From NCBI RefSeq assembly GCF_902170785.1, contig NZ_CABHYG010000017.1, positions 496,001 through 560,000 of the forward strand: DNA of 64,000 bases, in the 5' to 3' direction. Below, one piece after another: positions 1 through 64,000 of the stretch; position 1 is the first letter of the stretch; every line of letters begins with the position of its first letter. The DNA comes from Yersinia proxima. Its GTDB lineage: Bacteria; Pseudomonadota; Gammaproteobacteria; Enterobacterales; Enterobacteriaceae. The notes beneath the pieces were generated by a model, which saw only the letters and a program-made list of their open reading frames with translations, did no database searches and had not been told where the DNA came from. Position numbers and translations under genes: made by a program.

Positions 1-20
1 GCCAAAGTGACTTTTTTCAT
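1..20 (-). CDS. ompW: OmpW outer membrane porin, first codons only
   Basis: The complement of the first 20 bases reads ATG followed by codons for M-K-K-V-T-L, the typical start of an OmpW signal peptide (E. coli MKKLTVAALA). The rest lies beyond the left edge. E. coli has ompW (formerly yciD) next to yciC, and the same neighbourhood follows here. A GGAATGGATA stretch lies just upstream on the minus strand as a possible ribosome site. The call rests on seven codons plus synteny. Confidence 0.65.
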
Positions 21-30
21 TATCCATTCC

Positions 31-69
31 ATTTGTAGGTATATTCGCGGACAGAATATACCCACAAAT
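31..69 (-). promoter_or_regulatory. Hairpin in the ompW leader
   Basis: Two 16-base arms (31-46 and 54-69) form an inverted repeat around a 7-base loop. The only DNA mismatch (37/63) becomes a G-U wobble in the ompW transcript, so the RNA stem would be continuous. It ends 11 bases before the ompW start codon, close to or on the ribosome binding site, so translational control or 5' stabilisation is possible. Function is inferred. Confidence 0.55.
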
Positions 70-164
70 GAGTATTCATGATCCAATCGAGATCACATCT
101 TTAGTAACAATTTAAATAAATCCTAATTTAAGTAAGGTTATTTAATTCCTTAATAATATTGAAA

Positions 165-178
165 TTGATCTGGATCAT
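165..178. promoter_or_regulatory. FNR-like box upstream of ompW
   Basis: TTGATCTGGATCAT matches nine of ten defined positions of the FNR consensus TTGAT-N4-ATCAA. It lies about 145 bp upstream of the ompW start. E. coli ompW is known to respond to FNR, which supports the assignment; the promoter itself was not resolved. Confidence 0.5.
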
Positions 179-316
179 AAATAGCCGTTTACACCAAATT
201 GTGCTTCCGGCCATTGCTGAAAAAGACAACAGTTGTCATGCTGCTATGCTTGGATGTTGTATGTGTGAAATCGTGATCGGTTGGCTGTTTACTTGGTAAG
301 GAGCAGTAGATTCAAG

Positions 317-724
317 ATGAGCGCTGAAATTAATCCGTGTGTCAGTTGTGGTGCCTGCTGTGCCTATTTTCGAGTCTCATTTTATTGGTCGGAGGCCAAA
401 GATGGCGGCGGTACAGTTCCCTCCGCGATGACCGAGCAGGTCACCCCGTTTATTAGCTGCATGTGCGGCACTAATGGTAAATCTCCCCGCTGCATTGCCC
501 TCCAGGGCGAGGTCGGCCAGTCTGTTTCTTGTTCAATCTACACCGACCGCCCACCTCCCTGTCATGAATTTGAGCCATCAGGAGAAGCGGGTATTCATAA
601 TCCCTATTGTGACCGCGCCCGCGCCCATTACGGCTTGCCACCGTTACCTGTTGATAACATCGAGGTAATTAGATTAGAAGAAATCAGCCGTTGGCCAATG
701 ACAGGATCCCACAGCGCACCATAA
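317..724 (+). CDS. YkgJ-type cysteine-cluster protein (UPF0153)
   Basis: The 135-residue protein opens with MSAEINPCVSCGACC, the cysteine cluster of the YkgJ/UPF0153 family, and carries further cysteines in a CSIYTDRPPPCHEF segment typical of the family. These cysteines probably bind a zinc ion or iron-sulfur cluster; no enzymatic role is established. I chose the ATG at 317 because an AAGGAG lies upstream (298-303) and homology begins there; an in-frame start at 281 would add 12 unlikely residues. It stands between ompW (divergent) and yciC (52 bp downstream, same strand). Confidence 0.8.
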   Translation: MSAEINPCVSCGACCAYFRVSFYWSEAKDGGGTVPSAMTEQVTPFISCMCGTNGKSPRCIALQGEVGQSVSCSIYTDRPPPCHEFEPSGEAGIHNPYCDRARAHYGLPPLPVDNIEVIRLEEISRWPMTGSHSAP

Positions 725-775
725 CAAGGTATAATCATCGGCTAAGCGCTATTTTTTCGATCCCAAGGAGTTTTC

Positions 776-1543
776 ATGCCTATCACGGCTAACACTTTAT
801 ACCGTGACAGTTTTAACTTTTTACGTAATCAACTAGCCGCCATTCTGTTACTGGCGCTACTGACTGCGTTCATTACCGTCATGCTGAATCAGGCCTTTAT
901 CCCTGATACTGAACAACTGAGTATTTTAAGTTCCACAGAAAGTGATTTTGCGTCGTCAGGGAATATCAGCATTACGGAGTTAGTGGCACAACTCACACCA
1001 GAGCAGCAGATTATTCTGCTCAAAGTGTCTGCGGCGGCCACCTTTTCTGCATTAGTGGGTAATGTATTGTTAGTCGGTGGCATGCTGACACTGATTTCTA
1101 TGGTTTCTCAAGGCCGTCGTGTTAGCGCATTGCAGGCAATTGGTATTTCACTGCCTATTCTACCCCGCTTGCTGTTGCTGATGTTTATTGGGACGCTGTT
1201 AATTCAGTTGGGAATCACTCTGTTTATCGTGCCGGGTATCATTATTGCCGTCGCGCTTTCGCTATCGCCGGTTATCGTGACCACGGAAAAGATGGGTGTT
1301 TTCGCCGCAATGAAAGCGAGCATTAAATTAGCCTTTGCCAATGTTCGGTTGATTATTCCGGCGATGATGTTGTGGATCGCAGCCAAACTGATTTTGTTAT
1401 ATTTGGTCAACCATCTGACGGCGTTGCCGACCCCTATTGCCAGTGTGGTTTTAGCGTCTCTGAGCAATCTGGTTTCTGCATTATTGCTGGTGTACCTGTT
1501 CCGCTTATATATGTTATTGCGCCCAACCGACGTTACTGCGTAA
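776..1543 (+). CDS. yciC: YciC family inner membrane protein (UPF0259)
   Basis: This 255-residue hydrophobic protein has about six predicted membrane segments: one near residues 15-37, then several between 85 and 250. It matches the length and pattern of E. coli YciC (UPF0259). The start has a strong AAGGAG site nine bases upstream. The function of the family is unknown. The gene lies in the conserved ompW-yciC-yciB-yciA-tonB neighbourhood, but here a SulP transporter gene on the other strand separates it from yciB. A perfect bidirectional terminator follows it. Confidence 0.88.
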
Positions 1544-1560
1544 ACGTCGGTATCGATAAA

Positions 1561-1591
1561 ACAACCAAGGGCCGTAATGGCCCTTGGTTGT
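1561..1591. terminator. Bidirectional terminator between yciC and the SulP gene
   Basis: A perfect 13-bp stem (1561-1573 with 1579-1591) with a 5-base loop lies between two convergent genes. T-rich sequence follows on the plus strand, so it can serve yciC and probably the opposing gene. Confidence 0.75.
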
Positions 1592-1643
1592 TATTTGAAA
1601 TTGTTGTTATTTGGCACTCAACAGATTTAAACCCTATCCTCCA

Positions 1644-3401
1644 TCAACCGATTTCGGGTTCGGCTTCAGGTTCTTGTTTCTCGGGTTTTTGTTTCTCTGG
1701 TTCTTGTTTCTCAGCTACCCGCTGCTTACTTTGAATCAGCTTGAGAGCCAGATACAAATCGGGCACCAAAACCAGATCATCATCATGGCTTTTGAACTTA
1801 TTAATCCGGAACCAGCGTGTCAATTCAGTGCGTCGCCCAGCTAATATCAGCTTAATATTACGCTGCTTCAGATCGCGCTTAAGCTCATCTATCGCAGCCA
1901 ACACACTGATATCAGCATAAGTAAAGCTGGCTACCGCATCAATCACCACCCAGTCAGCGGGATGTGGCGTGCTATCAACCAGATTCAAAATACGTCGTTT
2001 GAAGTAGGCAACGTTGAAATACGTTAGCGGTGAGTTAAAGCGGTAAATCATAACGCCGGGCACAGGTTTAATGCCGTTACCACTGCGCATAGAATGGATC
2101 ATGCCATCAGCATTAATCCCCAATAACTGCTCTGTTGGACGAAATACCGTGCGTAAGAATTGCAATAACCCCAACAACACCGCCAAACCAATACCACTAA
2201 TCACGCCGACTAAAACAACACTAATGAAAGTAAAGATCGCCAGATAAAAGGCCTGAGTATTACGTTTACGTAACTGCCATAAACTTCTGAACCCGAGTAA
2301 AGACCAGGCGGCATAAATCAGCACTACACCCAAGGCTGCGATGGGAATAAATTGCAGTGGACGAGTTAAAAACAGTAATACCATCGCAATAACCAACGCG
2401 GCAATAATAGATACCAGTTGGCTCTTACCATTATTGGCATCATTCACGGCAGTTCGGGTACTCGCTCCACTGATAGCAAAACCCTGCGAGAGCGCGGAGA
2501 CAATATTGGTGACACCAAGCGCGCGCAGCTCGACATCGGCATCCACTTCGTAGCCATTCTTGGCGGCAAAACTACGGGCGGTCAGCATCATACTGACAAA
2601 ACTGACCACCGCCAGGTTGAGTGCCGGGATAACCATGTCACGCAACAAGCCCGGTTGGAAATCAGGCCAATGTACCATCGGCAAACCACCGTCAAACCCA
2701 CCGACCACCGCGACACCAAACTGCTGCATATTGGCAGCCCAAGAGACAAAGGTCGCGATGACAATGGCTAACAACGGCGCAGGCCAGTTGGGCCGTAACC
2801 ACTTAACACCGTACAGCACGACAAAGGTCAGTAATGAAATGGCAACCGTGGGTAAATGGCTGTTGATTAAATTATGTGGCAGAGCCAGCACTCGCTCAAT
2901 CAATTGAGGTGGGCGGGTCATAAAACCAAATACTTTGCCCAACTGATCAACAATAATGGTGATCGCCACCCCATTAAGCAGGCCGGTCAATATCGGTCGC
3001 GATAATAAATCAGCCAAGGCCCCGAGCTTAAAACGGCTGGCCACCAGACACCATGTCCCCATCATCAGTGTCATCATGATAGTCAGTTGCCAGTGAACCT
3101 CGCTGTTCCCCGCCGCTAACGGTGCTACCACCGCAGCGATAACCGCGCAGGTCGCCGCGTCAGGCCCAACAATCAATTGCCGTGAGGAGCCAAAAAATGC
3201 GTAGGCAATCATCGGCAGAATACATGAATACAACCCGACTGCAGCGCTAACGCCAGTCAATTCCGCATAGGCGATAGCAATGGGCAATGCCACTGCAGCC
3301 ACCGATAACCCTGCCCTCATATCTGGCTTGAGCCAGCCACGTTCATACGCCATTAATTGGGTCAAACCCGGCATCCAATACCGGAGTGATTTTCTCTGCA
3401 T
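1644..3401 (-). CDS. SulP family anion transporter with STAS domain
   Basis: The 585-residue protein has a SulP/SLC26 membrane core of about 10-12 segments (residues 20-430) and a C-terminal STAS domain (about 440-560). SulP members carry sulfate, bicarbonate or dicarboxylates, and the substrate here cannot be read. It is not close to E. coli DauA in its N-terminal region. The last 25 residues are an unusual charged tail of repeated EKQEP/EKQKP units. The start has a GGAG site. It sits between yciC and yciB on the opposite strand, where E. coli has nothing, so it is a lineage-specific insertion into the conserved order. Confidence 0.85.
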   Translation of the reverse strand: MQRKSLRYWMPGLTQLMAYERGWLKPDMRAGLSVAAVALPIAIAYAELTGVSAAVGLYSCILPMIAYAFFGSSRQLIVGPDAATCAVIAAVVAPLAAGNSEVHWQLTIMMTLMMGTWCLVASRFKLGALADLLSRPILTGLLNGVAITIIVDQLGKVFGFMTRPPQLIERVLALPHNLINSHLPTVAISLLTFVVLYGVKWLRPNWPAPLLAIVIATFVSWAANMQQFGVAVVGGFDGGLPMVHWPDFQPGLLRDMVIPALNLAVVSFVSMMLTARSFAAKNGYEVDADVELRALGVTNIVSALSQGFAISGASTRTAVNDANNGKSQLVSIIAALVIAMVLLFLTRPLQFIPIAALGVVLIYAAWSLLGFRSLWQLRKRNTQAFYLAIFTFISVVLVGVISGIGLAVLLGLLQFLRTVFRPTEQLLGINADGMIHSMRSGNGIKPVPGVMIYRFNSPLTYFNVAYFKRRILNLVDSTPHPADWVVIDAVASFTYADISVLAAIDELKRDLKQRNIKLILAGRRTELTRWFRINKFKSHDDDLVLVPDLYLALKLIQSKQRVAEKQEPEKQKPEKQEPEAEPEIG

Positions 3402-3631
3402 ACTAACTCCACCAAGTTTTAACCCAATATCTGTTGCTTATCATGCTGGGTTAATACCGAACTGGCAATATACTGACAAAATCTGTTACTTGTTTATCGT
3501 AAGTTTCTGCAAATTCCGCTGGCAGAGCGCGCATTCCGACAGATAATTAAGGATAATAGTGTTTTGCCGCAAGTACCCTCACCTCACTGAATCCGGTATA
3601 GTCAGGCGGTGTATAAATTATGGATTGATTC

Positions 3632-4174
3632 ATGAAGCAACTTTTAGATTTTCTCCCATTGGTCGTATTTTTCGTTTTCTACAAGATGTATGACATTTTT
3701 GTCGCATCAGGGGCGTTGATTGTCGCAACATTACTGGCGCTGGCCTTTACCTGGGTCAAATACCGCAAGGTAGAAAAAATGACGCTGGTCACCGCCATTA
3801 TGGTGCTGGTGTTCGGCACCTTAACGCTGGCATTCCACAGCGACTTGTTTATTAAGTGGAAAGTGACGGTGCTGTATGTATTATTCGCCGTCGCCTTATT
3901 AGTTAGTCAGTGGTTTATGAAAAAACCATTGATTCAGAGGATGCTTGGCAAAGAACTGACGTTACCCGATGCTGTCTGGTCAACGTTGAACATGTCTTGG
4001 GCGGTATTTTTCCTGATCTGTGGCTTGTTGAACATCTATGTGGCGTTCTGGTTACCACAAGATATTTGGGTCAATTTCAAAGTGTTTGGCTTAACCGCCC
4101 TGACGCTGATATTCACACTTATCAGTGGCGTTTATATTTACCGACATATGCCGGAAGAACAGAAAAAGTCATAA
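3632..4174 (+). CDS. yciB: YciB/IspZ inner membrane septation protein
   Basis: The 180-residue protein starts [18 protein letters not shown], the signature of the YciB (septation protein A, IspZ) family. Five hydrophobic segments fill residues 5-170. In E. coli and Shigella, YciB is linked to envelope synthesis and intracellular spreading, and it interacts with cell elongation and division factors. The length equals the E. coli protein. yciA follows after 18 bp, so the two are probably cotranscribed. Confidence 0.93.
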
Positions 4175-4192
4175 TTTAAATAGCAGGCAGAG

Positions 4193-4663
4193 ATGACCCA
4201 GGAACAAATATCACCTCGCGGTGAACGGTTATTACCTAGCGGTGAACAAGTATTGCCCAACGGTGAATTGGTACTTCGCACCCTTGCGATGCCCGCCGAT
4301 ACCAATGCCAATGGCGATATTTTTGGTGGCTGGTTGATGTCACAAATGGATATTGGCGGTGCTATTCAAGCTAAAGAGATAGCCCACGGCCGAGTGGTCA
4401 CGGTAAGAGTTGATGGCATGACCTTCCTCAAACCTGTTGCGGTGGGTGATGTGGTTTGCTGTTATGCCCGCTGCATCAAGACAGGACGTAGCTCTATTAC
4501 CATCAATATTGAAGTATGGGTGAAAAAGGTCTCTTCCGAACCTATTGGCCAGCGCTATAAAGCCACTGAAGCAGTATTCACCTATGTGGCCGTTGATGAT
4601 ATTGGCAAAGCCCGAGCCTTACCCGAAGGTAGCCGAAATTTTGAAGTAGGCGCAACGCAATAG
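4193..4663 (+). CDS. yciA: YciA acyl-CoA thioesterase with repeated N-terminal extension
   Basis: A hot-dog fold acyl-CoA thioesterase that hydrolyses short and long acyl-CoAs. The core from LVLRTLAMPADTNANGDIFG onward follows E. coli YciA closely, including the NANGDIFGGWLMSQMD catalytic segment. The protein is 156 residues against about 132 in E. coli. The excess is an N-terminal stretch built of three GE(R/Q/L)-type units encoded by 21-bp tandem repeats (4220-4279). An AGGCAG precedes the ATG at 4193. A shorter start within the repeats is possible, but no ATG is present there. Confidence 0.93.
   Translation: MTQEQISPRGERLLPSGEQVLPNGELVLRTLAMPADTNANGDIFGGWLMSQMDIGGAIQAKEIAHGRVVTVRVDGMTFLKPVAVGDVVCCYARCIKTGRSSITINIEVWVKKVSSEPIGQRYKATEAVFTYVAVDDIGKARALPEGSRNFEVGATQ
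4220..4279 (+). repeat. In-frame 21-bp tandem repeat in yciA
   Basis: The motif GGTGAA recurs at 4220, 4241 and 4262, exactly 21 bp apart, with similar sequence in between. It encodes GERLLPS, GEQVLPN and GELVLR. The third unit merges with the conserved start of the thioesterase, so the conserved N-terminus appears to have been duplicated outward. Confidence 0.75.
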
Positions 4664-4696
4664 TTGCCATTTGATTGATGTCAAATGTCAGATGTC

Positions 4697-4726
4697 AAAA
4701 GGGTCGCTTCAGCAGCGACCCTTTTT
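4697..4726. terminator. Bidirectional terminator between yciA and tonB
   Basis: A 12-bp perfect stem (4697-4708 with 4714-4725) has a 5-base loop, an A-run on the left and a T-run on the right. It serves two convergent genes. Confidence 0.85.
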
Positions 4727-4768
4727 ATTGCAACGTGGATATTGCCGAACACCAATATCACTACTGCC

Positions 4769-5518
4769 TTAATCCATTTCCGTGGTGCCGCCAATTTTGA
4801 ACACCACTGTGGTGACATAATCCTTGGCTGCAACCGCTTCAAAACGCCACTTGCGCATCACCTGTTTCACTTCACGCTCAAAGGTATTACGCGGTGTCGC
4901 TTCCAGGATACGGACGTTAGTAACACGACCATTTTCGTCAATGTCATATTGCACTTTAACCTGCCCTTCAACCCCTAACGCCAGGGCTCTGGCGGGATAA
5001 GTCGGTTTCGCCTTACTCAGGGCTTTTGGCCCAGTAGATGTTGACACACCCGGCACCGATGCTTTTGGTGCTGATTTAACCGGAGCATTGGTAGAAACCA
5101 GTGCAGGCTCATCCGATTTGAACGGTTTGTCATCCGGCGGAGCTACTGTCTTTTTAACATCCGGCTTTTTCACTTCCGGTTTTTTAACTTCTTTTTTCAC
5201 CGGTTTCGGCTTTGGTTTAGGTTTCACCGGTTCAGGGATAGGTACAGGCACCGGTTCTGGCAGCACTTCAGGTTCGGGTGGTGCTTCTTCGATAGGCTCT
5301 GGTTCTGCCTGCGGCTCTGCCGCTGCTGGCTGTGGTGCCGCGAAGGTATCTATATTAACCATCGTGACCGCGATCGGCGCATCCTCTATCTCTGGCTGTA
5401 TTCTCATTTGCTCTACAGATACATACAGCAATGCCGCAATTACGCTGCCATGTATACCTACTGAAAATGCGAGTGGCCATGTAAGCCGTCGACCCAAGAA
5501 AAATTTATTTAGCTGCAT
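4769..5518 (-). CDS. tonB: TonB energy transducer
   Basis: TonB spans the periplasm and couples the ExbB-ExbD proton motor to outer membrane receptors for siderophores, haem and cobalamin. The 249-residue protein has an N-terminal signal anchor (about residues 14-33, SVGIHGSVIAALLYV with the conserved Ser-His face). A long Pro-Glu then Pro-Lys region follows (about 60-130, with PKPKPKPVKKE). The C-terminal domain begins near PTYPARALALGVEGQVKVQY and carries the family PARA and VKVQ features. Upstream lies a candidate Fur box, as expected for an iron-regulated gene. Confidence 0.96.
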   Translation of the reverse strand: MQLNKFFLGRRLTWPLAFSVGIHGSVIAALLYVSVEQMRIQPEIEDAPIAVTMVNIDTFAAPQPAAAEPQAEPEPIEEAPPEPEVLPEPVPVPIPEPVKPKPKPKPVKKEVKKPEVKKPDVKKTVAPPDDKPFKSDEPALVSTNAPVKSAPKASVPGVSTSTGPKALSKAKPTYPARALALGVEGQVKVQYDIDENGRVTNVRILEATPRNTFEREVKQVMRKWRFEAVAAKDYVTTVVFKIGGTTEMD

Positions 5519-5555
5519 AATAATTCAGTGTCCTCTAATGCAGCTAAGTTTAAAT

Positions 5556-5574
5556 GCAAATAGCAATCATATTC
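5556..5574. promoter_or_regulatory. Candidate Fur box upstream of tonB
   Basis: GCAAATAGCAATCATATTC matches about 12 of 19 positions of the Fur consensus and lies 38-56 bp upstream of the tonB start. tonB is Fur-repressed in enterobacteria. The match is moderate. Confidence 0.45.
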
Positions 5575-5799
5575 AATACGCAGTTGCAAACTATCTTAGC
5601 GATAGGTCTTAAATGATGCTTTAAACGGCAATATCAACCAAATAACACTTTCCATTTACGCCCGGTTATCATTTTATCTCATTATAAATTACCGGTGTAC
5701 TCGCTTGAAATCGCAGATATCCCTCTTCTCACAGCTTATTGAATTTATGGATGGAACATGGTGTTATGGATATTGAACACACCTCATCATATTGAAGCA

Positions 5800-5852
5800 T
5801 ATACCCTAAATAATTCGAGTTGCAGGAAAGCGCAATTGAAGTATGGCGGGTA
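5800..5852. repeat. Internally deleted ERIC-like element ahead of yciI
   Basis: The left end (TATACCCTAAATAATTCGAG) and right end (GAAGTATGGCGGGTA) are those of the full ERIC at 38972-39097. The central palindrome is missing, leaving about 53 bp. It ends 20 bp before the yciI start, so it is likely part of the yciI leader. Confidence 0.7.
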
Positions 5853-5872
5853 AGAACATTTAAAGGTGAAAC

Positions 5873-6169
5873 ATGCTGTATATAATCTTTGCGACCGATA
5901 TCCCTGACTCACTAGAGAAGCGCTTGTCAGTGCGCCCGGCACATCTGGCTCGCTTACAAGCATTGCAAGATGAAGGCCGTTTATTGACTGCTGGCCCAAA
6001 CCCAGCCATCGACAGTGCCGATCCCGGTACTGCCGGATTCACCGGCTCTACCGTGATAGCTGAGTTTGCTTCGCAGCAAGAGGCCGAGGCTTGGGCTGAA
6101 CAAGATCCTTATGTGGTCGCTGGGGTCTATCAATCAGTTATCGTAAAACCCTATAAGCGCGTATTTTGA
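5873..6169 (+). CDS. yciI: YciI family protein
   Basis: The 98-residue protein matches E. coli YciI: it starts [20 protein letters not shown], has the conserved RPAHLARLQ histidine segment, and ends in a [14 protein letters not shown] strand. The YCII fold is a ferredoxin-like dimer with a putative His-Asp active site, and its substrate is unknown. The start follows AAAGGTGAAAC. In E. coli it is also next to tonB. Confidence 0.93.
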
Positions 6170-6293
6170 TTCACCTGCGTATTACATGTCTTTAATCATC
6201 TTTACTTATAATTACCGAGAATTAATGTCTAATTGAGTATCGATTATAATATCGAGACAATAAGCCATTTTGTTAAATGCGGAGATGAAGACT

Positions 6294-6545
6294 ATGCAGT
6301 GTCCAGTATGCAAAGATACCCAACTGGTTATGTCTGAACGTAAAAGCATTGAGATTGACTATTGCCCAAACTGTCGTGGTGTTTGGTTAGATCGCGGAGA
6401 GTTGGATAAAATTATCGAAAAATCAACTGAGAGTGCTCCTGCTACATCTTATTCTGAGCCCAGAGATAACACACGTGACAGCTACGGGTATTCAAAACCT
6501 AAGCATTACAAAAAGAAAAGTTTTCTTTCAGAGTTATTTGATTAA
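6294..6545 (+). CDS. Small zinc-ribbon protein of the TFIIB-type zinc finger family
   Basis: The 83-residue protein has two cysteine pairs, MQCPVC and YCPNCRGVWLDRGEL, which is the prokaryotic TFIIB-like zinc finger family (COG3809 type). A linker and a lysine-rich C-terminus (KPKHYKKKSFLSELFD) follow, also typical. I chose ATG 6294 because GGAG at 6281-6284 sits nine bases upstream; ATG 6285 would place it against the start codon. Function is unknown; a metal-bound nucleic acid or protein contact is plausible. Confidence 0.82.
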   Translation: MQCPVCKDTQLVMSERKSIEIDYCPNCRGVWLDRGELDKIIEKSTESAPATSYSEPRDNTRDSYGYSKPKHYKKKSFLSELFD

Positions 6546-6579
6546 GCCTCCCGTAAACACACTGATTCCCATGAAGATT

Positions 6580-6601
6580 ATACGCCTGTTATCAGGCGTA
6601 T
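6580..6601. terminator. Hairpin terminator after the zinc-ribbon gene
   Basis: A nine-bp stem (ATACGCCTG with CAGGCGTAT) with a TTAT loop is followed by TTGCTTTT. It lies between convergent genes and may act in both directions. Confidence 0.6.
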
Positions 6602-6631
6602 TTGCTTTTGGTGTTACTGCCTCACCACCCA

Positions 6632-6895
6632 CTAGACTTTGTAGTGTTTCAACCAATGTTCTTCACAGGCGTCCACCGCTTTATCCAGCATATGTGCTGG
6701 TGATTTCAATATCATATGGTCTTTTCTTACCCAAACAGGATAAGTATGTTTGCCGGCAGCAATGACCTGTTCAACATAAATAGCAGCGTGATAAATCAGC
6801 TCAGATTCTTCACAATAGATCTCATATTTATACAGCGTCGGACTGGATTTCAAATCCCCGAAGAATACTGTTTTAGCTAACTTATATTGAGACAT
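6632..6895 (-). CDS. Uncharacterised 87-residue cytoplasmic protein
   Basis: I do not recognise this protein. It starts MSQYKLAKTVFFGDLKSSPT, has no signal peptide or membrane segment, and mixes charged, aromatic and His residues (DACEEHWLKHY at the end). An AAAGG lies nine to ten bases before the ATG, and a terminator hairpin (6580-6601) lies just past its stop, both in favour of a real gene. It sits convergent to the zinc-ribbon gene and downstream of the EAL gene. Confidence 0.62.
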   Translation of the reverse strand: MSQYKLAKTVFFGDLKSSPTLYKYEIYCEESELIYHAAIYVEQVIAAGKHTYPVWVRKDHMILKSPAHMLDKAVDACEEHWLKHYKV

Positions 6896-7029
6896 TAACT
6901 CTAGCCTTTACTGGTGTAGGGATTATATCATCCGCTCAACCGCACCATATAACTGTGATATTCACAGCAAAAGCCCACCTAAGTTAATGTCCTGGCGACA
7001 AAAATGACTTTCCCTTGCCAAGTGATATC

Positions 7030-7752
7030 TCACCGAACATTAAAATGTTCATATTGCAGAGGAAGATGGCGCACCTCATCCAGTGGGCACGAACTGAACA
7101 AGTAACCTTGCATGGCATCAACGCCGATGTCAGCAAGTTGACAATACTGCATATGAGTTTCGACCCCCTCAATAACAACATTCTGACAATGTTCACGTAA
7201 ACGCGTCACCAGGTTATCAAAGGTGACACTACCCGCCCACTGCCAGTAAAAATGTTTATCAATTTTTACACACTCAAAAAAACCACTGGCTGCCGCAGCA
7301 AGGTGAGCATTACCACTACCAAAGTCGTCTAACCACAGGGAATATCGTTTAGCCAGCTTACTTAATAATGCGTTCCCGGCACCATCACCGAGGTTAGGGA
7401 AACTCTCCATTATTTCCAGTCGGATAAAAGGCATTGAGTCCAACAGTGATATGACATCATCGTCATTCAATACGGCGTTTGTCATATCAAAATCTATATT
7501 TATTGAGAGTATTATTTGGTGTTCAATAAACCAATTCTGCTGATTTTTGACTTCACATAATTGAGCATGTAGCAACTTAGCCTTCGTCTGAGCATTAAGT
7601 TGATGTAAGAAGCGCTCAGTATAAATAGGCGATTTAAAAGAGGTTGTCGTAAACCGACTCAATAACTCTACAGCAAGTAACTTACCGTCATGCTGGTAAA
7701 CAGGCTCACAGATAAAAGTGCAATCAACTGCAATGTTTAGTCTGCTATCCAC
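7030..7752 (-). CDS. Stand-alone EAL domain protein, possible c-di-GMP phosphodiesterase
   Basis: The 240-residue protein is a bare EAL domain, about the size of YdiV/RflP and with a similar layout. Unlike degenerate YdiV it keeps the catalytic set: VELLSRF for the EAL motif, an Asn in LSINID, the Glu of RLEIMES, the aspartates of DDFGSG, Lys in VKIDK and Glu in VIEGVET. Hydrolysis of c-di-GMP is therefore possible, though a regulatory role through protein contacts cannot be excluded. No sensor or membrane part is attached. The 5' region holds three ATTGATCA copies and two inverted repeats, which suggests dedicated regulation. Confidence 0.85.
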   Translation of the reverse strand: MDSRLNIAVDCTFICEPVYQHDGKLLAVELLSRFTTTSFKSPIYTERFLHQLNAQTKAKLLHAQLCEVKNQQNWFIEHQIILSINIDFDMTNAVLNDDDVISLLDSMPFIRLEIMESFPNLGDGAGNALLSKLAKRYSLWLDDFGSGNAHLAAAASGFFECVKIDKHFYWQWAGSVTFDNLVTRLREHCQNVVIEGVETHMQYCQLADIGVDAMQGYLFSSCPLDEVRHLPLQYEHFNVR

Positions 7753-7785
7753 AGTAAAATCCTTTTATTTGATTAGAACAGCAGT

Positions 7786-7828
7786 ATTGATCAATTGATA
7801 AAATTGATCAATTTTTTATTATTGATCA
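7786..7828. promoter_or_regulatory. Triple ATTGATCA array before the EAL gene
   Basis: ATTGATCAAT occurs at 7786-7795 and 7803-7812, and ATTGATCA at 7821-7828, 17 and 18 bp apart. It lies 34-76 bp upstream of the EAL start in very AT-rich DNA. Repeated half-sites at fixed spacing suggest binding of a regulator; TTGAT and ATCAA are also FNR half-sites. Confidence 0.45.
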
Positions 7829-8315
7829 CTAAAAACGATAAATGATATTGACATGAAAAAATAAAATATAGAACAACTCATTGATAGATAAGAAAGTATC
7901 AGATAAACATGATGATTATCATGTTTATTATTCAATAATCATTTGTTTCACCAGGGAATGGTCGCCTCGAACAACCCTACAGTAACACCCCTGAAACTGA
8001 ACGATTAGAACGAAGCGACCTAATATATAGGGTAGCGCGATCTCATTCTGATGTGAAATAAACTGCCAAAGGACTATTTTGCCCCGTTTATTATTAATAT
8101 GAACATCAGAATCATCGCATTTTGCTAATTTAGGATAGGTGTAATTTTTCTGCGAGGAAATGCGAAATTTAAAGTGGAAAATATTATTGCCAGATTGCCA
8201 ATCAATATCACTATGTTAACAATGTTATGTCAATAATCCGTATGGAGGAATGTATTGTGCAAGATGTTTGCAGGTAAAAAATTAATAATCGGCATATCGT
8301 GGCTAGAGTGAAAAC
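7829..8315. other. Long non-coding leader/spacer of the EAL gene with two inverted repeats
   Basis: No convincing gene is seen. GGTCGCCTCG (7960-7969) pairs with CGAAGCGACC (8011-8020) with one mismatch. ATTCTGATGT (8045-8054) pairs with ACATCAGAAT (8103-8112), with a second inner pair AATAAAC/GTTTATT. Both could form hairpins in an EAL transcript or a small RNA. Confidence 0.4.
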
Positions 8316-8345
8316 AAAAACAGCCTCATAACGAGACTGTTTTTA
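8316..8345 (-). terminator. Terminator of yciY
   Basis: On the minus strand the stem AAAAACAGTCTC...GAGGCTGTTTTT is fully paired through one wobble and ends in a T-run, 17 bp past the yciY stop. Confidence 0.75.
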
Positions 8346-8361
8346 CAACCCTCACCGCGCA

Positions 8362-8538
8362 TTACCACTCATAAGCCACAGTAAACAATAGCGACCTACG
8401 ATGCTGATGCTCGTGGAGCTGCCGGATACCATAGATATGGCGATAACGCCGTGATTGACCTTCAAGCCAGCGACTTTTTCGACGCTGATTTTGCCGCAAC
8501 ATACGCCAGCGGCCTACCTCATTCTTACTCCGTCTCAT
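8362..8538 (-). CDS. yciY: YciY small basic protein
   Basis: The 58-codon frame begins MRRSKNEVGRWRMLRQNQ and continues RRKSRWLEGQS, nearly identical to the start of E. coli YciY (MKRSRTEVGRWRMQRQ, then RRKSRWLEGQS). The C-terminal half has drifted and ends VAYEW. The protein is very rich in Arg with no hydrophobic segment; its function is unknown. As in E. coli it lies upstream of and divergent from clsA. A T-tailed terminator follows. The gene is short and easily missed. Confidence 0.85.
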   Translation of the reverse strand: MRRSKNEVGRWRMLRQNQRRKSRWLEGQSRRYRHIYGIRQLHEHQHRRSLLFTVAYEW

Positions 8539-8571
8539 GAAGCTATTCTTCCAAAGCTGAGAACCGAACTA

Positions 8572-8772
8572 TTATAAACTTTTCATCTGTTGCGCCAAGT
8601 CATCGTCGGACAAAAAAGTATGTTTAACCTTAAATCGTATCGCTGCGATGTGGTCAAAACAAAAAATGCCAACTATATAGTTAAGGTCTCCTTGCAAGTC
8701 CTTTAGCTTAAAAGACTTTATCCGGTAATATATCCGATTAAAGGTTTCGCCTTTGCCATACTGTGCGTACAC
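8572..8772 (-). CDS. Doubtful 66-codon ORF between yciY and clsA
   Basis: A GTG-initiated frame encodes a lysine-rich protein ending FLSDDDLAQQMKSL with no recognised family. AAAGAG abuts the start codon with almost no spacing, which is poor for translation. It would share the promoter region of clsA. It may be a spurious frame; I list it because it fills an otherwise empty stretch and looks weakly protein-like. Confidence 0.22.
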   Translation of the reverse strand: MYAQYGKGETFNRIYYRIKSFKLKDLQGDLNYIVGIFCFDHIAAIRFKVKHTFLSDDDLAQQMKSL

Positions 8773-8809
8773 TCTTTAGTGACCGTTTGTGAACAGGATT
8801 TCCGCCCTT

Positions 8810-10270
8810 ATGACAACATTTTATACCGTAATCAGTTGGCTCTCAGTTTTTGGCTATTGGTTGCTTATTGCCGGGGTCACGTTGCGTATTCTCATGAAAC
8901 GCAGAGCCGTTCCTTCGGCCATGGCATGGCTACTTGTTATCTATATTCTGCCGTTGGTGGGAATCATCGCTTATCTCTCATTCGGTGAGCTGCATCTCGG
9001 TAAGCGTCGAGCTGAACGCGCCAAAGCCATGTGGCCGTCTACCGCGCGCTGGCTCAGTGAGCTGAAAGATTGCCAACATATCTTTGCCAGCTCAAATAGC
9101 GAGGTGGCAACCCCGTTATTCCAACTGTGCGAACGTCGCCAGGGCATCAGCGGCGTTAAAGGCAATCAATTACAGTTATTGACCACCACCGATGACACAC
9201 TAAAAGCCTTAGTCCGTGATATCGAGTTGGCTCGCCATAATATAGAAATGGTGTTTTATATCTGGCAACCGGGCGGCTTGGTTGATCAGGTCGCTGAATC
9301 TCTTATGGCTGCGGCACGGCGCGGTGTCCATTGCCGACTGATGCTGGATTCTGCCGGTAGCCAACAATTCTTCCGTACCCCCTATCCTGCCATGATGCGC
9401 AACGCCGGAATTGAAGTTGTCGAAGCACTTAAAGTGAATGTCTTCCGGGTATTTTTGCGCCGGATGGATTTACGCCAGCATCGTAAGGTCGTATTGATTG
9501 ATAATTATGTCGCTTACACCGGCAGCATGAATATGGTTGACCCGCGCTTCTTCAAACAAGACGCTGGCGTCGGTCAATGGATTGATATGATGGCGCGTAT
9601 GGAAGGCCCGGTGGCGACAACCATTGGCATCGTCTATGCCTGTGACTGGGAAATTGAGACCGGTAAACGTATTCTGCCGCCACCGCCAGATACCCATATC
9701 ATGCCGTTCGAAGAAGAGAGCGGCCATACTATTCAGGTGATTGCCTCTGGCCCGGGCTTCCCTGAAGAGATGATCCACCAGGCGTTATTAACCGCCGTAT
9801 ATGCGGCACGTAAACAGTTGGTCATGACTACGCCGTACCTCGTGCCAAGTGATGATTTGCTGCACGCTATCTGTACCGCCGCGCAACGTGGTGTTGACGT
9901 CAGCATTATCGTTCCGCGCGATAACGACTCAATGATGGTGCGTTGGGCCAGCCGTGCTTTCTTCTCCGAGCTACTTGATGCCGGGGTTAAAATTTACCAA
10001 TTTGAAGGCGGTTTGCTACACAGCAAAAGTGTTCTGGTCGATGGCCAATTAAGTTTGGTGGGAACAGTGAATCTGGATATGCGCAGCTTATGGTTGAATT
10101 TTGAAATCACGCTGGTGATTGATGATGACGGTTTTGGCGCAGATTTGGCACAAGTTCAGGATGATTATATTGCTCGCTCGGTATTATTAGACGGCGAAAA
10201 ATGGAATAAGCGCCCACTCTGGCATCGCGTAACTGAAAGATTATTCTACTTTTTCAGCCCATTCCTGTGA
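8810..10270 (+). CDS. clsA: Cardiolipin synthase A
   Basis: ClsA joins two phosphatidylglycerol molecules into cardiolipin and glycerol at the inner membrane. Residues 1-60 form two membrane segments ([12 protein letters not shown] and [16 protein letters not shown]). Two phospholipase D motifs follow: [18 protein letters not shown] (near 224) and [18 protein letters not shown] (near 404), each with the His, Lys and Asp needed for catalysis. Starting at ATG 8810 gives 486 residues, exactly the E. coli length. A GTG at 8789 would add seven residues without homology. The gene is monocistronic. Confidence 0.96.
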
Positions 10271-10383
10271 TCAGTGGGAAAGCTAACCATTACCTCATTG
10301 TAGATTCTCTGAGTTATTCGCTTTCAATAGCATAATAATTGTAAAAGCAGCATAGAGAATGTTTTAATGTGCGCAATCTGTAA

Positions 10384-10728
<345 letters not shown>

Positions 10729-10822
10729 CCAGCACCCCACCCACTGCTTAGCTTAGGCAGCAGCTTGATCAAGCTGATGTTTGTCGCTCGTGTACTATAC
10801 CCAATAAAAAATCTACCCAATA

Positions 10823-10857
10823 AAAAATCCCCGCTGATTTATCTGGCGGGGATTTTT
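10823..10857. terminator. Bidirectional terminator between yciU and oppF
   Basis: AAAAATCCCCGC (10823-10834) pairs perfectly with GCGGGGATTTTT (10846-10857) around an 11-base loop. A 15-bp direct repeat (ACCCAATAAAAAATC, twice within 10799-10829) lies immediately left and overlaps the stem. Confidence 0.85.
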
Positions 10858-10889
10858 GCTATCAGACTATTAATATCTGAATAAAGGCA

Positions 10890-11891
10890 TCATAGCGGGT
10901 CGACCTTCAGGCAAGAAACCGCATGGCGGAAGCTCCCCTCCAATAATGGGCGAGTTTGTGCACACTCTGGCCCAGCGATTGGGCAGCGGGTACGAAAAAC
11001 GCAGCCAGATGGCGGATTAATGGGTGACGGTAGCTCCCCCTCCAGCAACTGGATCACTTTCGCCCTTTCTTTATCTGGGTCAGGGATAGGTACGGCCGAC
11101 ATCAATGCTTTGGTGTAGGGATGCTGAGGATTATGGTAAACCTCATCATAAGTGCCAAGCTCTACCGCATGCCCCAGATACATCACTAATACCCGGTCAG
11201 AAATGTGTTTTACCACCGCCAGATCATGTGCGATGAAAATCAGTGACAGCCCCATTTCACGTTGTAATTGCTGTAACAGATTTACCACTTGCGCCTGAAT
11301 TGATACATCCAGTGCTGATACCGGCTCATCGCAAATAACCAGTTTCGGTTCAAGGATCAACGCGCGAGCAATCCCGATACGTTGGCACTGACCACCCGAG
11401 AATTCATGAGGATAACGGTTGATTAAGTTAGGCAGTAACCCCACTTTCAGCATCATGGCTTTAACTTTATCTTTAACTTCCTGACGCGGCATTTTGGGAT
11501 GATAAGTCCGCAGTGGTTCAGCAATGATTTCACCGATAGTCATTCGCGGATTTAATGATGCCAGTGGGTCCTGGAATATCATCTGGATATCGCTGCGCGT
11601 CTCACGCCACTGCGCATCACTCATGTTAAGTAAATCTTTACCTAACCACGCCACACTGCCGCCAGTCGCTTTCACCAAACCAATAATAGCGCGGGCAAAA
11701 GTTGATTTACCGCAACCAGACTCACCCACCACTCCTAAGGTTTCACCTTCGTACAAACGCAAGGTGACGCCATCGACAGCTTTGAGGGTTTTTGACGGCT
11801 GCCAGAACCACTGTTTACCATCCTGAATATCAAAATGGACTTTCAGGTCAGCCACTTCTAATAATACTTTTTTCTCTGTCATGGCATTCAT
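10890..11891 (-). CDS. oppF: Oligopeptide ABC importer ATPase OppF
   Basis: One of two ATPases powering the Opp oligopeptide importer. The 333-residue protein has the Walker [10 protein letters not shown], the signature [14 protein letters not shown], the Walker [13 protein letters not shown] and a His switch FIAHD. The C-terminal extension carries the [14 protein letters not shown] cysteines typical of oligopeptide/dipeptide ATPases, which can hold an iron-sulfur cluster. Its start overlaps the oppD stop by 4 bp, so translation is coupled. It is the last gene of the opp cluster. Confidence 0.96.
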
Positions 11892-12889
11892 ACTAATTCC
11901 CCTACTGGCTTGTAGCAGGCACGTAAACGGCCATCACCAAAATGCTCTAATGCTGGAGCGGTGCTACAGCTCTCCATTGCATACTGGCAACGAGGCTGGA
12001 ATGGGCACCCTTTCGGCAAGCGCAGTAAATTGGGTGGATTACCCGGAATAGTCATGAGAGATTCACCTTCAGCATCAAGGCGAGGCACTGCATTCAGCAA
12101 GCCAATAGAATAAGGGTGACTCGGATGATAAAACACATCCCGCGCCTGACCATATTCCATCGTTCTGCCTGCATACATCACCAGAACTTTATTACAAATA
12201 CCGGCAACTACCCCAAGGTCATGGGTAATCATAATGATCGCCGTATTGAACTCATTCTTAAGTTCATTCAGCAACGTCATGATTTGAGCCTGAACAGTCA
12301 CATCCAGTGCTGTTGTCGGTTCATCCGCAATCAACAGTTTAGGACGACACAGCAACGCCATAGCTATCATCACGCGCTGACGCATTCCTCCTGAAAATTC
12401 ATGCGGATACATACGCATACGCTTCCGCGCTTCAGGCATTTTTACCGCATCAAGCATGCGAATTGACTCTTCAAAGGCCTCACTCTTACTCATCTTTTTA
12501 TGCAATTGCAGCACTTCCATTAGCTGCTCACCCACGCGCATATAAGGATTCAGGGAGGTCATTGGGTCCTGGAAGATCATTGAGATCTCTTCTGCCCGTA
12601 AACGGTTCAACTGCTTTTCGGGTAAATTGAGGATCTCACGGCCATTAAACTTCGCCGAACCCCCTATCCGACCATTACTGGCCAGCAGCCCCATCAATGC
12701 AAATGCTGTTTGGGATTTACCTGAGCCTGACTCGCCCACAATACCCAGCGTTTCACCGGCGCGCAGGTCAAAATTAAGCGCGTTTACCGCAGTCACATCA
12801 CCGTCGGGTGTGCCGAATGTAACGGTCAGGTCTTTGACATCCAACAGAACCTTTTGCTGAACAGCAGACTGATTATCAATAGTCGTCAT
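11888..12889 (-). CDS. oppD: Oligopeptide ABC importer ATPase OppD
   Basis: The second Opp ATPase, also 333 residues, with Walker [10 protein letters not shown], signature [14 protein letters not shown], Walker [13 protein letters not shown] and the His switch MITHD. The C-terminal [14 protein letters not shown] cysteines match the family. It pairs with OppF at the cytoplasmic face of OppB-OppC. It starts 11 bp after oppC and overlaps oppF by 4 bp. Confidence 0.96.
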
Positions 12890-12900
12890 AGTGCTACTCC

Positions 12901-13806
12901 TCAGCGATCTTTCGGGTCGAGGGCATCACGTAAGCCATCGCCGATAAAGTTGAAACAAAACAGTGTGACCACCAGGAAACCGGCAGGAAACATCAATAAC
13001 CAGGGAGAAACTTCCATCGAGTTGGCACCATCACTGAGTAATGCGCCCCAACTACTCAGCGGCTCTTGCGTCCCTAACCCTAAGAAGCTCAGGAATGATT
13101 CAAACAAAATCATGCTAGGAACCAGTAACGAGGCGTACACCACCACCACGCCCAATACGTTTGGCACGATATGGCGCAACACAATATTACGCGTGGAAAC
13201 ACCGCCCACCAACGCAGCTTCGATGAACTCTTTGCGTTTCAGACTTAATGTTTGCCCACGCACAATACGCGCCATATCCAGCCAGGACACCATACCGATC
13301 GCAACAAATATCAGTAAAATATTCTGACCAAAGAAAGTCACCAGCAAAATGACGAAGAACATGAAGGGGAATGAGTTAAGAATTTCCAGCAAACGCATCA
13401 TCAGTGAGTCGACTTTCCCACCCAGATAGCCTGATAGCGATCCATATAAGGTGCCAACCACCACGGCAACCAAGGCCGCAGCAACACCCACCATCAATGA
13501 GATGCGTCCACCAATCGCTACGCGTACCAATAAGTCGCGACCTGATGAATCCGTACCAAAGTAGTGTCCGGACTCAAGATCGGGTGCCGCTGACATCATG
13601 CCCCAGTCGGTATCGGCATAGGAAAACTGCGCTAACATCGGGGCAAAAATGACAAATAAAGTAATTAACATCAGGATCACCAAACTGGTGATCGCCGCGC
13701 GGTTATGAACAAAGCGGCGGCGGGCATCCTGCCAAAGGCTACGCCCTTCAACTTCCAGTTTTTCACTGAAAACTTCCAGAGCTTCGCTATTTTTCTTGCT
13801 CAACAT
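12901..13806 (-). CDS. oppC: Oligopeptide ABC importer permease OppC
   Basis: The 301-residue inner membrane permease has a long cytoplasmic N-terminus ([16 protein letters not shown]), a first membrane segment near residues 38-58, a periplasmic loop, then five segments. The EAA coupling loop ([24 protein letters not shown]) contacts the ATPases. Its length is that of E. coli OppC within one residue. It lies between oppB (18 bp upstream) and oppD. Confidence 0.95.
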
Positions 13807-13824
13807 AATTGGCGTGCTCCAGTG

Positions 13825-14745
13825 CTAGTAACGGATTTTCGGATCGATAACGGCATATAACACGTCAACAATCGCATTGAATAAAATGGTTAATGCGCCT
13901 ACCAAAATGGTCAGACTCAGGACCAGTGAGTAATCGCGATTTAACGCTCCGTTGACAAACAACTGACCAATACCTGGCAAACCAAAAATGGTTTCAATGA
14001 CCATTGAACCGGTGATAATGCCAACAAATGCTGGCCCCATATAGGATAAGACAGGTAACAACGCAGGCTTTAACGCATGACGTAATACAATCGTTCGCAG
14101 TGGCAAACCCTTGGCCCGCGCAGTACGAATAAAGTTGGAATGTAAAACTTCAATCATGGAGCCACGGGTAATACGCGCGATACTGGCGATATAAGCCAAT
14201 GACAGCGCCACCATCGGCAAAATAATAAATTTCGGTGCACCGCCGTTCCAACCACCACCCGGCAGCCATTTTAATATAATGGCGAAAACCAGCACTAATA
14301 AAGGTGCCACAACAAAGCTCGGAATAACCACTCCGGTCATGGCAAACCCCATGACGGTATAATCCCACTTGGTATTTTGGTTCAACGCAGCAATAACCCC
14401 GGCACTGACGCCTAAAATTACCGCCAGTAGGAATGCCGCAAGCCCCAGTTTTGCTGAAACTGGAAACGACGCTGAGACCAACTCATTGACCGTGTAGTCT
14501 TTGTATTTAAATGAAGGCCCAAGATCACCTTGAGCCAGTTGACCCAAGTAATTGAAATACTGTTTATAAACTGGGTCATTGAGGTGATATTTTGCCTCAA
14601 TATTCGCCATCACTTCGGGTGGAAGATTACGTTCGCCAGTGAATGGGCTGCCTGGGGCGAGACGCATCATGAAGAATGAGATGGTGATCAAAATAAAAAG
14701 TGTCGGAATTGCTTCCAGACAGCGGCGTAGAATAAATTTTAACAT
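13825..14745 (-). CDS. oppB: Oligopeptide ABC importer permease OppB
   Basis: OppB forms the membrane channel with OppC. The sequence from MLKFILRRCLEAIPTLFILI to the PKIRY end matches E. coli OppB closely and gives the same 306 residues, so I use the ATG at 14745. An upstream in-frame start at 14793 would add 16 residues without homology. The EAA loop is FIRTARAKGLPLRTIVLRHA. It lies 75 bp downstream of oppA. Confidence 0.95.
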   Translation of the reverse strand: MLKFILRRCLEAIPTLFILITISFFMMRLAPGSPFTGERNLPPEVMANIEAKYHLNDPVYKQYFNYLGQLAQGDLGPSFKYKDYTVNELVSASFPVSAKLGLAAFLLAVILGVSAGVIAALNQNTKWDYTVMGFAMTGVVIPSFVVAPLLVLVFAIILKWLPGGGWNGGAPKFIILPMVALSLAYIASIARITRGSMIEVLHSNFIRTARAKGLPLRTIVLRHALKPALLPVLSYMGPAFVGIITGSMVIETIFGLPGIGQLFVNGALNRDYSLVLSLTILVGALTILFNAIVDVLYAVIDPKIRY

Positions 14746-14820
14746 TGCCTGTACCTTTAGCCTTTTTGAATTATCAAGCAATAAGGGCAGCACGCAAATT
14801 AAGCGGCTGCCCTTAAGATA

Positions 14821-16458
14821 TTAGTGCTTGATAATATAAAGATCTTTAACGTGCATATTATCCAGTGGATCTTTACCGGTATAACCACCGACATAAGGTT
14901 TCACTAAACGGGCATTCACGTAATAGAACAACGGTACAATTGCAGAGTCTTTATCCAACAGGACTTCAGCTTGTTGATACAAGCCGGCACGCTCTTTCTC
15001 GGTTTGAACTTTCAGCGTATCACCAATCAGCTTATCAAACGCCGGGCTCTTATAATGCACGGTGTTGTTGCTGCTATCAGATAGCATCATATTCAGGAAT
15101 GAAGAAGGTTCGTTATAGTCAGCACACCAGCCGGCACGAGCGACATCGAAAGTCCCTTGATGGCGGGTATCCAGGAAGGTTTTCCACTCTTGGTTTTCCA
15201 GCTTAACGTCAACACCCAGGTTTTTCTTCCAGATAGATGCCGCCGCAATGGCCAGTTTCTTATGCAAATCTGAAGTGTTATATAACAGGTTGAATGTCAG
15301 TGGTTTATCTTTAGTGTAACCGGCTTCAGCCAGTAACTTTTTAGCCACTTCATTACGTTTTTCTTGTGTCCAACTGAACCATTCTGGAGGTGTCAACTCG
15401 GCACCACTGGTGTATGGCGGAGTGAAACCATAAGCCGGTAAATCACCCTGGTTTTTCACTTTGTTGACAATGATATCGCGATCCATACCCAGTTTCAGGG
15501 CTTCACGGACACGGGCATCAGTGAATGGTGCTTTTTGGTTGTTGATTTCGTAGTAATAGGTGCACAGATAGGGGTCAACATGCACTTCTTGTGGGATCTC
15601 TTTTTTCAGTTTCTGGAATAATTCGATCGGCATGTTGTTATACGTCATGTCGATTTCACCGCTGCGATAGCGGTTAACGTCAGTCACTTCAGAAGAGATT
15701 GGCAGGTATGTAACTTGATTAATAACGGTCTTCGCATTATCCCAATAGGTTGGGCTGCGCTCTAACACAATACGTTCGTTAACGACCCAATCTTTCAACT
15801 TATAAGCGCCGTTACCGACAAAGTTTTGTGGTTGCGTCCACTTCTCGCCAAACTTCTCAATAACTGTTTTGTTCACCGGAGACATAGAAGGATGAGCTAA
15901 CAATTTTTCCAAATAAGGAACCGGCTCACTCAACGTCACTTCTAAAGTATGGTCATCCAGAGCTTTTACACCCAAGGTATCAGGTGATTTTTTACCGGTG
16001 ATAATATCGTCAATATTAGCGATATGCGCATATTGCACATAGCTTGCATAAGGAGAAACAGTTTTAGGATCAGCCAGGCGCTGCCAGCTATAAACAAAAT
16101 CTTGTGCCGTTACAGGGTCACCATTTGACCATTTAGCATCTTTACGAATATGGAAAGTCCATACTTTAAAGTCTTTATTGTCCCAGCTTTCCGCTGCACC
16201 GGGCAGGATCTTGCCGTTAGGATCATTAATAACCAATCCTTCTAACAGATCACGAGAGATATTTGATTCAGGTACACCTTCGATTTTATGTGGGTCTAAT
16301 GACTGAGGCTCGGAACCATTATTGCGAACTAAAACTTGCTTCTCCGCCAGTTGTACGCCTGCGGGTACATTGGCTGCAAAAGTATTGCCTACAACCGTCA
16401 TTCCCAAGGCAGCCACAATGCCTGCAGCCAGGAGACTTTTTTTCGTGATGTTGGTCAT
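14821..16458 (-). CDS. oppA: Periplasmic oligopeptide-binding protein OppA, copy proximal to oppB
   Basis: This receptor binds peptides of two to five residues and delivers them to OppBC. The 545-residue precursor has a Sec signal (KKSLLAAGIVAALGMTVVGNTFA) with probable cleavage before ANVPAG. The mature start VPAGVQLAEKQVLVRNNGSE and SLDPHKIEG match E. coli OppA. Solute-binding protein family 5. In E. coli, oppA mRNA is a target of the GcvB small RNA, and the same is expected here. It shares about two thirds of its residues with the second copy upstream. Confidence 0.95.
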   Translation of the reverse strand: MTNITKKSLLAAGIVAALGMTVVGNTFAANVPAGVQLAEKQVLVRNNGSEPQSLDPHKIEGVPESNISRDLLEGLVINDPNGKILPGAAESWDNKDFKVWTFHIRKDAKWSNGDPVTAQDFVYSWQRLADPKTVSPYASYVQYAHIANIDDIITGKKSPDTLGVKALDDHTLEVTLSEPVPYLEKLLAHPSMSPVNKTVIEKFGEKWTQPQNFVGNGAYKLKDWVVNERIVLERSPTYWDNAKTVINQVTYLPISSEVTDVNRYRSGEIDMTYNNMPIELFQKLKKEIPQEVHVDPYLCTYYYEINNQKAPFTDARVREALKLGMDRDIIVNKVKNQGDLPAYGFTPPYTSGAELTPPEWFSWTQEKRNEVAKKLLAEAGYTKDKPLTFNLLYNTSDLHKKLAIAAASIWKKNLGVDVKLENQEWKTFLDTRHQGTFDVARAGWCADYNEPSSFLNMMLSDSSNNTVHYKSPAFDKLIGDTLKVQTEKERAGLYQQAEVLLDKDSAIVPLFYYVNARLVKPYVGGYTGKDPLDNMHVKDLYIIKH

Positions 16459-16684
16459 GCTTATATCTACTCCAGTTTTTATTATTGCATCGCCCTATCG
16501 TCAGGCGAGCTTCACCTTTAAAAGGTATTTGTCAATTACATCGCACGGGGAACGAATCCGGCCATGTAATACCCTATATGTATTAACATCAGACGAAAAT
16601 TCGTACTGTGTTATACATTCCTACTACCCTGTTTGTTTTCCTAAATACTTTATGAGACGACTTCTACTGCTAACCGCTTTTTCA

Positions 16685-18322
16685 CTACTGTAATTTACGG
16701 ATATAAAGATTTTTTAAATCAATCAAGTCTTGTGGGTCTTTACCGCTATATCCACCCACGGTTGGCCTAATAAGCCGTACACTGACACGGTAATATACCG
16801 GCACCATCGCTGAATCCTTGTCCAACAAATTCTCTGCTTGCTGGTACAAAGCGGTACGGGCTTTAACATCAGGTGCGGCCAACGTTTTGGCTAATAATGC
16901 ATCAAACTCTGGATTTTTATAGAAGAAGGTATTATTGCTACTGTCTGATAACAGCATATTAAGGAATGCTGTTGGTTCGTTGTAATCGCCACACCAGGTT
17001 GCTCTGGCAACATCAAACTGGCCCTGATGACGACTTTCTAACGATGTTTTCCATTCCTGATTCTGTAAGGTCACAGTAGCACCGAGATTCTTTTGCCACA
17101 TAGATGCAGCAGCAATAGCTTGTTGTTTATTTTGATCTGAGGTGTTGTAGAGCAAATTAAACTTTAATGGGTTCTCAGCATTAAAACCGGCTTCAGCAAG
17201 TAATTTTTTCGCCTCGGCATTACGTTTTTCCTGTGGCCAACTTGCCCACTCAGGTAAAACAAAATTAGCGCCCTCGGTAAATGTTGGGGTAAAGCCATAA
17301 GCAGGGATCTGCCCTTGCCCCATAATTTTGGTGGCGATAATGTCGCGATCGAGCGTTAACTTAATCGCTGTTCTGACCCTTGCATCAGTGAACGGTGCTT
17401 TTTCATTATTAATTTCGTAATAAAAAGTACAAAGATACGGGCTGACATGAACCTGCGCTGGCAGGTCTTTCTTCATTTTGGCAAACAGATTGGGAGGAAT
17501 GGCGCTGTTAGTAATATCAATTTCACCACTACGATAGCGATTAATATCACTCACTTCAGAACTAATCGGCAAGAAAGTCGCTTTATTGATGACTGTTTCT
17601 TTATTATTCCAATAAGTCGGACTGCGTTCGAGCACAATACGCTCATTAACCACCCAGTCTTTTAATTTATAAGCGCCATTGCCGACAAAGTTTTGTGGCA
17701 GCGTCCATTTATCACCATATTTTTCAACGATATCACGCTTCACCGGCTTCATTGAGGTGTGTGACAACATGCTAATAAAGTAAGGGACAGGTTCGGTTAA
17801 CGTAACTTGCAAGGTTTTGGCATCTAATGCTTTTACCCCTAGCTCATCTGGCTTTTTGACACCTTTTAGCACCGTGTCAACATTCTCAATTTGGGCATAC
17901 TGCAAATAACTGGCGTAGGGAGAACCTATTTTAGGATTGGCCAAACGCTGCCAGCTATAAACAAAGTCCTGCGCCGTGACGGGTGTGTCATCACTCCACA
18001 CTGCGTCATCACGCAGATGGAAAGTCCAGACTTTATAGCCGTCATTATCCCAATGACTTGCGACGGCCGGAATGATATGACCGTTCGCATCATTACTCAC
18101 CAGCCCTTCCAGCAGATTCATAATAATATTGGTTTCAGGATTGCCCTCGACCTTATGTGGGTCTAAAGAAGCAACTTCGGAGCCATTATTAATAGTAATA
18201 CTCTGATCTAGCGCTAATTCCACTCCAGGAGGAACTGCTACTGCCATTGATCCAGCCGAAAAAGATAAACCCAAAATAGTGCCAATTATTGCCAGAGGTC
18301 GCTGTTTAAACTTTATTTGCAT
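16685..18322 (-). CDS. Second oligopeptide-binding protein, OppA paralogue
   Basis: A tandem paralogue of the adjacent OppA, 226 bp upstream of it on the same strand. From ATG 18322 it is 545 residues with a signal peptide (RPLAIIGTILGLSFSAGSMAVA) and a mature start VPPGVELALDQS. It keeps SLDPHKVEG, RDDAVWSDDTPVTAQDFVYS and CGDYNEPTAFLNMLLSD. It is closer to OppA than to MppA, so local duplication is likely. An in-frame start at 18400 would give an odd 26-residue lead; GGGCGG precedes ATG 18322. Differences may change peptide preference. Confidence 0.9.
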   Translation of the reverse strand: MQIKFKQRPLAIIGTILGLSFSAGSMAVAVPPGVELALDQSITINNGSEVASLDPHKVEGNPETNIIMNLLEGLVSNDANGHIIPAVASHWDNDGYKVWTFHLRDDAVWSDDTPVTAQDFVYSWQRLANPKIGSPYASYLQYAQIENVDTVLKGVKKPDELGVKALDAKTLQVTLTEPVPYFISMLSHTSMKPVKRDIVEKYGDKWTLPQNFVGNGAYKLKDWVVNERIVLERSPTYWNNKETVINKATFLPISSEVSDINRYRSGEIDITNSAIPPNLFAKMKKDLPAQVHVSPYLCTFYYEINNEKAPFTDARVRTAIKLTLDRDIIATKIMGQGQIPAYGFTPTFTEGANFVLPEWASWPQEKRNAEAKKLLAEAGFNAENPLKFNLLYNTSDQNKQQAIAAASMWQKNLGATVTLQNQEWKTSLESRHQGQFDVARATWCGDYNEPTAFLNMLLSDSSNNTFFYKNPEFDALLAKTLAAPDVKARTALYQQAENLLDKDSAMVPVYYRVSVRLIRPTVGGYSGKDPQDLIDLKNLYIRKLQ

Positions 18323-18982
18323 TTCTAACCGCCCTTTTATGAGACTTGTGATGTTTTTCTCAAGGTTTTGCGTCAATCTGCCGCCAACAACGACTAGCAA
18401 TAACTATTCCAAAAATAAAAATTACGCGTCAGTTTTATTGAAAAAACAAGAAATCTCTCGCTATGGAGTTGTCCGAAAACTAACAGAAGCCGAAATCTGA
18501 CGCCAATAATTTTTACAGAAATGTTAAGCAATTCTCTTTTTCAATCGGGTACTAACGATAGTAACTCATTATATTAGCATTCGAGTCAAGCCGTAATCCA
18601 TTGAATTTATTGGTTATATATAATAACGATTTTAAATTTACGGCAAAAATTATGTTCAAAAACAGCAGAAAGAAACATAAAGTTAACATTTTTACCGTTA
18701 CCAGAATAAACACCTATTCATTGCAGTGTAATCACTAATAACATCTAGATAAATTCAGCACAAGCCCTACAGAATGATGTGAGCATTTTAACAACAAATA
18801 GCGTATTTAATTTAATCGGACGGCTAATCAGCCATTTATTAAAGGTAAACAAATAGGCCTTAAGCCAAATTATTTGTGCAGAGCAACTATTAATGCAGCA
18901 TTTGAGTGCAATAGATTAAAGTTCATTCATTATTTGCACCAAAATAATGCCTGATGACTTAAATATCATGCTAATGGCAAGA
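18323..18982. other. Upstream region of the opp cluster
   Basis: About 660 bp of AT-rich DNA without a convincing ORF. It must hold the promoter and leader of the oppA pair. The last stretch (18900-18980) has no clear motif. I see no tRNA or repeat here. Confidence 0.5.
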
Positions 18983-19015
18983 AAAAGGCCACCGGTAATA
19001 AACAGGTGACCTTTT
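18983..19015 (-). terminator. Terminator of ychE
   Basis: On the minus strand AAAAGGTCACC pairs with GGTGGCCTTTT (one wobble) and runs into TTTTTC, 45 bp past the ychE stop. It separates ychE from the opp transcript. Confidence 0.75.
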
Positions 19016-19059
19016 AACTATGATGAAGGCGGAATTATGATGAGTTGTCTTCGCAGGGA

Positions 19060-19704
19060 TTAAAGCAATCCGGGGAAAATTGCCTTGATACCAGTCACTA
19101 TGAATTCGATACCCAATGCCATCAGCAGTAAACCCATAATACGTGTAATCACGTTAATACCGGTTTGACCGAGTAATCGCACCAATAGTGGTGCAGCCCG
19201 GAATAATAACCAGCAACAGAATGCAAAAAGCGCAATCGCGACCGTTAACCCGAGCAAGTTTTGCCAACTGTGGTAACGAGAACTCCAAACGATAGTTGAA
19301 CTAATAGCACCCGGCCCGGCCATCAAGGGTAATGCCAATGGGACGACACCAATACTTTCGCGCACCGCAGTTTCTGTTTTTTCTTGTTTGTTCTGCTTAT
19401 CTTCACCAAGTTTGCCGCTGATCATCGACATGGCAATACTCACCACCAAGATCCCACCAGCAATACGGAATGAATCAATAGAAATACCAAATATTTTCAG
19501 GATGGCATCGCCAAGGAACAGAGAGATCCATAGAATAATCGCCACCGACAGATTGGCTGTCAGGTTAGTTTTATTCCGCCCCGCTGCTGCCTGATAGCTG
19601 GTCATACTGATAAATACCGGCAAAATACCCACCGGGTTCACCAGCGCAAATAAGCCAACAAAAAACTTGATGTAACCTGAAAGGTCCAACAGAGATTGAC
19701 TCAC
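19060..19704 (-). CDS. ychE: MarC family inner membrane protein YchE
   Basis: The 214-residue protein has the MarC/UPF0056 pattern of six membrane segments, with LVNPVGILPVFISMT near the start and the LPLMAGPGAISSTIVW motif in the middle. It is the size of E. coli YchE and lies between oppA and adhE as there. Its biochemical role is not established; MarC relatives were wrongly tied to multiple drug resistance in the past. Confidence 0.93.
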   Translation of the reverse strand: MSQSLLDLSGYIKFFVGLFALVNPVGILPVFISMTSYQAAAGRNKTNLTANLSVAIILWISLFLGDAILKIFGISIDSFRIAGGILVVSIAMSMISGKLGEDKQNKQEKTETAVRESIGVVPLALPLMAGPGAISSTIVWSSRYHSWQNLLGLTVAIALFAFCCWLLFRAAPLLVRLLGQTGINVITRIMGLLLMALGIEFIVTGIKAIFPGLL

Positions 19705-20402
19705 ACATCACTCCGCGAAATTGCTCGTAAATACATCACAGATATCAGGTCATTATACTGAATGCCCCGAGACAACACATCTTATGGTTAAGTTGGGTAA
19801 ATTTGCAGTGCACATAATAATGTCCTCAGTACCGCTCAGACCTTCATGGCCCAAATGCCTGACAACAGTTCTTTTCACTGAAAATCACCCTTAGGACGTC
19901 CCCCAATAGATGTGCGCGCTAATGTAATAGAATTAGTCATAGGAATCCATGGAATAAACCAGCATTTATGCATGGTTAATTATTACCATCTAAAATAACT
20001 AATATTGTTAATATTCTGTGGTGTTAATGATGATTTAACGTCATGATTTATCGTTTCATTTGCGTTAATGATAATTACTCTCAACTAATAATTGCTGAAT
20101 GGTGTCAGCTTAACGATTTTGTGATTTAAATCACGAAAAACATACCTAAGAATAGTTAAGCTCAGAGCCGTGGTAGAAAGTCACTCTGTTGGAAAATAGC
20201 GTATCAGGGTTGAAAATAGTTCGTTTTCCCCCACTTTATTCCTAGTGTACTTAAAGCTCTTTCAGTAAATCAGCGGTAAGCAATGAGAAAGTAGGCTATA
20301 AAAACTATCTCTAATTGACAGTACAGCACGGCTTAGCCTGTCTATACTAGAGGCTTCAACAGCTCATTTACTAAAAGAGTTTAACATTATCAGGAGAGCA
20401 TT
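19705..20402. other. Long intergenic region upstream of adhE
   Basis: About 700 bp without a plausible gene. Long leaders with several promoters are known for adhE in E. coli. A TTGACA (20315-20320) and TATACT (20343-20348) are present but 22 bp apart, too far for a standard pair, so the start site is unresolved. AGGAGAG precedes the adhE ATG. Confidence 0.5.
20120..20135. promoter_or_regulatory. CRP- or FNR-like palindrome upstream of adhE
   Basis: TGTGATTTAAATCACG is nine of ten for the CRP half-sites TGTGA-N6-TCACA, and eight of ten for FNR (TTGAT-N4-ATCAA). It is about 270 bp before the adhE start. adhE expression is anaerobically induced, so either factor makes sense. Confidence 0.5.
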
Positions 20403-23078
20403 ATGGCTGTAACGAATGTCGCTGAACTTAACGAGCTAGTAGCACGCGTCAAGAAAGCCCAGCGCGAGTATGCCAACTTCACTCAAGAGCAGGTTGATAA
20501 AATCTTCCGTGCCGCAGCTCTGGCTGCAGCAGATGCCCGTATTCCTCTGGCTAAATTAGCTGTAGAAGAATCAGGCATGGGTATTGTGGAAGACAAAGTA
20601 ATCAAAAACCACTTTGCTTCTGAATACATTTACAATGCTTACAAAGATGAAAAGACTTGTGGCATTTTAGAAGAAGATAAAACCTTTGGTACTATCACTA
20701 TCGCTGAACCTATCGGTTTGATTTGCGGTATCGTGCCAACGACTAACCCAACTTCTACCGCTATCTTTAAGGCATTGATTAGCCTGAAGACCCGTAACGG
20801 TATCGTATTCTCTCCACATCCACGTGCAAAAGACGCAACCAATAAAGCCGCAGATATCGTGCTTCAAGCCGCAATCGCTGCAGGTGCGCCAGCCGATATT
20901 ATTGGTTGGATTGATGCGCCGACAGTTGAGTTGTCTAACCAACTGATGCATCACCCAGACATTAACCTGATTCTGGCGACCGGTGGTCCAGGCATGGTTA
21001 AAGCTGCTTACAGTTCTGGTAAGCCAGCTATCGGTGTTGGTGCGGGTAACACGCCAGTTGTTGTTGATGAAACAGCAGACATCAAACGTGTTGTCGCCTC
21101 TATTCTGATGTCTAAAACCTTTGATAACGGCGTCATCTGTGCGTCAGAGCAGTCTATCATTGTGGTTGACTCAGTTTATGATGCTGTCCGTGAGCGCTTC
21201 GCTTCCCACGGTGGCTACCTGTTACAAGGTAAAGAACTGAAAGCTGTTCAGGATATCATCCTGAAAAACGGTGGCCTGAATGCGGCTATCGTGGGTCAGC
21301 CAGCAACTAAAATTGCTGAAATGGCTGGCATCAAAGTTCCTGCTAATACCAAGATTCTTATCGGCGAAGTTAAAGTTGTTGATGAATCAGAGCCATTCGC
21401 TCACGAAAAACTGTCTCCTACTTTGGCGATGTATCGTGCGAAGAGCTTCGAAGACGCAGTTGAAAAAGCAGAAAAACTGGTGGAAATGGGCGGTATCGGC
21501 CATACATCTTGCCTGTATACAGACCAGGATAACCAGCCTGCGCGCGTTAAGTATTTCGGCGATAAAATGAAAACCGCACGAATCTTAATCAACACTCCTG
21601 CCTCTCATGGTGGTATCGGTGACCTGTATAACTTCAAAGTAGCGCCATCACTGACGCTGGGTTGCGGTTCTTGGGGTGGTAACTCCATCTCTGAAAACGT
21701 CGGTCCGAAACACTTGATCAACAAGAAAACTGTGGCTAAGCGAGCAGAAAACATGTTGTGGCATAAACTACCGAAATCTATCTACTTCCGCCGTGGCTCT
21801 CTGCCTATCGCGTTGGAAGAAGTGGCAACTGACGGTGCAAAACGTGCCTTCATCGTGACTGACCGCTACCTGTTCAACAACGGCTATGCAGATCAAATCA
21901 CTAGCGTACTGAAATCTCACGGTATCGAAACTGAAGTCTTCTTCGAAGTAGAAGCAGACCCTACCCTGAGCATCGTACGTAAAGGTGCAGAGCAGATGAA
22001 CTCCTTCAAACCAGACGTGATCATCGCGCTGGGTGGTGGTTCACCGATGGATGCTGCCAAAATCATGTGGGTGATGTACGAACATCCTGAAACTCACTTC
22101 GAAGAACTGGCATTGCGCTTTATGGATATCCGTAAACGTATTTACAAGTTCCCGAAAATGGGCGTGAAAGCGAAAATGATCGCCGTCACTACCACATCAG
22201 GTACTGGTTCAGAAGTCACACCATTCGCCGTTGTGACCGACGATGCAACGGGTCAGAAATATCCATTGGCTGACTATGCATTGACTCCAGATATGGCAAT
22301 CGTAGATGCCAACCTGGTTATGAATATGCCTAAGTCTCTGTGTGCCTTCGGTGGTTTGGACGCAGTAACCCATGCTCTGGAAGCCTATGTTTCTGTATTG
22401 GCGAACGAATACTCTGACGGTCAGGCTCTGCAAGCGCTGAAACTGCTGAAAGAATTCCTGCCAGCCAGTTATCACGAAGGAGCAAAAAATCCGGTTGCAC
22501 GTGAACGTGTTCACAACGCCGCGACTATTGCCGGTATCGCTTTTGCTAACGCCTTCTTGGGTGTCTGTCACTCAATGGCCCATAAACTGGGTTCTGAGTT
22601 CCACATTCCACACGGCCTGGCAAACGCCATGTTGATTTCTAACGTTATCCGCTATAACGCGAATGACAACCCAACCAAACAGACGGCTTTCAGCCAGTAT
22701 GACCGTCCACAAGCGCGTCGTCGTTATGCTGAAATTGCAGACCATCTGGGTCTGAGTGCTCCGGGCGACCGTACTGCACAGAAAATCCAGAAACTGCTGG
22801 CTTGGTTAGATGAAATCAAAGCTGATTTGGGCATCCCGGCGTCAATTCGTGAAGCTGGCGTTCAAGAAGCAGATTTCCTGGCTAAAGTAGACAAACTGTC
22901 TGAAGATGCATTCGATGACCAGTGTACAGGTGCTAACCCACGCTACCCACTGATCTCTGAGCTGAAACAGATCCTGATGGATACTTACTACGGCCGTGAA
23001 TTTAGCGAAGAGCTTGACCGTGAAGAAGTTGCTGTAGCAGCTCCAGCACCGAAAGCTGAGAAAAAAGCTAAGAAGTAA
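20403..23078 (+). CDS. adhE: Bifunctional acetaldehyde-CoA/alcohol dehydrogenase AdhE
   Basis: AdhE reduces acetyl-CoA to acetaldehyde and then ethanol, using two NADH in fermentation, and assembles into spirosome filaments. The 891-residue protein has an N-terminal aldehyde dehydrogenase (1-440) with the nucleotide loop GVGAGNTPVVV and catalytic Cys in NGVICASEQS. A linker leads to an iron-dependent alcohol dehydrogenase (450-870) with GGGSPMDAAK, GGLDAVTHALEAY and HSMAHKLGSEFHIPHG, whose histidines and aspartate bind the iron. The tail is Ala-Lys rich (APAPKAEKKAKK). Codon use is highly biased, as in strongly expressed genes. Confidence 0.97.
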   Translation: MAVTNVAELNELVARVKKAQREYANFTQEQVDKIFRAAALAAADARIPLAKLAVEESGMGIVEDKVIKNHFASEYIYNAYKDEKTCGILEEDKTFGTITIAEPIGLICGIVPTTNPTSTAIFKALISLKTRNGIVFSPHPRAKDATNKAADIVLQAAIAAGAPADIIGWIDAPTVELSNQLMHHPDINLILATGGPGMVKAAYSSGKPAIGVGAGNTPVVVDETADIKRVVASILMSKTFDNGVICASEQSIIVVDSVYDAVRERFASHGGYLLQGKELKAVQDIILKNGGLNAAIVGQPATKIAEMAGIKVPANTKILIGEVKVVDESEPFAHEKLSPTLAMYRAKSFEDAVEKAEKLVEMGGIGHTSCLYTDQDNQPARVKYFGDKMKTARILINTPASHGGIGDLYNFKVAPSLTLGCGSWGGNSISENVGPKHLINKKTVAKRAENMLWHKLPKSIYFRRGSLPIALEEVATDGAKRAFIVTDRYLFNNGYADQITSVLKSHGIETEVFFEVEADPTLSIVRKGAEQMNSFKPDVIIALGGGSPMDAAKIMWVMYEHPETHFEELALRFMDIRKRIYKFPKMGVKAKMIAVTTTSGTGSEVTPFAVVTDDATGQKYPLADYALTPDMAIVDANLVMNMPKSLCAFGGLDAVTHALEAYVSVLANEYSDGQALQALKLLKEFLPASYHEGAKNPVARERVHNAATIAGIAFANAFLGVCHSMAHKLGSEFHIPHGLANAMLISNVIRYNANDNPTKQTAFSQYDRPQARRRYAEIADHLGLSAPGDRTAQKIQKLLAWLDEIKADLGIPASIREAGVQEADFLAKVDKLSEDAFDDQCTGANPRYPLISELKQILMDTYYGREFSEELDREEVAVAAPAPKAEKKAKK

Positions 23079-23132
23079 TCTCTATCTTGGCAAATAACCT
23101 TGTCCACGGATGAGGTTATTCGCAGAAGATAT

Positions 23133-23163
23133 AACCCCCGACAATCGTTGGGGGTTTCTTTTT
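23133..23163 (+). terminator. adhE terminator
   Basis: AACCCCCGAC (23133-23142) pairs with GTTGGGGGTT (23147-23156) with one wobble, then TCTTTTT follows. Confidence 0.85.
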
Positions 23164-23555
23164 ACAATTATCCTTCAAGTCAATCACCTCTCCTTACGAC
23201 TTACCTTTACGTATGGCCTCTCAATGCGTCATAACGGCTATTTATCTCTACCCTTACCTCATTCACACCTCTCATAAGATAGATTCGCTCTGCCCCGTTA
23301 GTGATGTTTGTATCGGGATATAAATAAGGAATGAGCTCGACGTCATCTGTACAACGGCTTTGAACAATGCACCGCGGCGGGCACCTAACTTAAGTGTTCA
23401 GTCAAAAATATAATCTTTGGAGATGCTTGTTGTGCAAATGAGCGCTATGAATGGGGCTGTAGGGTTCTATTTGGCATTAATCTTATAAAAGGCAAAACTA
23501 CCCCACGGTATGAATAAAATAGCCAGTGAGGTGTTCTGTTGCTAATTAGGGGTAT
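23164..23555. other. Spacer between adhE and tdk
   Basis: About 390 bp between convergent genes. No ORF, RNA gene, repeat or clear second terminator is visible. Confidence 0.5.
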
Positions 23556-24155
23556 TTAGGGATATTGCTGAAGGCAAGCCGCTTTAATAGCTTCTTTATA
23601 ATGGCGACGACAAACTGAAACGTAACTTTCATTCCCACCAATGACCACTTGTTCACCATCGTGCACTGCTCGGCCCTGTGCATCCAAACGCAACACCATG
23701 TTTGCTTTGCGTCCACAATGACAAATGGTCTTTAGCTCGACTAATTTGTCAGCCCATGACAACAAGTATTTACTGCCGGGGAATAACTCACCAAGGAAAT
23801 CAGTACGCAAGCCGTAACACAATACAGGGATATGTAATTCATCTACCACCTGGCACAATTCCTGAACCTGATCTTTGGTTAGAAACTGGCACTCATCCAG
23901 TAAAATACAATGAACCGGCTTTTCCTGATGCTCAGTGGCGATAATAGAGAATAATGATGTGCCACTATTGTAAAGCAGGGCTTGTGAAGACAGACCAATA
24001 CGCGAACTGACCGTTCCGACCCCAAAGCGATTATCAATCTCGGCGGTAAACACCAGTGTACGCATACCCCGCTCTTGGTAGTTATAAGAAGACTGCAATA
24101 GCGCAGTAGATTTGCCTGCATTCATTGCTGAATAATAAAAATAAAGTTGAGCCAT
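23556..24155 (-). CDS. tdk: Thymidine kinase
   Basis: Salvage enzyme that phosphorylates thymidine (and deoxyuridine) with ATP. The 199-residue protein has the P-loop [13 protein letters not shown], the ILLDECQFL Walker B, the lasso loop with GKL-type residues, and the four zinc cysteines in CHCGRKA and CRRHY. It has the length of type II bacterial kinases. A perfect palindrome, CACATTGACAATGTG, lies 33 bp upstream. It is next to adhE and hns, as in E. coli. Confidence 0.95.
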
Positions 24156-24187
24156 GGGCCCGTAACTCCAATAGTCTAATAAATGGT

Positions 24188-24202
24188 CACATTGACAATG
24201 TG
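24188..24202. promoter_or_regulatory. Palindrome upstream of tdk
   Basis: CACATTG-A-CAATGTG is a perfect seven-bp-arm inverted repeat centred about 40 bp before the tdk start codon, a position suited to an operator. No known regulator is assigned. Confidence 0.4.
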
Positions 24203-24894
24203 TACGCAGTTTATCATAAATTCAGGGTTTCGCGGGGAGAGACTACTTTCCGTATATTACTGTTTTCTATATTAAGTAATGATACAGCCGGAACTATCAT
24301 GTTAAATGCTTCTCTATTATTAGGCGCATTACATGACTCATTTCACAATATTGATACACTCAAAGGATTACTGCTTGAACATTAACCAGGTTAGAGCGAT
24401 ATGAAAGCAATAGTGTTTGATATGCAGGCCGCACGATTGGTTCATTAATGATATGGGTAATGTGTTGTCATGATTAATTCGTAAAATAGTGATAACAAAT
24501 ATTGCCCAATCTGACAAAGCTGGAGAAGCCTCTTTTTTTACGCAATATGTCATCACTGCTATATCAATATCGCGCTTCGCTTGTATGTTCAGTTATTGTG
24601 CCTCCCAACATGAGAAGTAACGTATTTTTGCTTTATTGATATAAAGCAAACTTATAACTTAGTGAGAGAATCATGTTAGCGAGTAGGATCATTAGCGAGT
24701 AAAACGAAGATTTACGTTAAAAACAGCTCAGATAATAACAAGAGCCTTGTGTTTATTAGTAGCAAGCAGCAACTTTTCGCTAATAAAATACGTAAATTCG
24801 AGTATGCTAATCAAATTGGCTATTGCAGAAATTAAAATAGCACTCTATTATTATCCAGACGCCCCCCCACCAATTATAATTTGAGACCAGGACA
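24203..24894. other. AT-rich region upstream of hns
   Basis: Nearly 700 bp with no convincing gene. hns promoters are typically AT-rich and curved, with autoregulation by H-NS, and this DNA fits. A C-run (24862-24869) and GACCAGGAC precede the hns ATG. Confidence 0.5.
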
Positions 24895-25305
24895 ATGAGC
24901 GAAGCGTTAAAGATTCTTAACAACATCCGTACTCTGCGTGCACAAGCACGTGAATGCACTCTTGAAACTTTAGAAGAAATGCTTGAGAAACTCGAAGTGG
25001 TCGTTAACGAACGCCGCGAAGAAGACTCTCAGGCACAAGCAGAGATCGAAGAACGCACACGTAAATTACAGCAATACCGTGAAATGCTTATTGCCGACGG
25101 TATTGATCCAAATGAACTGTTAAATACCATGGCAGCTGCAAAAGCCGCTACTGGTAAATCAAAACGTGCTGCTCGCCCTGCTAAATATCAGTACACAGAC
25201 GAAAATGGCGATGTTAAAACCTGGACAGGCCAAGGCCGTACTCCAGCTGTGATCAAGAAAGCCATTGAAGAACAAGGTAAATCACTGGATGATTTCCTGC
25301 TGTAA
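24895..25305 (+). CDS. hns: H-NS nucleoid-associated silencer
   Basis: H-NS coats AT-rich DNA, silences horizontally acquired genes and bridges DNA. The 136-residue protein has the N-terminal oligomerisation helices and coiled coil (residues 1-80, [18 protein letters not shown]), a flexible linker ([15 protein letters not shown]) and the C-terminal DNA-binding domain with the minor-groove [15 protein letters not shown] loop, QGR being the AT hook. It is a full H-NS, not an Hha or StpA fragment. A strong terminator follows. Confidence 0.97.
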
Positions 25306-25335
25306 TCGTGATAGTTAATTAACTATTGTGATAGA

Positions 25336-25369
25336 AATACCCTCCTATTATATGGGGGGTATTTTTTTG
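25336..25369 (+). terminator. hns terminator
   Basis: AATACCCTCC pairs with GGGGGGTATT (one wobble) around an AT loop and is followed by a T-run. Confidence 0.85.
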
Positions 25370-25687
25370 CTTTCATTTTAAGAGTTAAAAATTGACGACA
25401 TCCTGATAAATTACCCTATCTCCAAAATTGATAAGCAACAGTCAATCTGAACATATCATTTTCAATAAATAACGTGCTGTTACCACTATCACAGAAAGTC
25501 GATAAGAATGCTCTGCTAATTTATAACAATACAATAATCGATATAACAGCCAAATCGACACCATCGTTTTGTGATATAAGGGAAACCCAGTGACAAACCA
25601 CGGCGACTGAATCCTGCGGGATTAGAGTTGGCTACAAAACAAAAACTAATTTGATTTGTACCCAACACATAAAACCATCTTTATCAC
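25370..25687. other. Spacer between hns and ugd
   Basis: About 320 bp with no ORF, no repeat and no galU remnant that I can see. It lies between convergent hns and ugd. Confidence 0.5.
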
Positions 25688-27037
25688 TTAATGCGCACGA
25701 TTAATCGAATCGCCACGACCAATCCCGTAATAAGTAAAACCTCGACTATTTAAGCGTTCCGGATCGTACAAATTACGTCCATCAAAAATAACCGGTTGCT
25801 TGAGACGAGACTTGATCATATCAAAATCGGGCGCCCTAAAACTCTGCCACTCAGTACAAATAATCAAAGCATCAGCACCTTGTAATGCTGCCTCCTTTGT
25901 ACCCATTAATCTTAAGTCATCCCTGGCACCATAAATTCGCTGTGCTTCATCCATCGCCTCAGGATCATATGCTTGAATAGTTACCCCGGCTTTCCACAAA
26001 GCCTCCATTAAAATACGGCTTGGAGCCTCTCGCATATCATCTGTATTGGGTTTAAATGCTAATCCCCAGAGAGCCAATGTTTTTCCAGCCAGTTGTGAAT
26101 CAAAATGATGCTGAATAAATTCGGCCAATTTAAATTTCTGCTCATTATTGACACGTTCGACAGCCTGCAACAGTTGTGGCTGATAACCACAACTTTCAGC
26201 TGTACGAATTAACGCCTGAATATCTTTGGGGAAACAAGATCCACCATAGCCACAACCGGAGTAAATAAAATGGTAGCCAATACGCGAATCAGAACCAATG
26301 CCTTGCCGCACTTTTTCGATATCTGCACCAAGACGCTCAGCGATATTAGCAACTTCATTCATAAAGCTGATTTTAGTCGCCAACATACCATTTGCCGCAT
26401 ATTTGGTCAGCTCAGCACTGCGGATATCCATAATTAACATCCGGTCGTGATTTCGATTAAATGGTTCGTATAGTTCACTAATTAGATCGATGACGCTGTT
26501 ATCATTTGTATCAATACCGATCACGATACGTTCAGGTCGTTTACAGTCAGCGACTGCTGCCCCTTCTTTTAGAAACTCAGGGTTTGAGACTACATTGAAA
26601 GCTATTTGCTTCTCGCGTTGTTGCAGAATAGTTTGAATCCTTTGCTGCACTTTCTCCGCAGTCCCTACTGGTACGGTTGACTTGTCAATAATGACTTTCG
26701 GAGTATCCATATACTTAGCGATTGTACTGGCAACCTCAAGGACATATTGGAGATCTGCAGCTCCATCCTCATCAGGAGGTGTACCAACGGCAATGAATTG
26801 GATGACACCATGTTTCACCCCTTCCGCTGCATCCGTAGAAAAACGGAGTCTACCCTCATCATAATTTTCTTTTACCAATGGAGCTAATCCAGGTTCGAAA
26901 ATAGCGATACGGCCTTTCTGTAGGTCAGCAACTTTGTTTTCATCAATATCTATGCACAGGACATCATGGCCAACTTCAGCCAAGACTGCTGCCTGGACTA
27001 GCCCTACATAACCAATGCCAAAAACCGTAACTTTCAT
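25688..27037 (-). CDS. ugd: UDP-glucose 6-dehydrogenase
   Basis: Oxidises UDP-glucose to UDP-glucuronate with two NAD, feeding capsule and the 4-amino-arabinose modification of lipid A. The start [20 protein letters not shown] is the NAD-binding Rossmann fold. The central helix and [13 protein letters not shown] follow, then the catalytic cysteine in [19 protein letters not shown] chose ATG 27037 because GAGGA lies eight bases upstream; the longer frame from 27064 adds nine residues. The product is 449 residues, so it belongs to the longer type rather than the roughly 388-residue E. coli Ugd. It stands exactly where E. coli has galU. Confidence 0.93.
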
Positions 27038-27358
27038 TCGATCAGTCCTCGAGTTCATATTCAATAAAGAGCGCGCTACTGACCATTATCAAGAACCAAC
27101 CTTAATTTAGCCTGAGGCGATACTCTTTATTGCCTGCAAACAATAAAGCAGGTTAAAAATTTCAGAGACAAATAAGTAAGAAAGTATATCAACCGGTCAT
27201 TCGGACATCTCGGCTGCACACATCGATTGAAACAAATTAGGTTTATTTCGCAGATTCGTTATAGAACCATTTATATTAGGATAGGCATTGCAGATAAAAA
27301 CTGCGCTAATAGATTAGTTAAATAAATACTTTATTCTGTCATCAACTCACAGTAAGAC
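27038..27358. other. Spacer between rssB and ugd
   Basis: About 320 bp, presumably holding the ugd promoter. No ORF and no galU remnant are visible. The 27060-27130 stretch is followed by low-complexity AT-rich DNA. Confidence 0.45.
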
Positions 27359-28375
27359 CTATTCGTCAGTTGAAAGCATTAAGCGTAAGCGGCTACCTCC
27401 CCCCCAAACCTGGCACTGCCATGCATCACAACGTTGGCTGATTTGATTTAAATGAGTGGTTTTTAGAGTGCCTAGAGGCACACCATTACTGAGTTGGATC
27501 TGATTTTTACCGGCGTTGACATTAGCATGCAAGCCCGCAGAAACCAGAATCAGATTCTGATACTCCACATGATAATAGCCTACAAGCAAAGGAAACTGCC
27601 CATCCAAATGAGTACGCCTTAAGAGTTGGTTCAATTGTTCAAGCAAAGATGACATCTGCGGCAAGCGATGTTGTTGATGTGCCAAATGCTCCTGGAGAAT
27701 CCCGTTGAATAGCACTCTTAACAATAACGCCGCCAAAATGCCATTATCTCCAGCCCGCGTGACATCCAGGCAGTAAAAGGCTAAATCTTTATCTGACAGT
27801 GCAGCAATATCCAACACCAGCCCGGGTTTCTCAACCATGGTCAATTGACGATAATTTATGCGGCAGTGTGCAAGAGTCTGCTGAGCGGGTGGTTGTAACT
27901 GTTTTAATAACTGAGCGGCGTCATAAGGATTCTTACGCAGCGCCTCCCAATCTTGAATAAGTTCACGTTCCTCAATGGCATGTGAGGTGAACAATGCAGG
28001 GTAAAGACAAGCAAGTACGGCTTCACGTAAACGATTTAGATCCCCAATCGGCTTCAGCAAAACATCTTTTACCCCCAGACGTAAGACTTGAGCAATATCT
28101 GTCATTTTATCGGTTGCTGATATGACTAAAACTGGAACCTTCACCCCTTGAATCAGTAAGCGCTCGACAAACTCTATCCCACCCATCACAGGCATTGCCA
28201 GATCGCAAAGTATTAAGTCAGGAACCTGAATTTTTAGCTGTTCCAAGGCTACCTGCCCATTTTCCGCCTGGTGAATTGTCGCGCCGAGTGACCCTAAGAA
28301 TCCCGCAATAACTGAGCGAAAAACGGTTTCATCCTCAACAACTAAAATATTTTTACCTGCTAATGGTTTTTCCAT
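27359..28375 (-). CDS. rssB: RssB adaptor for RpoS degradation
   Basis: RssB delivers the stress sigma factor RpoS to ClpXP. The 338-residue protein has an N-terminal receiver domain with the phosphorylatable Asp in LILCDLAMPVMGG and the conserved SATDK and LLKPIG residues. A linker follows, then a C-terminal PP2C-like domain that has lost phosphatase residues (YCLDVTRAGDNGILAALLL). The length agrees with E. coli (337). It lies downstream of rssA, with the two genes in the same direction 101 bp apart, as in E. coli. Confidence 0.94.
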   Translation of the reverse strand: MEKPLAGKNILVVEDETVFRSVIAGFLGSLGATIHQAENGQVALEQLKIQVPDLILCDLAMPVMGGIEFVERLLIQGVKVPVLVISATDKMTDIAQVLRLGVKDVLLKPIGDLNRLREAVLACLYPALFTSHAIEERELIQDWEALRKNPYDAAQLLKQLQPPAQQTLAHCRINYRQLTMVEKPGLVLDIAALSDKDLAFYCLDVTRAGDNGILAALLLRVLFNGILQEHLAHQQHRLPQMSSLLEQLNQLLRRTHLDGQFPLLVGYYHVEYQNLILVSAGLHANVNAGKNQIQLSNGVPLGTLKTTHLNQISQRCDAWQCQVWGGGSRLRLMLSTDE

Positions 28376-28476
28376 GCACTGCTTCTCTTACTAACCTTAA
28401 TGGTAATAGTGGCTCAAAATGATTGTTTGTGCTTGTCAGAAATTGTTATGTGCTGCTTTACAAACACCAACTTGTG

Positions 28477-29382
28477 CTATCGGTGCCTTATCAGTTGATA
28501 TAATTGTTCCTCACACTTCTCCACAGCTAATTGCCCAGCAGCAATAGCTTCATCCGCACGATGAAAATCCAACATGGATATTTGTGGGCAATAAGGTTGA
28601 ATGAGAACATCTGGAGGATCGCCGGCCATACGATTACGTTTCAACCGATTTTCTAATACTTGAATTGATGTAGACATTATTTCCATGGCACTGGGCGCAT
28701 TTTTCGTCACGTTGTTAGAGGATAAACTCGCTATTCGAGCCCTTAAGCGCCCACGCCAACTATCCGGTATATCTGTAAACGTGTCCTCAAGAGGCGCTTG
28801 AGTAGAAAGAATATCTTGCTGAATAAGATGTGCGTCATGCTGTAAATCAACCGCAATAACCCTATCTGCACCCATTGCTCTGGCCAAAGAGATTGGAACC
28901 GGGTTAACTACTGCACCATCAACCAGCCAATATCCCCCGAACCATACGGGTGAAAATAACCCCGGCATACTGCATGATGCCCTAATCGCTTGCTTAATAT
29001 CGCCCTCAGTAAGCCATAACTCCCGCCCGGTAGTTAAATTTGTCACTACAGATCCGAAAGGTAATACACAATCGGCAATATCCTGTACTTCGATTATTTC
29101 GTTTACAGCATTAAAAACCCGTTCCCCACGTAATAATCCACTGCGCCGCCACGAAAAATCCATCAAGCGGATAACATCCCAGTACTTAAATGAACGCACC
29201 CAGCGCTCCATGGCATCCAGATGATCACTCGCGTAGGCGGCACCGACTAATGAGCCGACTGAGCATCCGGCAACAACATCAATTTCGACGTCCATTTTTT
29301 TCAGCGCATTAATGACGCCAATGTGGGCCCATCCTTTTGCAGCCCCAGCCCCCAGTGCCAGTCCAATTTTACTTTTTCTCAT
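28477..29382 (-). CDS. rssA: RssA patatin-like phospholipase family protein
   Basis: A 301-residue patatin-like protein with the oxyanion loop GAGAAKGWAHIG, the nucleophile GCSVGSLVGAAYASD (GxSxG) and the dyad Asp in DGAVVNPVP. It is predicted to be a lipid hydrolase, with no known substrate. It starts MRKSKIGLALGAGAAKG and is the size of E. coli RssA. It is upstream of rssB and probably cotranscribed, but the 101-bp gap allows a separate rssB promoter. Confidence 0.93.
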   Translation of the reverse strand: MRKSKIGLALGAGAAKGWAHIGVINALKKMDVEIDVVAGCSVGSLVGAAYASDHLDAMERWVRSFKYWDVIRLMDFSWRRSGLLRGERVFNAVNEIIEVQDIADCVLPFGSVVTNLTTGRELWLTEGDIKQAIRASCSMPGLFSPVWFGGYWLVDGAVVNPVPISLARAMGADRVIAVDLQHDAHLIQQDILSTQAPLEDTFTDIPDSWRGRLRARIASLSSNNVTKNAPSAMEIMSTSIQVLENRLKRNRMAGDPPDVLIQPYCPQISMLDFHRADEAIAAGQLAVEKCEEQLYQLIRHR

Positions 29383-29635
29383 TATGTTTCATCCATATAT
29401 AATCGGTTTGGCACTGCCTCTCATCTGTATAAATCAAATAAATGTAACGTCACATACCGACAATCAATATAGTTCACATCAATCTGACTGTAACTAAGGA
29501 GTAAAACGCCTATTTATTCTTTTACTTTGCAGCATTACAGATGAAACTATAGTGAATATTTTTCCTTCTGGTATTTTGATACAAATACTTTACATTTCCT
29601 GACTAAGATATAGGCATCGGATCAAAGGAGGTACT

Positions 29636-30103
29636 ATGAATATTGAAATATGCCAAGCCGACCTATTTATTCCTGAGCTTCTTACATTAATGACTCAATT
29701 AGATGCGTATCAATCCGCACTATACCCCGCTGAAAGTAATCAGGCAGAATCGCTCGAGAGTTTGGCTCAAATAGAAACATTCGTTTATGTTGCTAAATGT
29801 GAGGAAGATATTGTTTGATGCGCTATTCTGGCACTGCCCAAGACGCCCTACCCTGAAATTAAGCGCGTTTTTGTCAGCCCAGATTATCGAGGCCAAGGGG
29901 TTGCTCGACGACGAGTAGCCGCGTCACTCCAACAAGCTAATGCGTTAAATTTAAATGAAATTTATCTTGAAACGGGAGTTTATCAACTTGAAGCGATAAA
30001 ATTATATCAGCGATTAGGTTTTGAATTAATATCTCAATTTGGCCGCTATGAATATGACCCATTAAGTGTGTATATGATGAAATCACTAGATTCCAGCCAC
30101 TGA
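29636..30103 (+). pseudogene. GNAT N-acetyltransferase broken by one in-frame stop
   Basis: A GNAT-family acetyltransferase of 155 codons with a single in-frame TGA at 29816-29818 (codon 61). The frame continues without further stops: after the TGA come CAILALPKTPYPEIKRVFV, the acetyl-CoA loop RGQGVARRRV, then LYQRLGFELI, FGRYEYDPLS and VYMMKSL. Family members have Gly just before the CGA or CAI segment, so the TGA most likely arose from GGA by one base change. AAAGGAGG precedes the ATG. The downstream part is still conserved, so the mutation looks recent. Sequencing error or read-through cannot be excluded. Confidence 0.85.
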
Positions 30104-30187
30104 GCAAATGATGAGTAACATGCATAAAGTACATGCATCTAATTTAGGTCATTTGAGTTTTACTATTTTCAAAACAGCTGAAATGCA

Positions 30188-30213
30188 AAATAGCCGCCCT
30201 ATGGCAGCTATTT
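30188..30213. terminator. Hairpin after the GNAT pseudogene
   Basis: AAATAGC-C-GCC and GGC-A-GCTATTT form a stem with one internal mismatch (a wobble on the minus strand). On the minus strand it is followed by TTTT, so it could end a leftward transcript from the CRP region as well as the rightward GNAT transcript. Confidence 0.5.
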
Positions 30214-30400
30214 AGAATAAATATTCAGGATTATACAAATCAAAATACTAAATATTGTATAATAACAACAAATTCAGAATCAGATAATTACATATTATGC
30301 TGTTATTTTACATTCTGTTTCCGATGTATACAGAACCATCATCCGCAAACTGAATTCCATCCAGAATATTGTGAAGAATCACGGATTAATGGTGAAGTAA

Positions 30401-30472
30401 TTAACCGTTAATAGTGCCAAATGAGACGCTCATTTTTTCGAACATTGCGATAACTTTATTAATCAGTTTCAT
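30401..30472 (-). CDS. Candidate 23-residue small protein, AzuC-like
   Basis: A short frame, M-K-L-I-N-K-V-I-A-M-F-E then KMSVSFGTING, has a good CTGGAGCTAC ribosome site before its ATG. Two perfect CRP palindromes lie upstream. From memory, the E. coli small membrane-associated protein AzuC (28 residues) begins MKL, has MF at residues 10-11 and a T-F at 17-18; this ORF has MKL, MF at 10-11 and S-F at 17-18. AzuC is made from a CRP-controlled dual-function RNA. The resemblance is suggestive, not proof. The frame is an amphipathic, basic helix in appearance. Confidence 0.45.
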   Translation of the reverse strand: MKLINKVIAMFEKMSVSFGTING

Positions 30473-30502
30473 AGGTAGCTCCAGTAAATATCTTTATTTT
30501 TA

Positions 30503-30518
30503 TGTGATACACATCACA
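30503..30518. promoter_or_regulatory. Perfect CRP site, proximal
   Basis: TGTGATACACATCACA matches both CRP half-sites (TGTGA-N6-TCACA) without mismatch. It is centred about 38 bp upstream of the small ORF on the minus strand and about 230 bp upstream of ychJ. Confidence 0.7.
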
Positions 30519-30560
30519 GTTATAAAGTTACGCTGAAATGGAACGGCGGTCAAGTATTTT

Positions 30561-30576
30561 TGTGACGTCCATCACA
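30561..30576. promoter_or_regulatory. Perfect CRP site, distal
   Basis: TGTGACGTCCATCACA is a second perfect CRP palindrome, 58 bp from the first. On the minus strand a TTGACC at 30546-30551 follows it and could be a -35 box for leftward transcription. ychJ lies about 170 bp to the right. Confidence 0.7.
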
Positions 30577-30743
30577 AATCTTTTAGCTCAAACTTTTCTC
30601 TTGCATGGCTATCCACTTTGAACCTCAACACATGATTAGGTAAGATAGCTTTAGTATTCGCAAAAATTCGATTTTCCCAGCCCTGCTTGACGGCTTACAG
30701 GCAACGAGTCGTTATCACGGCATAGTAATTATCTGGAGAAATT

Positions 30744-31202
30744 TTGTCAGAACAGTGTCCTTGCGACAGCACACTTGAATATCAGAGGTGTTGTGAACCT
30801 TATATTCTGGGTACAGAAGTTGCGGCCACACCGGCCATATTGATGCGTTCCCGTTATAGTGCCTACGTGAAAAAGAATGTGGATTATCTCATTGCAACCT
30901 GGCACCCCGACTGCCACGCCGAAGAATGGCGCGATGGAATTATTCAAAGTTTCGGCAATACCACATGGCTGGGATTAACCGTTATTGCAGAAATGGCAGA
31001 AGATCATGAGGCCTTTGTTGAGTTCATTGCCCGCTTTAAAGATACAAACAGTCCTCAGGTTAGCGCGATGCATGAACGTTCCCGCTTCCTTCGTATAAAA
31101 GAACACTGGTACTATATTGACGGAATTCGACCATCTGTGGGTAGAAATGATACCTGCCCATGTGGGTCTGGAAAAAAATATAAGAAATGCTGCGGGCGCT
31201 AA
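30744..31202 (+). CDS. ychJ: YchJ SEC-C motif protein
   Basis: The 152-residue protein has a cysteine motif at each end: [13 protein letters not shown] near the start and [13 protein letters not shown] at the C-terminus, the latter a SEC-C zinc motif. The middle holds an NTF2-like domain (YHAEEW-type region, [19 protein letters not shown]). Function is unknown; zinc-dependent protein contacts are likely. The start is TTG at 30744, placed by homology and by GGAGAA four bases before it. It precedes purU, as in E. coli. Confidence 0.9.
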
Positions 31203-31283
31203 CAGTAAAATCGTTCTCTTACTGACCGTACCATCGAACATTTACATAACATCAAGTCATGATAAGACAGGATTTACCACCTT

Positions 31284-32132
31284 ATGCCACACCAGAATAT
31301 ACAAAAGAAAGTGCTACGCACTATTTGCCCTGATGCCAAAGGCTTGATCGCAAAAATCACCAATATCTGCTACAAGCACCAACTGAATATCGTGCAAAAT
31401 AATGAATTCGTCGATCATCTGACTGGCCGTTTTTTCATGCGCACAGAGCTTGAGGGTATTTTTAACGATACCACCTTATTGGCTGATCTGGATGATGCCT
31501 TGCCTGAAGGGACTAACCGCGAATTACACACTGCCGGACGTCGTCGCATTGTTATTATGGTAACGAAAGAAGCGCATTGCCTTGGCGACTTATTGATGAA
31601 AAGCGCGTACGGCGGTCTGGATGTTGAAATCGCGGCTGTCATTGGCAACCACAATGAGCTGCAGAATTTAGTCGAACGCTTTGATATACCGTTCCATCTT
31701 ATTAGCCATGAAGGTTTAACTCGTGACCAACATGATCAGCGCCTGATTGAACAAATTGAACAATACCAACCAGATTATGTTGTATTGGCAAAATATATGC
31801 GCGTATTAACGCCAGCCTTTGTGCAACGTTTCCCATATCAGATTATTAATATCCACCACTCATTCTTGCCAGCATTTATCGGCGCGCGTCCTTATCACCA
31901 GGCTTACGAACGTGGGGTGAAAATCATTGGTGCTACAGCGCATTATGTCAATGACAGCCTGGATGAAGGCCCCATCATCATGCAGGATGTGATCCATGTT
32001 GATCATTCATATACCGCCGAAGATATGATGCGTGCCGGGCGAGACGTAGAAAAGAATGTGCTGAGCCGTGCGCTGTATCGTGTATTAGCACAGCGCGTTT
32101 TTGTTTACGGTAACCGTACTGTTATTCTGTAA
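31284..32132 (+). CDS. purU: Formyltetrahydrofolate deformylase PurU
   Basis: Hydrolyses 10-formyltetrahydrofolate to formate and tetrahydrofolate, balancing one-carbon units and supplying formate to PurT. The 282-residue protein has an N-terminal ACT domain (LRTICPDAKGLIAKITNICY), a site for Met/Gly control, and a C-terminal formyltransferase-type domain with INIHHSFLPAFIGARPYHQA, carrying the Asn-His of the active site, and DEGPIIMQDV. It matches E. coli PurU almost throughout. The tRNA-Tyr gene lies 170 bp downstream. Confidence 0.96.
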   Translation: MPHQNIQKKVLRTICPDAKGLIAKITNICYKHQLNIVQNNEFVDHLTGRFFMRTELEGIFNDTTLLADLDDALPEGTNRELHTAGRRRIVIMVTKEAHCLGDLLMKSAYGGLDVEIAAVIGNHNELQNLVERFDIPFHLISHEGLTRDQHDQRLIEQIEQYQPDYVVLAKYMRVLTPAFVQRFPYQIINIHHSFLPAFIGARPYHQAYERGVKIIGATAHYVNDSLDEGPIIMQDVIHVDHSYTAEDMMRAGRDVEKNVLSRALYRVLAQRVFVYGNRTVIL

Positions 32133-32219
32133 CCACACAATAAATCGATATTTTTTGCCGATATAACCATCGCCACGGACAAAAAAGCACCGAACAAATT
32201 ATTTTTTTCATTTCAAGTC

Positions 32220-32247
32220 TTTACAGGGGCGCTTCATTTGATATGAT
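32220..32247 (+). promoter_or_regulatory. tRNA-Tyr promoter
   Basis: TTTACA (32220-32225) and TATGAT (32242-32247) are 16 bp apart and are followed directly by GCGCCCCGC, the GC-rich discriminator typical of stringently controlled stable RNA promoters. Confidence 0.7.
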
Positions 32248-32304
32248 GCGCCCCGCTTACCAAGACACTGTTGTTAAGCAATATTGTTGAGTAAATAGGC
32301 CAGT

Positions 32305-32389
<85 letters not shown>

Positions 32390-32566
32390 TATCTCTATAA
32401 TCATCCCAACCTTCTGATAAGCCTTTCAAGCAAAATAAACCTCATTATCAGGAAGGTAAGAACCTTCGACCAAGGTTCGCGCCGAGCGCAGCGAGACAAC
32501 GACGTGCAGCGGCGGCCCGAAGGGTGAGGAACGAAGTGACGAATAATCCTTCCCCCACCACCATCT
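32390..32566 (+). repeat. rtT-like repeat: second copy of the tRNA-Tyr 3' end
   Basis: The last 20 bases through the CCA end (AATCCTTCCCCCACCACCAT, 32371-32390) recur at 32545-32564, a period of 174 bp. The region between holds one hairpin (32409-32457, stem near ACCTTC-TGATAA) and a GC-rich stretch with AAGGTTCG at 32471 that resembles the tRNA T-arm. E. coli tyrT has tandem rtT units of about 178 bp, each ending in the tRNA 3' end, so the organisation is alike. Confidence 0.6.
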
Positions 32567-32696
32567 CTACTCAGTCGCTCTTCTCCATCATATGTTCATG
32601 TGTAAAAATAAAATCCAATAAAAAAACCAAATCAACTTACTAAGAATCAATAGATAAAGACCAACGTTATCGATAGCAAATTAACGGCCGAGATTT

Positions 32697-33557
32697 TCAC
32701 ACCAGAGTATGTATATAATCAATTAACCTATTAAGTACACTTGAATGTGACCTTGATTTGTAGAAATATAATTTATTTTCATCTTGAAAGTTTGTTAAGT
32801 CTATAAAATCTAATTTTGAGTCACCATTAAAATTATCCATAATGGAGTCTGTGATACAGATATATCTGCCAGAATAGATGAAATTCAAACAACAAGCCAG
32901 GTTATCCACCTGCCTCACATTGACTTTACTATATTGTTTTTTAACACATTCCTCCAGATATTTGACAAATTTACTTCTATATAACATAGGATTACACAGC
33001 CAAATGTTATTATGAAGAATGTTTATAATATCAGGACTTTCATTAATTATGTCTTTTCTACCATAAATACCAAATCCACTGTCCGGAACTTCATTCAATA
33101 GTATAAATCTGTCACTGCTGACTTTTTCAGACGAAAGGATAAGTGAGTTTCCATCATAGTCTCCAATCTCATCAATATTTTCATAATGAAACTTTATTAT
33201 ATTAGCCTGGATATTGTTCTTCTCAGCCACTCTATATAAATTCGTCAACTTTTCACTTTTCCCCCAGTCGTAATAAATGTTGATGATATTGGAAACGTGA
33301 CCTGTGAGATGTTTTTTGGTGATTTCTTTTTCTTGTTGATATAAATCTTTTAGATCATTATATAAAACCTCGCCATCCCGCGTTAAACTCATGCCAAACT
33401 TTTCTCGTTTAAATAATTTTTTTCCTATTATGCTCTCAAAGTCTTTTATCGACTTCGCAACAGGCGGTGTAGTCCTGTTCATCACTCTTGCAGCCTTACT
33501 CAACGAACCATTCTCTACTACGGCCATAAAGGCCTCCAACTTACGAGATAGAAACAT
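32697..33557 (-). CDS. Orphan AT-rich LysR-type regulator
   Basis: The 286-residue protein has a LysR winged helix-turn-helix (residues 4-62: FLSRKLEAFMAVVENGSLSK, then AARVMNRTTPPVAKSIKDFE). The effector domain is short and very rich in Asn, Ile, Lys and Tyr, with weak similarity to typical LysR domains. Base composition is clearly more AT-rich than the genes on either side. It lies next to the tRNA-Tyr 3' repeat and at the break between two E. coli-like blocks, with no obvious target operon adjacent. I infer horizontal acquisition. Ligand and targets are unknown. Confidence 0.82.
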   Translation of the reverse strand: MFLSRKLEAFMAVVENGSLSKAARVMNRTTPPVAKSIKDFESIIGKKLFKREKFGMSLTRDGEVLYNDLKDLYQQEKEITKKHLTGHVSNIINIYYDWGKSEKLTNLYRVAEKNNIQANIIKFHYENIDEIGDYDGNSLILSSEKVSSDRFILLNEVPDSGFGIYGRKDIINESPDIINILHNNIWLCNPMLYRSKFVKYLEECVKKQYSKVNVRQVDNLACCLNFIYSGRYICITDSIMDNFNGDSKLDFIDLTNFQDENKLYFYKSRSHSSVLNRLIDYIHTLV

Positions 33558-34334
33558 AATTCACCAATCCTTTGCTTTGCGTCAAAAACTATCAGAAAAA
33601 AAGACAAGCATGCCTACGTATATAATGCCAACTGTAGATATTGTTTATATATGTAATGAAAAAAATACCAGTGAATTTAAAATAATTTAGAAATATATAA
33701 TAATAAGTTATTATCGCGTAGGCACTAACGACGTAAAGTTGCATGTTTTGCAATCAAAGTTTTGGCGATTTCGTGTATTACCGCCTTAACAGTGGAAATA
33801 TTTTTAACAGAGTTCGCAATGTAGATCTATGATATCAAATGACTATTTTTTATTCTTCTCGTGATAAAATCGGTTACCTCGTTCTAATAGAAAAAAATAA
33901 AAATGCCTGTAATATTTGTCACCAAAAAATTGAAGTGAGTTTCTGTTTATAAAGGATGACTTAAATCATTTGTACCAAGAGAGTAATCAAGACACACTAA
34001 TAGATATTTATAATGTTTCAATCACGAAAGATTGAAACTTATTTTCCTGTCAAAAAAAAACAGGATACTCTATAATTTATGGTTTTATGTTAAAGGCGAC
34101 ATTAAATATAGATAATACATCCAATACAACGTCTAATTAACAACCTATGACATCACGATAGCTCGTGATAAATATAAAAATATTCATATGTTATTTTGAG
34201 TTTTGTTGACAAACAATAATCCTTATTATCTATTTCCATTATGCTCTATTATTTATTCTTTTGTTGTACATTACATTTCCATTCGACATCTGCTAATATT
34301 CGACATCATTTCTAGCGAATATACGGTGCTGACC
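33558..34334. other. AT-rich empty region with inverted repeats
   Basis: About 780 bp without a credible gene, continuing the AT-rich island. GTTTCAATC (34015-34023) and GATTGAAAC (34030-34038) form a perfect hairpin followed by TTATTTT. TCCTGT/ACAGGA flank an A-run (34045-34065), and ATCACGA/TCGTGAT (34152-34169) form a third. It would hold the LysR promoter on the left and that of xthA on the right. Confidence 0.45.
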
Positions 34335-35141
34335 ATGAAGTTTGTCTCTTTTAATATCAATGGCCTACGTGCTCGACCTCATCAGTTGGCTGCAATAATC
34401 GAACAACATCAACCGGATGTTATCGGGCTTCAAGAAACAAAAGTCCATGATGATATGTTCCCGCTTGAAGAGGTCAGTCAGCATGGTTATCACGTCTTTT
34501 ATCATGGGCAGAAAGGGCATTATGGTGTTGCACTACTAACCAAGAATGAACCTTTAGCGGTTCGTCGCGGCTTCCCCACAGATGAAGAAGATGCGCAGCG
34601 CCGTATTATCATGGCCGATATTGCCACGCCACAAGGCCCTTTAACGGTCATTAATGGTTATTTCCCTCAAGGAGAAAGCCGCGACCATCCCATTAAGTTT
34701 CCCGCCAAAGAACGTTTTTATGCTGACTTACAGCAGTATTTAGAGCAGCAACTTTCAGCTGATGCTCAGGTGCTAATTATGGGCGATTTAAATATCAGCC
34801 CAACCGACCTCGATATTGGTATTGGCGAAGATAGCCGTAAGCGCTGGCTGCGTACCGGTAAATGCTCATTCTTGCCTGAAGAACGCGCATGGTTAGAGCG
34901 CCTGCAAAATTGGGGATTGGTAGATACATTCCGTGCAGCAAACCCGGATTGTAATGACCAATTTTCATGGTTTGACTACCGTTCGCGTGGTTTTGACGAG
35001 AATAGAGGCTTGCGCATAGATTTATTACTGGCAAGCCAACCTCTGGCCGCGCGCTGTATTGCTACTGGTATCGATTACGATATTAGAAGTATGGAAAAAC
35101 CCTCGGATCACGCCCCGGTCTGGTCTGAATTCGCACTCTAA
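34335..35141 (+). CDS. xthA: Exonuclease III
   Basis: Major AP endonuclease and 3'-phosphodiesterase of base excision repair. From ATG 34335 the protein is 268 residues, the E. coli length; the frame is open for 44 further codons upstream, but these encode no homology. It has the Mg-binding Glu in [10 protein letters not shown], the Asp-Asn pair in [14 protein letters not shown], and the SDHAPVW catalytic His near the C-terminus. It opens block B of E. coli-like gene order. Confidence 0.95.
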
Positions 35142-35227
35142 TCATATTTTAGCTTGCGGCCGCCCTATTTACCTATAGGGCAACTTTTTGACACTACAAA
35201 TAAACGTTGTAATCGGGCAAATAGAAA

Positions 35228-35614
35228 ATGATTGATGTCGTTGCGGCAATAATAGAGAGAGATGGTAAGATTTTATTGGCGCAGCGGGATCCACATCGCG
35301 ATCAGGCCGGTTTGTGGGAGTTCCCTGGGGGCAAAGTCGAAGCTGGAGAGAGTCAACCGCAAGCATTGATGCGCGAACTTGCCGAAGAATTAAATATTGA
35401 CGCAATAATAGGTCGATATATTGCCACCAATCAATGGGACTCGCAGCAACGTATCATCCGATTGCATGCCTGGCATATTGAAAACTTCATTGGTGAGCCA
35501 GTATTACATTGTCACTCGGCTCTGGCATGGTTAACGCCAGAGGATGCTTACCACTATCCTCTGGCTCCCGCTGACATCCCGTTATTAGATGCTTTTATCG
35601 AACAAAAACGTTAA
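35228..35614 (+). CDS. nudG: NudG, CTP/oxidised-nucleotide Nudix pyrophosphohydrolase
   Basis: A 128-residue MutT-like Nudix hydrolase. The Nudix box is GGKVEAGESQPQALMRELAE followed by EL (Gx5Ex7REUxEExGU pattern with Asn-Ile in place of the last Gly-U). E. coli NudG prefers 5-methyl-dCTP, CTP and 2-OH-dATP, removing damaged nucleotides. It follows xthA, giving a small DNA-sanitation pair, and is convergent with ynjH only 4 bp away. MutT itself is a close relative, but the xthA/ynjH/topB synteny favours NudG. Confidence 0.85.
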   Translation: MIDVVAAIIERDGKILLAQRDPHRDQAGLWEFPGGKVEAGESQPQALMRELAEELNIDAIIGRYIATNQWDSQQRIIRLHAWHIENFIGEPVLHCHSALAWLTPEDAYHYPLAPADIPLLDAFIEQKR

Positions 35615-35618
35615 TCGA

Positions 35619-35909
35619 TTATCGGGTTAATCTTTTCCAGATAAGTGGATTAGTTCCAACTACGTTGGGATCACGCACACATTGCAAAACTTCACCTTCA
35701 ACTCGTAATACGGCACCTTCCGAGTAATTTTGATTTTGGTAAATACAACAGCGTGTGCAGGAATTATTGTTGGTATTGCGATTTGATGAGTTATTCCACA
35801 CCTCGGGAGGTAAAGGAACGACAACATCAACATTATTCCGATTTGCCAAAACCTGACCGGAAATAAGTGTGGCAAAACCAATACATCCCAGCATTACCCA
35901 TGTTCTCAT
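35619..35909 (-). CDS. ynjH: YnjH periplasmic protein (DUF1496)
   Basis: A 96-residue exported protein with signal peptide [21 protein letters not shown] and an Asn-rich segment followed by [20 protein letters not shown], the DUF1496 signature with Cys and Tyr. Function is unknown. It overlaps topB by 4 bp (ATGA), so it is translationally coupled to topoisomerase III, as in E. coli. Confidence 0.87.
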
Positions 35910-37834
35910 GACTTATTCTCCTTGGTTTTGGATGGTGTTTTCTTGCGCTTCTTTATCGCCCCAGTCGGGGCTGTTGGCAACCCGCGAAAAACCTGAGGTG
36001 AACGATTTTGTTTTGCCTGATTAATTAAATCCTGCAATGTGGCCACCAGCGGTTGCATAAAATCCTGATAGCGACAGTTTTTCTCACTGATTTGTGTCAG
36101 TGTTGATTCCCAGTGCGCCGTCATATCAGGTCGCGCTGCGATATCCGGTAGTGCATGAATCAATGCTCTTCCCGCCGGACTGGCATGAATGTAACGGCCT
36201 TTTTTATACAAAAAAGTCCGTTTAAACAATAACTCAATAATACCGGCTCGTGTTGCTTCGGTCCCCAAACCATCGGTTGCACGTAGCACTTTCTTCAGTT
36301 CTTTATCTTGCACAAAACGTGCAATACCCGTCATGGCTGATAATAAACTCGCATCGGTAAATGGCCGGGGCGGTTGAGTCTGACGCTCCACAACCTCACC
36401 ACGCTCACACAACAATTCTGCCCCCTTCTCAACCACAGGCAGTGGTGCGCCTTCATTCTCTTCATCCCGCTCTTTACTACCGAGCAAGGTGCGCCAACCC
36501 GCTTCGGCCAGAAAACGGGCTTTAGCGATAAACTTACCCCCTGCAATATCCAGCTCAATAACACATTTACGGAACTGCGCGTCAGGACAAAATTGCATCA
36601 GATATTGCTGCGCGACTAATCGATAAACTTTGCTCTCATCGGCTGTCAGATTCACTTTACTGGCCCGTGCCGTCGGAATAATGGCGTGGTGGGCATCGAC
36701 TTTTTTATCATCCCAACAGCGGTTGCTCCTATCACTGTCCATCACATCCAGCGGCAAAAGATCGGCCTGATGGATACTAATGGCATTGAGTACCGAATGA
36801 CGCCCGGCGAAATGCTCTTCTGGTAGATATCGGCAATCCGAACGCGGATACGTAATCAATTTGTGCGTTTCATACAATCGTTGGCAAATATCCAGCACTT
36901 GCTGTGCACTTAATCCGAACCGTTTTGCGGCCTCAATCTGCAAGGTAGAAAGAGAGAACGGCAAAGGAGCAGTTTCTGATTCCCGTTTATCATTATAGGA
37001 GGTGACAAAAGCAGGTTGACCCGTGATACGGTTTACAACATGTTCTGCCAATGGGCGATGCAACAAACGCCCCTCTTCATCTTGATAGGATTCACAAGAA
37101 TCACTCGGCTGCCATAGTGCGATAAAGCGCTCGTCGGCAGGCGTGACGATATGAGCCTTAACTTCAAAAAAATCTTTGGCAACAAAATCTTCTATTTCTT
37201 CATCACGGCGTACTACCAGCCCTAATACGGGGGTTTGTACGCGGCCGACGGACAACACACCATCATAGCCAGCATTACGCCCAAGAATGGTATAGGCACG
37301 AGTCATATTGATGCCATACAGCCAGTCGGCTCTGGCTCGCGCCAGTGCAGAAACACATAGCGGGATAAATTCTCGGTTATAGCGCAACCGCTCCACGGCG
37401 CGCTCAACCGCTTGCGGGTTTAAGTCATTAATCAAACAACGCCGCACATTTTGCCGTTTCTCTGCCGCCAAATCGAGGTAATCCAATACCTCGTCAACCA
37501 AAAGTTGCCCTTCACGATCAGGGTCTCCTGCATGAATAACTTCATCAGCTTGTTGTAACAACTGTTTGATAACATTTAATTGTTTACTGACTGAAGGACG
37601 AGGTTGTAACTGCCATTTTTCAGGAATTATCGGTAAATCGGCCAATGACCAACGCGCATAGCGGCTATCGTAAGCATCAGGTTGAGCTTGTTCCAACAAG
37701 TGGCCCACACACCAGGTCACCATGTTGTCACTACCACAGGCGATGAATCCATCACCCCGGCGATGCGGCTTTGGCAAGATATCGGCTATCGCCCGTGCCA
37801 GGCTCGGTTTTTCGGCAATAAAAAGTCGCATCAT
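35906..37834 (-). CDS. topB: DNA topoisomerase III
   Basis: Type IA topoisomerase that decatenates DNA through single-strand passage. The 642-residue protein has an N-terminal Toprim domain ([19 protein letters not shown] and the metal-binding [19 protein letters not shown]). Its catalytic Tyr lies in [13 protein letters not shown] (near residue 330). The C-terminal tail is basic ([13 protein letters not shown]). E. coli TopB is 653 residues. Two adjacent ATG codons (37834 and 37831) can start it. It lies 43 bp after selD and overlaps ynjH. Confidence 0.95.
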
Positions 37835-37877
37835 TCACCGCGCTGACACATCAAATAAAAAGACAGCAAAGAAAAGG

Positions 37878-38924
37878 TCATTCTATTATCTCAATCAAAG
37901 CTCGGTTGTCATCTGGTACATTGAGTTCACCAATGGCACTGAGCGTCATGCCATGTTGAGCGGCTATTTCCTGCACTTGCGCCTCGGCATCCGGTAAAAC
38001 AGCTAACAGCAAGCCCCCTGATGTCTGCGGGTCGCAGAGTAAACTCTTCTGCAAATCGGACATTTTGCCAATCAGATGACCATAGCTGTCAAAGTTGCGC
38101 CCCGTTCCGCCCGGAACACAACCTGCAGCAATATACTCTTCTACTGCGGGTAACCGAGGGATAGACGAAAAATGTAATGTAGCCTGCACACCCGACCCCT
38201 GACAAATCTCACTGAGATGCCCCAGCAGCCCGAACCCGGTCACATCAGTCATGGCTGTGACCCCCGGAATATGCGCAAAGTCAGCACCAGACTTATTCAG
38301 TTGACACATTGTTTCCGTAGCAACACCTTGGTGCTCTGGCCGTAATAGACTCTTCTTCTCAGCGGTAGTGAGAATACCAATGCCCAGCGGTTTGGTGAGA
38401 AACAGTTTGCAGCCCGCTTTAGCTGCACTGTTTTTCTTAACCTGATCAGTGCTAACGATACCCGTAACGGCCAAACCAAAAATCGGCTCCGGCGCATCAA
38501 TAGAATGCCCCCCAGCTAACGAAATCCCCGCTTGTTGGCAAACATATCTGCCGCCTTCGATAACTTGCCGGGCGACTTCAGGTGCCAGTTTATCAATTGG
38601 CCACCCCAATATCGCAATGGCCATAATCGGCTTACCGCCCATGGCATAAATATCACTGATAGCATTGGTGGCAGCAATGCGTCCAAAGTCGAAAGGATCA
38701 TCAACGATCGGCATAAAAAAGTCGGTGGTACTGATAATACCGACACCACTGCCAATATCATAAACGGCTGCATCATCACGGGTTTCATTGCCTACCAGCA
38801 GGCGAGGATCAAGAAACTTTTGTTGCTCAGAATGTAAAATTTTATCCAATACTTTGGGCGAAATTTTGCAACCGCAGCCCGCTCCGTGGCTGTATTGAGT
38901 AAGACGTATCGCTGGCGATGTCAT
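37878..38924 (-). CDS. selD: Selenophosphate synthetase
   Basis: Makes selenophosphate from selenide and ATP for selenocysteine and selenouridine synthesis. The 348-residue protein starts [20 protein letters not shown], with the catalytic Cys at position 17 (not selenocysteine) and the essential Lys-20. [12 protein letters not shown] binds metal and ATP. It matches E. coli SelD throughout. It is first in the selD-topB-ynjH run. A full ERIC lies just upstream. Confidence 0.96.
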
Positions 38925-38971
38925 AACACTCTCCCGTCTGATGATTCAGTAATAAGCCGTTTAAAGATATA

Positions 38972-39097
38972 TATACCCTAAATAATTCGAGTTACAGGAA
39001 GGCGGCAAGCGAGAGAACCCGATGAGCTTACATGAGTAAATGATTCGGGTAATTGAACATAGCCAACACACATGGAACTTGAAGTATGACGGGTATA
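38972..39097. repeat. Full-length ERIC element (126 bp)
   Basis: It has the ERIC termini TATACCCTAAATAATTCGAG and GAAGTATGACGGGTATA. Its central palindrome AACCCGATGAGCTTACATGA with TAAATGATTCGGGT corresponds to the region used for ERIC primers. It lies between selD and ydjA, both on the minus strand, downstream of ydjA. The size equals the known ERIC length. Confidence 0.88.
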
Positions 39098-39255
39098 TGC
39101 ATCCAAGGCACCTATGGTAGCGTCTCTAGCTTAGCTTAGTAAGTAGAGAGCGGTATTCGGGCAGATAGGTTGGTCACAAAGCAGGCGAAAACGCAGCTTG
39201 TTGCCGATAAAAGCAACAGGCTGCGTAGTATCGTGTAAAAAATAGCCGCTATCTC

Positions 39256-39807
39256 TCAGAAATAACGAACAAAAGTCGAGTGATCGGGTGGTGTCACTTT
39301 GGTCGCTGATTTCAGCTGTGGTGTCCCAAGATACAGGAAACCGACAATTTCATCTTGTTCACGGCAGGCAAAACCGTCACGGACAACCGGATGATGTGTC
39401 CAGGAACCGGTGCGCCAAATACCATTAAATCCCTGAGCCAGTGCCGCCATTTGCATAGCTTGCACCGCACAACCGGCAGAAACAACTTGCTCCCAGTTAG
39501 GGACTTTAGGATTTTCTGTAACATGAGCGATGACAGTAATAATCAAAGGCGCACGGAAAGGTGCCTGTTTCGCTTTCTCCAACACAGCTTCATCAGAACC
39601 ATCGTGCTTGACCGCATCCTGTAGCAATTGGCTAAAACGTTGCAGCCCCTCATCTTGAATTAAAACAAAGCGCCATGGCTGCAATGTGCCATGATCCGGA
39701 GCGCGCATTCCTGCGTGAATAATATGGTCTAATGCTTCGCCTGCTGGGGCTGGAGCAGCTAAGCGCGACGCTGAACGGCGATTAAGTAACAGTTCCAATG
39801 CATCCAT
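39256..39807 (-). CDS. ydjA: YdjA nitroreductase family protein
   Basis: A 183-residue FMN-dependent nitroreductase-fold protein: [20 protein letters not shown] carries the FMN-binding RRS, then [12 protein letters not shown] and GFLYLGTP. Start ATG 39807 has AGGAG six bases upstream; the adjacent ATG 39810 is nearly as good. The open frame extends further 5', but that part has no homology. E. coli YdjA is also 183 residues; its natural substrate is unknown. It is divergent from sppA. Confidence 0.92.
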
Positions 39808-39969
39808 CATTTTCTCCTGATAACGATTTTCATTTTCAACACGGTAGCATAAGTTGTCGTTTTGTTGCCAGTGTTGGCCTATTAGCAAAGTTTCTCGATG
39901 ATTTAAAGCTGACTTTTGTTCGTCAGGTCATTAGGATAACGATACTTGCCCGGTTTTGTTGGAGATAAC

Positions 39970-41820
39970 ATGCGCACTTTGTGGCGAATTATTGCTGGCT
40001 TTTTCAAGTGGACCTGGCGTCTGCTGAATTTTGCCAGAGAGTTTATTCTTAATCTTTTCCTGATACTGCTGATTTTGGTCGGCGTCGGTATTTACCTTCA
40101 GTTCCAAAGCAAACCGGCAGAACCGGTTAAAGGCGCACTGTTAGTGAATTTAAGCGGTGTCGTTGTCGATCAACCTGCGGTAAATAATAAATTGCGCCAA
40201 TGGGGACGTGAGTTATTAGGGGCATCCAGCAATCGCCTACAGGAAAACTCCCTGTTTGATATTGTAGAAACCATTCGGTTGGCAAAAGCTGACAATAATA
40301 TTACCGGTCTGGTGTTATCACTGAGCGACTTTACTGGTGCTGACCAACCTTCTCTACAATATATTGGCAAAGCGCTGCGGGAATTCCGTGATAGCGGTAA
40401 ACCCATTTACGCGATTGGCGAAAGCTATAATCAAACTCAGTACTACTTAGCCAGCTTTGCCAATAAGATCTACCTGTCACCGCAAGGGACTGTCGCTCTG
40501 CATGGTTTTGCTAGCAATAATCTGTACTACAAATCACTATTGGAAAAACTCAAAGTCACCACCAATATCTTCCGCGTCGGCACCTATAAATCTGCTGTCG
40601 AACCGATGATTCGTGATGATATGTCCCCTGCCGCACGTGAGGCGGACACTCGCTGGATTGGTGGTTTATGGCAAAACTATTTGACAGCTGTTGCGGCTAA
40701 TCGGCAATTAACCCCAGAACAATTGTTCCCAGGGGCGGCAGGCGTTGTCAGTGGATTGCAGGCCGCAGGTGGCTCTCAAGCGCAATATGCCCTGTCGAGC
40801 AAACTGGTCGATCAATTAGCCACACGCCCAGAAATGGAAAATGAGTTGGTTAAAGCCTTCGGCTGGGATAAGAAGAATAACGACTTCAACTATGTCAGCA
40901 TTTATGACTACCAACCGACTCCAACTCCACAGCAAGGTGGACAGATAGCAGTGCTCTTTGCTAATGGTGCCATCATGGATGGGCCACAAACGCCAGGAAA
41001 TGTGGGGGGTGATGCTTTAGCCGCCCAAATTCGTCAGGCGCGGTTAGATCCGAAAATCAAAGCCGTAATCTTGCGGGTCAACAGCCCAGGTGGCAGCGTC
41101 AGCGCCTCGGAACTGATCCGCTCTGAGCTGGCAGCATTACGGGCGGCTAATAAACCATTGGTGGTATCAATGGGCGGAATGGCAGCATCAGGCGGCTATT
41201 GGATCTCAACGCCGGCCAACTACATCATTGCCAACCCAAGTACCCTAACTGGCTCGATCGGTATTTTCGGTGTGATTAATACGTTCCAAAATACCCTGGA
41301 AAGTATCGGAGTACATACCGATGGTGTCGCAACATCGCCGCTGGCGAATGTTTCTGTGACCAAAGATTTGCCACCTGAGTTTTCTCAAATGATGCAAATC
41401 AATATCGAAAATGGCTACAAAACCTTTATTGATTTGGTGGCAACCGCTCGCCATAAAACACCAGAGCAAGTTGACCAAATAGCCCAAGGCCATGTTTGGA
41501 TTGGAATGGATGCCAAAAATAACGGTTTGGTGGATCAACTGGGTGATTTTGACGATGCAGTTAAGAAAGTCGCTGAGCTGGCACAACTGAAAACCTGGCA
41601 ACTGAATTGGTTTGTTGATGAACCAAGCCTCAGTGATTTGATTTTCGGCCAGATGAGTGCGTCAGTACAGGCGATGTTACCTACTGCGATTCAAGCCTGG
41701 TTGCCTGCACCAATATCTGCTGTGGCACAAGCGGTAAAAGATCAGCCCAACTTAATGAATACGCTCAATGACCCACAGAATCGTTATGCGTTATGCCTAA
41801 CTTGCGGTGATGTACGCTAG
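39970..41820 (+). CDS. sppA: Signal peptide peptidase SppA (protease IV)
   Basis: Inner membrane serine protease that degrades cleaved signal peptides. The 616-residue protein starts [19 protein letters not shown] with GGAG upstream, and has one membrane segment (residues 20-45). Two tandem S49 repeats follow: the general-base Lys is in [12 protein letters not shown] (near 209) and the nucleophile Ser in [12 protein letters not shown] (near 409), from different repeats. It ends at a strong terminator. Confidence 0.95.
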
Positions 41821-41850
41821 TAAATTAAGCAAATAGTAGATAAATACTCT

Positions 41851-41875
41851 GCCCGGCACCTGTCGGGCTTTTTTT
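41851..41875 (+). terminator. sppA terminator
   Basis: GCCCGGC pairs with GTCGGGC (one wobble) around ACCT, followed by seven T. Confidence 0.85.
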
Positions 41876-41937
41876 CCTCGCCAGTCGCCCTATAATTCAG
41901 CCATCTCATTTCGCACCACCTTTCAGGCATATTGCTC

Positions 41938-42969
41938 ATGCAGAAGAAATCTATTTATGTCGCTTATACCGGCGGGACTATTGGTATGCAACGCTCGGAT
42001 AACGGATACATTCCGGTTTCCGGCCATCTACAGCGCCAGCTTGCGCTTATGCCTGAGTTCCATCGCCCGGAAATGCCGGATTTTACTATCCATGAATATG
42101 CGCCATTAATTGACTCCTCGGATATGACACCTGAGGACTGGCAACATATCGCCAATGATATTCAGCAAAATTACGATTTATATGATGGCTTTGTGATTTT
42201 GCATGGCACCGACACCATGGCGTTTACCGCCTCAGCGCTCTCATTTATGTTGGAAAATTTAGCTAAACCGGTGATTGTCACTGGTTCGCAAATTCCCCTG
42301 GCAGAGTTGCGCTCTGATGGGCAAACCAACCTGCTGAATGCTCTCTATCTGGCCGCCAACCATCCGGTCAATGAAGTCAGTTTGTTCTTTAATAACAAAC
42401 TGTTTCGCGGCAACCGAACCACTAAAGCCCATGCTGATGGGTTTGATGCATTTGCTTCACCCAATCTCTCGGTGCTGCTCGAAGCAGGTATTCATATTCG
42501 TCGGATGGCCTCAATCGAATCCCCTATCAATCGCGGCCCATTGATTGTGCATAACATCACCCCCCAGCCGATTGGTGTGGTAACTATCTATCCGGGTATC
42601 TCTGGTGCTGTTGTGCGTAACTTCTTGTTACAGCCAGTAAAAGCGCTTATTTTACGCTCCTATGGTGTCGGTAACGCACCACAAAAAGCCGAGTTATTGG
42701 ATGAATTAAAAAATGCCAGTGAGCGCGGTATTGTGGTGGTGAATCTAACGCAATGTATTTCCGGCAGAGTCAATATGGACGGCTATGCCACCGGTAATGC
42801 ATTGGCACATGCAGGGGTTATCAGCGGCTCTGATATGACTGTTGAAGCGGCGCTGACCAAACTGCACTATTTATTGAGCCAACCTTTATCTCCTGAAGAG
42901 ATTCGCCGCTTGATGCAACAAAATCTGCGCGGTGAACTCACTGACACTAATCTATCTGATGGAGTGTGA
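41938..42969 (+). CDS. ansA: L-asparaginase I (cytoplasmic)
   Basis: Hydrolyses asparagine to aspartate and ammonia in the cytoplasm. The 343-residue protein has the first catalytic Thr in VAYTGGTIGMQ and the second in HGTDTMAFTA, plus the GSQIPLAELRSDGQTN segment. No signal peptide is present, which separates it from AnsB. ATG 41938 matches E. coli MQKKSIYVAY; a TTG six bases upstream is less likely. Its stop directly abuts the pncA ATG, so the two are coupled. Confidence 0.94.
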   Translation: MQKKSIYVAYTGGTIGMQRSDNGYIPVSGHLQRQLALMPEFHRPEMPDFTIHEYAPLIDSSDMTPEDWQHIANDIQQNYDLYDGFVILHGTDTMAFTASALSFMLENLAKPVIVTGSQIPLAELRSDGQTNLLNALYLAANHPVNEVSLFFNNKLFRGNRTTKAHADGFDAFASPNLSVLLEAGIHIRRMASIESPINRGPLIVHNITPQPIGVVTIYPGISGAVVRNFLLQPVKALILRSYGVGNAPQKAELLDELKNASERGIVVVNLTQCISGRVNMDGYATGNALAHAGVISGSDMTVEAALTKLHYLLSQPLSPEEIRRLMQQNLRGELTDTNLSDGV

Positions 42970-43623
42970 ATGAACGCAGCACTGCTCTTAATTGATTTAC
43001 AAAATGATTTTTGCCCAGGTGGTGCGTTAGCGGTTGCCGAGGGCGACGCGGTAATTGCCATTGCGAATGAAGCTATTGCTACCTGCCTGGCTCACCAAAT
43101 ACCGGTTATCGCCAGCCAGGATTGGCACCCTGCAGAACATCGCAGTTTTGCTGTCAATTCAAATGCACAACCCTGGACGGTCGGTGATTTGGAGGGGTTA
43201 ACCCAAGTGTGGTGGCCGGTGCATTGTGTTCAGAATTCAGTTGGAGCAGCTTTGCATCCAAAGTTGAATCAAGAAGTTATTACCCAGATTTTCCGTAAAG
43301 GTCAGGATCCGGATATCGACAGCTACAGTGCTTTTTTCGACAATGGACGGCGGGCAAAAACACAGCTGGATAATTGGCTACAACAACAAGGGATCAATTG
43401 CCTGTTCATTATGGGGTTAGCAACAGATTACTGTGTGAAATACACCGTGTTGGATGCATTGACATTAGGCTATAAAACATCTGTCATCAGGGAGGGGTGT
43501 CGTGGCGTCAATTTGCAACCACAAGACAGCCAACTGGCCCTTGATGCTATGAGTGAGGCCGGAGCTAACATACAGTCGCTGGCGCAATTTATTGCTGAAG
43601 TAAAGCAACTGACGGCTCGCTGA
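42970..43623 (+). CDS. pncA: Nicotinamidase/pyrazinamidase PncA
   Basis: Deamidates nicotinamide to nicotinate in the NAD salvage cycle and would activate pyrazinamide. The 217-residue protein has the catalytic Asp in LLIDLQNDFCPGGALAV, the metal ligands in SQDWHPAEH, a Lys in RKGQDPDIDSYS, and the nucleophile Cys in MGLATDYCVKYT. It begins immediately after the ansA stop codon. A terminator follows. Confidence 0.95.
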   Translation: MNAALLLIDLQNDFCPGGALAVAEGDAVIAIANEAIATCLAHQIPVIASQDWHPAEHRSFAVNSNAQPWTVGDLEGLTQVWWPVHCVQNSVGAALHPKLNQEVITQIFRKGQDPDIDSYSAFFDNGRRAKTQLDNWLQQQGINCLFIMGLATDYCVKYTVLDALTLGYKTSVIREGCRGVNLQPQDSQLALDAMSEAGANIQSLAQFIAEVKQLTAR

Positions 43624-43641
43624 TTCGATAAGATAAGCATC

Positions 43642-43667
43642 AACGGAGCCTCATCTGGCTCCGTTTT
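43642..43667. terminator. Terminator between pncA and yeaC
   Basis: AACGGAGCC pairs perfectly with GGCTCCGTT around TCATCT, then TTTT. It lies between convergent genes. Confidence 0.8.
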
Positions 43668-43697
43668 CCCTGTATCAAGCCTAAGTTGCTTGAACGA

Positions 43698-43970
43698 TTA
43701 TTCGGGCTTCAATTTAACCAGTGTCGGCTGACTGAATTGTTGCTTCAGCTCTTGCTTGGTTTTCATCACTATCTGGCCATCGGTGCCGATGCTCATATGT
43801 TGGGCATCTTCGTTATGGCGAGCCTGCCACAACATCACCATTTGCAGACTGTTCTCTTTCTGTTCAGGCGTCAATGCCACACCATCAGGCCATTTGCCTA
43901 ACTCTACCGCCAGCATCAAACGTTGGTAGATTTCGGGCGTCATCACTGAAATCAGGTCTTCAAGCTCCAT
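43698..43970 (-). CDS. yeaC: YeaC family protein (DUF1315)
   Basis: A 90-residue soluble protein, MELEDLISVMTPEIYQRLML to LVKLKPE, which matches E. coli YeaC (DUF1315) and has the conserved LGKWPDGVALTPEQKE segment. Function is unknown. It is in the E. coli order between pncA and msrB and in the same direction as msrB. Confidence 0.88.
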   Translation of the reverse strand: MELEDLISVMTPEIYQRLMLAVELGKWPDGVALTPEQKENSLQMVMLWQARHNEDAQHMSIGTDGQIVMKTKQELKQQFSQPTLVKLKPE

Positions 43971-44043
43971 CAGAGCATCCTCAGTAAACGAATAATAAGC
44001 TGAATCGATTTTTCACTCATAAAATGGCCACAACAACCGGCAT

Positions 44044-44457
44044 TTATCCGGGGATTTGTTCGCCATTTTGGTCATCAACAAAATTGAGTGAGGCCGAGTT
44101 CACGCAATAACGCTCCCCTGTTGGTTGCGGGCCATCAGGGAAGACATGCCCCAAATGCGCATCACAATGACCACAGCGAATTTCGACACGATGCATATTA
44201 TGAGAATAATCATCGATATAGCGAATAGATTCAGCATCCAAAGGCTGATAGAAACTTGGCCAGCCACAGCCCGAATCAAACTTCGACTCTGAGATAAAAA
44301 GCGGCTGGTGGCAGCACAAGCATTGGTATACCCCTTCGCGCTTGTTATGCAGTAATTTGCCGCTAAAAGGCGCTTCCGTCCCCCGTTGTTGGGTGACATG
44401 CCGCTGAATATCGGTCAGTTTCTCAATATTTTCTGTAGGGTTCAGTTCTTTAGCCAT
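44044..44457 (-). CDS. msrB: Peptide methionine (R)-sulfoxide reductase MsrB
   Basis: Repairs methionine-R-sulfoxide in oxidised proteins. From ATG 44457 it has 137 residues, the E. coli length. Zinc is held by two CxxC pairs ([11 protein letters not shown] and [14 protein letters not shown]), and the catalytic Cys is in [11 protein letters not shown]. An upstream in-frame start at 44514 adds 19 residues without homology. It is divergent from gapA. Confidence 0.94.
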
Positions 44458-44733
44458 TTGTGCGATTCTCTGGCAGGGAATAAAGTCAACGAAAACAACG
44501 TCTAATAATAACAAAAAATTAACAACAAAGCAGTTAAAATTGTCCTAAACTGTATGCCATCGAAGCGGCAACAGTATAAATGTGATAAAAATCGCAAATA
44601 TTACTGATTCTCACTTTAAACTGAATAATTCGCCCCAATATAAAAATGAGGCTAATCGTATCTGGAAACGCGTGATTAATGTTCGATCTACCCTGTCTGG
44701 TTTGATTTGTAGCAATAATTGACACGATTCCGC

Positions 44734-44761
44734 TTGACGCTCGGTAAGGTTTTTGTAATTT
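44734..44761 (+). promoter_or_regulatory. gapA promoter region
   Basis: The stretch CCGCTTGACGCTCGGTAAGG followed by TTTTTGTAATTTTACA is nearly identical to the major gapA promoter region of E. coli. TTGACG (44734-44739) is the likely -35 and TAATTT (44756-44761) the likely -10, 16 bp apart. Confidence 0.6.
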
Positions 44762-44792
44762 TACAACCAACCTTTTATTCACTAACAAATAG

Positions 44793-45800
<1,008 letters not shown>

Positions 45801-45822
45801 TGGATTGATGTAGATTTCTGCC

Positions 45823-45849
45823 AAAAGCCACCCTTTCGGGTGGCTTTTT
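45823..45849 (+). terminator. gapA terminator
   Basis: AAAAGCCACCC pairs perfectly with GGGTGGCTTTT around TTTC and runs into T residues. Confidence 0.88.
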
Positions 45850-46029
45850 TATTGTTGATACAGTGTGAAACCACACTCTTTCCATTGCCCCACTACAAAT
45901 AAAATTGCGCAATATCAATGATTCACTACTCGGTTAGCGCCGATTTGCTGCAAGATAGAAAGCCTGTGATATTATCGAAAGTCTGAAGTTCAATGGATCT
46001 CTAGCCCCTTTGCTCATAAGGCCAAACGA

Positions 46030-46908
46030 ATGAACGAGAAAGTTTTCACCCTGCCCGTTGTTGAACAAATTTCACCTTATATCAGCCAGCGCCAGTTGGA
46101 CGAACTGCCAATCGTAGTGGTTTCCCATCCGAAAGTGCGTGCCGCAGTCAGCTTGCAAGGTGCTCATTTATTGGCTTTCCAACCAAGTGGTGAACAGCCG
46201 ATTATCTGGTTAAGCAACAACACGCCATTTAAAGACGGTGTCGCTATTCGTGGTGGTGTGCCGATCTGTTGGCCTTGGTTCGGCCCATCAGCACAACCTT
46301 CTCATGGTTTTGCTCGTTTACTGCCATGGACGCTCAGCGCCCATGATGAAAATGAGAATGGGGTTATCCTGACCTTCACTCTGGAAGACAGCGATGCCTC
46401 TCGTCAATTCTGGCCACATCCCTTCACTTTGATTGCCCGCTTCAAGCTGGGCGAAGAATGTGAAATGGAATTAGAATCACACGGTGATTACGAAGCAGTT
46501 GCTGCCTTGCACACCTACTTCCAGATTGGCGATATCAGCCAGATTAAGATCAGTGGCCTGGGCGATAAGTACCTTGATAAAGTACTAAAAATTGCTGATG
46601 CAACGCAACAAGGTGACTTGGTCTTTAACGGTCAAACCGACCGCATCTATACCCACCCTGAAGCCTACAGCCTGATAAAAGATGCCGCGCTGAAACGTAC
46701 CATTGAAGTGCATCATCATCATCAAAGTGATGTGGTTGCGTGGAATCCAGGTGCTGAACTGTCGAGCAGCATGGTTGATATGCCAAATGATGGCTATAAA
46801 ACAATGGTTTGTGTAGAAACTGCGCGGGTGAATAAACCGTTGGTTGCCAAACAAGACTCCCCTGCACGTCTGGCCATGACCATTCGTAGTCGCAAGAATG
46901 CCCAATAA
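46030..46908 (+). CDS. yeaD: YeaD, D-hexose-6-phosphate mutarotase
   Basis: An aldose-1-epimerase-like protein of 292 residues that interconverts alpha and beta forms of glucose-6-phosphate. It has the PIIWLSNNTPFKDGVAIRGG and PICWPWFGPS phosphate-sugar segments, the active-site His in LHTYFQIGD, and a C-terminal MVCVETARV. It follows gapA, as in E. coli, with its own likely promoter in the 229-bp gap. Confidence 0.92.
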   Translation: MNEKVFTLPVVEQISPYISQRQLDELPIVVVSHPKVRAAVSLQGAHLLAFQPSGEQPIIWLSNNTPFKDGVAIRGGVPICWPWFGPSAQPSHGFARLLPWTLSAHDENENGVILTFTLEDSDASRQFWPHPFTLIARFKLGEECEMELESHGDYEAVAALHTYFQIGDISQIKISGLGDKYLDKVLKIADATQQGDLVFNGQTDRIYTHPEAYSLIKDAALKRTIEVHHHHQSDVVAWNPGAELSSSMVDMPNDGYKTMVCVETARVNKPLVAKQDSPARLAMTIRSRKNAQ

Positions 46909-46927
46909 CGGCTGATATTGCAGATAC

Positions 46928-46955
46928 AAAAATGGGGCACAAAGCCCCATTTTTT
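46928..46955. terminator. Bidirectional terminator between yeaD and mipA
   Basis: AAAATGGGGC (46929-46938) pairs with GCCCCATTTT around ACAAA with flanking A and T runs, between convergent genes. Confidence 0.85.
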
Positions 46956-46981
46956 ATTGTTCAGATAGGGTGCGTGATAAA

Positions 46982-47752
46982 TTAACGGAAGGTATATGTG
47001 ACCCCAGTCCACAGTACGCCGGTCCAGGATGCATCAACCATTGGGCTATTCTTAATTTCATTTGCCAGGTGAATATAACGGCCAGTAAAGAAAGCATTCC
47101 AGTTTGGGTTGATATTGTAGTTTGCCGACAATTCCAGATACGGTGACCAGCTATCATTAGGGCTGTACTGAGCCAGGCCACTACGGGCAGATTCCCCGCC
47201 GCTTACACCATAGTAATACTTATTCTGATCTTCACTGTTCCAGGCAACACCAGCGCCCGGAGTCAGCGTCCAGCTATCAACACTGAAACGATAGAGATAA
47301 GCCAGATCGCCGATAAAACCACCACTGTTATCCAGCACGTCACCGGAGAACATGGCGCGCAAAGTCCCCCAATCCTCAATATGAGAATAAGACATCCCCG
47401 CCATCAAAGTGCTACGGCGTTTATCCAACTGCTTCATCTGCTGGTCGTCACTGTCGCCCGGCGTAAAATGCAGTGGCAAATAATAGGCATCAATCGATAA
47501 ACGGTTGGTGTCATCTTTCCACAGATAATAACCCGCAGCCAATGTGCGGAAATAGAAATTATCACTTTCATAAGAAACGATAGGCACTGGGTAAACACGG
47601 TCATTCTTACCGCGATATGGGTCAGGGCTGACTAATGCTGAGGCCCCCAGAGACCATGTTCCGGCCATCGCAGTTGGCATGCAAACCGCAGTTGCAACAG
47701 CCAATGCCGCCAGTGTTTTGAGTTGCTTCGTTTTTATGTCATGTTTTTTCAC
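46982..47752 (-). CDS. mipA: MipA/OmpV family outer membrane protein
   Basis: MipA scaffolds the murein hydrolase MltA with PBP1B in E. coli. The 256-residue precursor has a signal peptide (LKTLAALAVATAVCMPTAMA, cleavage before GTWSLG) and then a beta-barrel pattern of alternating aromatic residues ending in TGVTYTFR, with C-terminal aromatic/Arg as in outer membrane proteins. yeaE, which lies between yeaD and mipA in E. coli, is absent here. Confidence 0.92.
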   Translation of the reverse strand: MKKHDIKTKQLKTLAALAVATAVCMPTAMAGTWSLGASALVSPDPYRGKNDRVYPVPIVSYESDNFYFRTLAAGYYLWKDDTNRLSIDAYYLPLHFTPGDSDDQQMKQLDKRRSTLMAGMSYSHIEDWGTLRAMFSGDVLDNSGGFIGDLAYLYRFSVDSWTLTPGAGVAWNSEDQNKYYYGVSGGESARSGLAQYSPNDSWSPYLELSANYNINPNWNAFFTGRYIHLANEIKNSPMVDASWTGVLWTGVTYTFR

Positions 47753-48174
47753 GGAAAAATCCCTTTGGTAACAAAATCGTTAGTTAACCTAGTGTAAATC
47801 AATTGCTTGCCCGTGGCGAAATCTTTACACATTCTCAGCCAATATCAATATTTTCTGTTCAATTTCTCGCCGAAATAAAACTAGTTAATAACCTAAAAAT
47901 TTACGCAGATTTGATTACAATAAAATAACAATATATTCAAATAGATAATCTCAATTAATTAAATATAAAACACTGCCAATGAAATAAAAAATAGATTTAA
48001 TTACTGAATAGTGGTTATTTAATGTACCAGGGGTGGTAAATCTGTCGTTAATGTCAACTTGACCTTTATGAGAGACGCGACCATAACAATAAGGTAGTAG
48101 TTTCAAAATTTTAACCCAATAAAGCACTACTATTATTTTATGTTCCCAACCATTCAAACAGGACGGGCATCGCT
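47753..48174. other. Divergent promoter region of mipA and yeaG
   Basis: About 420 bp of AT-rich DNA without a gene. It must hold the divergent promoters. yeaG is RpoS-dependent in E. coli; I could not resolve a promoter or a sigma-54 site here. A GGACGGG precedes the yeaG start. Confidence 0.45.
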
Positions 48175-50109
48175 ATGAACATATTTGATCACTACCGCCA
48201 ACGCTATGAGGCTGCCAAGGACGAAGAGTTCACACTGCAGGAGTTCCTCACCATCTGCCAGCAAGATCGCAGTGCGTATGCCAATGCGGCTGAACGTCTG
48301 CTGATGGCTATTGGTGAGCCTGTCATGGTTGATACCGCACTCGAATCCCGCATGTCTCGGCTGTTCTCTAACCGAGTTATCGCCCGCTACCCTGCTTTTG
48401 AAGAGTTCTATGGCATGGAAGAAGCCATAGAGCAGATCGTTTCTTACCTTAAACATGCGGCTCAAGGGTTAGAAGAGAAGAAACAGATTCTGTATTTGCT
48501 CGGCCCGGTGGGTGGGGGTAAATCATCACTGGCTGAACGTTTAAAAGCACTGATGCAACGGGTGCCTATCTATATTCTAAGTGCTAATGGTGAGCGCAGC
48601 CCGGTTAATGACCATCCATTGTGCTTATTCAACCCGCAGGAAGATGCGGCGATTCTAGCCAAAGAATACAATGTTCCTAGCCGCTATCTCGGCACAATCA
48701 TGTCGCCGTGGGCGGCCAAACGGTTGCATGAATTTGGTGGTGATATCACCAAATTTAAAGTCATCAAAGTCTGGCCTTCTATTCTTGAGCAGGTCGCGAT
48801 TGCGAAAACTGAGCCAGGTGATGAAAACAATCAGGATATTTCTGCCCTGGTGGGTAAGGTTGATATCCGCAAACTGGAAAACCATGCCCAAAATGACCCT
48901 GATGCTTATGGCTATTCCGGGGCCTTGTGCCGCGCGAACCAAGGAATTATGGAGTTCGTCGAGATGTTTAAGGCGCCGATTAAGGTGCTGCATCCATTGC
49001 TGACTGCTACTCAGGAAGGGAACTATAACGGCACTGAGGGGATCTCTGCCCTGCCATTCAGCGGTATTATTCTCGCGCACTCTAACGAATCAGAATGGGT
49101 AACTTTCCGTAACAACAAAAACAATGAAGCCTTCCTGGACCGCGTCTATATCGTCAAAGTGCCTTATTGCTTGCGGGTATCAGAAGAGATCAAAATTTAC
49201 GACAAACTGTTGAATCACAGTGAATTAACCCATGCGCCTTGCGCCCCAGGGACGCTGGAAACACTGGCGCGGTTCTCCATTCTCTCAAGAATGAAAGAAC
49301 CAGAAAACTCCAGCATTTACTCCAAAATGCGGGTGTATGACGGTGAAAGCCTGAAAGATACTGATCCGAAAGCCAAGTCTTATCAGGAGTATCGCGATTA
49401 TGCTGGGGTTGACGAAGGGATGAACGGCCTTTCGACCCGTTTTGCCTTTAAAATCCTGTCACGGGTATTTAACTTTGACCATGCAGAAGTGGCAGCTAAC
49501 CCGGTGCACCTATTCTATGTGCTGGAACAGCAGATTGAACGCGAACAATTCCAGCAGGATGTCGCGGAAAAATACCTCGAGCACCTGAAAGGCTATTTGA
49601 TCCCGAAATATGCTGAGTTTATCGGCAAAGAGATTCAGACTGCCTATCTGGAATCCTACTCTGAATACGGTCAAAATATTTTCGACCGCTATGTTATTTA
49701 CGCCGATTTCTGGATTCAGGATCAAGAATACCGTGACCCCGATACCGGGCAACTGTTTGACCGTGAATCGCTGAATGCTGAACTGGAGAAAATTGAAAAA
49801 CCTGCGGGTATCAGCAACCCGAAAGACTTCCGTAATGAAATCGTCAACTTTGTGTTGCGCGCCAGAGCCAATAACAATGGCCGCAATCCAAATTGGACCA
49901 GCTATGAGAAGTTGCGCACGGTGATTGAGAAGAAAATGTTCTCTAACACTGAAGAGTTATTGCCGGTTATCTCCTTTAACGCCAAGACTTCAACGGATGA
50001 GCAGAAAAAGCATGATGACTTTGTCGATCGGATGATGGAGAAAGGTTATACCCGTAAGCAGGTTCGTTTACTGTGTGAATGGTATCTGCGGGTAAGAAAA
50101 TCATCATAA
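48175..50109 (+). CDS. yeaG: YeaG, PrkA-type serine protein kinase
   Basis: The 644-residue protein matches E. coli YeaG: an AAA-like N-terminal part with the P-loop [17 protein letters not shown] (near residue 105) and a PrkA C-terminal domain. E. coli YeaG has kinase activity and takes part in nitrogen starvation and stationary phase survival with RpoS. It is followed 112 bp later by yeaH, its standard partner, and the two are likely cotranscribed. Confidence 0.95.
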
Positions 50110-50221
50110 CCTGTTATCGAACCACCCTAATATTACAGGTACAGCTTTTTGCATTGTGGCTGTGTTGCCAGCCAGCACAGTCACAGTGTGGAAGATGCAG
50201 GGAATAGAGGCAGGGGGAGTT

Positions 50222-51499
50222 ATGGGCTACTTTATTGACAGACGACTTAACGGCAAGAATAAAAGCATGGTCAATCGCCAGCGCTTTTTGCGTCGCTATA
50301 AGTCGCAAATTAAACAATCAATTTCTGATGCCATCAATAAAAGGTCGGTAACTGATATTGAGAGTGGCGAGTCAGTGTCTATTCCCATTGACGACATCAA
50401 TGAGCCGATGTTCCACCAGGGCCGTGGCGGACTGCGCCATCGGGTACATCCAGGTAATGATCATTTTGTCACTAATGACCGCGTAGAGCGCCCGCAAGGT
50501 GGCGGTGGCGGCAGCGGCAGTGGTCAGGGGAATGCGGGTCAGGACGGTGAAGGCGAAGATGAGTTTGTCTTTCAGATTTCCAAAGATGAGTATCTCGATT
50601 TACTGTTTGAAGACTTGGCGCTACCTAACCTGAAGAAAAATCAGTATAAACAGCTTACTGAATTTAAAACCCATCGTGCGGGTTATACCTCCAATGGGGT
50701 TCCTGCCAATATCAGTGTGGTGCGTTCACTGCAAAACTCGCTGGCCCGCCGCACAGCCATGACGGCCAGTAAACGCCGTGAACTACGCGAATTGGAAGAA
50801 ACACTTAAGACATTGGAGAATTCGGAACCGGCACAATTACTGGAAGAAGAGCGGGTACGTAAAGCTATTGCCGAGTTGAAACAAAAAATCGCCCGGGTAC
50901 CTTTTATTGATACCTTCGATTTGCGCTATAAGAACTATGAACGACGCCCGGAGCCATCAAGTCAGGCCGTGATGTTTTGCTTGATGGACGTGTCAGGTTC
51001 TATGGATCAAGCCACCAAAGATATGGCAAAACGGTTTTATATTCTGCTGTATCTGTTCCTGAGCCGGACTTATAAAAATGTCGATGTGGTGTATATCCGC
51101 CACCACACCCAAGCAAAAGAAGTTGATGAACAAGAGTTTTTCTATTCGCAAGAAACCGGTGGAACCATTGTTTCCAGTGCGCTGAAACTGATGGATGAAG
51201 TAGTGCAAGAACGCTATGACCCGGCGCAATGGAATATCTATGCGGCGCAAGCCTCGGATGGCGATAACTGGGCTGATGATTCGCCTCTGTGTCATGAATT
51301 GCTGGCGAAAAAAATTCTTCCCGTGGTGCGTTACTACAGTTATATCGAGATAACCCGCCGTGCCCATCAAACGCTGTGGCGCGAATATGAAGACTTACAG
51401 GCAAAATATGAGAACTTTGCCATGCAGCATATTAGGGAACCCGAAGATATCTATCCGGTATTTCGTGAGTTGTTCCATAGGCAGACTGTTGATAATTAA
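50222..51499 (+). CDS. yeaH: YeaH (UPF0229), VWA-like partner of YeaG
   Basis: The 425-residue protein from [20 protein letters not shown] has a Gly-rich linker ([17 protein letters not shown], near residues 93-110) and a C-terminal von Willebrand A-like domain with the metal motif [12 protein letters not shown] 50222 follows AGGGGGAG and equals the E. coli start; the frame opens 22 codons earlier without homology. It functions with YeaG and usually SpoVR/YcgB, although the mechanism is unknown. Confidence 0.93.
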
Positions 51500-51600
51500 C
51501 TTCCAAACTAGCCGGTCATCTTTTTCTGCCACAGAAATAGCTTTCCGGCTTTTTAATGCGCTAAAATTTCCACTCCCTGTTTAATTCCCAGAGCTACCCA

Positions 51601-52650
51601 ATGAAATGGCATGATGGACTGCGACAACCGGGTGTATTGGCGGCATTAACTGCTGCGGTACTGTTTGGTGCGGGAACCCCGCTGGCAAAACAATTGCTGA
51701 ATACGGTGAGTCCGTGGTTGCTGGCCGGTTTGCTGTATTTAGGATCGGGGGTAGGTTTGGCGCTATATCGGTTGATAACCCGCCCGGCGGCCGTCAAGTT
51801 ACCGCGTAATGAATTATGGTGGTTTATCGGCGCGATTAGCGCCGGAGGGATCATTGCGCCAGTGCTACTGATGATAGGCCTTACCGGTATGCCCGCATCG
51901 GGAGCCTCACTGCTCCTCAATGCCGAAGGGGTATTCACTGCCCTGCTCGCCTGGTTTGCTTTCAAAGAGAATTTTGACCGCCGAATTGCCTTGGGCATGA
52001 TGGTGATTGTAGCGGGTGCCGCGATTCTGAGCTGGCCGGGAGAAGCTCGCTTTGCCGGATTGTGGCCGACGCTGGCTATTCTGGGTGCTTGTTTCGCGTG
52101 GGGTATTGATAACAATCTGACCCGTAAAGTTTCGCTGACGGACGCCACCTGGATTGCTTCGGTCAAAGGATTGGTAGCGGGTTTGGTGAATCTCGCATTG
52201 GCATTTGCCCTCGGCGCAACCTTACCACCAGTGATCAATCTGGCAGGTGCCCTGCTGGTAGGATTTTTTGCCTATGGCGTGAGTCTGGCGCTGTTTGTTA
52301 TTGGTTTGCGCCACCTAGGTACTGCTCGTACCGGCGCTTATTTCTCTATCGCGCCTTTCTTAGGTGCGGCGCTGGCAGTAGCTATGGGGGATGCTATAAC
52401 AATCCCTTTGATCGTGGCTGGGTTATTAATGGCAATAGGAATTTGGTTGCATCTGACCGAACAGCATGAGCACCAGCACCACCATGAGAGCTTACTGCAC
52501 GAGCACGAACATCTCCATGACGAACACCACCTGCATTCACATGACTTCCCCATCGATGCTGATATCCCCCATAAACACCCTCATCAGCACCACCCGACGG
52601 CGCATTCTCACCCACATTTCCCCGACGCACATCATCGCCATAAACATTAA
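51601..52650 (+). CDS. DMT/EamA permease with a histidine-rich tail
   Basis: The first 290 residues form ten membrane segments in two EamA repeats (WHDGLRQPGVLAALTAAVLF to LLMAIGIWLHL), the drug/metabolite transporter fold. The last 65 residues (about 285-349) are extraordinarily rich in His: EQHEHQHHHESLLHEHEH and similar runs to HHRHKH, with Asp and Glu between. Such tails bind Ni, Co, Zn or Cu and are typical of metal exporters and metallochaperones, so metal transport or sensing is plausible, but the DMT core is not itself a known metal family. The start ATG follows CAGAGCTACCC. It is in the direction of yeaH but separated by 101 bp. Confidence 0.85.
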   Translation: MKWHDGLRQPGVLAALTAAVLFGAGTPLAKQLLNTVSPWLLAGLLYLGSGVGLALYRLITRPAAVKLPRNELWWFIGAISAGGIIAPVLLMIGLTGMPASGASLLLNAEGVFTALLAWFAFKENFDRRIALGMMVIVAGAAILSWPGEARFAGLWPTLAILGACFAWGIDNNLTRKVSLTDATWIASVKGLVAGLVNLALAFALGATLPPVINLAGALLVGFFAYGVSLALFVIGLRHLGTARTGAYFSIAPFLGAALAVAMGDAITIPLIVAGLLMAIGIWLHLTEQHEHQHHHESLLHEHEHLHDEHHLHSHDFPIDADIPHKHPHQHHPTAHSHPHFPDAHHRHKH

Positions 52651-52810
52651 AGCGCCATAAACCACCAGTTTATTGGTTATTAACTATAATAAATGCCGGT
52701 TTTAAATTAACAAACAGTATAATTATCCAATTAAAATCATTGGTTTATCCGCCCAAATAAATCATTTATGATAATAAAATTCTTGGGTTTATTGTGTTCC
52801 AGAGGGAACT

Positions 52811-53251
52811 GTGCGCCCCTTACTTTTACTGATACTTTGGCTGGCGTGTATCGCCCCATCACAGGCAGTTTATAATCCCAAAGAATATAATATTTGGCAT
52901 ATTCAAGGCGGCGTTTTATACGGGGCTACCCAAACAGAAGATGAGGAGCCGGTGCTTATCAGCATTGCTGGCCCCACAACTGATTGGGCAAATATGGTGA
53001 TTTCATTAATAGACAATGAGCCCTGTGATAATAAGAAAACAACCACAGAATTTGCTTTTAATAATGATATCTTCACCGTCGAGTACAGTTGCCTGACAAC
53101 CACTGATCACACCGTGATAAGTTACACGCTGCATGATGCTGCCAAAGTTAATAAACTCTATAACCAACTGAAATCAGGCTTTACCGTTACGCTCGATAAA
53201 CGGATTAAAGTTTGGGCGGCCAATATTGGCACCCCCATCAACAGTGACTAA
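52811..53251 (+). CDS. Unknown exported protein
   Basis: A GTG-initiated frame of 146 residues with a good AGAGGGAAC ribosome site. The signal peptide is MRPLLLLILWLACIAPSQA, with cleavage before VYNPKE. The mature part of about 127 residues has two cysteines (EPCDNKK and EYSCLTT) that could form a disulfide, and ends RIKVWAANIGTPINSD. I do not recognise the family. It lies 160 bp after the His-tailed permease, but the AT-rich gap suggests a separate promoter, and it is convergent with the LysR gene, only 12 bp away. Confidence 0.72.
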   Translation: MRPLLLLILWLACIAPSQAVYNPKEYNIWHIQGGVLYGATQTEDEEPVLISIAGPTTDWANMVISLIDNEPCDNKKTTTEFAFNNDIFTVEYSCLTTTDHTVISYTLHDAAKVNKLYNQLKSGFTVTLDKRIKVWAANIGTPINSD

Positions 53252-53263
53252 CGCAATAGCAGC

Positions 53264-54169
53264 TTATTGATCGTCAAGTTGGCTAAAACGCAACGTCAAA
53301 TAATCGAGCACACTGCGCACTGAGGGCAATAAACCACGCCGTGAAGGGAAAACAGCATGGATAATTTCATGGCGCAATGACCATTGCGGTAGCAGGCGAA
53401 TTAAATCACCCGCGGCTAATTGCTCCGTCACCATCATGACAGGCAACTGCACTGCCCCGACACCACTTACCGCCGCGCTGCGTAATGTGGTCATATCAGC
53501 GGTCACCAGTCGCGGTTGATGATAGACCGCCGCATGCGCCCCTTCAGGCCCGTCTAAATGCCAGATAAACTCCTGTTGAGGCTGCCCCAGTCCAAGACTT
53601 GGCCAGCCGGTTAAATCAGCCGGCACTTTCACTTCCCCAAGACGAGCTATCAATTCAGGACTGGCCACCAGGCACTGACAGCGGTTACCCAAAACCTTCA
53701 ACACCAGATCACTGTCTTGCAACGGAGGTGGGCGAACCCGAATCGCAATATCTATGGCTTCAGCAACCGGGTCTACCTGCCGATTAGTGGATTCGAGATG
53801 CAGCGTCACCAGAGGGCAACTGGCCATAAAATCTGCCAACATGGCACTGACCGTGGCCTGCAACAGTGCCACTGGGCAGGTGATGCGCACTACGCCGCGC
53901 GGTTCTGCTCGCGTTAACTCTATCGCTTCCTGTGCTGCTTTGGCTTCTTCCAGCATCGCTTTGCAATGTTCGTAATAGGTGCGCCCGACATCCGTCACCG
54001 CAAAGCGCCGGGTTGAACGCTGAATTAATCGAACCCCCAGTCGCTCTTCCAATAACGCCAACCGCCGACTCAGTTTTGATTTGGGTAACCCTAATACTCT
54101 GGCGGCGGCACTGAATCCGCCGTGCTCAACTACCTCCGCGTAATAATAAAGATCGTTTAGATCCTGCAT
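53264..54169 (-). CDS. LysR-type regulator divergent from the pirin gene
   Basis: A 301-residue LysR-type regulator with a clear winged helix-turn-helix (residues 3-62: LNDLYYYAEVVEHGGFSAAA, LGLPKSKLSRRLALLEERLG) and a two-lobed effector-binding domain. It belongs to the CrgA/DmlR/AaeR-like branch by overall look. The divergent neighbour is a pirin, so it probably controls it; a perfect inverted repeat, TATTATT-N5-AATAATA (54189-54207), lies in the shared promoter region. The effector is unknown. Confidence 0.9.
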   Translation of the reverse strand: MQDLNDLYYYAEVVEHGGFSAAARVLGLPKSKLSRRLALLEERLGVRLIQRSTRRFAVTDVGRTYYEHCKAMLEEAKAAQEAIELTRAEPRGVVRITCPVALLQATVSAMLADFMASCPLVTLHLESTNRQVDPVAEAIDIAIRVRPPPLQDSDLVLKVLGNRCQCLVASPELIARLGEVKVPADLTGWPSLGLGQPQQEFIWHLDGPEGAHAAVYHQPRLVTADMTTLRSAAVSGVGAVQLPVMMVTEQLAAGDLIRLLPQWSLRHEIIHAVFPSRRGLLPSVRSVLDYLTLRFSQLDDQ

Positions 54170-54188
54170 ACTCCGCCTCTCTGTTGTT

Positions 54189-54207
54189 TATTATTGTCCT
54201 AATAATA
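54189..54207. promoter_or_regulatory. Inverted repeat in the LysR-pirin promoter region
   Basis: TATTATT-GTCCT-AATAATA is a perfect seven-bp-arm inverted repeat 20 bp before the LysR start codon. LysR regulators typically bind such dyads in shared divergent promoters. Confidence 0.4.
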
Positions 54208-54337
54208 GAACACTGATAACCAATTTTGCTATCTACTGCCGAAATTATCCTGAATATATACTTTATTCAACTTGTGGCCAGGCGGATTGAATAGTCAGGC
54301 TGCTATACCTTATTAAGGCTGTTGTAAGGAGGAAACG

Positions 54338-55210
54338 ATGAAAAAAGTCCAAGGCATTTATCGTGCACCGCGCCAACATTGGGTGGGTGATGGCTTCCCG
54401 GTTCGCTCACTGTTTTCATATCAGAGCCATGGTAAACAGCTCAGCCCGTTCCTGTTGCTGGACTATGCCGGGCCAATGGATTTCACCCCGACGCAGCATC
54501 GTCGTGGTGTCGGGCAACATCCACATCGTGGATTTGAAACAGTGACCATTGTGTATGACGGTGAAGTTGAACATCGTGACTCTACCGGTAAAGGTGGAGT
54601 TATTGGCCCCGGCGATGTGCAGTGGATGACCGCAGGTGGCGGTATTCTGCATGAGGAATTCCATTCCGATACCTTCGCGAAACGTGGCGGGGCTTTTGAA
54701 ATGGTGCAGTTGTGGGTCAATTTACCGGCAAAAGATAAAATGACCACACCGGGTTATCAGGCGATTCGCAGTGAAAATATTCCTCAGGTCGCATTACCTG
54801 AAGGTGCGGGCAGCCTGCGTGTTATTGCGGGTGATTATGCCGGGAAAAATGGCCCAGCCAATACGTTCTCGCCACTGAATGTCTGGGATATCCGGCTAAA
54901 TCAAGGGAAAAGCACCGAGTTCTCCCTGCCTGATGGCTGGAATACAGCACTAATTGTATTGCGCGGTACAGTGCAGGTTAATGGTGATGCCATTGCCCGC
55001 GATGCAGAAATGGTGTTGTTGGACGCTACCGGGAGCCATGTCACGATTGAAGCGAATAATGATGCAGTGTTGTTATTACTCAGTGGTGAACCAATCGATG
55101 AGCCCATTATCGGTTACGGGCCATTTGTGATGAATACGCAGGAGCAAATAGCCGAAGCTATCGCTGATTTTAATAGTGGCCGCTTTGGTTCGATGGATAA
55201 TCACGCATAA
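54338..55210 (+). CDS. Pirin family protein
   Basis: A 290-residue bicupin pirin. The metal-binding motifs are in the N-terminal cupin: GQHPHRGFETVTIVYDGEVE with two His, and MTAGGGILHEEFHS with His and Glu. Some bacterial pirins have quercetin dioxygenase activity, while others bind partners such as pyruvate dehydrogenase; which applies here is unknown. The ATG follows a strong AAGGAGGAAAC. The divergent LysR gene is the likely regulator. A 12-bp perfect terminator follows. Confidence 0.9.
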   Translation: MKKVQGIYRAPRQHWVGDGFPVRSLFSYQSHGKQLSPFLLLDYAGPMDFTPTQHRRGVGQHPHRGFETVTIVYDGEVEHRDSTGKGGVIGPGDVQWMTAGGGILHEEFHSDTFAKRGGAFEMVQLWVNLPAKDKMTTPGYQAIRSENIPQVALPEGAGSLRVIAGDYAGKNGPANTFSPLNVWDIRLNQGKSTEFSLPDGWNTALIVLRGTVQVNGDAIARDAEMVLLDATGSHVTIEANNDAVLLLLSGEPIDEPIIGYGPFVMNTQEQIAEAIADFNSGRFGSMDNHA

Positions 55211-55224
55211 CCTCTAAATGACCC

Positions 55225-55263
55225 GCCATTACCTGATATCGTTATTGTCAGGTAATGGCTTTT
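55225..55263 (+). terminator. Terminator of the pirin gene
   Basis: GCCATTACCTGA pairs perfectly with TCAGGTAATGGC around 11 bases and ends in TTTTC. Confidence 0.8.
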
Positions 55264-55546
55264 CAAGCCAGAATATTGAGCGGCCCGATACTCTCCGCAA
55301 ATCCTCTCTTTCCCTCCCCGGTTATCGACTAAACTTAATATTATATTCTGTGCCCAAAACAGCATCATTATGAATTAAGACGGCAGTATTTTTTTTGCAT
55401 GTTACGCTTTAATTCACATTTGAATATTTGTCATTAATCTTATTCTATTTATAAACAAATAGTGATATTCCAATAGCCACAGTGATACTTCGCTCAAACC
55501 ACAAGAAACAAGACTGCCAAGCGATTCTTTTTCCCAGGAATTAATC

Positions 55547-58141
55547 ATGAAAGCCAAAAAAACAGTAGAATGGCAGAAAAACAGGCAGTCTAAGTACAAC
55601 GAAAATAATGCCTTATTAACTGCATTGAATCATTCATTAGCAATTATTGAGTTTGATCTTTCCAGTCACATTATTGAAGTTAATCAAAACTATCTTGATT
55701 ATTTTGGCTATCAGCGCGATGAAGTCATCGGCCAACACCATTTGATGTTCTGTCATCCCGGTTATGCCAGCAGCGAAGAATATCAAAAAATTAAAAAATG
55801 CCTACTGGCTGGACAATCGCTGGAAGGACGTTTTGAGCGTTTACATAAAGACGGTTCAACAGTTTGGCTGGCGGCCATTTATCAACCAGTACCCGGCCCT
55901 GATGGTTCTGTGACCCGCATAGTAAAAATCGCCAAAGACATTACCTTTTTAATTGAACAGCAAAGAGCAACCCAAGAGTGGGTGCAGCTTTTGACGCAAT
56001 TAACCGACCGTAGTGATAGCGCAATGTTTATTGCTGCGAACACTGAACACGGGCAACAAGCTGTTTATATTAATCAGGGATTTACGAAACTGTTTGGTTA
56101 TACCCCAGAACAAGCGCTGGGGCATAACATGGTCGATCTACTGCAAAGTGCACATCCTGAACAGCTCGCACCAGTCAATGGCCCCTCCCCCGATACGCGC
56201 CAACGACTCCTGCCTAAAGAGCTTTTTTACAGTAAAGACCGGCAACCCCATTGGTGTTCAGCCGTGATAAACTCACTGGTGAATGAACAAGGCGAGCAGA
56301 GTTACAGCATTGGGGTGCTAACGGATATCACCCTGACAAAAATGTACGAAGTGTTGCAATATAAAGTGCTGGAAGCCTTGGTCCGCGAGCGCCCACTTGA
56401 AGAAGTGATGTCATTACTCTGTCATGAAGTTGAGCGGATTGCCCCTGAAGTGACCGCCAGTATTTTACAAAGCATCGGGCAGAATCACCTTTGCCATCTT
56501 GCTGGCCCTAGCCTGCCACTCAACTATACGAGCATCCTCTCCTGTGTACCCATCGGCCCATTTGCCGGTTCCTGTGGGACTGCTGCATTTCGCAAACAAG
56601 CAGTTGAAGTACAAGATATCGCCACCGACCCGTTGTGGCAGGACTACCGTCATTTGATATTACCGCATGGTTTATTGGCTTGCTGGTCAACTCCCATTCT
56701 CTCCAGCCAGGGGCAGGTTCTTGGTACATTTGCTTTTTATTATAAACAGAGACAAAAACCCAGTGATTTTCATCGACAGTTGGTCAAACTAATTGCCAAT
56801 TTATGTTCTCTTGCCATGGAGCGGGAACTCTCACGCAAACAAATTCAGCATTTGGCTTTTTATGATTCATTGACCGGGCTGCCCAATCGCACCCAGTTTT
56901 TAGTGTATGCCAAACAAGCCATTGCTCTGGCAACTGAAATGAATCATTCGCTGGCGGTGTTAGTGATTAATCTGGATCGGTTTAAACAAGTTAATGACTC
57001 ACTCGGTCATGCTGCTGGCGATGAATTACTGGCCGCTATTGCCCTACGGCTACGCGACAGCTTGCCCAAAAACGACATTATTGGCCGCCTGTCCGGTGAT
57101 GAATTTATTATTATTCTGACCTCATGCACCATGCAGCAAACCACCGTGAGGGTGGAGAAAATGCTTAGTTTGCTGTCTCAGCCTTGCCAAATAGCCAACA
57201 TGACTATTATTCCATCAGCCAGTGTCGGCATCAGCTTGTACCCAGAAAATGGTATGGAAATGGATACCCTGATGAACCATGCCGATATCGCGATGCATAA
57301 AGCGAAGAATATGGGACGTGGGCATTTCAATTTTTTCAGTGTAGAAATGAATAATCTCAATCAACAGCGACAAGACATGGAAGATGCCCTACGCCATGCA
57401 TTTCACATCGGCTCCCTTGAATTATTTTATCAGCCGCAAGTGATGCTAAAAGATGGCCATCTGTATGGTGTGGAGGCGCTAAGCCGTTGGAAGCACCCAA
57501 TTTTGGGAGATATCCCACCACAACGTTTTATTCCGCTGGCCGAAGAGAGCGGCCTGATCAATGAACTGGCGCTGTGGGCGATAGAAACCGCCTGTCGACA
57601 ATTGGCAGATTGGCGCTTGCGGGGCATTGATGTCCCATCTGTGTCAGTGAACTTATCCCCAACCAATTTTCACAATCTGGGTTTGCCTGACATGATCCTG
57701 CATATTTTGCATCATTATCATTTACCGCCGCAGGATCTGACGCTGGAAATTACCGAAGACATATTGATTGAAAATAACCCAGCTATTTTCGCGACGATAG
57801 AAAAAATTCATCGTCTGGGGGTGCGGCTATCAATGGATGACTTTGGCACCGGTTATTCCAGCCTCAGTTACCTGCGCCGGTTGGATCTTGATGAAATCAA
57901 GCTGGATAAAAGTTTTGTGCACGACCTTGAATATGATGAAACCAGTCGAACCTTAAGTGAAGCAGTGATACGCATTGGCGAGAGTTTGCAACTGTCGGTG
58001 ATTGTCGAAGGGGTAGAGAATGAAGCCCAGCGCACTTTGTTGAGTCGACAAGGTTACCTGATTGGTCAGGGATTTCTATTTTCCGAAGCGCTGCCGGCGA
58101 TTAAACTGGAAAAATGGTTAGAGCATCGTCTGACAAGTTAG
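55547..58141 (+). CDS. PAS-PAS-GAF-GGDEF-EAL c-di-GMP phosphodiesterase candidate
   Basis: An 864-residue protein with two PAS domains (about 25-130, with MFCHPGYASSEEYQ, and 145-265), a GAF domain (275-430), a GGDEF domain (440-600) and an EAL domain (610-860). The GGDEF site reads RLSGDEF and the RxxD inhibitory site before it is lost, so cyclase activity is doubtful. The EAL site is intact: VEALSRW, Asn in SVNLSP, LEITED, MDDFGTGYSS, KLDKSF and VEGVEN. The layout recalls E. coli DosP, though residues for haem binding are not evident. No membrane segment is present, so it is a soluble sensor-phosphodiesterase. Confidence 0.9.
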   Translation: MKAKKTVEWQKNRQSKYNENNALLTALNHSLAIIEFDLSSHIIEVNQNYLDYFGYQRDEVIGQHHLMFCHPGYASSEEYQKIKKCLLAGQSLEGRFERLHKDGSTVWLAAIYQPVPGPDGSVTRIVKIAKDITFLIEQQRATQEWVQLLTQLTDRSDSAMFIAANTEHGQQAVYINQGFTKLFGYTPEQALGHNMVDLLQSAHPEQLAPVNGPSPDTRQRLLPKELFYSKDRQPHWCSAVINSLVNEQGEQSYSIGVLTDITLTKMYEVLQYKVLEALVRERPLEEVMSLLCHEVERIAPEVTASILQSIGQNHLCHLAGPSLPLNYTSILSCVPIGPFAGSCGTAAFRKQAVEVQDIATDPLWQDYRHLILPHGLLACWSTPILSSQGQVLGTFAFYYKQRQKPSDFHRQLVKLIANLCSLAMERELSRKQIQHLAFYDSLTGLPNRTQFLVYAKQAIALATEMNHSLAVLVINLDRFKQVNDSLGHAAGDELLAAIALRLRDSLPKNDIIGRLSGDEFIIILTSCTMQQTTVRVEKMLSLLSQPCQIANMTIIPSASVGISLYPENGMEMDTLMNHADIAMHKAKNMGRGHFNFFSVEMNNLNQQRQDMEDALRHAFHIGSLELFYQPQVMLKDGHLYGVEALSRWKHPILGDIPPQRFIPLAEESGLINELALWAIETACRQLADWRLRGIDVPSVSVNLSPTNFHNLGLPDMILHILHHYHLPPQDLTLEITEDILIENNPAIFATIEKIHRLGVRLSMDDFGTGYSSLSYLRRLDLDEIKLDKSFVHDLEYDETSRTLSEAVIRIGESLQLSVIVEGVENEAQRTLLSRQGYLIGQGFLFSEALPAIKLEKWLEHRLTS

Positions 58142-58205
58142 CCAGCGAATAACAAGAGATATATGATTGGTTGTAGTAATCTATTAGAGATTTCTAAGCA
58201 CCAAT

Positions 58206-58403
58206 AAGTGACATTGTCACTAGAGGTTAATGGCAAAGTGCCCGTATCGGTGAAAACAGGCAGATCGTAAAGACGCCGTAAACCCTTCCCTGGGGGCTCG
58301 AGCCGCGCCGTCCCTGGCGCGGACGCTTTACTCTTCTACCTGTCTTAACCTTGCAAGATCGAGTCGTTGGGTTTGTCATCAGTTTGAAGTGACATTGTCA
58401 CTA
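58206..58403. repeat. Palindromic miniature element flanked by 17-bp direct repeats
   Basis: AAGTGACATTGTCACTA occurs at 58206-58222 and 58387-58403, 181 bp apart, and is itself a palindrome (AGTGACA-T-TGTCACT). The interior is strongly folded: an ACAGGCAGATCGTAAAG arm pairs with CTTTACTCTTCTACCTGT further along, and GC-rich arms surround the centre. Size and folding recall the palindromic elements described in yersiniae. Confidence 0.6.
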
Positions 58404-58492
58404 TCGCTGGGTTGGGTCATGCTCAACCTTTTCATTTGTCGGCAAATTCTTTATCCTTGCTGCCTTTGTAATCTGGATGTTGTTTTGTTGTT

Positions 58493-59683
58493 ATGCAAAA
58501 ATTCCTTTTTCTGCTGTTAAGCCTGATATTGCTCGGGCCATTGGGCATCGACCTCTACTTACCCACCATTCCTGCTATTGCCAAGGGGCTGAACAGTAGC
58601 GAGTCATTGATCCAATCCACCATTGCGCTGTTTATTTTGGTGCTGGGGATTGGGCAACTGATTGCCGGGCCATTGGTTGACAAATATGGCCGCAAACCAA
58701 TTGCCATCATCGGGATAATCCTTTACATGCTAGGTGCCGCCATGGCTGCTCTGGCTGTCAGCCCTTTCATGTTTGTCAGCTCTCGCCTGTTACAAGGTGT
58801 GGCCGTTTGCTGTACCGCAGTGGTGGCATTCAGTGGGGTGCGCGACCGCCTGAACGGCAATGAAGCTGCCCGTGCTTTTGGTTTCCTCAATGGCACATTA
58901 AATATCGTGCCGGCATTAGCCCCATTATTAGGTGGTTTGTTAGCCGAAGCCTTTGGCTGGCGCGCGCCATTCTGGTTCCTGGCTCTGTACGGATTGTTGG
59001 TATTAATCCTGGTTATCGTTTTCCTACCGGAGACTCGCCCGGCAGATACGCAACCGGTGAAGAGTTTGCCGATTAAAAACTATCTGCGCATTCTACGCGA
59101 CGACCGTTTTCTGACTTTCGCGCTAGTGAATGCGGGCGCGATGGGAATGGCTTTAACTTATGTCTCTCTGGCACCCAATGTCTTGATGGTAGGCGCGGGG
59201 CTTAGCCCACTGCAATTCTCGCTGGTGTTCGGTGCCAATGGTTTTTGGATCATGGCCGTCAGCTTTTTTGCGAATCGGATTATCCAAAAAGTGGGCCGCC
59301 CAGCCTGTCTGATGACGGGGAGCGTACTGATGGCAGTCGGCTGTTTCAGCCTGCTATACGGCCTGCGCTTATCACCTGAAGTGCAGCATCACTGGCTGGT
59401 TTACATGTTACCCGTTGCCAGTGCCTGTGCCGGTTTAGCCTTTATGATGGGGCCAGCCACCAGCTATGCACTGGAGCCTTATGCCAATGAAGCCGGTGTT
59501 GCTTCAGCCTTGGTTGGGTTTGTACAGATGGCAGGAGGCGCGGGATTAGGTCTGTTGGCGATGGCCTTGCCGATTGAACCTAAGTTATCTCTGGCTATTG
59601 TGATGTTGGCCGGTTGCTTACTGGCCTGGCAAGCACGCCGTGCCAGCAAACATGTACGCGGTAAATTGCAAAAGATAAATTAG
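58493..59683 (+). CDS. Bcr/CflA family drug:proton antiporter
   Basis: A 396-residue major facilitator with about 12 membrane segments. It has MQKFLFLLLSLILLGPLGID at the start, the DKYGRKP loop of family motif A, and the Bcr/CflA-type RLLQGVAVCCTAVVAFSGVRD and LPETRP segments. It probably exports drugs or natural products at the expense of the proton gradient; the substrate is unknown. No good AGGAG precedes the ATG (only TTGTTGTT). The palindromic element with its second AGTGACATTGTCACT copy ends 89 bp before the start. Confidence 0.88.
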   Translation: MQKFLFLLLSLILLGPLGIDLYLPTIPAIAKGLNSSESLIQSTIALFILVLGIGQLIAGPLVDKYGRKPIAIIGIILYMLGAAMAALAVSPFMFVSSRLLQGVAVCCTAVVAFSGVRDRLNGNEAARAFGFLNGTLNIVPALAPLLGGLLAEAFGWRAPFWFLALYGLLVLILVIVFLPETRPADTQPVKSLPIKNYLRILRDDRFLTFALVNAGAMGMALTYVSLAPNVLMVGAGLSPLQFSLVFGANGFWIMAVSFFANRIIQKVGRPACLMTGSVLMAVGCFSLLYGLRLSPEVQHHWLVYMLPVASACAGLAFMMGPATSYALEPYANEAGVASALVGFVQMAGGAGLGLLAMALPIEPKLSLAIVMLAGCLLAWQARRASKHVRGKLQKIN

Positions 59684-59714
59684 CACGCCACTTCAATAGC
59701 TAATAAGAAACCGA

Positions 59715-59914
59715 TTACCCAAATGAATTGGTGTTGTAGCAAGGCAGCAAACGAACTCATCCCGATGAGCTGACATAAGTCAGTGATTCGGGTGACAAAT
59801 CTTCCGGGAGCAGATTTGAACGCTGCTTGCAGCGGCCTCGCAGAGGCGAGGCCCATGGACGGGCCGAGTAACGAGAGCCGCTAACACCGCTACAGCGTCA
59901 AGTCAGAAGGGTAA
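59715..59914. repeat. ERIC-like composite element running into dadX
   Basis: The left part has the ERIC core, ACTCATCCCGATGAGCTGAC with TCAGTGATTCGGGTGA. It then continues with a GC-rich insert (59803-59880, AGCAGATTTGAACGCTGCTT onward) and ends AAGTCAGAAGGGTAA, an ERIC-type terminus. ERICs with inserts are known in Yersinia. The end overlaps the last codons and stop of dadX. Confidence 0.6.
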
Positions 59915-60965
59915 CCCTGGCTGCCAGCGCACACATCAACTCATACCCCACCGTTCCCGCGGCCTGTGCCACATTGTCAATGGGCACATTCTCACCCCAT
60001 ATTTCGACTTTGCTGCCCATCTGCGCTTGCGGACATGGCGTGAGATCCACGGTGAGCATATCCATCGAAATCGCCCCCACTGTGTGCGTCAATATACCAT
60101 CCACCATGATAGGTGTTCCCGTCGGTGCTACACGCGGATAACCATCGGCATAACCACAAGCGACCACTCCTATGCGCTGCGCACCAGTGGCGCGATAACG
60201 GCTACCATAACCCACACTTTGACCGGCGGATAATGATTGCAGCGCGATAATCTCACTGTGCAAACTCATCACCGGGCGCAGACCAAGGCCAGCAATATCT
60301 GCGATATCACCACTGGGTGACGCGCCGTAGAGAATAATTCCCGGACGCACCCAGTCATAATGGGTGTCCGGGTTACGCAATATTGCCGCTGAGTTGGCAA
60401 AGCAGCGAGCCGCCGGAATATGTCCGCAGGCCTGCTGGATCTGAGCAAATTGCTCATCAGCGCCAATAGGATTATCTGCATTAGCAAAGTGGCTCATTAA
60501 TGTGATTTCGCCGACATTGCTGAGGCTGTTGGCCCATTGCCACACAGCTTCCGCCTGACCAATTGGAAACCCTAAGCGATTCATACCGCTATTAAACTTT
60601 AAGTAAATATTGAGTGGCGCCGTCAGGCGGGCCGCTTTGATGGCCTCAAGCTGCCAGTCACTGTGCACCACCGTCGTCAGGCGATAATGATCCAGCAACA
60701 CTAAATCCTGCGCTTGAAAGAACCCCTCCAGCAGTAAAATTGGCCCTTGCCAGCCCTGCTCTCGCAGCAGGATAGCTTCGTTTAAATCCAGTAAAGCAAA
60801 TCCATCCGTTGCCGCCAGCCCTTGCCAGACACGCGCTAAACCATGACCGTAGGCATTGGCTTTCACCACTGACCAAATTTTTGCTGTTCCCACATGACTG
60901 CGCGCAACATTCAGATTATGGTGTAGCGCAGATAAATTCAGCGTGGCAGATATCGGGCGAGGCAT
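59898..60965 (-). CDS. dadX: Catabolic alanine racemase DadX
   Basis: Racemises L-alanine to D-alanine, which DadA then oxidises. The 355-residue protein has the PLP Lys in [15 protein letters not shown] (near residue 35), the Tyr base in [13 protein letters not shown] (near 250), and the MNRLGFP segment. Context, following dadA in one operon, points to the catabolic isozyme DadX rather than Alr. The stop codon and last residues (VTLLT) overlap an ERIC-like end. Confidence 0.94.
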
Positions 60966-61016
60966 GCTTATTCCTTCCAGAACACTATTTAGTTGTTATT
61001 AACAAAAGGGCTATCC

Positions 61017-61080
61017 ACTAATACGCTAAATAATTTGAGTTGCAGCCAACGTACATGCAACTTTAAGAATGGCGGATATG
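61017..61080. repeat. Deleted ERIC-like element between dadA and dadX
   Basis: It keeps ERIC left-end sequence (ACGCTAAATAATTTGAGTTGC) and right-end sequence (CATGCAACTTTAAGAATGGC). TTGAGTTGCA and TGCAACTTTAA make an inverted repeat. It fills most of the 117-bp gap between the two operon genes, so it is transcribed within their mRNA. Confidence 0.6.
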
Positions 61081-61082
61081 AA

Positions 61083-62387
61083 CTAGCGAGCCGGATGGAC
61101 GTCATGTAACGGCGCAACATTCAGCGGCCGAAAGCCCGCGCTATAGCGCGAGACCGAGAGATCATCAGCCAGAATCGCAGGACGCCGACCAAACATAATA
61201 TCAGCCAATAGCTGGCCTGAGCCGCATGCCATGGTCCAGCCCAAAGTGCCATGACCGGTATTGAGGTAAAGGTTTTTAAGCGAAGTTCGCCCAACAATAG
61301 GCGTGCCATCCGGTGTCATCGGGCGCAGACCAGTCCAAAACGTTGCCTGACTGATATTACCGCCATCGGGATACAAATCGCCGACCACCATTTCCAGTGT
61401 TTCTCGCCGCGCCTGATCCAGTTGGGTGTTGAATCCCACGATTTCCGCCATACCGCCCACCCGAATGCGATCGTCAAAACGGGTAATGGCTATCTTATAG
61501 GTTTCATCCAGTACGGTAGAATATGGCGCACAAGCAGGGTTAGTGATGGGAATGGTCAGAGAGTAACCTTTTAGCGGATAAACCGGAATTGATACCAATC
61601 CCGCCAGCAGTGCAGTTGAATAAGCGCCAAAAGCCACGACATAAGCATCGGCTTTAATGATGTCATCACCGCACAACACCCCAGCGATTTGATCTCCATC
61701 CACCAGCAGTTTATCCACTGAGCGATTGAAGATGAACTTCACGCCAGCCTGTTCAGCCATTTTTGCCAACCGCTCGGTAAACAACTTACAGTCGCCAGTT
61801 TCATCATTAGGTAGACGTAAGCCGCCAGTGAGCTTATGTGCCACTGTTGCCAATGCGGGTTCGACGATGGCCAGTTGATCCGCGGTTAACAGCGAATACG
61901 GCACACCGGCGTCATCTAATACTGCAATATCTTTGGCGGCATTATCAAATTGCTGTTCGGTACGGAATAATTGCAGCGTTCCCCCTTGCCGCCCTTCGTA
62001 CTGAATACCGGTATCTTCGCGCAGCTCTTTCAAGCAATCACGGCTGTACTCGGCCAACCGCACCATACGGCTTTTGTTAATCATATAGTGGGAAGTGTCA
62101 CAGTTTCTTAGCATTTGCCACATCCAGCGCAACTGCGAAGCACTGCCATCCAGATGAATCGCCAACGGCGCATGGCGTTGGAACATCCATTTAATGGCTT
62201 TTAGAGGAACACCGGGGGCAGCCCAAGGTGCCGCATAGCCGGGAGATATCTGGCCGGCGTTACCTGCACTGGTTTCCTGAGCTGGCCCATCCTGCCGGTC
62301 AATGACCGTGACATCATGTCCATCTTTCGCTAAGTACCAGGCACTGGCAACACCCACCACACCACTTCCTAAAATGACAACGCGCAT
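61083..62387 (-). CDS. dadA: D-amino acid dehydrogenase small subunit DadA
   Basis: FAD-dependent dehydrogenase that oxidises D-alanine to pyruvate at the membrane. The 434-residue protein starts [20 protein letters not shown], the dinucleotide motif with GxGxxG, and has the C-terminal FAD contact [17 protein letters not shown]. The ATG follows GGGGGTGAT. It is the first gene of the dadA-dadX operon; in E. coli Lrp and CRP control it, and I found no clear CRP palindrome in the upstream region. Confidence 0.95.
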
Positions 62388-62845
62388 ATCACCCCCACAC
62401 CAAAATGCATCAAAAGCACAATATTCTGTTGACAGAAAATTAACTCAGCAGAAAAAACTATCCAACACATTAATGATAGACTGTGACTTAATTCACAATT
62501 AATTTACACTGCAATCACTTTTCAATTCAATAGCAGGCTAAAAATAGAGATAACATGCTATTTTTAGCGAGTTATACAAAAGAATGACTGAAAATCCCCC
62601 TAATTATCCCTATTAACAGTATGAATAATTAGCATGTTGTTGATGTTAATTTTATTGGCTTTATATTCTGCACTTATAGCAAATAAACAGAATAATAATC
62701 TAATTAAATCTCTTTTAAGATAATTACGTCTGCCAGTAAAAAATACCCCGTACTCCCCACCATGGAGAGTTTCTCTTTTGAAAGATGGCGGATATTCATT
62801 GACATAACGTCAAGACAGGCCTCAATTTGTTCATATTGAGCTAGG
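62388..62845. other. Divergent promoter region of dadA and ycgB
   Basis: About 450 bp of AT-rich DNA between divergent genes. No gene, tRNA or further repeat is seen apart from the ERIC-like element listed separately. Confidence 0.45.
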
Positions 62846-62846
62846 A

Positions 62847-62917
62847 TTATACTCAAGTGACTTCAAGATGCAGGAAGGCAGCCAACACACCTGCATCTTG
62901 AAGGGCGACGGGTATAT
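62847..62917. repeat. Deleted ERIC-like element in the ycgB leader
   Basis: Two 14-bp arms (CTTCAAGATGCAGG, 62861-62874, and CCTGCATCTTGAAG, 62890-62903) form a perfect inverted repeat with 15 bases between. Outer ends (TATACTCAAGTG and GGCGACGGGTATA) resemble ERIC termini. It lies 48 bp before the ycgB start. Confidence 0.6.
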
Positions 62918-62964
62918 TGAAGTGACCAGTATTTTGCAGGGTTATAAACCGTGAGGATGCGCTA

Positions 62965-64000
62965 ATGACAACTTCAACATCGAAACACACCGCGCAAGAT
63001 AAGCGCCTGACTGACGGCCCAGACTGGACATTTGAATTGTTACAGGTCTATCTGGATCAAATAGATCGGGTGGCAAAACATTACCGGCTCGATACCTACC
63101 CCCATCAGATTGAGGTCATTACCTCGGAACAAATGATGGATGCCTACTCAAGTATTGGCATGCCCATTAATTATACCCACTGGTCTTTCGGTAAAAAATT
63201 TATCGAAACTGAGCAAAAATATAAGCACGGCCAACAGGGATTAGCCTATGAGATTGTGATTAATTCCAATCCTTGTATTGCTTATTTAATGGAAGAAAAC
63301 ACCATTACCATGCAAGCCTTAGTGATGGCTCACGCCTGCTATGGTCATAACTCTTTCTTTAAAAATAATTATTTATTCCGCGCATGGACTGATGCCAGTT
63401 CCATCGTTGATTATTTATTATTTGCTCGCCATTACATCAGTGAATGCGAAGAACGCTATGGTGTGGAAGAGGTTGAACGACTGCTCGACTCTTGCCATGC
63501 ACTGATGAATTATGGTGTTGACCGCTATAAACGCCCGCAAAAAATCTCGTTAGTTGAGGAGACTGCGCGGCAAAAAAGTCGAGAGGAATACCTGCAAAGC
63601 CAGGTCAACTCCTTATGGAAAACCTTGCCACGTAAAGATAAAGAAGAAGTGCAAGCCCAGGCTCAGCGCTACCCAAGTGAGCCACAAGAGAATCTGCTCT
63701 ACTTTATGGAGAAAAACGCCCCATTGCTGGAATCATGGCAGCGGGAAGTACTGCGGATTGTGCGCAAAGTGAGCCAGTATTTTTATCCGCAAAAACAGAC
63801 CCAGGTGATGAACGAAGGTTGGGCCACTTTCTGGCATTACACCATTCTTAATCATTTATACGATGAGGGTCAGGTCAGCGATCGGTTTATGATGGAGTTT
63901 TTGCACAGCCATACCAATGTGGTGTATCAACCGCCGTATAACAGCCCTTATTACAGTGGTATCAACCCTTATGCTCTTGGCTTTGCCATGTTCCAGGACA
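62965..64000 (+). CDS. ycgB: SpoVR family protein YcgB, N-terminal part
   Basis: The frame from ATG 62965 runs 345 codons to the right edge without a stop. It starts MTTSTSKHTAQDKRLTDGPD and reads WTFELLQVYLDQIDRVAKHY, then ACYGHNSFFKNNYLF and WATFWHYTILNHLYDEG, the SpoVR family pattern. E. coli YcgB is about 510 residues, so the last third is missing. YcgB often accompanies YeaG and YeaH. In E. coli it lies next to dadAX and divergent, as here. Confidence 0.93.
   Translation, partial: MTTSTSKHTAQDKRLTDGPDWTFELLQVYLDQIDRVAKHYRLDTYPHQIEVITSEQMMDAYSSIGMPINYTHWSFGKKFIETEQKYKHGQQGLAYEIVINSNPCIAYLMEENTITMQALVMAHACYGHNSFFKNNYLFRAWTDASSIVDYLLFARHYISECEERYGVEEVERLLDSCHALMNYGVDRYKRPQKISLVEETARQKSREEYLQSQVNSLWKTLPRKDKEEVQAQAQRYPSEPQENLLYFMEKNAPLLESWQREVLRIVRKVSQYFYPQKQTQVMNEGWATFWHYTILNHLYDEGQVSDRFMMEFLHSHTNVVYQPPYNSPYYSGINPYALGFAMFQD

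What the first reader, a model, noticed from the sequence alone, without database searches (positions are those of the whole stretch)
30401..30576. CRP-controlled small gene, probably AzuC-like
Two perfect CRP palindromes lie 58 bp apart in a stretch with no annotated target. Leftward of them is a 23-codon ORF with a good ribosome site and a start resembling E. coli AzuC (MKL, MF at 10-11, a T/S-F pair at 17-18). E. coli AzuCR is a dual-function RNA controlled by CRP. If homologous, this would be a carbon-responsive small protein and RNA in Yersinia in a different genomic place. The same CRP sites might instead or also serve ychJ.
Basis: partly seen in the sequence, partly recalled or inferred. 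Interest (0 to 1): 0.7.

Follow-up and report, generated by a model that had tools for sequence, protein, structure and literature searches.

The report
CRP-repressed small-protein gene inside Ysr206
A Yersinia RNA filed as a non-coding regulator appears to be the messenger for a conserved 23-residue protein, switched off by the sugar-sensing regulator CRP, and relatives of the protein occur in other enteric bacteria.

Summary
In detail: two perfect CRP sites and a 23-codon minus-strand ORF. The stretch is Rfam RF02852, Ysr206 (225 bits). Nuss et al. 2015 report the Y. pseudotuberculosis RNA only in a crp mutant, with cooperative CRP binding, so CRP represses it. Filed as non-coding, its conserved part is the regulatory region and the ORF: 22 of 22 Yersinia loci read keep the 23 codons, pooled pN/pS 0.09 (0 of 200 column permutations as low), while the part after the ORF drifts. 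The same peptide family, MKLINKIIAxFxNMxxSFGTFNx, occurs in other Enterobacteriaceae at other chromosomal places with the same twin CRP sites around a promoter. It is not AzuC: no AzuC-model match, no profile similarity, and 23 of 30 genomes carry both. Two unexpected links: a 16-residue sister gene behind one CRP site in 24 of 25 Yersinia genomes, and, in Pectobacterium-like genera and Serratia, a following second ORF weakly resembling AzuC. Translation and function are inferred, not shown.

The parts
30561..30576 (.). CRP site 1 (TGTGACGTCCATCACA on +), upstream of the promoter, centre about -49
   Evidence: perfect match; it lies outside the Rfam model, yet two sites 50-60 bp apart are present in 47 of the 49 loci found with that model and read; cooperative CRP binding to the ysr206 region reported by Nuss 2015 (passages and section 12)
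30548..30553 (-). -35 hexamer TTGACC
   Evidence: a TTG...-17-TAnnnT promoter fits in 69 of 70 distinct inter-site sequences (spacers 16-18 allowed; no shuffle control)
30525..30530 (-). -10 hexamer TAACTT, 17 bp from the -35 and 6 nt before CRP site 2
30503..30518 (.). CRP site 2 (TGTGATACACATCACA on +), overlaps the inferred start of transcription, centre about +9: the proposed repression site
   Evidence: perfect match; Rfam 5' end maps to 30519
30212..30519 (-). Ysr206 transcript (Rfam RF02852), re-read here as the mRNA of a small protein
   Evidence: cmscan 225 bits, gathering 124
30479..30482 (-). ribosome-binding site GGAG, 6 nt before the ATG
   Evidence: sequence; GGAG seen in 19 of 22 Yersinia loci in the printed 14 nt (for L022 another start was printed)
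30401..30472 (-). 23-codon ORF MKLINKVIAMFEKMSVSFGTING plus stop
   Evidence: 22 of 22 Yersinia loci read, pooled pN/pS 0.093; identity by codon position 0.96/0.99/0.74 over 20 of them
30183..30218 (-). terminator-like hairpin (11 bp, loop of 4 in the fold) with a short T tract; probable 3' end
   Evidence: the pattern scan listed no terminator

Best explanation
Window 30576..30183 (-) is a complete small-protein gene. SHOWN by sequence comparison: a 23-residue ORF under strong purifying selection, and a 17-bp-spacer promoter between two CRP sites in a near-constant geometry (about -49 and +9). SHOWN BY OTHERS for the Y. pseudotuberculosis orthologue: the RNA exists, is reported only in a crp mutant, and its region binds CRP-cAMP cooperatively. 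INFERRED: with cAMP high, two CRP dimers flank the promoter and the one on the start site blocks RNA polymerase; when good sugar is present cAMP falls, the gene is derepressed and the peptide is made. INFERRED: residues 1-14 form an amphipathic helix, the conserved SFGT[FI]N tail is the specific contact, and the peptide tunes an enzyme, transporter or regulator of carbon metabolism in the way AzuC acts on GlpD and VcdP on GltA. The 16-aa sister gene, also behind a CRP site, probably shares the N-terminal activity without the tail.
For: Rfam Ysr206 at this place and strand. CRP repression and cooperative binding (Nuss 2015, passages and section 12). Coding: 22 of 22 Yersinia loci read; of 27 other loci read, 24 with a 23/24-aa ORF, one more starting MT, two with a 16-aa form. 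pN/pS 0.093 in Yersinia, 0 of 200 permutations as low; 0.29 in other genera, 0 of 100. Identity over 20 Yersinia loci falls from 0.90 in the ORF to 0.53-0.67 after it. Two CRP sites in 47 of 49 loci found without using site 1. Conversely a scan for the CRP pair alone, stopped at 120 loci, gave 34 with the peptide and 4 with a 16-aa form. Helix amphipathicity: 19 of 2000 shuffles as high. Sister family: hhalign 98%; 24 of 24 fetched Yersinia copies have a CRP site (one with a mismatch) 38-39 nt upstream of the ATG.
Against: No translation or peptide has been measured. Third codon positions are more conserved (0.74) than in YchJ, PurU and RssA (0.54-0.62), the 5' UTR is 0.89 identical and the RNA folds better than shuffles (z -2.8), so an additional RNA-level role is not excluded. 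3 of 25 Yersinia genomes have no match to the RNA family and 2 more match below its cut-off. No partner protein is identified, and gene neighbours differ between genera, so context does not point to one.
Confidence: 0.8

Rival explanations
1. Ysr206 is a true dual-function RNA: it encodes the peptide and also base-pairs with target mRNAs, as AzuCR and VcdRP do.
For: Class precedent (passages). Well-folded RNA (z -2.8). The 30-nt 5' UTR is 0.89 identical and ORF third positions are more conserved than in neighbouring genes, which would fit a pairing segment in the 5' part.
Against: About 190 nt after the ORF are only 0.53-0.67 identical in 20 Yersinia loci, like the 0.65 upstream of the sites. 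Rfam hits outside Yersinia are far below the cut-off, and in the 14 loci printed I saw little in common after the ORF (by eye).
Confidence: 0.3
2. Ysr206 is a purely non-coding sRNA, as first filed, and the ORF is accidental.
For: The literature and Rfam file it as an sRNA.
Against: Frame, start, stop and amino acids conserved across genera; pN/pS 0.09; drift of the part after the ORF.
Confidence: 0.05
3. The ORF is a relocated AzuC (orthologue or recent copy).
For: MKL...MF...F spacing, 6 of 21 identical. AzuC is CRP-repressed too. One 23-mer scored 8.8 bits with the AzuC HMM, above the 99.9% shuffle level of 7.1 though below the shuffle maximum of 9.9.
Against: No AzuC model match, no profile alignment, reverse HMM score 4.4 against a 99.9% shuffle level of 5.8, AzuC present elsewhere in 23 of 30 genomes with the 23-mer. 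Operator geometry differs: mostly 57-58 bp between sites against 30 bp in 28 of 28 E. coli-like AzuC loci parsed.
Confidence: 0.06
4. The CRP pair mainly serves ychJ to the right.
For: The ychJ ORF starts 168 bp to the right of site 1.
Against: The pair accompanies the small ORF to places without ychJ; the promoter between the sites points left; the leftward RNA is the one reported as CRP-dependent. Rightward transcription was not measured.
Confidence: 0.05

Closest known systems
Ysr206 (Rfam RF02852), Y. pseudotuberculosis
   Same: Same RNA family at the same strand; 225 bits.
   Different: Filed as non-coding; here re-read as mRNA of a conserved 23-aa protein.
E. coli AzuC / AzuCR
   Same: Tiny protein on a short RNA with two CRP-like sites upstream; reported as CRP-repressed (passage).
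   Different: Different sequence family (VPPG-type tail against SFGTFN tail), different place (ftnB-yecJ-azuC-yecR, against the ychJ side), sites 30 bp apart rather than 57-58.
Vibrio VcdRP / VcdP
   Same: 29-aa protein on an RNA repressed by CRP; VcdP raises citrate synthase activity (passages).
   Different: VcdP sequence was not seen or compared here; VcdR has a shown pairing segment, Ysr206 none known.
Spot 42 / SpfP
   Same: CRP-repressed RNA (passage) with a 15-aa protein that binds CRP (passage).
   Different: SpfP sequence was not compared by any search; Spot 42 is well known as a base-pairing regulator (passage).

Membership tests
Ysr206 (Rfam RF02852) | covariance-model match above gathering score | tested here: met
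   225 bits against 124, full length 1-312
Ysr206 (Rfam RF02852) | non-coding | tested here: not met
   conserved ORF with pN/pS 0.09; translation itself not measured
AzuC | match to NCBIfam NF033642 (stress_AzuC) | tested here: not met
   0 families at E<=10; E. coli AzuC 75.9 bits, a divergent AzuC 46.5
AzuC | profile-level homology | tested here: not met
   hhalign probability 2%, 4 columns; HMM cross-scores not clear of shuffles
AzuC | same gene, i.e. not found beside a separate azuC in one genome | tested here: not met
   23 of 30 genomes with the 23-mer also hold AzuC; AzuC in 0 of 25 Yersinia genomes
AzuC | repressed by CRP | tested here: inconclusive
   not measured here; site geometry fits and the Y. 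pseudotuberculosis RNA is reported only in a crp mutant
AzuC | binds and stimulates GlpD | not testable with these tools
   needs biochemistry
Dual-function RNAs | translated small ORF | tested here: inconclusive
   coding signature strong, no translation data
Dual-function RNAs | separate conserved base-pairing segment | tested here: inconclusive
   part after the ORF not conserved, 5' UTR conserved within Yersinia; no target search was made
CRP-sandwiched (repressed) promoters | CRP sites flanking -35/-10 with one on the start site | tested here: met
   69 of 70 distinct inter-site sequences; Rfam 5' end at 30519; start site not mapped experimentally here

The most novel reading that the evidence does not exclude
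The 23-mer, its 16-aa sister, the AzuC-like second ORF and AzuC itself are parts of one dispersed set of CRP-repressed micropeptides ('glucose peptides') that enteric bacteria deploy together when cAMP is low, each docking by an amphipathic helix on a different carbon-metabolism protein. In Pectobacterium-like genera and Serratia two of them are made from one transcript and may act as a pair. Ysr206 would then be one of several 'sRNAs' that are really micropeptide mRNAs.
Probability: 0.35. Interest if true: 0.8.

Novelty: new member of a known kind. Interest (0 to 1): 0.6.

Why it matters
A published, Rfam-listed 'non-coding' sRNA appears to be an mRNA, which changes what a knock-out or an overexpression of it would mean. 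The peptide family reaches many genera but gave no strong match in the two E. coli-like genomes of the sample (G107 and G162, AzuC 96% identical), which may explain why the model organism did not reveal it. It adds a separate protein family to the short list of CRP-repressed tiny proteins that adjust metabolism, and the near-constant operator geometry gives a simple way to look for more.

Tried and rejected
AzuC orthology was tested five ways and dropped. Against that: one 23-mer reached 8.8 bits with the AzuC HMM, above the 99.9% shuffle level of 7.1 but below the shuffle maximum of 9.9, so a very distant common origin is not excluded. AzuC and second-ORF genes in Yersinia: 0 of 25 each at E<=0.1; the same queries match in 62 and 11 of 198 family genomes at E<=0.01, so the queries work. 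Serving ychJ: rejected because the pair goes with the ORF. E. coli K-12 atpC-glmU interval: no CRP-like site with up to 2 mismatches, and no such ORF seen by eye. A 24-codon downstream ORF (30382..30308 -) was considered as a second gene; it is not among the ORFs printed for the other 20 Yersinia loci in that set, up to four each. The pattern scan listed no leftward promoter between the CRP sites and no terminator; the -10 matches 3 of 6 consensus letters, so the promoter rests on conservation, for which no shuffle control was run.

Literature: no paper in the held library contains any of five peptide strings. Ysr206 occurs in 3 papers, none describing an ORF in the passages seen. No paper holds the terms AzuC, homolog, small protein, CRP and Yersinia together. 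Three wider searches gave listings in which I saw no report of this family. The AzuCR paper of Raina et al. is not held, so AzuC-GlpD rests on passages in papers that cite it.

Counting notes. The 28 strong 23-mer genomes use a cut at E<=1e-10 chosen after seeing the list; two Serratia-like variants at about 1e-5 make 30. The sister count: the tally says 25 of 25 at E<=0.1, but in G022 the only match is its 23-mer locus, hence 24. Of 35 non-Yersinia genomes matched, 27 were fetched and read, 8 were not; at that loose cut (E<=0.1) the control set rang once, in Methanosarcina acetivorans, below the family cut-off. In one search my pattern caught 28 of 30 AzuC loci. In one search the 24-aa forms, the MT-start form and the two 16-aa forms were left out of pN/pS. 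One search used 20 of the 22 Yersinia loci. Loci from different scans overlap (Y. massiliensis and Y. thracica occur twice), so distinct sequences were counted.

Full report
What is there. Two perfect CRP sites lie at 30503-30518 and 30561-30576, and a minus-strand ORF of 23 codons at 30472..30401 begins 30 nt past the proximal site with a GGAG ribosome site. Rfam places Ysr206 (RF02852) on the minus strand at 30519..30212 with 225 bits against a gathering score of 124; the own genome has one copy. The window lies in a Yersinia genome: two 'same genus' genomes share contig lengths with records titled Yersinia massiliensis and Y. thracica. In the 22 same-genus loci read, ychJ and purU lie on one side in 22 of 22, and on the other side rssA was found in 20 and rssB in 2.

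Known behaviour. Nuss et al. 2015 (PMC4376681; [quoted passage not shown] The sentence can be read as applying 'exclusively detected' to all three or only to the antisense RNAs; one review's wording is equally open (passage). I take it to include Ysr206, because the site geometry predicts repression.

Anatomy of control. Between the CRP sites is TTGACC-17-TAACTT, ending 6 nt before site 2. In 69 of 70 distinct inter-site sequences from related loci a TTG...-17-TAnnnT promoter fits (spacers 16-18 were allowed), and the gap to site 2 is 6 nt in 56 of them. Site 2 therefore covers the inferred start of transcription and site 1 is centred near -49. The Rfam 5' end, 30519, agrees. This geometry explains repression directly: CRP on the start site blocks the polymerase, with help from the second dimer.

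The ORF is a gene. It is intact in 22 of 22 Yersinia loci read; 22 distinct sequences give pooled pN 0.048, pS 0.519, ratio 0.093, with 0 of 200 column permutations as low; 19 distinct sequences of other genera give 0.29, 0 of 100. Over 20 Yersinia loci, identity by codon position is 0.96, 0.99 and 0.74; along the transcript mean pairwise identity is 0.94 for site 2, 0.89 for the 5' UTR, 0.90 for the ORF, then 0.67, 0.53 and 0.58 for successive parts after the stop. An RNA whose function lay in its whole sequence would not look like this, though a role for the 5' part cannot be excluded: third positions are more conserved than in YchJ, PurU and RssA (0.62, 0.60, 0.54).

Beyond Yersinia. In the genus, 22 of 25 genomes match the Rfam model, 20 above its cut-off. 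In a sample of 198 family genomes 38 match at E<=0.1, 3 of them Yersinia and only those over the cut-off. Of the other 35, 27 loci were fetched and read: 24 carry a 23- or 24-aa ORF of one family, one more begins MT, and two have a 16-aa form. Although site 1 lies outside the model, 47 of all 49 loci read have two CRP sites with at most one mismatch each, 45 of them 57 or 58 bp apart. A scan of the species-genome collection for the CRP pair alone stopped at 120 loci; 34 carry the peptide and 4 a 16-aa form, in Pectobacterium, Dickeya, Brenneria, Samsonia, Prodigiosinella, Serratia, Edaphovirga, Kosakonia, Enterobacter, Leclercia, Lelliottia, Intestinirhabdus, Yersinia and (16-aa form) Citrobacter among others; the remaining 82 include many with Gram-positive titles. 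In an order-wide sample 11 of 394 genomes matched at E<=1e-4, all 11 in the window's own family, one of them with the 16-aa form. Chromosomal context differs: next to ychJ in Yersinia; between genes that I recognise by eye as atpC and glmU in Enterobacter-like genera; near a purine-permease-like and a Na/H-antiporter-like gene in Pectobacterium and Serratia (these names are from recall, not from a family search).

Is it AzuC? No. The 23-mer matches no NCBIfam or Pfam family at E<=10, whereas NF033642 gives E. coli AzuC 75.9 bits and a divergent AzuC 46.5. Profile comparison aligns 4 columns at 2%; HMM cross-scores are not clear of shuffles. With an AzuC alignment 62 of 198 genomes match, 60 of them strongly; of the 30 with the 23-mer (cut explained under Tried and rejected) 23 also hold AzuC. 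Yersinia has no AzuC match (0 of 25). The 28 E. coli-like AzuC loci parsed have their own pair of CRP-like sites, 30 bp apart in each; divergent AzuC loci often show only one.

Two unexpected links. First, a 16-aa sister, MKVFHKIIALFANFSN in this genome, sits on another contig behind a perfect CRP site; by eye it has a near-consensus promoter (TTGATA-17-TATTAT) and a terminator. It is in 24 of 25 Yersinia genomes, and 24 of 24 fetched copies have the CRP site 38-39 nt before the ATG, one with a mismatch. It aligns to the 23-mer at 98% probability. At the cuts used, the two forms coexist in the family sample only in the Yersinia genomes. Rfam lists nothing for it. Second, in Pectobacterium-like genera, Serratia and Edaphovirga the 23-mer ORF is followed, 24-30 nt after its stop in the loci listed, by a 27-28 codon ORF with consensus MSIVRKINQILKALGKTYRGVNPYAIFR. 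It matches strongly in 10 of 198 genomes, 10 of 10 times next to the 23-mer (an eleventh hit is weak), and aligns to AzuC over 23 ungapped columns at 64%, E 6.6e-5; HMM scores against shuffles are marginal. Co-transcription is inferred from spacing only.

Mechanism and certainty. Transcription control is close to settled; translation is strongly inferred; function is open. Residues 1-14 are amphipathic as a helix (19 of 2000 shuffles reach the moment) and the SFGT[FI]N tail is strongly conserved, so a docking peptide is the likeliest form. Known CRP-repressed micropeptides act on proteins of metabolism or its control: AzuC on GlpD, VcdP on GltA (passages) and SpfP on CRP (passage). I commit to the same kind of role here, at about 0.5 on its own, within the 0.8 for the gene model as a whole.

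Novelty. In the held library Ysr206 occurs in 3 papers, none with an ORF in the passages seen, and five peptide strings occur in none. The kind (CRP-repressed small-protein RNA) is known; the protein family and the re-reading of Ysr206 as an mRNA appear new as far as these searches reach.

Noticed in passing
window 29636-30103 (+): A gene that looks like a GNAT acetyltransferase (name from recall) between the small gene and rssA is interrupted by an in-frame stop in this genome; its first part has matches at the same place in 19 of 22 Yersinia loci, own genome included.
   Followed up: partly
L158 5133-5330 (+), L111 2078 (+), L176 (-): Another twin-CRP small ORF, such as MKMMRKISKFFKRMGDVYVSYCERIGSIISPF, in Pectobacterium and Samsonia, in L158 upstream of what looks like a trehalose PTS gene (gene name from recall). 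Weakly similar to the second ORF.
   Followed up: partly
L175 2302 (+): Twin CRP sites followed by MKFIRKINKFLKEQGNIHAAAAKHNLY in an Enterobacterales metagenome bin: possibly another member of the same class.
   Followed up: no
L285 about 1501-1550; G000 contig 4: The 16-aa sister gene in this genome lies near a cold-shock-protein-like ORF and a kdsB-like ORF, with an Rfam cspA thermoregulator match beside it (protein names from recall).
   Followed up: partly
window 62482-62497: A third perfect CRP site in the window; its target was not examined.
   Followed up: no
window 58223-58329 (+) and 32436-32563 (+): Rfam matches to Ysr224 and to RtT RNA, the latter beside a tRNA. Given Ysr206, Ysr224 deserves a check for hidden ORFs.
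   Followed up: no
L253-L271: AzuC is wider than the E. coli-like form: divergent VPPG-tailed versions occur in other genera, with at least one CRP-like site upstream in 19 of 19 such loci; a twentieth stretch, a weak Yersinia hit (L272), is not AzuC-like and has none.
   Followed up: partly
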